Virus record (IMG/VR): IMGVR_UViG_3300032820_000114
Coordinates: 1-24,700 of that record
Length of the DNA stretch: 24,700 nucleotides
DNA from: a virus
Reading direction: 5' to 3' (one strand)
Part shown: positions 1 to 24,700 of the stretch, piece after piece
Numbering within the stretch: the stretch's first letter is position 1
How the letters are laid out: every line of letters starts with the position of its first letter
Notes under the pieces: model-generated
Database searches by the model: none
The model's input: only the letters and a program-made list of their open reading frames with translations
Told to the model about the DNA's origin: nothing
Program-made: the position numbers and the translations under genes

Positions 1-72
1 CCAATTCTGCAAGGGAGCCTGCCAATTACTAGGGCTTGGAATCTCACCTATCGGTGTATTGATTGTAGTCAT
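1..72 (-). CDS. Partial gene, N-terminal 24 codons of unknown protein
   Basis: An ATG at 72-70 opens a minus-strand frame that stays open for 24 codons to the window edge. The translation begins MTTINTPIGEIPSPSNW. The ATG overlaps the TAA stop of the jelly-roll protein gene (TAATG), the stop-start overlap used several times in this window, so translational coupling is likely. The Shine-Dalgarno sequence is weak. The position after the virion genes suggests another structural or head-tail joining protein, but 24 residues cannot show this. The rest of the gene lies outside the window. Confidence 0.6.
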   Translation of the reverse strand, partial: MTTINTPIGEIPSPSNWQAPLQNW

Positions 73-998
73 TATCCGTTATGCAATCCCCAAATAACAC
101 CACTGACTGTTGGAGTTCCTGAAGCTGAGATAACAGAAACATGTGACCTAAAATCTAGAGGCCATATACTTTCAAATGTTTGACCAGCGATAACTGGTAT
201 GCCAGTAGTAGCAGTCGCAGTACAATCAAAAGCTACAAATACAACTTCAGCAGATGTACCAGACTCATTTCTAATCTGTATACCACGCATAGTAGTCATT
301 CCCATCCTACGATAAGAAGAGGAATTATTTGTAGTTCCAGTCCATTCGTATCCAATACCCTGGTTTCCATCTACATAATCAGAAACAGCCAGAGTATCTT
401 CCCTAACCTCAAACATCATATCATCAGTATACCAGTTGATATTATGTTGGGCAGCACTAACTACATAGACTCTATAAGCAGCACCAGCAGTATCGCCAGG
501 TATGGAATAAGAAGCTGTAATTCGGGCAAAGCTAGTGGTTAGATTAGTGTTAGCAGAGGTAGCTAATTCCGTTCCAGAAGCATCTGTAATCTGTATCTTC
601 ACGCTTCCAGATGCAGAAGCCCCTCTTACATAACAAGAAGCTGTAAGATGTTGAGGAGTTTTCTGGACTGCTACAACATTACTAGCCCAATAAAAACCCT
701 CTCCTGCTGCGGAGTTTGCAGGATTAACTAGAAGGGAAGCAGCACCTGAGTTAGCTTGGGCTGTGCTTCTCTCAGCAGCAGCACCAGTAACAGTAAACAT
801 TCCTACACCAGTGCCTTCCACCCCTGGATTTTCTATCCAGTTAGTGGCTAGGACTTGAGAAGGAATGGAGAAAAGTGTAGCAGCAGTTGTAGAAGTAGCG
901 GTTCTAAAGGGAGAATACTTTGTAAATGGATGTCCACTTGTCCTTGTAGAGGCATCAATCTCCCACTCTCTGTGGTCAACATGTCGTTCATTCGCCAT
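72..998 (-). CDS. Virion protein with jelly-roll (carbohydrate-binding-like) domain
   Basis: This 308-residue protein is rich in Ser, Thr, Ala and Gly with alternating beta-type sequence, like phage surface proteins. Residues about 53-205 look like a CBM_4_9-type jelly roll: they open with NWIENPGVEG, followed by strands typical of the family (HLTASCYVRG near 117-126). Residues 207-228 (DYVDGNQGIGYEWTG onward) resemble the stretch that follows jelly rolls in many phage tail or decoration proteins. The last 70 residues form a second small beta-rich region. The start has GGGAG eight bases upstream. The position after capsid and holin-like genes fits a head decoration or minor tail protein that may bind host surface glycans. 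The fold assignment is by pattern only; whether it sits on head or tail is not shown. Confidence 0.6.
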   Translation of the reverse strand: MANERHVDHREWEIDASTRTSGHPFTKYSPFRTATSTTAATLFSIPSQVLATNWIENPGVEGTGVGMFTVTGAAAERSTAQANSGAASLLVNPANSAAGEGFYWASNVVAVQKTPQHLTASCYVRGASASGSVKIQITDASGTELATSANTNLTTSFARITASYSIPGDTAGAAYRVYVVSAAQHNINWYTDDMMFEVREDTLAVSDYVDGNQGIGYEWTGTTNNSSSYRRMGMTTMRGIQIRNESGTSAEVVFVAFDCTATATTGIPVIAGQTFESIWPLDFRSHVSVISASGTPTVSGVIWGLHNG

Positions 999-1013
999 AA
1001 AAATATCTCCCGA

Positions 1014-1280
1014 TTATTTATCCCACCAACGTAAGATGGCAATGAAGCTTCCCATTACTGCCGAGGTATGAAGAACCAATAATCCTAGAGCAATGGCTCC
1101 TGTTTTGATTCCGTACATCTTGCTTCGCCACGTTCTTACGTCTTGTAAATCTTCTTGTATGTTCTCAAGATTTCTACAAATAGATTCATTCAAAGCCGTT
1201 TGGCTTTGAATATAGTTGTCAAGTCTTTCCATATAAATGGCAAGTTTGACGTTTACATCATCATCTATAGACGTTGACAT
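1014..1280 (-). CDS. Small coiled-coil membrane protein, holin-like
   Basis: This 88-residue protein has a helical, heptad-like N-terminal two thirds (about residues 8-52, with repeated acidic, Asn and hydrophobic residues). One probable membrane segment follows at about 59-84 (IKTGAIALGLLVLHTS and on), and the protein ends RWWDK. A coiled coil plus C-terminal membrane helix is the layout of XhlA-like haemolysin/holin-associated proteins and other small phage membrane proteins, so a lysis role is possible. No endolysin gene is visible nearby to support it. The ATG at 1280 has no Shine-Dalgarno sequence (the upstream bases are TTTTCTCCTT) and lies directly behind a terminator-like hairpin, which is odd for this genome. 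No alternative start exists before residue 17. Confidence 0.5.
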   Translation of the reverse strand: MSTSIDDDVNVKLAIYMERLDNYIQSQTALNESICRNLENIQEDLQDVRTWRSKMYGIKTGAIALGLLVLHTSAVMGSFIAILRWWDK

Positions 1281-1282
1281 AA

Positions 1283-1322
1283 GGAGAAAAGAAGGGGAGC
1301 CTGGATAAGCAAGCCCCCCTTC
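1283..1322 (-). terminator. Terminator-like hairpin after the capsid gene
   Basis: Read on the minus strand, arms GAAGGGGGGC and GCTCCCCTTC (1322-1313 and 1300-1291) pair over ten positions with one mismatch around a 12-base loop. They are followed by TTTTCTCC. A GC-rich stem and a short T-rich tail ten bases after the capsid stop are what an intrinsic terminator looks like. The T run is short and interrupted, so partial readthrough into the membrane protein gene is likely. Confidence 0.6.
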
Positions 1323-1331
1323 CTTCGGATA

Positions 1332-2666
1332 TTAGGCGTTCAAATCTGTGATTTTGGCCTGTACCCACATGTTCTTGCAGCGCATTTCTGCCATCGTGTA
1401 CAACAGTCCACGAACTACAAGAGCGTTAGCTGCGAAGTAGTCACGGTTCTCAACGTATTGAGTAGGTTGAGCAACAGCAATCTCTAGGTAATCTGTGTCT
1501 AGGACATAGATGTTGGAACCTAGAACGCCATCGTTAGTGGCTACGGCCTTCGGCACATCCGCATCAGGTAGGATGGGGATGCCCTGATAGGTAGCTAGAA
1601 CCAATCCAGTGCGAGTACCAGGGAAGGTACGCTCTGAACCTACGCCAACTTGGAATTCTTCCTGCCCCATGTAACGCTGGCTGGAATTAAGCAACCGCTC
1701 CAAATTGAAGTATTGGTCGTGTCCGAGCAAAATTAGCTTCGGCTCTCCACCATTTTCCCGTATCTTCTGGATGGCTGTGTCCAACAAAGTTAGAGTCAAA
1801 GCCCGTCCAGTACCAGAGTTGGAGCCAACTGAAGCAGCAGCATTCCAAGCACCAGCAGTACGGTCATTAAGGGTAAGGTCATAGGCCCGTGTCCGAGCCT
1901 GTCCACCACCAACAGCCATAGCATCTTCCGATACGATGTCGTCAATGGAGGTCATACCAGCCCTGGTGTAGATATAAGCTACGTCACCATCAGCAAACGT
2001 AGTGCCAGTAGCAACCGTCACAACACCTGTAGAGGTGTTGACACCAGAGACTACAGAACCGCTAGTGCGGTCATGGCCCGAAGCTGAAGTGTCGAACTGG
2101 GCTACAGCATCGCCAACCTTAAAGTGTTTGGCAATAGCAGCAGGAACTGTGAAGGTAGTAGTAGCTCCAGCGGAAGTCAGGTATGCTGCTCCAGCCAAAA
2201 GCTCTTCATTGATTTCCTTCACATGGTCTAGTTGAGCATGTTCATTCTCCATTGCGAGAACATCCCCAATACCGCCTTCCAACTGTGCGGTGAAGACGGA
2301 CTTCACGGATGCACCGAAGGTCGTTGATACGATACGAGGCAAGCTCGATACCGTAGCAATATTGGAAATGTCCACTGTTGGGAGACTGCCAGTTTCGGTT
2401 ACTGGGCGAGAGCGTCCAGAACCACGGTCAGTACGAACACGCCAACCAGCGGTGTTGCCCCACACGGTACGTGGGACTGCATTGAAGAACCTAGTTTGGT
2501 TGTTCAACGCCTGCCATACTTTACGTCCATAGGTGGTATTGAAGATACCAGTTGCGGTATCAACAGTAAAGTATGACTGTTTCATCAAGTATTCAGGGCC
2601 AAAAACCGATTGGTACAAGCCCCGTTGAGATTGTGCCAGATATTCAGACAATGAGGGATTAGCCAT
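1332..2666 (-). CDS. Major capsid protein, HK97-like fold
   Basis: This 444-residue protein is the probable shell subunit. Support comes from its size, its position directly after an acidic scaffold-like gene, and capsid-type sequence. There is an N-arm region, a central helix region near 133-160 (GDVLAMENEHAQLDHV), a segment typical of E-loop/P-domain capsids near 300-330 (KIRENGGEPKLILLGHDQYF), and a C-terminal stretch with QGIPILPDADVP and NALVVRGLLYTMAEM. Residues about 162-235 form a Gly/Thr/Val-rich beta-type insertion (KVGDAVAQFDTS to ADGDVAYIY) that looks like a separate domain lodged in the capsid fold. It has the strongest ribosome-binding site in the window (AGAGGAGGA), as expected for the most abundant protein. 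No delta-domain or protease site is obvious. Fold assignment is by pattern and context. Confidence 0.85.
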   Translation of the reverse strand: MANPSLSEYLAQSQRGLYQSVFGPEYLMKQSYFTVDTATGIFNTTYGRKVWQALNNQTRFFNAVPRTVWGNTAGWRVRTDRGSGRSRPVTETGSLPTVDISNIATVSSLPRIVSTTFGASVKSVFTAQLEGGIGDVLAMENEHAQLDHVKEINEELLAGAAYLTSAGATTTFTVPAAIAKHFKVGDAVAQFDTSASGHDRTSGSVVSGVNTSTGVVTVATGTTFADGDVAYIYTRAGMTSIDDIVSEDAMAVGGGQARTRAYDLTLNDRTAGAWNAAASVGSNSGTGRALTLTLLDTAIQKIRENGGEPKLILLGHDQYFNLERLLNSSQRYMGQEEFQVGVGSERTFPGTRTGLVLATYQGIPILPDADVPKAVATNDGVLGSNIYVLDTDYLEIAVAQPTQYVENRDYFAANALVVRGLLYTMAEMRCKNMWVQAKITDLNA

Positions 2667-2671
2667 CTTTT

Positions 2672-2681
2672 GTCCTCCTCT
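2672..2681 (-). promoter_or_regulatory. Very strong ribosome-binding site of the capsid gene
   Basis: The minus strand reads AGAGGAGGAC, then CAAAAG-type spacing to the ATG at 2666. This is a near-perfect complement to the 3' end of bacterial 16S rRNA, with a spacer of about 7 bases. It is the longest such match seen among the starts here and fits very high capsid synthesis. Confidence 0.75.
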
Positions 2682-2697
2682 TCTTAATTAATGTATT

Positions 2698-3525
2698 TTA
2701 GCCTAGAAGTTCCCGTGGGACTCCATCAGTGTTCCCCATTTCGATGTTTTGCTGCAACTTCCTGAGTTCACCATATGACATTTGAGCCAACTGGTCAACA
2801 GTGTCGCCTGCGTTCTGAGCCTTCTGTATGATGGACGTACCATCAACGCCCAAGCCATCACCAGAGGTGAGGGTAGGGGCAACAAGGCCACGCTCTTCAC
2901 GGAAGCCCATCTTCCTCAAACGGCCTTCGGCCTCATTGGAAACAGCCTTTTCCATGTTCGCTTCATACGCAGCTATCTGCTTTTTGAGGGCATCCAACTG
3001 CATCTTCATTTCGTCCATGTCATCGTCAGGGTCTTTCTCTTCATCCTCGCCCTTCTCTTCTACGGGGAAATCAGGTTTGTCCTCTTCCTCATCATCCTGT
3101 TTAGAGTACTTGTCAAAATCCTCATCCTCTTCTTCTTCCTCTTCTTTCTTCAAAGCCAAAATAGCAGCTTGAATAGTCTTCTGCTGGTCTTCTATCTTGG
3201 TTCCAATAGGTGCGCCTTTCTCTGAATCATCAGCACTACTAGCCGATTTGCCAGTAGATTTCGCTGAACGAGAGTCACCGCTTACATCCAAACCTTTCTC
3301 TTCTGTCTTAGTTCCTTCTTTCAAAAGATTGAAAACCTCAGTAGCAACTGCCTTAACCAATCCCTGTTGTTCGGACATGGCGTGTTGCTTCTGGATTTCC
3401 TCATACTCAATCGCATCTTCTTTAGCGAGTCGAGAATCCATCTTTTGGAGAACTTCTGCCACCGCAGCCAAGGCCAATGAATTACCTTCCATCTGCTTTT
3501 CGATACGCTCAGATATGTCTGCCAT
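2698..3525 (-). CDS. Capsid scaffolding-like protein, very acidic
   Basis: This 275-residue protein lies immediately upstream of the capsid gene, the usual place of a scaffold. Residues 1-70 are helical with heptad character. Residues 71-110 are Ser/Lys/Gly-rich and probably disordered. Residues about 127-172 form an extreme Glu/Asp tract. Residues 173-195 (MKMQLDALKKQIAAYEANME) look like a coiled coil. The C-terminal 70 residues (from RLRKMGFREERGL) hold a conserved-looking helical segment, DQLAQMSYGELRKLQQ, possibly the capsid-binding part. High charge, helices and no enzymatic motif fit a scaffold that guides procapsid assembly and then leaves. No protease motif is seen in it or in its neighbours. 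The start has TTAGGAGGAAATCTT upstream. A hairpin leader and a candidate promoter precede it. Function is inferred from position and composition. Confidence 0.7.
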   Translation of the reverse strand: MADISERIEKQMEGNSLALAAVAEVLQKMDSRLAKEDAIEYEEIQKQHAMSEQQGLVKAVATEVFNLLKEGTKTEEKGLDVSGDSRSAKSTGKSASSADDSEKGAPIGTKIEDQQKTIQAAILALKKEEEEEEDEDFDKYSKQDDEEEDKPDFPVEEKGEDEEKDPDDDMDEMKMQLDALKKQIAAYEANMEKAVSNEAEGRLRKMGFREERGLVAPTLTSGDGLGVDGTSIIQKAQNAGDTVDQLAQMSYGELRKLQQNIEMGNTDGVPRELLG

Positions 3526-3540
3526 AAGATTTCCTCCTAA

Positions 3541-3596
3541 ATGTGGCTTAGTTTAGCCCTTGTTGTAAGTCACTTTGGGGCTGGTCTTAGCCACAT
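3541..3596 (-). promoter_or_regulatory. Two-tier hairpin in the leader of the scaffold/capsid transcript
   Basis: On the minus strand, ATGTGGCT (3596-3589) pairs perfectly with AGCCACAT (3548-3541). Inside it, AGCCC (3582-3578) pairs with GGGCT (3559-3555). The two stems are separated by 6- to 7-base internal bulges and close an 18-base loop. The structure ends a few bases before the Shine-Dalgarno TTAGGAGGA of the scaffold gene. It could stabilise the mRNA 5' end, or bind a protein or ligand that adjusts scaffold and capsid translation. It has no T run, so it is not a terminator. Confidence 0.45.
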
Positions 3597-3634
3597 CCGA
3601 CCCGTAAAGTGTTACTTAAATACAAAATTATACT

Positions 3635-3649
3635 GGAATTACGAATTCC
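3635..3649. repeat. Perfect inverted repeat with 3-base centre, possible operator
   Basis: The arms GGAATT and AATTCC are separated by ACG on the plus strand. The repeat lies in the non-coding gap upstream of the scaffold gene, just downstream of the candidate promoter at 3655-3687 and immediately upstream of a second TATAAT at 3632-3627. Such a site could bind a dimeric regulator. A 6-base-arm palindrome in AT-rich DNA can also arise by chance. Confidence 0.3.
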
Positions 3650-3654
3650 TACGC

Positions 3655-3687
3655 CTTTATTATACTAAGAAAAACGAAAAACTCTAA
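3655..3687 (-). promoter_or_regulatory. Candidate phage promoter for scaffold and capsid
   Basis: The minus strand reads TTAGAG (3687-3682), 17 bases, then TATAAT (3664-3659) within TAGTATAATAAAG. The same 13-mer occurs in the only other roomy gap of the left half (9294-9282). The -35 element is poor, so the conserved extended -10 may carry recognition, or a phage factor may assist. A related CTTAGTATAA copy lies at 3700-3691, and another AGTATAAT is centred at 3630. Transcription would start near 3652 and include the hairpin leader. Confidence 0.5.
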
Positions 3688-3696
3688 GTTTTTATA

Positions 3697-3906
3697 CTAA
3701 GATTCTTCAGGAATATCGTTTATTTGTAAATAAAGCATCTCGTTTCTAAAATCATATAGAGGAACTTGGACTAGTTTCTTAAACTTTTCACACTGAGTTC
3801 CTTCGGGCATAGACGCATCAATCAAATCTAATACCTTTCCAACCATGCGAGAGTGCTTTGCTATAATCATTTCTTGAGTTGGGGTTACTTGTCTTGGGTC
3901 TACCAT
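3697..3906 (-). CDS. Small hypothetical protein
   Basis: I do not recognise this 69-residue protein. It begins MVDPRQVTPTQEMIIAKH, is mostly helical in character and ends acidic (INDIPEES). It has two Met near the start. The second (3906) is preferred because AAGGAG lies seven bases before it, whereas the first (3912) would sit one base behind that site. It lies between the gp10-like gene and the scaffold leader in the head region, so a virion or assembly role is possible, but nothing in the sequence shows it. Confidence 0.55.
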   Translation of the reverse strand: MVDPRQVTPTQEMIIAKHSRMVGKVLDLIDASMPEGTQCEKFKKLVQVPLYDFRNEMLYLQINDIPEES

Positions 3907-3920
3907 AGTCATACTCCTTC

Positions 3921-4430
3921 CTATCTTCTACTGATAATTTCAGATGATAGCGTTTGAGGTAATGCATTTTTAAGAGTCTTGTCTTTAACTCCTGCCCTTA
4001 CTTGTTCCCACGCTTTAGTAAGGAAGGGGATTCCTTCTTGACTTGACCTCGCATTAGTAATACGCCATTGCTCAGGCCCAACTTGGTGTGGCCCTTGATA
4101 ATTTTTGTATTGTTTCTTATGGCTTCTGACTTTAGAAACCTTTCCACTAGCGTGTCTTCTTATATGAGATTTAACATTCATTTGAAAATTACGTTGAGCT
4201 GAAGATGCTTGTGAACCATCATGTACTGTAGATGAATAAGGAGCCTCAAAAACAACAGTCCATCCTTTCCTTGGATTCTTAATCAAACGAGCAGACTCTC
4301 GTAAGGCTCCACTATGTTCGGGAGCCATCCCTTTAGCTAGGTCAAGAGTTTGTTGACCTAAATCTAACATGAACTCATGGTAAGCTTTGTCTAATGCTTT
4401 AGCTAGTTTCTTCATTTTTTTATTCGGCAT
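3921..4430 (-). CDS. HK97 gp10-like head-tail joining/tail completion protein
   Basis: This 169-residue basic protein shows the pattern of the HK97-gp10 family. A first helix (residues 5-33, ending QTLDLAKGMAPEHSGALRESA) carries the typical AP-x-x-SGALR-S motif, followed by strands (WTVVFEAPYSSTVHDGS) with the conserved Y-S-x-x-VH-x-GS. These proteins form the ring that joins head completion proteins to the tail tube. The C-terminal half is longer and more basic than usual (HIRRHASGKVSKVRSHKKQYK) before a last helix containing PFLTKAWEQVRAG, which is also family-like. The start overlaps the upstream small ORF by 11 bases. Finding it upstream of the scaffold and capsid genes is somewhat unusual, since gp10-like genes normally follow the capsid gene. 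Confidence 0.7.
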   Translation of the reverse strand: MPNKKMKKLAKALDKAYHEFMLDLGQQTLDLAKGMAPEHSGALRESARLIKNPRKGWTVVFEAPYSSTVHDGSQASSAQRNFQMNVKSHIRRHASGKVSKVRSHKKQYKNYQGPHQVGPEQWRITNARSSQEGIPFLTKAWEQVRAGVKDKTLKNALPQTLSSEIISRR

Positions 4431-4620
4431 AATGATTATTATACTCAGGTTCTTCCAGAATCATAATAGTTTTTTTCATTAATCTTTCAAACTCAAGTTC
4501 GTCATAAATTAAAGAACCATAGGAATTTCCCCAATCACGCCACTCCATTAACATTCCTACTAGCAAAGTCTTCATTACTATTAACTTAGTTATCTCTTTT
4601 TCATCTTTAAACGATTCCAT
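4420..4620 (-). CDS. Small hypothetical protein
   Basis: I do not recognise this 66-residue protein. It is acidic and helical, with a Met- and Leu-rich middle (KLIVMKTLLVGMLMEW) and a Tyr/Asn-rich end. GAGG precedes the ATG by about six bases. The gene overlaps the phosphoesterase gene by 14 bases and the gp10-like gene by 11, so it sits in a tight translational chain. The middle segment is hydrophobic but short and interrupted by charges, so I would not call it a membrane segment. Confidence 0.55.
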   Translation of the reverse strand: MESFKDEKEITKLIVMKTLLVGMLMEWRDWGNSYGSLIYDELEFERLMKKTIMILEEPEYNNHYAE

Positions 4621-5911
4621 CCCAACCTCTCTCTAATATGTCTGCCCAAGTATCTGGCACTATATCTGTGAACTCAGATTCCACATTATCATATCTACTT
4701 AAATAGATAACTTCCTTACCTACATATCCATATGCAGGATGCCAGTAAGTTACTATCTGTTTCGGATGGCTGGCTTTCTGTATTCGCTGGAAAGCGAATT
4801 CATCTGGGCCTTTCATACAACCACAGATATGAAGCTCTCCTGTATCTATGTCTATCTCATCAACCCTATGAAAATGCCCTAGCATCACAGAATCAAACTG
4901 GGTTTTCTTAAACCCTTCCTGATTATATTGTAGAACACTACGTAGATTGGATACAGTCTTAGTTAAAGATTGTGCTGAACCACCGCCTGATACTGCATCG
5001 CCATGCATAATCAAGATGTTTCGGTTAGCTACCGAGAAGATATGAAAGAAACTCTGGCTTATATCAAATTTGATATTAGCATGATTACGGCAAAAAGCAG
5101 CAATCCATTGATACATCATATAGTCCCAATCCATGTGTTTATCTTTCATCGGAGGTTTCCTTGTCATACGTCCATGATTACCTACTACACAAGGAATTGA
5201 AATGGATGAAAAATGAGGGGCTAAATATCTTAGGGCTTGAGCAATTAAGTTGGCTCCCCTAATCATTTGTCCCATACAGTGGTCTACATTAGTTTTAGAT
5301 AACTCTTCATGTATATCTCCACTAATCATATCGCCAAGTAACGGTACAACTAACTCATTAATGTCTGCCGTATTTCTTCTATAAGAAACTAGATTAACTA
5401 ATTGTTGTGTCCATCCATACAAACGGCTGTTAAAGATTTCAAAATCATATTGATTAATACCAGCCATCTGTTTAAAATCTACATACTCACCAACATGTGT
5501 ATCAGATAAAGGAGCCACTACAATCTGTGCCGTGTCTCCCCTATGTTGGTTCTTAACCTTAGGGAGTTTAATAGGTGGAAGAGCCTGAAAAGCTGGAGCT
5601 AGTTCCTCAACAGAGCGAACCAACAAATCTTTTTGGGCTAGTTGTTTAATAGCCTGCTCATATAATTTCTTATAGAGCTTAGTTTCACCACTAGAAGTAG
5701 CTAGTTTCTTATCTAACTTTACTCTAGTAGCATCATCTAGATAAGTTTCCTCTTCGTTTTGAGCGTTCAGTTCTTTGTCGTACCAACGTTGAACCGTTGT
5801 CCGATGTACTGATAACCCGTGGGTTTGTTCTATCCAGATTGCTATGTCCGTCCAAGTCTCTCCCTGATTCCTCTTCTCTATCGCTTGTCTTTTTATCTCT
5901 TCTAGAGTCAT
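4607..5911 (-). CDS. HTH-metallophosphoesterase (calcineurin-like)
   Basis: This 434-residue protein has two parts. Residues about 1-45 form a helix-turn-helix of the terminase-small-subunit/transposase type (GETWTDIAIWIEQTHGLSVH, then RTTVQRWYDKE). A charged helical linker runs to about 120. The rest is a metallophosphoesterase domain with its metal-binding motifs in order: D137-x-H139 (SDTHVG), GD 193-194, GNH 244-246, H303 (IMHGD) and GHFH 345-348. The family hydrolyses phosphomono- or phosphodiesters with two metal ions; the substrate here is unknown. AAGGAG lies six bases before the ATG, which fixes the start although it falls inside the zinc-ribbon ORF. A DNA-binding domain joined to a phosphoesterase within the head genes suggests action on DNA ends or nucleotides, but that is inference. 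Confidence 0.85.
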   Translation of the reverse strand: MTLEEIKRQAIEKRNQGETWTDIAIWIEQTHGLSVHRTTVQRWYDKELNAQNEEETYLDDATRVKLDKKLATSSGETKLYKKLYEQAIKQLAQKDLLVRSVEELAPAFQALPPIKLPKVKNQHRGDTAQIVVAPLSDTHVGEYVDFKQMAGINQYDFEIFNSRLYGWTQQLVNLVSYRRNTADINELVVPLLGDMISGDIHEELSKTNVDHCMGQMIRGANLIAQALRYLAPHFSSISIPCVVGNHGRMTRKPPMKDKHMDWDYMMYQWIAAFCRNHANIKFDISQSFFHIFSVANRNILIMHGDAVSGGGSAQSLTKTVSNLRSVLQYNQEGFKKTQFDSVMLGHFHRVDEIDIDTGELHICGCMKGPDEFAFQRIQKASHPKQIVTYWHPAYGYVGKEVIYLSRYDNVESEFTDIVPDTWADILERGWDGIV

Positions 5912-6026
5912 ACTGTCTCCTTACATTGAGTACCAATACTTTTCCACACATTAAGCAACTTAAATCTTTGTCTTCATTGAACTGCATTGGCCCCTCACAC
6001 TGAGGGCAAAGGTTCATAAATATCAT
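5733..6026 (-). CDS. Small zinc-ribbon protein with overlapping basic tail
   Basis: Translation from ATG at 6026 gives 97 residues starting MIFMNLCPQC. The first 35 residues hold a clear zinc ribbon: CPQC, then an acidic loop, then CLMC. Small zinc ribbons of this type are common in phages near HTH proteins. The ATG overlaps the TGA of the preceding gene (ATGA), so coupling explains the weak Shine-Dalgarno sequence; a TTG nine bases earlier is less likely. From about residue 40 the protein is Arg-, Ser- and Asp-rich and its codons overlap the first 179 bases of the phosphoesterase gene in another frame. The tail may be unconstrained run-on, but the ribbon itself looks real. It probably binds DNA or RNA or a protein partner; the target is unknown. 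Confidence 0.65.
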   Translation of the reverse strand: MIFMNLCPQCEGPMQFNEDKDLSCLMCGKVLVLNVRRQYDSRRDKKTSDREEESGRDLDGHSNLDRTNPRVISTSDNGSTLVRQRTERSKRRGNLSR

Positions 6027-6913
6027 TGTGGACAATTCTTCTTTTCTTCTTCTTTAGTAATGTTAGCATCTGGTGGTAGCTTATCTTTCTTCCCACTCCT
6101 TCTAAGTTCATCAGCACCAAACCCCCAGGCTAAGGCTAACTGTCCTACCGCAGAACCTGTGTCTTGAATCTCTGCGCTACTGCCCTTACGCTTTCTTTCC
6201 TCTTTAACCCTTCCAGCTAACAAATTAGTGAAGGAGTTTTGGTCTACAGCAGCTTGGTCTTTCGTACCTTCCATAGCATGTTCCTCTGGTTCTACTGGAT
6301 TAGGATTGTCAGTTTCCCTTCGTTTTTTCTTCCAATCAGGTTCATTCTGAAGTGGCCCCATAAATCCATGACCAGCAACAGAATGTGATTCCTGCTTCAT
6401 CATTTTCTGTTCGGGGCTGCTTTCAGTTACAAAATCTACTAGATGGTCAATGCCACGTTTCTTCCTCTTCGGACTACGGTTATCCCCATGCGTTCTAGTG
6501 AAAGCACCAGGGTCATTAGAAGTCCATACAGTACCACCTGTTTCAGAACCATAACCCACACCACCGCCCTCTTCTTTCTGTACCGAATTCATCACAGTCT
6601 CCGCAACTTTACCAGCAACTCCACCCGCAGCAGCAGCACCAGCAGCGACTAAAGGTGCTGCCAGTAACCCAATTATTTTCTTTACAGGTTTAGGTTTACT
6701 AGATAGTTGAAGATGTATTTCATCTTTAGCTAATTCAGTTACATATAATCTACACCAATGTTCGGGGTCAATGCTTCCTTCCACCAATTCACATTGCCCG
6801 TTATCAAAGTATAAACACTTCCCACAGACGTAACCTTTGTCTAGTTCAGACTCTGTGCCTGGTCTATACATAACTTCATCTTTATTAACTTTAGTAGCTT
6901 TATTCAGATTCAT
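6023..6913 (-). CDS. Virion-associated protein with HiPIP-like Cys motif and hydrophobic segment
   Basis: This 296-residue protein follows the portal gene with a 14-base overlap; GAGG precedes the ATG by about nine bases. Residues 28-58 hold C30, C33, C41 and C54 in the order C-x2-C-x7-C-x12-C (YVCGKCLYFDNGQCELV, then EHWCRLYV). This resembles the cluster-binding part of high-potential iron-sulfur proteins and a phage family that looks like it. A Lys/Pro stretch is followed by an Ala/Gly/Leu hydrophobic segment at about 80-104 (IIGLLAAPLVAAGAAAAGG), which could be a membrane or pore-forming helix. The remaining 190 residues are polar, Gly-, Lys- and Glu-rich and probably disordered. Adjacency to the portal suggests a minor head or ejected protein. 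Whether it carries Fe-S, zinc or nothing cannot be told from sequence. Confidence 0.5.
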   Translation of the reverse strand: MNLNKATKVNKDEVMYRPGTESELDKGYVCGKCLYFDNGQCELVEGSIDPEHWCRLYVTELAKDEIHLQLSSKPKPVKKIIGLLAAPLVAAGAAAAGGVAGKVAETVMNSVQKEEGGGVGYGSETGGTVWTSNDPGAFTRTHGDNRSPKRKKRGIDHLVDFVTESSPEQKMMKQESHSVAGHGFMGPLQNEPDWKKKRRETDNPNPVEPEEHAMEGTKDQAAVDQNSFTNLLAGRVKEERKRKGSSAEIQDTGSAVGQLALAWGFGADELRRSGKKDKLPPDANITKEEEKKNCPQ

Positions 6914-8831
6914 CAGTTAAAACCTCAGGTTGGTCTATATGTTTTGCTGGTGTTCTTTTAGGTGGTGGCGAGAACTTAGCTTTAGATACACTAGTTACTC
7001 CAGACCCATTTAAATCTGCTACATAATCTATACCATCTTGGGAAAACCACATCTGGCTTCCATCTGCCAAAACTTCTTTGATTAATGGAGAACCATAACC
7101 TTGTTGCATCAAAGACCCTACCCAAGTATTTGAAAGAGTCAATACATTCTTCTTGGCTCTAGCTTCAGCATAATCATCTATGTCTCTCATTTCATCAGTG
7201 CCATCATGTTTATCTGCATCTGTGGGAGTCTGACCAGCAGTACGTCCCTTAAACTTACGCTGAGAAGGTGGGATAGATTTGAGCATTGCTTGGATAGCAC
7301 CTTCTTCACCACCTCCCTCACCACCTTCTTCAGGTGGTGCGCCACCCATTTGCTCCTGCATTTGAGCTTGTTGTTCCATTTGTTCCATCTGTTGTTTCTG
7401 TTGGAGTATTCCCATTGCTTGTTGCTCACCGTTCATTTGAGCAGAAGGAACCATTTTACCAGAAATAAGGAACTGAGCTTCATCCAAAGGAACGTCTTGG
7501 TCTTTCAAAGTAATCTCAAACCCCAAAGCAGCGAACTGATTTATGATTTGTGCCTTCTGTTGAGCGAAACTTAATCGAGTATTCTCAGCCTTTTCTTCAG
7601 GTTGAGGAAGTACTATCTTCCAATCTGTTATCCCAAACATCTTTAGGAGTTGGGGGAAAACCTTTTCATGGAAGATACGTTGGTCACCTTCCACCACACG
7701 GCTCATAACTACTAGCTGTTGAGTCTGAGTAGACATACCGCCAAAGGCTTCAGGTGCGCCTTGCCAAGCAGGAGTAACACCCCACATAGCAGCAACACGT
7801 TCACGTATTTCTTCACGTACAGGAAGGTAATCCATTTCCTGCAACGTATGGAACAGTCTTACTAAGTCAACTCTACCACGTTGATTCCTGGCTGAAACCG
7901 CTACCATTGGTATATAGTTAGGGTCAAGCCTAGTTTGAGCAGCTATGTGTTCACGCTCTCTACGCAAACTTTCAGGGTCATCAGTTGTTACCATGACCAT
8001 ACTAGCTGGCATCTTCCGTTCAAAGAAGTACCTATAGATATTCTTATCCATACCAACCAGGGTTAATGCTTTCTCAAATACCGTAAGTAAAGGACTCCAT
8101 CCATACGTTTCAGATGGGGAGAACTTAGACACATGTATTACTTCATTATCAAACAGATACATATGACGGTTACGATGGTAGTATTTATACATAGCTGGCA
8201 GAGTATTCTGGTCGCAGTCAGGGTGTTCACATACACCAGGGGATTCTAGAACGTCCCTATGAATTGGACAGAGCCAATGGGAGTTCTTCGGCAGACCAGC
8301 CGTATCTAAGTCAAACTCAACCAGTGCAGGGTTCAGTCTACGAATTTCAGTAACTCTGGAATTAGTGTTACCGTTACCCATATCCTTATATTCTTTTGCG
8401 ATGTAAAGGAATCCATCATCTATAGAGTTTATATCATAATGGAACTGTCTCAGAACTTCTTCCAATGATTGGTCAAACGGATTACAATCATCTAAGAATA
8501 CTTCAAAACGTTCTCGTTGAGCATGGTCTGGGTCTGCTATAGTTGGTTCCCAAGTAATGCCTCTCCTAAAAACCTCTCCAGTAATATGTCCTAGAGGGCC
8601 ACGTATTTCCTCAACAGACATAGAAATGGTTTGCAAGTCCATAACCAACTGTTGACGGTAGGCCATCTGGTGACGTACCCAAGTATTAACAACGTGGTCA
8701 AGGCCGAAAGTAGGGGCTTGTCCTGTTTCACCAGTTCCTTTCATTAGCTCCAACATGTTAATCTGTTGATTCAGATTAGTCATTTGTTGAGCTAATTGGG
8801 GAACCTCTGGTAGATATTCTCCTAACTTCAT
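6900..8831 (-). CDS. Portal protein with internal zinc-binding-like cluster
   Basis: This 643-residue protein is the likely dodecameric portal through which DNA is packaged. It has portal-like features in order: an alpha/beta wing region, a stem-like helical part, and the sequence around 270-380 (FFERKMPASMVMV, YLPVREEIRERVAAMWGVTPAW, STQTQQLVVMSRVV) where known portals carry clip and stem helices. Size and position after terminase fit. Residues 188-206 hold C188, H191, C201, H203 and C206, a probable zinc site in the clip or wing. Residues 463-495 are Gln/Met-rich, followed by a Glu/Gly tract. Beyond 515 there is a C-terminal extension (IPPSQRKFKGRTAGQ to YVADLNGSGV) of 120 residues that I cannot assign. 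GAGG lies seven bases before the ATG. Confidence 0.8.
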   Translation of the reverse strand: MKLGEYLPEVPQLAQQMTNLNQQINMLELMKGTGETGQAPTFGLDHVVNTWVRHQMAYRQQLVMDLQTISMSVEEIRGPLGHITGEVFRRGITWEPTIADPDHAQRERFEVFLDDCNPFDQSLEEVLRQFHYDINSIDDGFLYIAKEYKDMGNGNTNSRVTEIRRLNPALVEFDLDTAGLPKNSHWLCPIHRDVLESPGVCEHPDCDQNTLPAMYKYYHRNRHMYLFDNEVIHVSKFSPSETYGWSPLLTVFEKALTLVGMDKNIYRYFFERKMPASMVMVTTDDPESLRREREHIAAQTRLDPNYIPMVAVSARNQRGRVDLVRLFHTLQEMDYLPVREEIRERVAAMWGVTPAWQGAPEAFGGMSTQTQQLVVMSRVVEGDQRIFHEKVFPQLLKMFGITDWKIVLPQPEEKAENTRLSFAQQKAQIINQFAALGFEITLKDQDVPLDEAQFLISGKMVPSAQMNGEQQAMGILQQKQQMEQMEQQAQMQEQMGGAPPEEGGEGGGEEGAIQAMLKSIPPSQRKFKGRTAGQTPTDADKHDGTDEMRDIDDYAEARAKKNVLTLSNTWVGSLMQQGYGSPLIKEVLADGSQMWFSQDGIDYVADLNGSGVTSVSKAKFSPPPKRTPAKHIDQPEVLTDESE

Positions 8832-8847
8832 TTAGTGCCTCTTACTT

Positions 8848-9264
8848 TTATTGGGATAGGCTATTCATATCATCCATTGCAGCAAGCCTAACTACATGTT
8901 CCATTGCGGTTTCCTTTAGTGATTTCTTAGAAAGCACAACATTTTGCTTCTCGCCATTTAATTCAACAGTTAATTCATTTATCTGTTGCCTCAATTCATT
9001 CACTAAAGTTTCATCTACTTCCGCAGCTTCAACTGAAAAATTAGCATTTTCCAACGTTCCACTTCTTGCAGCTTCTTTAACGAGTGCAATAAACGCTCCC
9101 TCAGTTAAAATAGTGATGGCAGGATTATCATCGTCAACATCATCGTCAGGCTGCATATTCTTTAGGGTTTCATGCCATGTATCAAGTACACGCCATGTAC
9201 CTTTATCATCTTGATTCGCTACGTATTGTTGCTCTCTTCCTTGCAATAAACTACCAATAGGCAT
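8848..9264 (-). CDS. Hypothetical coiled-coil protein upstream of portal
   Basis: I do not recognise this 138-residue acidic protein. Residues 40-48 form a short Asp run (PDDDVDDDNP), and residues about 78-125 look like a coiled coil (LVNELRQQINELTVELNGEK). The start has AGAGGAGAAACATT, a strong site. It is the first gene behind a candidate promoter and lies 16 bases before the portal gene. Position and helical character suggest a small assembly or head protein, but no family is evident. Confidence 0.6.
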   Translation of the reverse strand: MPIGSLLQGREQQYVANQDDKGTWRVLDTWHETLKNMQPDDDVDDDNPAITILTEGAFIALVKEAARSGTLENANFSVEAAEVDETLVNELRQQINELTVELNGEKQNVVLSKKSLKETAMEHVVRLAAMDDMNSLSQ

Positions 9265-9285
9265 AATGTTTCTCCTCTGTTCTTT

Positions 9286-9314
9286 ATTATACTACAATTT
9301 CACGGATTATGCAA
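9286..9314 (-). promoter_or_regulatory. Candidate promoter for the portal gene group
   Basis: The minus strand reads TTGCAT (9314-9309), 17 bases, then TATAAT (9291-9286). The surrounding TAGTATAATAAAG is identical over 13 bases to the candidate promoter ahead of the scaffold gene. The -35 element overlaps the stop codon of nrdJ. Transcription would start near 9279, leaving a leader of about 15 bases that carries the strong Shine-Dalgarno of the next gene. The site allows the head genes to be switched separately from nrdJ and terminase. Confidence 0.5.
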
Positions 9315-11124
9315 CAGCGCAAGCACTCCAACCACAACTCTTACAAGATTCACATCCATCAGCCATCACAATAAATGGTAACTCACAGCATTTAGATGCT
9401 ATATGAGAGTCCGTATGTCCACTAACAAGCACTTCCTTCTCCCTACTTCCAGCCCTATATACTGTAACACCCTTACAACCGCTCTCCCAAGCCTTCATAT
9501 AGGCATCCCATACATCATTATGGGTAGCATCAGGAGATAAATTAATCGTTTTAGAAATACCAGAGTCACAATGTTCTTGGAAAGCAGCCTGCATTTTAAT
9601 GTGGTTAGCAGGAGTTATGTCAGAAGCTGTTACATATAACTCTTTAAATGCATCAGGTACATCATCCCTATCCTGCAAACTGTTGCCTTCCGCTAAGTAA
9701 TCCATTAAGTCTTCGGAATAGAATCCAAATTCTTGGGCATCTGCTTCAAAATACTTATTCACATAGTACAGAGTTTTTCCTTCTAGGATGTTCTGTTTCT
9801 TCCACACCAATGCAAATGTAGGTTCAATACCGTTAGAAGCATCCGCTAACATAGAAATAGTACCAGTAGGAGCCACAGTTAAACGGCAAGCATTTCTATA
9901 GTTTTCATGTACAGGATAATCACTCTTTTCCCAAGCAGGGAATTCCCCTCTCACAGCCCCCAATTCCAAAGAAGCTGCGCTGGCTATCTGATTTATGTAC
10001 TCCATGAGTTCACTACCCAAGGAAACAGCCTCTTCAGTATCATAGGGAATACCTAATTGAATGAGTAAATCGGCAAAGCCCATTACACCCAAACCAATTT
10101 TACGGGTAGCTTTAGTCATATCCCTAATCTCAGGAACAGCATAGTCGTTAGCGTCCACTACATTATCTAGGAAACGAATGGCTAAATTCACCACTTTCCT
10201 TAGTCTAACCCAATTAATACTATTATCATCTTGATTATAGAATTTAGCTAGGTTAATCGAACCAAGGTTGCAACTTTCATATCCCAACAGGGGCTGCTCA
10301 CCACAAGGATTGGTCGCAATTATATCCCCAAATTGTTTGGATACTTTGTTATCCTTATTAATGGTATCCAAAAATACCACCCCAGGTTCTCCATTTCTCC
10401 ACGCACCTTCAATGATTCTAACAAATACCTCATGGGCATTTAGTTCGCCAGCATTTTCCAATGTATGTGGGTTAACCAAAGTATAATCCGTGTTATCACG
10501 TACACATTGCATGAACGCACTGTCTACACCAACGGAGATATTAAAGTTATGAATATCACCTTCTACATGTTTGCAATCAATGAACTCTAGGATGTCAGGG
10601 TGATACACACTCATAACAGCCATGTTAGCCCCGTCACGCTTACCGCCCTGTGTTATCATACTAGAGATACGGGAAAGGGTTTTCAGTACTTCTATGGGGC
10701 CACACGCCTTCCCATGAGTAGTGGAAATACGAGAATGTTTCGGTCTAATAGTGGATAGGGAAAATCCTGTGCCACCACCAAATTTCTGCACCAAGGCAGA
10801 GTCAGTAGCAGCTTTCATAATACCTTCCATGCTATCTTCTATCGGTAATACGAAACAAGCACTCAATGTACCTTGTTCTGTTCCTGCATTCATTAACGTA
10901 GGTGAATTAGGTAAGAACTCTAGGTTAGCCATCATAGCCTCAAACTCTTTAGTCAGAAGATGGATTTTACTCTCTATAGTATTATATTCACGTTCTATAG
11001 AAGCTATTGCCATTGCTACCCTTCTAAACAGAGCTACTTCGTCTTCTACAATGGCTCCATCAGAATTCTTTAAGTAGTATCGGCTCTTCGCCACGGTTTC
11101 TGCTTGTTCCGTTAATGTTGTCAT
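9307..11124 (-). CDS. nrdJ: Ribonucleotide reductase, adenosylcobalamin-dependent (class II)
   Basis: This 605-residue protein reduces ribonucleotides to deoxyribonucleotides for phage DNA synthesis. From the ATG at 11124, C90 (LSACFVLP) and C285 (ESCNLGSINL) are the redox pair. NPCGEQ at 272-277 carries the thiyl-radical Cys274 with Asn272 and Glu276. Further family motifs are FGGGTGFSLS (115-124), GGKRDGANM, APTGTISMLADAS (418-430) and SGISKTINLS (521-530). The C-terminus has a Cys-rich swinging arm (CESCKSCGWSAC). This motif set and the lack of a small-subunit gene nearby point to class II (B12-dependent), so the host must provide cobalamin. The start at 11124 has AAGGAG six bases upstream; an upstream ATG at 11151 would overlap terL and lacks a site. 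Its place between terminase and portal genes is unusual. No separate thioredoxin is visible. Confidence 0.93.
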   Translation of the reverse strand: MTTLTEQAETVAKSRYYLKNSDGAIVEDEVALFRRVAMAIASIEREYNTIESKIHLLTKEFEAMMANLEFLPNSPTLMNAGTEQGTLSACFVLPIEDSMEGIMKAATDSALVQKFGGGTGFSLSTIRPKHSRISTTHGKACGPIEVLKTLSRISSMITQGGKRDGANMAVMSVYHPDILEFIDCKHVEGDIHNFNISVGVDSAFMQCVRDNTDYTLVNPHTLENAGELNAHEVFVRIIEGAWRNGEPGVVFLDTINKDNKVSKQFGDIIATNPCGEQPLLGYESCNLGSINLAKFYNQDDNSINWVRLRKVVNLAIRFLDNVVDANDYAVPEIRDMTKATRKIGLGVMGFADLLIQLGIPYDTEEAVSLGSELMEYINQIASAASLELGAVRGEFPAWEKSDYPVHENYRNACRLTVAPTGTISMLADASNGIEPTFALVWKKQNILEGKTLYYVNKYFEADAQEFGFYSEDLMDYLAEGNSLQDRDDVPDAFKELYVTASDITPANHIKMQAAFQEHCDSGISKTINLSPDATHNDVWDAYMKAWESGCKGVTVYRAGSREKEVLVSGHTDSHIASKCCELPFIVMADGCESCKSCGWSACAVA

Positions 11125-11134
11125 TTTAATCTCC

Positions 11135-12820
11135 TTACCCTCTATGTCCACAATATATACACAAATTTCGTTCTTTTACCCAAAAGGAAGGATTGCACAT
11201 CGCTTCTCTGCACGTTGGATTGGGTGCGTTCTGCTGCCTCGTTTCGGCTGGGTTTCCGTCTAGATTTTCCCATAGTTCTACTTTTAACTTATCTACTATA
11301 GATTCCTTTAACTTAGCTACTTTATTTTCTTCTTCGTTTGAACCTTCACCTCTCTGTTCTCCTGGGCTTACAGCCGAAAGCCAATCTACAGCATTGCCTA
11401 AATCAGTAAACTTATAGGCTGTTTCATGGCAAGCCAACAATGCTAGAGCTATCGAAAAGAACGCATCACCATGACCCATAGGGGTTTCTGGAGCTTTCAA
11501 TTCATTACTTACAGATAGAATCTGTTGCCTTTGTCTTTCATCACTTATTAAATGCAAACGCCCACTATGTATAAATTCTTCAAAAACCTGAGCCATAGTA
11601 TTCTTATTCTTTAAAGTAAAGTGTAAACCATGCCACCTAGCGTCTAAGCCCCTATCCTCAAGTTCTCCTCTAGTATTATCTATATACCCTTTAGAAATAT
11701 CAAATGTTTCAGCCACTTCATTTAGATAGGCTATCTGGTCAGAATAATTCCATCCGTCTAAGAAGGAGGAATGAATCTCGTCTATCCTATCTCCAGATTT
11801 CTTAAAGATTACTAAATGGGATGGGTGGCGTTTCTTTCCTACATCGAAGCCTGCAAAGATTTGGTCAGCAGGAAGTCTATCATTATAAGCTTTAGTAACA
11901 GGATGATTACGTAAAGTATCATCCTCACACTTAGTAATGTCTTCCTCACTAAAATAAGACTCAGTAGAGAAATGAGGAACCAACATAAATTCAGAAGCAA
12001 AGGATTTAGGTCTAGCTGCTTGTTGTTGCAGTAACCACTCTTCGTTATACAGTTCTGGCATTAAAACTCTGCGTCCAGGCGCAGGGTCTAACGCAGGGAG
12101 TATTCTATATTTAAAACGGGAATCATCCTTCAATTTAGTAAGTAAATCTCCAGGCATCATGGGAGTTCCAAGAACAATTACTGGTACACCCTTCAAAGGA
12201 ATGAACAAAGATTCAGTCATAAAGTGGTCTTCTACTTTAGTTAGCTGACCTATGTTTAACGGATTCTCAGGGTCACGAAGCACATCGTCTGCAATCAACG
12301 CCCCATTTACATGCAAACCTCTCTTAAATGAAAAAAGACCGCCATGCATGATTTCCATAGGTTGTTTATTTAAATAAAATCTAGCGGAGAAATCAGCCTT
12401 GGGTGACCTATTCACCATCATATCTTTTAGAATAGGGTTTCTATAAATTGTTTTATTTATCTCAGAAATATGGTAACGAGCCATACCATCACTGTAAGAT
12501 AAATAAAGAACAGAACAATCTCTAGGAGCCTTTAAGAGTCTCCAGACTGAGAACGCATGTCCGAGTATAGTTGATTTAAAATGGAATCGGGGTAGTACTG
12601 CACAGTAGTTAAGTCCAGCATCCACGCATTCCTCAATATCCTCTGCAAGCACACCAACATGCCATGCTTGAAAATACTCAGGATGGTCATAGCTTTGGCT
12701 CCAAATATCTCTAACAAATTCCCAGAAGCTCCCTATTTGAGTTCGGCCTTGTTTAGTTATTAAACCTTCGGCTAGAAGGTTCATTGCGTTATTAATGCTG
12801 GTAACTTCTTCTGCTGGCAT
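11135..12820 (-). CDS. terL: Terminase large subunit
   Basis: This 561-residue ATPase/nuclease drives DNA into the procapsid and cuts it. The ATPase half has a variant Walker A, PRFHFKST (77-84), with Phe where Gly is usual, as in several phage terminases. Walker B is ALIADD (174-179), and the coupling motif GTP is at 218-220. The nuclease half has the RNase H-like acidic residues D326 (FAGFDVG), D381 (YIDNTRG) and D452 (MGHGDAFF). After a charged linker (485-515), the last 25 residues hold C537, C542, C554 and C557 with H559, a zinc-knuckle-like tail not standard for the family. The gene starts at the stop of terS (TAATG) with AAGGA ahead. It ends ten bases before nrdJ. Confidence 0.93.
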   Translation of the reverse strand: MPAEEVTSINNAMNLLAEGLITKQGRTQIGSFWEFVRDIWSQSYDHPEYFQAWHVGVLAEDIEECVDAGLNYCAVLPRFHFKSTILGHAFSVWRLLKAPRDCSVLYLSYSDGMARYHISEINKTIYRNPILKDMMVNRSPKADFSARFYLNKQPMEIMHGGLFSFKRGLHVNGALIADDVLRDPENPLNIGQLTKVEDHFMTESLFIPLKGVPVIVLGTPMMPGDLLTKLKDDSRFKYRILPALDPAPGRRVLMPELYNEEWLLQQQAARPKSFASEFMLVPHFSTESYFSEEDITKCEDDTLRNHPVTKAYNDRLPADQIFAGFDVGKKRHPSHLVIFKKSGDRIDEIHSSFLDGWNYSDQIAYLNEVAETFDISKGYIDNTRGELEDRGLDARWHGLHFTLKNKNTMAQVFEEFIHSGRLHLISDERQRQQILSVSNELKAPETPMGHGDAFFSIALALLACHETAYKFTDLGNAVDWLSAVSPGEQRGEGSNEEENKVAKLKESIVDKLKVELWENLDGNPAETRQQNAPNPTCREAMCNPSFWVKERNLCIYCGHRG

Positions 12821-13314
12821 TATTTTCCTTGTACTAATGTTTTGAGTCTTATCGCAATTTTATTGATGGTGTCTTCGTCTGTGATTTCTTCCACTAAGAC
12901 ATTCAAAACATCTTGTATAAACTGTAAGTTTATCATGCCTTCCATAACTTCTCTTTGTCCATGAATACCTAAGTCTATACTTCTAATAGCATCTATAGCT
13001 TTGTCGAAATGCAAACCATTTAATTCACGGTATGCTCTGTTTGTAATATCTTCATATTGATTCAGATGTTCTGATTGCAACCTAGCAAATCTGGAACTTT
13101 CAGTTTCAGCTAATTGTTGCATACCTTGAGTCTTAGCTAAAGCCTTGAGATTATCCCACTCCTCTTTCTTAACCCACGCATAAATTGTAGGAGTCTTAAC
13201 CTCTACATCATATTCAGTGGTAAGGGTTTCTGCAATTTCCCTAGCAGAGAGATTCCCTGCTAGGTACAATTCCATCCCTCTAAGTTTTACTTCCTGAGGA
13301 ATTACTTTGGGCAT
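12820..13314 (-). CDS. terS: Terminase small subunit
   Basis: This 164-residue protein directly precedes and overlaps terL. It begins with a DNA-binding helix-turn-helix at about 8-55 (LRGMELYLAGNLSAREIAET, then TPTIYAWVKKEEW), as in small terminase subunits that recognise the packaging site. The middle (60-115) is a long helical region with coiled-coil character suited to ring formation. The C-terminus (LQFIQDVLNVLVEEITDED) probably contacts the large subunit. CGGAG lies eight bases before the ATG. The HTH resembles that of the phosphoesterase gene at 4607-5911. Confidence 0.8.
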   Translation of the reverse strand: MPKVIPQEVKLRGMELYLAGNLSAREIAETLTTEYDVEVKTPTIYAWVKKEEWDNLKALAKTQGMQQLAETESSRFARLQSEHLNQYEDITNRAYRELNGLHFDKAIDAIRSIDLGIHGQREVMEGMINLQFIQDVLNVLVEEITDEDTINKIAIRLKTLVQGK

Positions 13315-13315
13315 C

Positions 13316-13801
13316 TTAGGCTCCGTATATACTGTTGGGGTCTAAGCCACCAAAGCCAGCATCTGATACATGTTGGGAATCTATGTTACCGCCCCAAGGG
13401 GAGCCATCAGGCTGTAAGAACTTACTGAAGTCCACATGCCCACTTACGCCAGTATTACACGTAAAGCAAGCAGGAACCTTATACTTCTGGCTACCAGATA
13501 CTATCGTCTTAAACTTAATAGCAATCTCATCTGGTCTTCCACATAACCCCTTGATACCAGGGTCATCTTTAAAAGAATTATAAGTTCTGTTCTTTAGAAT
13601 CGTTTTAAGTGTGCGCTCTGCTCCAATCTGTTTATTCCATTTACAACCGTAGTATTCACACCAAACTAATTTAGAGTACTCTGCTTTCAGTTCCTCTTCG
13701 GTCATGCCCTCAGGAAGTTTATCTTCTTCCGTAGTAGTCTTAGGTATTGGCTCTATGAAATCAACCCTAAGCTTATCCTGATTTATTCTCTGTAGTCCCA
13801 T
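13316..13801 (-). CDS. Hypothetical protein with Cys pairs, possible zinc binder
   Basis: I do not recognise this 161-residue protein. Residues 20-45 are acidic (TTTEEDKLPEGMTEEELKAE). Five Cys follow: C48 and C53 (VWCEYYGCKWN), C87 (GLCGRPDE), and C112 with C115 (PACFTCNTG). The spacing would suit one zinc site plus one spare. The last 40 residues are Gly-, Ser- and Asp-rich and probably flexible. AAGGAG precedes the ATG by six bases. The gene overlaps the RuvC-like gene by 29 bases and ends one base before terS, so it belongs to the terminase/resolvase group and might act in DNA maturation; that is inference. Confidence 0.6.
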   Translation of the reverse strand: MGLQRINQDKLRVDFIEPIPKTTTEEDKLPEGMTEEELKAEYSKLVWCEYYGCKWNKQIGAERTLKTILKNRTYNSFKDDPGIKGLCGRPDEIAIKFKTIVSGSQKYKVPACFTCNTGVSGHVDFSKFLQPDGSPWGGNIDSQHVSDAGFGGLDPNSIYGA

Positions 13802-14249
13802 CTTTTCTCCTTTTATACCATAATGCTATACAAGCTGCGTCTGCAAAATCTTGTTCTTTGAATACCTCTCCCCATTTCTCAATGGCGAAGGTTTTAATGT
13901 CTGGTTTCTTTACATTCCCCTTACCTATAACCGCCTTCTTCCATGACCTATTATCCACTAAGGTATGAGGAATAGAATGTTCTTGCAGAACTACTCTAAC
14001 CCCACCAACCACATAAGCAATAGCTAGAGTAGTACGAGGATTCTGAATATAAATAGCTGCCTCTACAGCAGCCCCAGATATTATATCTATTTTACTCAAG
14101 TCTTCCGAAAAATTAGCGAAAATTTGCGAAAATCTTGTATCAAAATCTGAACCTTTTCCTTCAGACTTGAACTGTAAAACTATGTTTTCCTGTTCATCAA
14201 TGACGATTCCATGTACTGCTTTGGATGAACAATCTAAACCTAAATACAT
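13773..14249 (-). CDS. RuvC-like Holliday junction resolvase
   Basis: This 158-residue protein has an RNase H-like fold signature of RuvC resolvases. D6 is in the first strand (MYLGLDCSS), E63 is in AVEAAIYIQNPRT, and an acidic pair D134/D137 is in QDFADAACIALWY. Length and order match RuvC, and the stretch SWKKAVIGKGNVKKPDI corresponds to the RuvC region that binds the junction. It would cut branched replicated DNA before packaging; phages often keep such an enzyme next to terminase, as here. The start is set by D6 lying close to the N-terminus and an in-frame TAG four codons upstream. No Shine-Dalgarno sequence precedes it, and the bases TATA-ATG form a -10-like hexamer overlapping the start codon. 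Confidence 0.8.
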   Translation of the reverse strand: MYLGLDCSSKAVHGIVIDEQENIVLQFKSEGKGSDFDTRFSQIFANFSEDLSKIDIISGAAVEAAIYIQNPRTTLAIAYVVGGVRVVLQEHSIPHTLVDNRSWKKAVIGKGNVKKPDIKTFAIEKWGEVFKEQDFADAACIALWYKRRKDGTTENKSG

Positions 14250-14273
14250 TATAACACACTATTGGACATTTGT

Positions 14274-14714
14274 CTAGCGTGAAGTTTTCAATGTTCTATA
14301 TTCTTGAACACTGAAATATGCAGTTGTAATACTATTCAACTTACCCAACATGCTTTCATATAAGGCTTGGGCTTCAATATATGATTGATATGTATCTTTG
14401 AGCAAACGGTTGGTGGATAAGGCTTCACCTTCCCGTACTTTTTCAGGCGGGGGTTTCAAACCCTGCTTCTCATATTCCTTAACTAGAGTATAACCTGTAG
14501 TGGCTAAACCCGCTTCATAAGATAACTTAGCAGAAGTAGCTTCCGATTTCAACTGCCCTACCATAGCTTCTAATTGAATTTTCCATACACTGTACTCCGC
14601 TACTTTATCATTTAATTCTTCCACATTCATGCTACGCAATTCAGCATATGAATGGGTAGCCATATTTAAGTTTTGAACTTGAGCCTTTATTCTTTCATTA
14701 AGCTGCGCTAACAT
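14274..14714 (-). CDS. Hypothetical helical protein
   Basis: I do not recognise this 146-residue protein. It is almost entirely helical in character: residues 1-75 have coiled-coil periodicity (NVEELNDKVAEYSVWKIQLE). A break with PPPEKVREGE lies near residues 90-100, and another helix follows (YQSYIEAQALYESML). The ATG at 14714 is chosen over one four codons earlier because GAGGAG lies five bases before it. It overlaps the TrpF-like gene by 17 bases and so is probably coupled to it. It may be a partner or scaffold for a neighbour, but no function can be read. Confidence 0.6.
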   Translation of the reverse strand: MLAQLNERIKAQVQNLNMATHSYAELRSMNVEELNDKVAEYSVWKIQLEAMVGQLKSEATSAKLSYEAGLATTGYTLVKEYEKQGLKPPPEKVREGEALSTNRLLKDTYQSYIEAQALYESMLGKLNSITTAYFSVQEYRTLKTSR

Positions 14715-15408
14715 AAGTCTCCTCATGGATAAATGGTGCTACGATTTCAGCGCATTGCATCACCTTGTCTATATCAAAATCATCTTGTGAGTTTCTAAGT
14801 TTAGTTTCCATGTCTACCCAAATTACAGTATCTTCAGGAAGGAAGTAATCTAGGTAATCCAGTTCTGCTTTAAGGTTATCTGGGCCTAGCCCACCAGCAT
14901 ACCCACATTTCCTACCTTCGATAGCTGAAGGCCATGCAAAAGGAGTCCTGCCAGCACCACTAGAAGTATCAAATAACAAGGAAGTTTGGGGATGGATTTC
15001 ATGTATCCAATCATTCTCACCATCCATCTGTACTATAACTTCTTGTCTCAATTTATCAATTAGATTTCTAAAATTTGCTTTGTCAAGAATCATGTCTACT
15101 GGTAAGCCATGAAAGTTTAATTGAATTCGTTTAAATTTATTGAATAGGTCAACCCCAACAAGTCCAGCGAAAGTGGTGATATTTCCTCGTACAGCATTAG
15201 TTACAAACGCCCCACATAGGTGAGCAGATAAAGTAAGGGAAGAATCTGCCAAGGGGGTTATCCATTGTCTAGATGGAAATCTATGGCTTCCAGTAGAAGG
15301 GAATAATATACCCCATTCTACAAAAGGAAAGTAAGTGGAAACTTCTTCTAAATGCGCTATGCTTGTGGTATCGTCTGCACCTGTAAAAGTAATATTAGAG
15401 ACTTGCAT
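14698..15408 (-). CDS. TrpF-like (phosphoribosylanthranilate isomerase-like) TIM-barrel protein, catalytic Cys absent
   Basis: This 236-residue protein follows the layout of PRAI/TrpF barrels. An N-terminal strand (VSNITFTGADD) replaces the K-I-C-G start, then FVEWGILFPST, then RIQLNFHG (94-101) like the family's Q-L-H-G. LLFDTSSGAGR (144-154) carries the general-acid Asp, here D147, with a Gly-rich phosphate loop. YAGGLGPDNL (170-179) is the second phosphate-binding loop. WVDMETKLRNSQDDFDIDKV (197-216) matches the family's D-V-S-S-G-V-E region. The general-base Cys of TrpF is absent; Thr or Phe takes its place, and the first Cys is C65. It probably binds a phosphoribosyl-type substrate but does something other than tryptophan synthesis, for which no other gene is present. 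AAAGGAG precedes the ATG. Role unknown; base modification or nucleotide metabolism are possibilities. Confidence 0.75.
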   Translation of the reverse strand: MQVSNITFTGADDTTSIAHLEEVSTYFPFVEWGILFPSTGSHRFPSRQWITPLADSSLTLSAHLCGAFVTNAVRGNITTFAGLVGVDLFNKFKRIQLNFHGLPVDMILDKANFRNLIDKLRQEVIVQMDGENDWIHEIHPQTSLLFDTSSGAGRTPFAWPSAIEGRKCGYAGGLGPDNLKAELDYLDYFLPEDTVIWVDMETKLRNSQDDFDIDKVMQCAEIVAPFIHEETYVSAA

Positions 15409-15580
15409 TATTTGCTCCTTTCTGAACTTTCTTATCTGAGAATTCTTTAGCTTTTTCCTTAAAGCCCCATTTTGTCCTAAGCCCAGGTCTTCTCTTTAAT
15501 TCGTTTTTCACAAATTCTAATTCGTCTGGTTCTAACTCACCCGCCCACCCAGGAATTAAAATACGTTTATCAATATCCAT
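15395..15580 (-). CDS. Small hypothetical protein
   Basis: This 61-residue protein begins MDIDKRILIPGWAGELEPDE and is basic towards its end (KWGFKEKAKEFSDKKVQKG). I do not recognise it. The ATG at 15580 is preferred to a GTG at 15589 because GAGG lies eight bases before the ATG but directly abuts the GTG. It overlaps the TrpF-like gene by 14 bases, so the two are likely translated together. Confidence 0.5.
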   Translation of the reverse strand: MDIDKRILIPGWAGELEPDELEFVKNELKRRPGLRTKWGFKEKAKEFSDKKVQKGANNASL

Positions 15581-15615
15581 ACCACTCACCTCAAAGGTTC
15601 ATGGTATTATTGTAC

Positions 15616-16314
15616 CTAAATCGTTATATTTTTACATGAACACCATCTATCGCCCCCGCATTGTGGTGGGCAAACGTCCATTTGCATAATTGCTTTGCAA
15701 CGATTAAAGATAGCATCTATGTGCTTCTGCTCATATTTCACAAGGAACGCTTTCAAATCTTGGTTATCCTTGTTTTCATATAATACTGTTCCATATTCTA
15801 CGGGCCATAAAGCTAAGTATAGCTGTAATTGAACAAGGTGTTCGGGTTTAGGGGAAGAGGTCAACTTATTAAAGCCTGCATTATTAATAGATTTTAGTTC
15901 TACGGGCATTGGCCCATATTCCCCGTGGTCGATAATAAAGTCTATGCGCCCTGAAATGGGGGGGTAATCAAAAGTTACAGGTACTTCCCGTTCCAATTCC
16001 AACCCCATATCATTAAAGTATTTGGATACACGATTTTCCAATGCGGAGCCACACCCAAAGATACGAGCTAATTTAGGTACTATCGTATATGCTTCTAACA
16101 AACCATTATATCCTAAATACAATAATCTGTCACACGGTTGTCCTACTTGAGAGGGATGGAATACTCCAGCCCTTGGGGGATTATTATGCCCCTCTAAATG
16201 AGCGTCTAAAGCCTTCAGAAGCCATTTGTCTTGGTTGGTTACTGGTGTTGGGGGTTTCCGTTTGGCTCTAGGTTTGTTGTTTCCTCTTCCTGAAATTTGT
16301 CGAATTCCTGCCAT
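15616..16314 (-). CDS. Cas4/RecB-like PD-(D/E)XK nuclease with Fe-S-type cysteines
   Basis: This 232-residue protein matches the Cas4/RecB nuclease pattern. C61 is in a QPCDRLLYLG motif. Then come ALENRV (91-96), GRID (122-125) with catalytic D125, PVELKS (137-142) with E139 and K141, and HLVQLQLYLALW (159-170), the QxxxY-type motif IV. The C-terminus has C215, C219, C225 and C227. One N-terminal Cys plus a C-terminal Cys group is the arrangement that binds a 4Fe-4S cluster in Cas4 and AddB-like nucleases. It would be a DNA exonuclease, here next to a RecA-like recombinase, so end resection in recombination is likely rather than CRISPR adaptation (no cas genes or array are present). GAGG precedes the ATG by five bases, inside the DUF559 gene, giving a 76-base overlap. 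Confidence 0.82.
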   Translation of the reverse strand: MAGIRQISGRGNNKPRAKRKPPTPVTNQDKWLLKALDAHLEGHNNPPRAGVFHPSQVGQPCDRLLYLGYNGLLEAYTIVPKLARIFGCGSALENRVSKYFNDMGLELEREVPVTFDYPPISGRIDFIIDHGEYGPMPVELKSINNAGFNKLTSSPKPEHLVQLQLYLALWPVEYGTVLYENKDNQDLKAFLVKYEQKHIDAIFNRCKAIMQMDVCPPQCGGDRWCSCKNITI

Positions 16315-16592
16315 ATGTCCTCGATTATACCCTCTAGGGTTTGAGATTTAATGTGTACTACACGGTCTACTAAATAAGTCTCCATTATGTTCATATCTCG
16401 TTTTCTGTCTCTTTTACTATAATGACCATAATGACCGTCAGCTTCGATAACTATATTCAATTCAGGTAGAAAGAAATCCACTATGTAAGGTTTAAACCAA
16501 TCACATTGTTCTATATAAGAATATCCATATGAATCTAATGCAGACCTTACATACCGTTCCTGTTGAGTATCGTCTTTATAGGGCTGTTGCAT
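16239..16592 (-). CDS. DUF559/Vsr-like PD-(D/E)XK endonuclease
   Basis: This 117-residue protein fits the small very-short-patch-repair-like nuclease family. An N-terminal helix with Gln/Glu is followed by YIVDFFLPELNIVIEADGHY (36-55), where D39, E50 and D52 are the acidic residues. RDRKRDMNIM (61-70) supplies basic residues, and DRVVHIKSQTLEG (76-88) is the typical late strand. Relatives nick or cut DNA, some at mismatches; the target here is unknown. The last 25 residues, which overlap the next gene's start, are polar and probably not part of the fold. The gene overlaps the recombinase by 17 bases. Confidence 0.75.
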   Translation of the reverse strand: MQQPYKDDTQQERYVRSALDSYGYSYIEQCDWFKPYIVDFFLPELNIVIEADGHYGHYSKRDRKRDMNIMETYLVDRVVHIKSQTLEGIIEDIWQEFDKFQEEETTNLEPNGNPQHQ

Positions 16593-17604
16593 AATTCTCT
16601 ACTTCCTGCTTCAATGTATCATACAACTCAGGGTCTTCTTCAAAGCCTTTCATTAGGTTAGTACGTCCATGAAAGCTAGTATCTTTATAGGCATAACGCC
16701 CATTACTAGTAGTGGTTAGAATTCCTGTATATAAAGCTTCGTCTATAAACGCTTCATATTCTCGTACCCCAGAATTAAAAGTAAACGGTACAGCAGCTTG
16801 GTCGTCAACCAAACCACCAACCTTAGTCTTATTAATTCTTACCATCATGTTAAAGCCTTCTCTTTCCCCTGCTTTAGAATTAGAGGAAGGAAGCCATTCT
16901 CCCTTACGCACTTCCAACATTAAGTGAGCAAAGAACTGTTGTGCTAATCCACCTGGGGGTAACGGTTTATAACCACCGATAGAAGTACGTTCTTGGTTAA
17001 TAGCTATAAACGCAGAACCATTCTGAAGCTTGTTAAAGAACCTGGGAAAGCTACTATTGATGAATCTAGATTGCCAAGCCATTGGGCTTTTCTCCCAATC
17101 ATCTTCTTGAACTTGTTGCGGGGATAATGCAGCCAAACTATCCAACACAATAATATCTACTGGCTTAGTGCGATTCTTTCCTTTAGAATCGAGAGTTACC
17201 CCATCTAACCATTCGGATAATACTGCCATTGCTTCTTCGCCAGAATAGGGTTGAGCTAGTAATACCCTGCTAGGGTCTAATCCACATGTTGCAGCCCAGT
17301 CCTTATCCCAGGATAGCTCTGCATCAATCCACCCAACTAGACCACCCTCTTTCTGTACTTGAGCGCAAGCCTTAGTAGCCAAGTAGGATTTACCACAGCT
17401 AGGCTTTCCAGTAAGTAACGTCATTCGTTTCTTAGGTATACCACCATGTAGAAGCCTGTCTAAGGCTGGTAGCCCCAAAGAAATCTTTTCTAGGTCTAAC
17501 CCTTCTGCATTACCTAGAGTCCAGTTATTGGGCTTCTTGAGGGCTTTGTGGGCATTCTGAATGTCTGCTAAGAGACTATCTAGTTCATCGAAATTAGTTT
17601 CCAT
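16576..17604 (-). CDS. RecA/UvsX-like recombinase
   Basis: This 342-residue protein has a RecA core. Walker A is GKPSCGKS (66-73), preceded by LDRLLHGGIPKKRMTLLTG. E96 of WIDAEL is in the position of the catalytic Glu. Walker B is IIVLDSLAAL (151-160). The stretch AINQERTSIGG (201-211) corresponds to the L2 region, and KTKVGGLVDDQAAVPFTF (259-276) matches RecA's late strands. The C-terminal 60 residues are a separate helical domain. It would form filaments on single-stranded DNA, with the SSB and nucleases nearby as partners. The ATG at 17604 is chosen over one 16 codons earlier because AAGGAG lies six bases before it. It overlaps the MazG-like gene by 11 bases. Confidence 0.88.
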   Translation of the reverse strand: METNFDELDSLLADIQNAHKALKKPNNWTLGNAEGLDLEKISLGLPALDRLLHGGIPKKRMTLLTGKPSCGKSYLATKACAQVQKEGGLVGWIDAELSWDKDWAATCGLDPSRVLLAQPYSGEEAMAVLSEWLDGVTLDSKGKNRTKPVDIIVLDSLAALSPQQVQEDDWEKSPMAWQSRFINSSFPRFFNKLQNGSAFIAINQERTSIGGYKPLPPGGLAQQFFAHLMLEVRKGEWLPSSNSKAGEREGFNMMVRINKTKVGGLVDDQAAVPFTFNSGVREYEAFIDEALYTGILTTTSNGRYAYKDTSFHGRTNLMKGFEEDPELYDTLKQEVENYATAL

Positions 17605-17851
17605 TGTCACTCCTTGATAAAATCGCTTCGGCCCAGGCGAAATATACGGCACAGGTCTGAATAATTTCCTGCATTAAATTTTCTCCATCCTTATCATAAA
17701 TGGCTGTAGCTACTTCTCCATGCTCTTCAGAAGCAATTATATACCACCAATAATCAGGGTGTGTTAATTGTCTACCCCATAGCTCTACTTGTCGTTCCCT
17801 TTCGGCTAATACCGCTTCTAAGACGTTAGCCCTCGCTACTTCATTATTCAT
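17594..17851 (-). CDS. MazG-like nucleotide pyrophosphohydrolase
   Basis: This 85-residue protein has the pattern of small MazG/DUF550-type all-alpha enzymes. The sequence AERERQVELWG (16-26) is followed by HPDYWWYIIASEEHGEVATAI (31-51), with metal-binding E42, E43 and E46. A second helix, LMQEIIQTCAVYFAWAEA (59-76), carries E62. Such enzymes cleave NTPs or dNTPs to monophosphate and pyrophosphate, removing unwanted or modified nucleotides or lowering alarmone. The start codon overlaps the stop of the preceding gene (TAATG). Its substrate cannot be inferred from sequence. Confidence 0.75.
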   Translation of the reverse strand: MNNEVARANVLEAVLAERERQVELWGRQLTHPDYWWYIIASEEHGEVATAIYDKDGENLMQEIIQTCAVYFAWAEAILSRSDNGN

Positions 17852-18060
17852 TACGTCAACAAACTATCTGTCTGGGAATCTACCTTAGTCTTAATTACAT
17901 CCCATACTTGGTCTGCTGTATAACCAGCATCTTCCAGTTGTTCGTCTAGTGGAAGTTCTGTATCAATCTGGTCTATAGAAAGGTCTATACGTCCATACTG
18001 ATTCGTTGCTAAATCGCCTACCCTAAATGTGAATCCTAGATGCATACTTACTTTAGCCAT
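17851..18060 (-). CDS. Small hypothetical protein
   Basis: I do not recognise this 69-residue acidic protein. The N-terminal half (MHLGFTFRVGDLATNQYGRI) is strand-like. The C-terminal half (LDEQLEDAGYTADQVWDVI) is helical and acidic. GGGAG precedes the ATG by seven bases, and the gene overlaps the tandem-nuclease gene by 8 bases. It may be a small DNA-metabolism accessory or inhibitor protein, but there is no motif to support this. Confidence 0.6.
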   Translation of the reverse strand: MAKVSMHLGFTFRVGDLATNQYGRIDLSIDQIDTELPLDEQLEDAGYTADQVWDVIKTKVDSQTDSLLT

Positions 18061-18946
18061 TCTTATCTCCCTGTTCTAATAATTTATTAAATTCTGTCAT
18101 AGGATGAAGTTCCCTTGCTGATTTGTAATAACTAATAATTCCAAATCCCCCTATATCTTTAAAGGGACAATTTTTCATAACTGAAGCATATTCCCATCCT
18201 ACAAAGGATGCTTCCCCATCACCGTGGTCATGGGCTAGAATATAAATCTCTACAGGATTATTAATTTCTTTTTTCTTTATAAGAAGATTGAAGGGTTTCA
18301 AAGCCGTTTTAACATCTATAATTCCTATAGGAGTAGTAAAATCTATTCCCCCATCACCATTAGGCCGTATAGTAGTATCAACAGGAAATCCATAGACACT
18401 ACTAAATAATAACTCACCTAGACTACCACGAATATCTTCAGTATTTGGGTCAGTAAAAAATCTAGGAGTGCCTTTGGGATGAGCCTTTTGTCTCTGTTTT
18501 CCCAACTGTTCCGCTGTTATTTTTGATACTTCCCTTAAAGTCCATTTATCTATGGGAACATCAAAAAAGAATTCGCCCTTTTCTATGGATTTATTAGGAA
18601 CCTCTACAATTTTATACTGTCTAATCACTTCGCTACGGCAGAACAAAATTCTATTTAAATTGGTATTCACTACAGCGTACACTAAATTATCTTTGTGCAT
18701 CAACTTTGTTTTACGTTCAGGTATATGTACTGTAGGGTGAGGCCACTTATCTGTCCATATTCTTCTAACTTCTACCTCATAACTAGCGTCACGCCCTGGA
18801 ACTATTAAATCAGCACCCCAATCTGGGTTCTCTACTGCTGGTATATCAATACTATGTAAGTACTTTAATACAGCCTGTTTCCCTACTTTGTCATTCTTCT
18901 TATAGTTACCTTTGCTAAAAGGTTTCCTAACTGGTTTCTTCAACAT
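18053..18946 (-). CDS. Protein with two PD-(D/E)XK-like nuclease domains
   Basis: This 297-residue protein seems to hold two restriction-fold domains. The first (about 20-110) has GKQAVLKYL, then NPDWGADLIV with D46, then SYEVEVRR (55-62) with E57/E59 and Arg61 where Lys is usual, then HPTVHIPERKTKL and VYAVVNTNLNRILF. The second (about 170-275) has GSLGELLFSSVYG with E178, then GDGGIDF with D202, then GIIDVKTA (208-215) with D211 and K213, a textbook motif. The second domain therefore looks active, while the first may be a degenerate binding domain or a variant active site. The ATG has GAGG seven bases upstream and overlaps the Nmad1-like gene by 20 bases. A DNA nuclease for recombination, repair or host DNA breakdown is likely. 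Confidence 0.65.
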   Translation of the reverse strand: MLKKPVRKPFSKGNYKKNDKVGKQAVLKYLHSIDIPAVENPDWGADLIVPGRDASYEVEVRRIWTDKWPHPTVHIPERKTKLMHKDNLVYAVVNTNLNRILFCRSEVIRQYKIVEVPNKSIEKGEFFFDVPIDKWTLREVSKITAEQLGKQRQKAHPKGTPRFFTDPNTEDIRGSLGELLFSSVYGFPVDTTIRPNGDGGIDFTTPIGIIDVKTALKPFNLLIKKKEINNPVEIYILAHDHGDGEASFVGWEYASVMKNCPFKDIGGFGIISYYKSARELHPMTEFNKLLEQGDKNG

Positions 18947-19370
18947 CTATGTCCCTCAACGGTAATTCAAAAGTTTTATGAGATAACATTAATCCTATTA
19001 TAGCATATCCAGCGATATCTGTCAAGGTGTCTTGGAGAGATTCGTTCTCTGGATGCTTATCATTCTGAACCAAATTAATTAAACGATTAATCTTATCTGA
19101 TAACCGTATCATAATTCCTTCAAGCCCGAACATTGTGATATTCGTAGTTCCATAATCTGTCTGTTTCTGGCAGACTAGGTTTGCTATGTCCACGGCTTCC
19201 TGCATACAAGCCCCATTAAAAGTGGTAGCATCATCAGAGCGAGAAATCTCTTGCCTCAGTTGCCCATTCAAGGCTTCATGCATACGGTTGATACGTTCTA
19301 AATCTTGTATACGATTCTTGAATTCTTGAATCTTTTTTCCTAATGATAACTCATAATTGTTTTGTACCAT
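18927..19370 (-). CDS. Nmad1/DUF1599-like nucleotide modification-associated protein
   Basis: From the ATG at 19370 this is 147 residues. Residues 10-45 are a coiled-coil-like helix. The conserved part has VCQKQTDYGTTNITMFG (66-82), then EGIMIRLSDKINRLINL (84-100), then SLQDTLTDIAGYAIIGLML (111-129). This K-x-x-DYG, RxxDKxxRL and DxxxDIAGYA pattern is that of Nmad1/DUF1599, an all-alpha MazG/dUTPase-superfamily relative that comparative genomics places with DNA base modification genes. It probably binds or hydrolyses a nucleotide. The start is chosen because GGAG lies six bases before this ATG; the longer reading begins at a TTG inside polA. It follows polA by one base. Confidence 0.75.
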   Translation of the reverse strand: MVQNNYELSLGKKIQEFKNRIQDLERINRMHEALNGQLRQEISRSDDATTFNGACMQEAVDIANLVCQKQTDYGTTNITMFGLEGIMIRLSDKINRLINLVQNDKHPENESLQDTLTDIAGYAIIGLMLSHKTFELPLRDIDVEETS

Positions 19371-19371
19371 A

Positions 19372-21414
19372 TTAACTCCAATCAATATAATCTTCTATAA
19401 AGTCCACTGATGCTAAAGCTTCTTCAATATCCTCTAGTGATACTTCAACTTCTTCGGAACAGGGATGGTCAATTACTTCCGTAGTATACTGCCAGTAATC
19501 CCGTTTAGAGGCCCAAGAAGGGTCACATACTTCCATATCTACTACCAATGGAATACCCAAGCTGTTTTCCTCTAGTATTTCCTTTAATGTCCACGGTAGT
19601 TTAGCGAGTTCATCATCGTGAATTTCACAGATAATCTCATCATGTACTTGCATTAAAATACTGCTTTTCTTATCAACTAAATACTCATGTACTTTAATTA
19701 TACGTTCATTTAGAATATCAGCAGCCGTACCTTGTACTAAATAGTTAACGCCTTTATAGCTATAATCTTCAGGAATCTTGTAAACTCTTCCGTATCGGTT
19801 TTTTATCCAACCTCTATCTACTACAGTAGTCATAACACTATCAAAGAATTCTTTAGAACCCTCTAAGCCAGCAAAATATTTCTTCTTATAGTCAGCAGCT
19901 TCGGGCTGAGAAGTTTGTAACTGTAATGCCAAGCGTTTTGTACCAATACCATAAATAGTACCAAAGGTAATATTCTTAGCTAGTTGTCGTTTCTCAGCAA
20001 AGTCCTTACTGTCTTCGGTCACATGGAAGGCAAGTTTGGCAGCTTCTGCATGAAAGTCTACATCATCTTGCTGAAGCATTGCATTAACGGTTTCATTATC
20101 CAAGTAGTTTAGAAATACACGTACTTCCATTTGGGAGTAATCGAAGGCTACTAAACTAAATCCTTCCCTTGGAACAAAAGTTCGTCTAATGGCTATTTGA
20201 TGTTCATCCTGTTCATTGAAGGATTTATCACCCATGAACCCCCACGTATCCAATACAGCATCATCTAACTCTCCGATACGAGTCAGCCCTTTTGCTGACA
20301 TAGCAGATGCTATGCGTTCCTTAACTTCAGAGCGTTCTTCCTCAGATAAATCTCTGTAAGTTAGTTTAAAGTGATTACGGGGAATATTCTGTAAGTTAGG
20401 AGAACGAGAAGAAAGCCTTCCTGTTAATGCTCCCCAATTACAATATTGAGTGTGCAGTATATCTATGTCAGTGTAAGGCTCTATGTACGTGGATTGAAGC
20501 TTACCCAATGACCTATACTGTCTAATGAGTCCCGCTAACTTGTGATTAATACCAATGAGAGCCAGTTCACTCCAAGATTCTTTCCCACCTGGGGTTTTAA
20601 TAGGAGAGTTAATTCCTATCTCATTAAACACGGCTCCAACTTGTTGAGGGCTTTGAATAGAAAATTCATAGCCAACTAAACCAAAAATCTCTTGAGCTAC
20701 TTCTACCCTGCGCTTTTCTACCTTACTTAAAGATTCTGTGGCGTAGGCTTTATCTACCGCCACACCACGGCACTCCATATCATATAACACTCTAGTAAGT
20801 TTACATTCCAATTCAAAGATATCTTCCTGCCCCGATTTCTGTATCTTCTTGTGGCAATCCTTGTAGATTTTATATGTCCAAACTACATCTAATTCACAGT
20901 ATGGCCCTAGCAGCGTTGCAGGAGCCATAGAGAAGTCTTTGCTCCACTTGTTACTCTTGAGTACCTTTTTCGTATCAATGTCGTAATTCGCAGCCTCAGT
21001 ACCATAGTGGCGTTTAATGGTAGGGGTCAATCCTAATTCTGTTACTGTAGAAGGTTCAGTCAAACGAACCATCACAATAACGTCTACTAATTTCGCTATG
21101 CGGTCAACCACCAGCCCATCATTTTCTAGGAATCGTAAATCAAACTTGAGGTTATAGCCTAGCAACTCTTCAGTTGATTGAGATACTACTGCCATCAGTT
21201 TAGCTAAACAACCAAAAGGTAAATTATCGCCTTGCTGATGCCTGAATGGAAAATAAAAGGATTCATCATCTTCCATAGTAGCTATACCTACACCACAGAG
21301 TTGATTGTACCCAAATGCATTTAAACCATTAGTCTCTACATCTATAGTTTTTCTAGGGCTAAACAACAGGGCTGGCATTACTTCGTCAAACTTTTCTTGG
21401 GTATCTACTAACAT
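19372..21414 (-). CDS. polA: DNA polymerase, family A, with 3'-5' exonuclease
   Basis: This 680-residue protein is the likely replicative polymerase. The N-terminal proofreading domain has Exo I D25/E27 (IDVETNGL), Exo II in GYNLKFDLRF with D92, and Exo III Y172/D176 (YCELDVVW). The polymerase domain has TGRLSSRSPNLQNIP (331-345), motif A FDYSQMEVR with D425, motif B RQLAKNITFGTIYG with K480, F484 and Y488, and motif C QVHDEI with D592. F484 aligns with Phe762 of E. coli Pol I. No 5'-3' exonuclease domain is present, as usual in phages. Between NIPR (345) and the IRRTF strand (409) lies an insertion of about 50 charged residues not found in E. coli Pol I. The tail (650-680) is strongly acidic. 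The start overlaps the dCMP deaminase stop. Confidence 0.95.
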   Translation of the reverse strand: MLVDTQEKFDEVMPALLFSPRKTIDVETNGLNAFGYNQLCGVGIATMEDDESFYFPFRHQQGDNLPFGCLAKLMAVVSQSTEELLGYNLKFDLRFLENDGLVVDRIAKLVDVIVMVRLTEPSTVTELGLTPTIKRHYGTEAANYDIDTKKVLKSNKWSKDFSMAPATLLGPYCELDVVWTYKIYKDCHKKIQKSGQEDIFELECKLTRVLYDMECRGVAVDKAYATESLSKVEKRRVEVAQEIFGLVGYEFSIQSPQQVGAVFNEIGINSPIKTPGGKESWSELALIGINHKLAGLIRQYRSLGKLQSTYIEPYTDIDILHTQYCNWGALTGRLSSRSPNLQNIPRNHFKLTYRDLSEEERSEVKERIASAMSAKGLTRIGELDDAVLDTWGFMGDKSFNEQDEHQIAIRRTFVPREGFSLVAFDYSQMEVRVFLNYLDNETVNAMLQQDDVDFHAEAAKLAFHVTEDSKDFAEKRQLAKNITFGTIYGIGTKRLALQLQTSQPEAADYKKKYFAGLEGSKEFFDSVMTTVVDRGWIKNRYGRVYKIPEDYSYKGVNYLVQGTAADILNERIIKVHEYLVDKKSSILMQVHDEIICEIHDDELAKLPWTLKEILEENSLGIPLVVDMEVCDPSWASKRDYWQYTTEVIDHPCSEEVEVSLEDIEEALASVDFIEDYIDWS

Positions 21415-21848
21415 TCCACTATATCCACTTTAATTTCGGCATTCCGCAAAAACCATTCTGCTTTTTCCTGAAGATACCATGTCCTAGCTACTATGCGCTT
21501 TATCTTAGAGTTGCAAATTGCCTTGGCACATTGGACACAAGGCGTAGTAGTTAAATAACAGGTTAGATTATCATCAGACCGTAGCTGTAATAGCGCATTG
21601 ATTTCTGCGTGAACTGCTATACATTCGTCTAGACCTTCACCGCTAGGGTAATCAACTCCTTCACAGGGTTCATCCGTACAATGCAGAAATTTAATGGGTA
21701 CGCCATTATAGCCTGTAGCTACTATATGGTTCTGAGAATCGACTAAGACGCATCCTACTGCCCTTCGCTGGCAAGTGGCTCGTTTAGCAACCAACTCTGC
21801 CAGTTCCAAGCAGTAGGAATCAAAGTCTATTCTATTAGAAGAGGTCAC
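21408..21848 (-). CDS. Deoxycytidylate (dCMP) deaminase
   Basis: This enzyme converts dCMP to dUMP, the precursor of dTMP. From a GTG at 21848 it is 146 residues. Zinc motifs are H80-A-E82 (CIAVHAEINALL) and P103-C104-x2-C107 (TTPCVQCAKAI). QRRAVGCVLVD and ATGYNGVP are also family-typical. The insert CTDEPCEGVDYPSGEG before the HAE helix is seen in ComE-type dCMP deaminases. ATG codons at 21857 and 21902 also exist, but AAAGAGG (21864-21858) sits nine bases before the GTG, abuts the ATG at 21857 and lies within any longer reading, so GTG is preferred. No thymidylate synthase lies in the window; the product may feed the host enzyme or a phage enzyme elsewhere. Confidence 0.88.
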   Translation of the reverse strand: MTSSNRIDFDSYCLELAELVAKRATCQRRAVGCVLVDSQNHIVATGYNGVPIKFLHCTDEPCEGVDYPSGEGLDECIAVHAEINALLQLRSDDNLTCYLTTTPCVQCAKAICNSKIKRIVARTWYLQEKAEWFLRNAEIKVDIVEC

Positions 21849-22533
21849 CCAAACCATCCTCTTTAGAAGTACCATTAGCAATAGTGGGGGCATGTTCTCC
21901 ATCTACAGAACCACCATAGCGTTCCATCAAATAGCTATGTACGCTATCCAATTCCGCTGCCTCATCACCCTTCTCTGAAGGTATTTCTAAGGCACGGGAA
22001 GTGGCTGTAATGCTGTAAGAAGTGTCCGTAGCACCAGAACCAGTACGTTTAATCCTAAGCACACCCTTGTCCAAGCTACCCCAATCCTCGTACACCTCTA
22101 CCAATTGGTTCCACACGTAGTCACTACGCCCAAAACCAAGGGGTATAATGCGAAAGTCATTAATGGTTTCCTTGAACAGTTTTTTCCCGCCAGGGCCATC
22201 TACGCTTTCCCACTCCTCGTTCCGCTTTTCATCATGCATAATTTCATATACAAAAGCCCAGAACGCAAATTTATGGGAAGGGCGTACATCATCAGGTACT
22301 GCGGATTGGTCTATCCCATCGTCCCTAAGAACGTTTGTCCAACGATTGTTTTGCCTAAATGTATACATGTAGTATTCATCTAGGGAACTGTCTCCCTCTT
22401 CACCAGTAGCAATAGAGGTTAGGAAGATTTGGTCACCGTCTTTCAACCAAATTTCCTTGCCAGGGGTAAATGTGGTTCCTGCACCACTTCGATAGTCGTC
22501 CCTAAGTTGTTGTATTTTTGCTATACCACTCAT
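21835..22533 (-). CDS. ssb: Single-stranded DNA-binding protein
   Basis: This 232-residue protein resembles a widespread phage ssDNA-binding family. It has KDGDQIFLTSIATGEE (31-46), HKFAFWAFVYEIMH (87-100), KETINDFRIIPLGFG (121-135), and LDKGVLRIKRTGSGATDTSY (154-173). The last 45 residues are disordered and acidic, ending DGLGDLF, the kind of acidic and aromatic tail by which SSBs hold partner proteins. The position between primase and polymerase supports the role. AAGGAG lies seven bases before the ATG. The tail-coding DNA also contains the ribosome-binding site and start of the dCMP deaminase gene. Confidence 0.75.
   Translation of the reverse strand: MSGIAKIQQLRDDYRSGAGTTFTPGKEIWLKDGDQIFLTSIATGEEGDSSLDEYYMYTFRQNNRWTNVLRDDGIDQSAVPDDVRPSHKFAFWAFVYEIMHDEKRNEEWESVDGPGGKKLFKETINDFRIIPLGFGRSDYVWNQLVEVYEDWGSLDKGVLRIKRTGSGATDTSYSITATSRALEIPSEKGDEAAELDSVHSYLMERYGGSVDGEHAPTIANGTSKEDGLGDLF
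21858..21864 (-). promoter_or_regulatory. Ribosome-binding site that sets the GTG start of dCMP deaminase
   Basis: AAAGAGG on the minus strand, inside the SSB tail codons, lies nine bases before the GTG at 21848. It abuts the ATG at 21857, which therefore cannot use it well. Translation of the deaminase is probably coupled to that of the SSB. Confidence 0.5.
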
Positions 22534-22546
22534 ATGAGTTCTCCTT

Positions 22547-23413
22547 TTACCAATATTCTCGGTCTTGTATTATTTGTTTCAAGACCTTTGAGTTATGAAT
22601 GTCTTGTACATCTTTATAACCCCTTGGTATTACTATGTATGATACCATATAACTAGGCTCCATGTCAAGTAGGGCTTTATTAATCCCTATCTGACCAGCT
22701 TCATCATTGTCTAAACACAGTATAACTTCCTCAGGATAAAGAGTATTTAAGAGTCTGATTTGTTCCCTGGAGACATGCGCTCCAAGCACAGCCACGGCAG
22801 GGTAGCCATGTTGCCTTAACCACAATGCGTCTAACGCTCCTTCAGTTACATATATTTTCGCAGATTTCTCTAAGAGGTTGCCACCAAACAGTACGGTAGA
22901 TTTCCTGAACCCAGGAGAATACATATACTTTGGAGTAGCTTGTTGTCTACGAGAAATAAACCCTTGTAACTTATTATTAAAATCCTCTACGGGGATAATC
23001 AAATCCCCATATTTATTAACTATGCACCCCACATCTTCTAACACTTCCCTAGTAAAACCTCTACGGAATATCCAATGGTTCTGAGGGATACTTAAACCTT
23101 CTGGTAAGTGAACCTCTTCCACTGGAGTTTCTACTATACTACTCAGTTCATCCCAGAAATCCAGTGACCACTGAGCAGTATCCAATTCAGATTCTACTTC
23201 GTTCCAAGGAACTCCTAAATGTTTTTGCATGAAATACTTTAGGCTACCTTGACCGCAGCCCCGAAAGCAAATCCATAAACCTTTAGTTGTATTGATTGCA
23301 CAGGAAGGAACTGAGTCCACATGGAACGGGCATAGAATATTAAATTCATCCTTATCTATAGGGACATCAAATCCATGTGTTATCAATATTTGGTTCCAAT
23401 CAGTTGCTATCAT
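22547..23413 (-). CDS. DnaG-like primase (zinc finger plus TOPRIM)
   Basis: This 288-residue protein makes RNA primers for lagging-strand synthesis. The N-terminal zinc-binding domain has C28, H31, C49 and C53 (CPFH, then CFRGC). A linker follows, then the TOPRIM domain from about 185: YVTEGALDAL with E191, then LGAHVS and ILCLDNDEAG with D235 and D237. GRQ-type sequence (LQGFISRRQQATPKYMYSPG) precedes it, as in DnaG. It is shorter than bacterial DnaG and lacks a helicase-binding C-domain. The helicase is a separate protein encoded just upstream, its stop overlapping this start (TGATG). Confidence 0.9.
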   Translation of the reverse strand: MIATDWNQILITHGFDVPIDKDEFNILCPFHVDSVPSCAINTTKGLWICFRGCGQGSLKYFMQKHLGVPWNEVESELDTAQWSLDFWDELSSIVETPVEEVHLPEGLSIPQNHWIFRRGFTREVLEDVGCIVNKYGDLIIPVEDFNNKLQGFISRRQQATPKYMYSPGFRKSTVLFGGNLLEKSAKIYVTEGALDALWLRQHGYPAVAVLGAHVSREQIRLLNTLYPEEVILCLDNDEAGQIGINKALLDMEPSYMVSYIVIPRGYKDVQDIHNSKVLKQIIQDREYW

Positions 23414-24672
23414 CAGAAATCAGTAGCCCACACATAATCAGGAATTTCTTTAATATCACCACAATCTACATCCCATTGCATAACAGCAATGTCTGATGGT
23501 AACTCTCCATCCCTATACTTCTGGTATTGAATTATACGCTTATCGTCAGCGTCTTCCATCTTACACATTCCTAATGCTACATCTGCTGCTCTAATCAGAG
23601 CATCGCCAAACGCTACTTGGTCAGCCCTTGGTGGCACAAACATATTAGAGGCATCCCTATTAGCCTGAGTAGAAACCATTATAGCCGTATCCATAGCAAG
23701 GCACAAGTTTTTTAATCCATAGAACAAGGCATGAGATTGTTCCCACATAGCCTTTTTACTCTCACTCTGAGATATTAGATATACACCATCTATTACTACA
23801 AACTCAGGATTATGTTTACGAATCAAAGAAGCAATAGCTTCTAGAGAAATAGTAGATTGTCCTACTATATGGTCACATACTAGCAACGATTTACTGTTGG
23901 CCTGTTCCTGTAAAAACTTAGCGTATACCGCCTCATCAATAGGTTCTCCAGAACGTAAAGCTTTGTGGGAAAGTTTGTAACCAGTCAACGCTCCTAATAC
24001 TACATCTATCCGTAAGCTAATAGCGGAGATAGGCATTTCAGTAGAAATAAGAAGGGTTTTCTTACCTTGCATCATAGCAGTTACAGCAGAGTGTACCATT
24101 AACCAAGTCTTGCCTACTGTAGGTCTAGCAAATACTGCTATCAATTCTCCTGGCATCCAGCCTACACCAGTTCCATTCAGAGCTTTAAAAGATGTGGCTA
24201 CACCCATTAAGCCCTCTCCCATTTTCCGTTGCTTAGTACGTTCTCTCCACTCGCCTAATCTGTCAGTGGAACCCTCATCATATATAGTTATGTCTTCATC
24301 ATAAGCAACCTCAATATCAGTCAGGCTGGTCATTATAGAAGAGAGGGCTTGCTTCGGATTTTCCTGCACAACATCTTTCTGAGTACGAACAGCAGAAATA
24401 ATTTGTCTCTGCAACACTTGATTTTTAAAGCAATCCATCGCATAGTCAAAGTTAACACTTTGAGCTTCTGGGTGTAATCCAATGGGTTTATATTCTTGAA
24501 CGAGGGTTTCTGGAGAAGGAAATTCCCCATATTTATCGAAGTGGTTTACAACAAATTTATATACTTCACCAAACTTAGCAAAGTCCTTTGCTGTATGTTT
24601 AAACTCCCTTAAACTTCTTTTGTTATCTAGGCCAAAGATGATTGCTGATTCAATGAACTCAAAACTCTCCAT
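23413..24672 (-). CDS. Replicative DnaB-like helicase
   Basis: This 419-residue hexameric-type helicase unwinds DNA at the fork. The N-terminal 120 residues are a helical domain like DnaB's (FGEVYKFVVNHFDKYGEFPS). The RecA-like motor has Walker A with G187-K188-T189 (FARPTVGKTW), the sequence LLISTEMP (207-214) matching DnaB motif H1a, Walker B FVVIDG (291-296), and VSTQANRDA (333-341), the DnaB H3 region. The C-terminal strands IQYQKYRDGE (381-390) match the DnaB arginine-finger region, with K385 and R387 as in the usual K-x-R pattern. GAGG lies about six bases before the ATG. It is the first gene of the replication group seen here. Confidence 0.9.
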   Translation of the reverse strand: MESFEFIESAIIFGLDNKRSLREFKHTAKDFAKFGEVYKFVVNHFDKYGEFPSPETLVQEYKPIGLHPEAQSVNFDYAMDCFKNQVLQRQIISAVRTQKDVVQENPKQALSSIMTSLTDIEVAYDEDITIYDEGSTDRLGEWRERTKQRKMGEGLMGVATSFKALNGTGVGWMPGELIAVFARPTVGKTWLMVHSAVTAMMQGKKTLLISTEMPISAISLRIDVVLGALTGYKLSHKALRSGEPIDEAVYAKFLQEQANSKSLLVCDHIVGQSTISLEAIASLIRKHNPEFVVIDGVYLISQSESKKAMWEQSHALFYGLKNLCLAMDTAIMVSTQANRDASNMFVPPRADQVAFGDALIRAADVALGMCKMEDADDKRIIQYQKYRDGELPSDIAVMQWDVDCGDIKEIPDYVWATDF

Positions 24673-24700
24673 TACTATCCTCTATATAAAATTCTGTTGG

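Follow-up and report, generated by a model that had tools for sequence, protein, structure and literature searches.

A conserved RNA element, in which a 22-nt core is closed by a covarying stem (P1), lies in the 5′ leader of the scaffold–capsid transcript of a large family of uncultured marine phages. Such a stem, at a constant leader position, is what is expected of a structured cis-regulatory RNA. The best reading, to which we give a roughly even chance, is that the element regulates in cis and is a new RNA of this kind, the 3′ strand of P1 serving also as an anti-Shine–Dalgarno sequence. It was found in a window of 24,700 nt (positions 1 to 24,700 of IMG/VR virus record IMGVR_UViG_3300032820_000114), where the minus strand reads p71, a 171-nt gap, a scaffold-like gene and the major capsid protein gene:

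3697–3912, minus strand: p71, the gene preceding the gap and a context marker, found ahead of 167 of 178 element instances
3578–3603, minus strand: the conserved RNA element, supported by its presence in 156 of 156 capsid-selected records, by covariation and by a model score of 39.1 bits
3533–3538, minus strand: Shine–Dalgarno sequence AGGAGG of the scaffold-like gene, 3′ of a nested stem described below
2698–3525, minus strand: scaffold-like gene (275 aa, acidic, pI 4.4), named from its place and composition only
1332–2666, minus strand: major capsid protein gene (phrog_24667, E = 1.5e-19; SU10_MCP, E = 3.5e-13)
1287–1326, minus strand: terminator-like hairpin ending the scaffold–capsid unit (fold −27.4 kcal/mol)

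The capsid protein is of the SU10/HCTV-like type and its gene has the ribosome site GAGGAGG at 2680–2674 (minus strand), while the scaffold-like protein had no PHROG match. An earlier note on this DNA had singled out the gap for its promoter, palindrome and nested stem, and overlooked its main feature, the 22-nt RNA core. The terminator-like hairpin that it placed behind the capsid gene is present, at 1326–1287. Its description of the gap as the largest gene-free stretch of the window holds if a 64-aa open reading frame at 15395–15589 is a gene; otherwise 15409–15615 is longer.

The core follows the pattern GUCGG-(1 or 3 nt)-UGGCU-N-AGACCA(A/G)C and occupies 3601–3580 of the window (minus strand); its invariant portion is CGG plus 1 or 3 nt, then UGGCUNAGACCA. 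P1 is formed in the window by a 5′ arm at 3603–3600 and a 3′ arm at 3581–3578, which gives 4 bp only, and is longer in most relatives. A first capsid search of IMG/VR gave 75 loci, 63 of which had the exact core; the other 12 start inside or after the scaffold gene. Two more searches brought the capsid-selected records to 197. The capsid start could be located in 189, and 34 of these, with less than 1,500 nt upstream, were set aside. The remaining 155 all had the element, 148 with the exact core and 7 with one differing position, so that with the window it was present in 156 of 156 records, as 74 distinct element sequences and never in two copies upstream of the capsid gene. Because the searches returned the best 75–80 of up to 398 relatives and some contigs are entered under two ids, these 156 should be read as records, not as species, and they sample the nearer part of the family. 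A mismatch-tolerant search of the capsid-selected loci revealed one variant only; in the 7 variant records, which form one clade, the innermost pair has changed from U-A to C-G.

Scanning viral contigs with the core pattern added at least 114 further loci. Downstream of the 178 pattern instances lay a scaffold homologue in 176 and a capsid gene in 161, the remainder running out of DNA. Upstream, p71 was found in 167, and 8 had no upstream DNA; three records (two from one contig) have upstream DNA yet no p71. At 5 loci p71 is 0.9–2 kb off and the element is still next to the scaffold gene. Long contigs (36–82 kb) held a single copy in 12 of 12 cases. Among the matches listed for viral contigs and those from a scan of 84,980 genomes, the element occurred in no other setting that stood up. 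The core pattern did match 27 genome contigs, which we judged to be chance hits; a hand estimate of the chance expectation is several tens. The first downstream open reading frame matched one of four phage proteins by blastp (E ≤ 1) in 6 of the 27, the best match being the capsid protein at L203 (E = 0.006, 57 aa, 26%). A covariance model scored 8 of the 27 at E ≤ 1, mostly over the core positions used to pick them, and its best cellular score was 25.9 bits (L202), compared with 39.1 bits for the window.

The sequence variation supports a fold in which P1 closes the invariant core on the translated strand. Two alignments were used: A1, with 98 sequences mostly from loci chosen with a pattern in which most core bases are fixed, and A5, with 74 sequences from capsid-selected loci in which the element was located with a slightly relaxed pattern. 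In A5, 94.5% of P1 cells were paired, compared with 84.6% after shuffling (matched by 0 of 500 shuffles, sequences treated as independent), and two-sided changes numbered 84 versus 26.8 (0 of 500 shuffles, kinship ignored). Sliding P1 along the alignment lowered pairing to 63.4% or less. Weaker measures were the number of pairs with a two-sided change (6 versus 4.9 shuffled, reached by 93 of 500 shuffles) and the number of pair types (18 versus 14.3, reached by 5 of 500), the latter also being 18 in structures slid by +2 and +3. A1 gave the same covariation picture (kinship ignored), and RNAalifold recovered P1 unprompted.

Parsimony on a tree of 102 capsid proteins assigned about 31 two-sided, pair-preserving changes to the six P1 pairs that vary (1, 4, 3, 5, 10 and 8 from the core outward). 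Changes to or from the unpaired state numbered 0, 0, 2, 6, 7 and 17 in the same order; the outer pairs are often broken, with 17 and 20 such changes at the fifth and sixth counted pair. G-U or U-G cells (53) outnumbered A-C or C-A cells (10) in P1 (kinship ignored), from which it follows that the element acts as sense-strand RNA. The earlier note had named covarying stems in relatives as a test; these exist, not for the nested stem that it had in mind but for a different hairpin, P1, built from the same bases. Within the core, UGG and CCA do not vary, so their pairing is neither supported nor refuted, and in a rival register the first GG pairs with the same CC.

Two parts of the core vary together. 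CGG is followed by a bulge of 1 or 3 nt. When the bulge is short the variable loop base is never U (0 of 21 sequences); when it is long, U is found in 76 of 95 (kinship ignored). On the capsid tree there are 10 changes in bulge length, of which 9 fall together with a switch of the loop base to or from U and one starts from non-U. Under the long bulge the loop base also changes on its own 10 times; the combination of short bulge and U was never observed. This coupling suggests, from sequence, that the bulge and the variable loop base touch.

Upstream, the element is preceded by a conserved promoter and, at the predicted 5′ end, a hairpin:

3676–3685, minus strand: upstream promoter box AGAGTTTTTC, in relatives often AGGATTTTTC, which occupies the −35 place and is recurrent among 124 upstream sequences, not universal
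3658–3667, minus strand: promoter element TAGTATAATA, with TATAAT at 3664–3659 and a predicted start near 3652
3635–3649, minus strand: 5′-end hairpin, with hairpins of differing sequence at this place in relatives

Among 124 distinct upstream sequences the best match to TAGTATAATA had 10 of 10 positions in 90, 9 in 26 and 8 in 8, and lay 23–64 nt upstream of the core in all 124. The three AGTATAA copies that had been noticed by eye lie at 3628–3634, 3660–3666 and 3692–3698 (read on the minus strand); the first copy in the reading direction overlaps the stop codon of the gene upstream, and the middle one is the only copy conserved as a promoter. That conservation, in 124 of 124 sequences, supports the proposed transcription start near 3652. 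The window has 11 copies of AGTATAA where 5.96 are expected, a count reached by 3 of 100 shuffles. A scan for sigma-70 consensus promoters (TTGACA-like −35 and TATAAT-like −10 boxes 16–18 nt apart, at least 9 of 12 positions) listed no site at the TATAAT of 3664–3659; over 2500–6500 it gave 7 sites, with 8.4 expected. In many relatives the −35 place is filled by an A/G-rich then T-rich box resembling AGGATTTTTC, about 10–18 nt before TAGTATAATA, perhaps bound by a phage-encoded activator or sigma factor. An exact TAGTATAATA also lies at 9285–9294 (minus strand), ahead of the gene at 8848–9264 and the portal gene, and GAGTATAATA lies at 4437–4446 (minus strand), ahead of a neck gene; this type of promoter is perhaps used phage-wide.

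The palindrome of the earlier note, GGAATT-CGT-AATTCC at 3649–3635, is a 5′-end hairpin of a kind common among relatives. Alone in the window it was no stronger than in shuffled sequence (p = 0.23). Across 43 clusters, 11 had such a hairpin at p ≤ 0.05 and 4 at p ≤ 0.01 (combined p = 7e-11), two clusters being too short and the start probably misplaced in a few (for example, L021). Conservation backs the claims that the leader is structured and that scaffold and capsid genes form a unit, which in the window has the terminator-like hairpin behind it.

P1 has a pyrimidine-rich 3′ strand (frequently CCUUU or CCUUC), for which the Shine–Dalgarno region of the same leader is a better pairing partner than the regions from other clusters (−5.74 versus −4.72; z = −5.1, 46 clusters). 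Over 103 distinct leaders, left after 15 of the 178 instances had been dropped for having no start codon by the rule used, own versus foreign pairing had z = −8 (kinship ignored), and in 39 of the 103 own pairing was no better than the mean foreign pairing. Outside the two fixed pairs at the top of P1, three others are purine–pyrimidine in 74, 67 and 67 of 74 sequences and reversed in 0, 5 and 0 (kinship ignored). Modelled Shine–Dalgarno exposure was 0.57 with the element formed and 0.25 without it. Shuffling the linkers gave 0.59 versus 0.27, and the gains (0.317 versus 0.315) did not differ (Wilcoxon p = 0.77). Of the 103 leaders, 62 gained more than 0.2 and 36 more than 0.5; there was no gain in the window. 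As the gain is equal with shuffled linkers, any anti-Shine–Dalgarno character resides in P1 itself, and this folding control gave no sign of a designed switch or linker beyond P1.

We propose that the leader of the scaffold–capsid mRNA acts as a cis-regulatory RNA between promoter and Shine–Dalgarno sequence. A phage or host protein, or less likely a metabolite, would recognise the core and stabilise P1, whose 3′ strand would otherwise pair with the Shine–Dalgarno region. With P1 formed, the ribosome site would be exposed and more scaffold and capsid protein made; with P1 open, it would be hidden. Translational control by the element is likely, and it probably governs the timing of shell protein synthesis; the switch itself, its binder and its on-direction are what we infer, the on-direction being a guess a little better than even. 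A fuller version, which we advance only tentatively, is that the element founds a new class of regulatory RNA in phages. It would be a compact sensor, its bulge and loop in contact, that senses either the infection stage or the shell-assembly state by way of a protein or small molecule and draws the anti-Shine–Dalgarno strand into P1, turning scaffold–capsid translation on, with clades varying the competitors around an unchanged sensor. Switches commonly combine one sensor with varied competing strands. The fixed core implies a specific binder, which can be fished for. Were that binder a metabolite, this would be a riboswitch on the structural operon of a phage, of which we know no example. 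In tailed phages the timing and balance of scaffold and capsid synthesis are known from few model phages. The RNA is nearly invariant in every record checked and is a reliable marker for genomes of this uncultured family; it is also small enough for in vitro tests.

An operator for autogenous repression would be an unlikely alternative in which the hairpin is bound by free scaffold or capsid protein, which thereby represses its own translation through a steric or cooperative block of the ribosome site. Autoregulation of the P22 scaffolding protein, reported by Wyckoff and Casjens in 1985 (cited in PMC5744158), would be a precedent by analogy for post-transcriptional control of a phage scaffold gene; P22 is an unrelated phage, and the likeness concerns the mode of control. 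Coat-protein operators of RNA phages are hairpins with a bulged A and a triloop, and one possible fold of the core, resting on invariant bases, would have both, although the phages that carry the element are tailed, have double-stranded DNA and build their capsid from an unrelated protein. The element stays by the scaffold gene at the 5 loci where p71 is distant, and its end lies 27–75 nt (median 47) from the ATG, as an operator might. The variation in that distance nevertheless speaks against a simple steric block, and the scaffold protein diverges (36–60% identity among the matches listed) while the core is fixed. Capsid or scaffold protein may exert such feedback.

Its place close behind a conserved promoter in 124 of 124 upstream sequences, in a single copy per contig, would also suit a transcription-elongation element for the late unit. 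Such an element would resemble put RNA, a promoter-proximal RNA that modifies RNA polymerase. We find this improbable: in the window a strong terminator-like hairpin follows soon after the capsid gene and no attenuator was seen between element and scaffold gene, and the fit of P1 to the Shine–Dalgarno region would be left unexplained. A role in mRNA stability or processing seems quite doubtful as well. Together with the 5′-end hairpin, the element might protect the mRNA, be an RNase cut site or act as a ribozyme. The recurrence of 5′-end hairpins across many clusters is in line with the earlier suggestion of mRNA protection, and a core that does not vary and whose parts are coupled would be apt for catalysis or specific cleavage; a mere protective stem, however, would need no invariant core, and no ribozyme family matched at its Rfam cut-off.

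The nested stem first reported from the window belongs to the window's clade:

3541–3596, minus strand: clade-specific nested stem, pairing 3596–3589 with 3548–3541 and 3582–3578 with 3559–3555, which excludes the conserved fold

It exists as had been described: 3596–3578 pairs with 3559–3541 through 8 bp followed by 5 bp, with 79% complementarity over 19 nt. The strand on its 3′ side complements the invariant core. Folded alone, it reached −23 kcal/mol, compared with −14.2 (s.d. 2.9) for shuffled sequences, 1 of 200 of which equalled it; the whole 135-nt leader was less unusual (z = −1.38, 18 of 200 shuffles). As a family-wide structure the nested stem was rejected: 4 of 44 cluster representatives, the window included, had p ≤ 0.05 (combined p = 0.31), and its claim to general function fails on covariation in related phages. 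That it is itself the operator, in the window's clade only, we regard as very unlikely. Element–linker pairing there is strong (−24.4 versus −12.2, s.d. 2.5; 0 of 200 shuffles), but the stem is carried by three sequences only (window, L002 and L004) and is not general; covariation is not visible because one arm is the invariant core. Under the anti-Shine–Dalgarno reading, this clade would have a different competitor, a downstream strand that pairs with the core itself. Forming the nested stem would dismantle the conserved fold, and for this clade the folding model predicts no change in Shine–Dalgarno exposure. A DNA-level site for an operator, packaging or recombination would fit the single copy and fixed genomic place and is scarcely credible given the excess of G-U over A-C cells and the unvarying sense-strand order of promoter, element and Shine–Dalgarno sequence.

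Searches for known RNA families gave no match above cut-off. Rfam 15 (4,227 models) had 0 matches in the window; for 241 bases around the gap, 2 matches at E ≤ 10 were far below cut-off, and for 7 relatives, 2 at E ≤ 1 were both below cut-off and away from the element. A literature search, covering mostly papers outside subscription, found no description of such an element among the papers listed. PMC3014915 places the T4 gene 43 and gene 32 operators, as RNA structures, in the 5′ leader tens of nucleotides before the start codon, a position like that of the element; unlike it, these operators serve replication genes and have known protein binders, and the likeness is one of position. Resemblance to the T4 operators or to P22 does not make the element a member of either. 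Structured RNAs of marine metagenomes and cyanophages appear in PMC2864571 as manA, wcaG and PhotoRC-II; they are linked to metabolism or photosynthesis genes, and their Rfam models had no match here. With translational riboswitches the element shares a fixed core, varied flanks and a stem strand complementary to the Shine–Dalgarno sequence; it differs in being confined, in the scans made, to one phage family and one operon.

The neighbouring protein p71 (71 aa) is strongly conserved, with 14 invariant positions over 47 members that are 49–93% identical to that of the window, and is predicted to be a two-helix hairpin (pLDDT 89.5). We considered it as a binder; structure and family searches gave no support for RNA binding. 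The window protein had no Pfam match, none of 43 PDB matches reached E ≤ 0.001, and the best VIA-align Z (6.7) is attained by unrelated helical models. Among the 50 BFVD Foldseek matches listed, 4 had the Acb2/Tad1 hairpin domain of anti-CBASS sponges (E = 1.1–3.6), which without Pfam support is a weak lead. In 50,697 phage records there was no relative of p71 (E ≤ 1), the terminase (1e-5) or the scaffold protein (0.01), and there was no DNA match. Capsid relatives in these records numbered only 9, all archaeal tailed-virus records, and the helicase, primase and polymerase of the window match phage families. A ribonucleotide reductase gene (9307–11151, minus strand) sits between the portal and terminase genes.

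Follow-up and report, generated by a model that had tools for sequence, protein, structure and literature searches.

In TrpF (PF00697), an Asp opens the ribose ring of N-(5-phosphoribosyl)anthranilate and a Cys drives the Amadori proton transfer, and the related phosphoribosyl barrels HisA and PriA likewise perform Amadori chemistry, with HisA carrying a catalytic Asp in strand 1. A second described system that bears on the present locus is uracil catabolism by the URC pathway. According to passages of PMC7530994, URC4 turns ribosylurea into urea, and passages of PMC3869809 describe URC1 and URC4 as conserved in bacteria and fungi.

The window, a stretch of 24,700 nucleotides of viral DNA (positions 1 to 24,700 of the IMG/VR record IMGVR_UViG_3300032820_000114), encodes a protein that is related to the first of these systems by its predicted structure, and to the second by the genomic context of its bacterial relatives. 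The ORF listing of the window gives a 236-aa ORF with an ATG start that runs from 15408 down to 14698 on the minus strand, and the plus strand across 14698-15408 contains many stops. Thus, the ORF that had been pointed out in an earlier note on this DNA is real, and all residues named there were found, that is, D147, SSGAGR (149-154), AGGLGPDN (171-178), HLCG with C65, and WVDMETKLR (197-205). The features of the gene are as follows:

14698..15408, minus strand: TrpF-like barrel gene, 236 aa (ORF call; AlphaFold2 pLDDT 93)
15382..15384, minus strand: Thr9, aligned with the catalytic Cys of TrpF at the end of strand 1; nearly all relatives have Thr or Ser here (conservation and alignment)
15316..15318, minus strand: Glu31, invariant, in strand 2, without a TrpF counterpart (conservation and alignment)
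15280..15282, minus strand: Arg43, which matches a conserved active-site Arg of TrpF (conservation and alignment)
15214..15222, minus strand: His63-Leu-Cys65 of the HLCG motif in strand 3, with Cys65 replaced by Asn in one alphaproteobacterial clade (conservation)
15115..15129, minus strand: R94-x-Q96-x-N98 in strand 4, the Gln common to TrpF and the Asn in place of the TrpF His (conservation and alignment)
14950..14970, minus strand: D147, the general-acid Asp of TrpF, with the S-x-G-x-G loop (conservation and alignment)
14875..14904, minus strand: GYAGGLGPDN, strand 7 and the phosphate loop common to TrpF (conservation and alignment)
14794..14814, minus strand: D199-M-E201-T-K-L-R205, an altered strand-8 loop (DVSSGVE in TrpF) (conservation and alignment)

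The gene shares 14 nt with the 64-aa ORF upstream and 29 nt with the 150-aa ORF downstream, and is therefore probably cotranscribed with both. The order of a nuclease-like ORF, the TrpF-like gene and a RuvC-like ORF (13773-16592, minus strand) is found again in some related phage contigs (L018-L020). Searched as a single sequence, the window protein appears only weakly similar to TrpF: the Pfam profile PRAI for TrpF yielded an E value of 0.2 and 11.8 bits, which is below the curated cut-off of 22.7 bits, the PDB yielded an E value of 0.5, and PHROGs and NCBIfam gave no match above noise.

The structure was predicted by AlphaFold2 with 92 aligned sequences and resulted in an eight-stranded barrel (pLDDT 93, pTM 0.90). 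Foldseek ranked TrpF first among the solved folds (E 2.5e-6), as did VIA-align (Z 16.3, rmsd 3.0, 189 aligned), in line with the TrpF-like barrel suggested before, and alignment of the family with canonical TrpF by hhalign gave an E value of 7e-6; a search of BFVD revealed no meaningful match. The next structural match is PdxJ (Z 14.3), although with 8-12% identity, and a single member of 92 matches the NCBIfam profile for PdxJ (E 2.2e-4). HisA and PriA are also among the structural matches, at a lower Z of about 13; Thr9 occupies the place of the strand-1 Asp of HisA. The protein is thus confidently predicted to be a (beta/alpha)8 barrel that is nearest to TrpF.

Relatives of the window protein were detected by tblastn in Microcystis phage Mwe-JY13, where the gene is XAI95142, and in uncultured huge phages with genomes of 635 and 735 kb, which places genomes of 635-735 kb among the carriers. 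A profile built from four members matched 59 viral contigs and 77 bacterial loci, 17 plasmid records match the family profile as well, and after further scans the set comprised about 240 non-identical ORFs. The relatives show ~25-43% identity, and their occurrence in phages, plasmids and bacteria puts the observation beyond chance. PHROGs matched none of 92 members, whereas Pfam PRAI gave weak matches in 67 of the 92 at E values up to 1 (best 6.5e-8), with some relatives narrowly passing its cut-off; NCBIfam yielded weak scattered matches and PADLOC single weak ones. Judged by sequence, these proteins form a dedicated, widespread and conserved family without a name, absent from PHROGs and NCBIfam. 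It contains a C-type clade of 94 sequences, in which C65 is fixed by definition, and a clade of 36 alphaproteobacterial sequences with Asn at this position; the window protein falls into the phage-dominated part of the tree. Two plasmid members (L144:6986-8299 and L145:6854-8593) have long C-terminal extensions; the weak resemblance of the former to PRA-PH/MazG pyrophosphohydrolases was the one match obtained for the two. Two or three tandem copies of the Asn65 variant lie downstream of a gene that by eye is rlmN-like in small alphaproteobacterial genomes (L107, L118, L122 and L124, around 7000-9200), and other Asn65 members adjoin a gene that by eye is mutY-like.

Across 134 members, E31, Q96, D147, G169, G172 and G173 do not vary, T7, R43 and G151 are nearly invariant, and no more than a few percent of the members deviate at H63, R94, N98, S149, G153, Y170 or D199. 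E201 is replaced in 11 of the 134; within the 94 sequences of the C-type clade, H63 and E201 do not vary. Moreover, the phage copies of one group of related contigs gave dN/dS values of 0.06-0.24. Because polar residues are invariant and selection is purifying, the family is, as far as sequences tell, a maintained enzyme, which bears out the earlier view of a dedicated family rather than a decayed enzyme.

Correspondence with TrpF was determined by three MAFFT alignment modes, all of which agree, the register of T9 being known from the alignment only. T9-G10 aligns with the Cys-Gly of TrpF, and D147 with the acid Asp (10/10). Common to both are R43 (the active-site Arg), Q96 in strand 4, D147, G151, G153, W159, the GG(L) loop with its Asn (G172-G173 and N178) and D199 in strand 8. 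In contrast, Thr9 replaces Cys, N98 the strand-4 His, E201 a Ser and R205 a Glu, and Glu31, His63, Cys65 and Arg94 are features that TrpF lacks. The missing Cys in strand 1 noted before is an exchange for Thr or Ser that extends to nearly all relatives. D147 and the GGLxPDN loop are retained, as had been noted; of the second phosphate loop of TrpF, SSGVE in strand 8, only half is kept, reading ETKLR in the window and E-T/S-G-V-R in many relatives, or E-T/S-x-x-R in general. The family, its fold prediction and its residue pattern are established; the predicted fold and the aligned acid are those of TrpF, but the base is not.

A scan of adjacent genes revealed that alphaproteobacterial members have UPRTase and a GTP cyclohydrolase of the URC1 type (PF12471) as neighbours. 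Two loci (L070 and L395) read URC1, TrpF-like gene, UPRT, and another (L401) reads URC1, DUF1688, UPRT; hence, in one alphaproteobacterial branch the TrpF-like gene fills the usual slot of DUF1688/URC4 between URC1 and UPRT. Neither the L395 member, which sits in this slot, nor the window protein matches PF07958 in Pfam. DUF1688 (PF07958) is a different protein family of about 420 aa, and the TrpF-like protein is its analogue, not its homologue. PF12471 matched none of 14 control genomes, and neither did DUF1688; since several of the 14 are known to possess RibA, PF12471 marks URC1 and not RibA.

The distribution of the genes was followed in two unselected genome samples. Among 142 genomes from the order of the L070 genome, with weak partial matches in G141-G143 set aside, URC1 is present in 17, 15 of which have the TrpF-like gene without DUF1688 and two DUF1688 without the TrpF-like gene; three further genomes (G018, G086 and G159) contain the TrpF-like gene without URC1, possibly owing to assembly gaps. 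Among 385 genomes sampled evenly from the class, URC1 occurs in 37; DUF1688 accompanies it in 35, none of which (0/35) has the TrpF-like gene, and the other two both have it, as do 4 of the 348 genomes without URC1. In both samples together, the TrpF-like gene was found in 16/16 URC1 genomes without DUF1688 and in 0/37 with it (pooled Fisher p 7e-14, uncorrected and with genomes counted as independent of species phylogeny). This mutual exclusion applies to the unselected samples: in G003, G004, G005 and G009, which were chosen for a phage-type member, all three genes can co-occur, as expected if the chosen copy belongs to a phage or prophage. In G084 and G093 (contigs of about 2.46 Mb each) URC1 lies more than 400 kb from the TrpF-like gene, and the link is therefore not mere proximity.

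Moreover, one of the two class genomes without DUF1688 (G480) encodes a natural URC1::TrpF-like fusion in a single 686-aa ORF. Beside the URC1::TrpF-like fusion, a 761-aa protein (L394:4035-6317, minus strand) contains a LOG/lysine-decarboxylase-like domain (E 3.6e-5, below the cut-off) and is possibly another phosphoribohydrolase. The operon slot, the fusion and the complementarity with DUF1688 are established, and they point to nucleotide catabolism.

Our proposal is that the compound cleaved by the family is N-(5-phosphoribosyl)urea or something closely analogous. N-(5-phosphoribosyl)urea resembles the TrpF substrate N-(5-phosphoribosyl)anthranilate, and the operon slot is that of URC4. With the Asp kept and the Cys lost, ring opening followed by hydrolysis is predicted, and we infer the following course. 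The phosphate would be held by the strand-7 loop and the remnant of the strand-8 loop, and D147 would protonate the ribose ring oxygen like the Asp of TrpF, so that the sugar opens to a Schiff base. With Thr or Ser in place of Cys there would be no strong base for the C2' proton, and in place of an Amadori rearrangement, hydrolysis of the intermediate, perhaps with the help of H63 or E201, would yield urea and ribose 5-phosphate. The enzyme of one alphaproteobacterial branch would thereby stand in for URC4 (DUF1688) in uracil catabolism and act after UPRT and URC1. That the family consists of enzymes that descend from TrpF or form its sister group and have lost the Cys general base, with N-glycosidic cleavage of the N-(5-phosphoribosyl)urea type as their best-supported chemistry, we hold to be about evenly balanced. 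The proposal is a first functional hypothesis for an unannotated family that occurs in phages, in plasmids and in bacteria. For the obscure URC4 step, it suggests that there is another enzyme, unrelated to the first, and it exemplifies how an isomerase could become a hydrolase when a single catalytic residue is lost.

Most members, that is, those of phages, plasmids and the Asn65 clade, show no link to URC genes, the URC-linked clade being one branch different from that of the window protein. URC1 and DUF1688 were sought alongside the phage copies and not found; the phage substrate, which is less certain, must therefore have another source. In the course of infection, phage copies would probably carry out this cleavage, or one closely akin to it, on a fragment of a nucleotide. 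Of 27 signature residues, the window protein has at least 24 in common with the single-domain members linked to URC, and neither URC1 nor DUF1688 is present in phages; we are therefore surer of the chemistry than of the reason for which the phage carries the gene. In the literature available, no phage enzyme was found that is TrpF-like or acts on phosphoribosylurea. A further-reaching reading is that a hydrolase that cleaves N-(5-phosphoribosyl)urea is widespread in phages, arose from a TrpF-type isomerase, replaced URC4 in bacteria and serves phages without URC1 to remove pyrimidine nucleotides that are broken, or to salvage them; this seems possible, though short of an even chance, and it renders a metabolic role in infection directly testable.

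Somewhat unlikely, but the alternative that survives best, is that the phage enzymes retain the fold and the phosphoribosyl pocket and act by cleavage or rearrangement on some other N-phosphoribosyl compound, for instance a damaged or defence-made nucleotide, with ribosylurea used in the alphaproteobacterial branch only. This would agree with the absence of URC1/URC4 from phages, with the nesting of the URC branch inside a phage-dominated tree, with the assorted nucleotide and RNA enzymes among the neighbours, and with the extension of one plasmid member that weakly resembles the PRA-PH/MazG group; the near-identity of the signature residues between the URC branch and the window protein argues against it.

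It is also conceivable, though improbable, that in URC bacteria the protein works at a step other than that of URC4, such as the conversion of an earlier product of URC1, or that the partnered URC1 variants make a different intermediate. The fused URC1 and the URC1 adjoining the TrpF-like gene in L073 are indeed strongly diverged. However, the URC1 that accompanies the TrpF-like gene within the order is an ordinary one and a close relative of the URC1 partnered with DUF1688, and the TrpF-like gene occupies the very slot of DUF1688. In the URC1 tree, the partner changed at least twice, as forced by the starred branches, and in the best tree the two DUF1688 genomes of the order fall among those partnered with the TrpF-like gene; the rows L073 and L394 are very long and their placement is unsure. 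In L073 (2439-5520), a second GTP cyclohydrolase II gene lies directly upstream of the TrpF-like gene, and the diverged URC1 downstream.

The earlier note had suggested a role in nucleotide or DNA base modification, here considered as that of an Amadori-type isomerase in such a pathway. The retained acid Asp, Arg and phosphate loop and the position of the window gene among DNA enzymes are compatible with this idea, but the Amadori base is replaced by Thr or Ser throughout the family. Furthermore, clustering of the neighbours at 235 loci, with clusters that lacked a scan named by eye, revealed no near-universal partner in phages and no recurrent base-modification partner. The neighbours that recur, in 9-15 of the 235 loci, are ASCH-like, DUF5131-type and DUF1643 proteins as well as C5 and other DNA methyltransferases, all only loosely near; the methyltransferases are common accessory neighbours and not specifically adjacent. 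The tabulation thus speaks against the modification role, which we regard as quite doubtful. A recurring unannotated neighbour is found near three distant members (L092:8675-9433, which contains MKIYPVIHYLNRDLALQQVDLARICGADGVF, as well as L112 and L149).

Finally, 10 of 16 carrier genomes tested contain a canonical TrpF besides the family member, the six without one comprising five genomes of 0.8-1.6 Mb and one of 2.7 Mb; ten carriers in or near the URC-linked order have a separate TrpF with E values below 1e-36. Despite the weak PRAI similarity, it is highly implausible that the protein is a true TrpF that has diverged, or a pseudoenzyme in decay, given these separate enzymes, the replacement of both the catalytic Cys and the strand-4 His, and the purifying selection with invariant polar residues. 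Since many carriers have a true TrpF of their own, the family protein is not TrpF, and its reaction is probably one other than that of TrpF, as had been surmised from the window protein.
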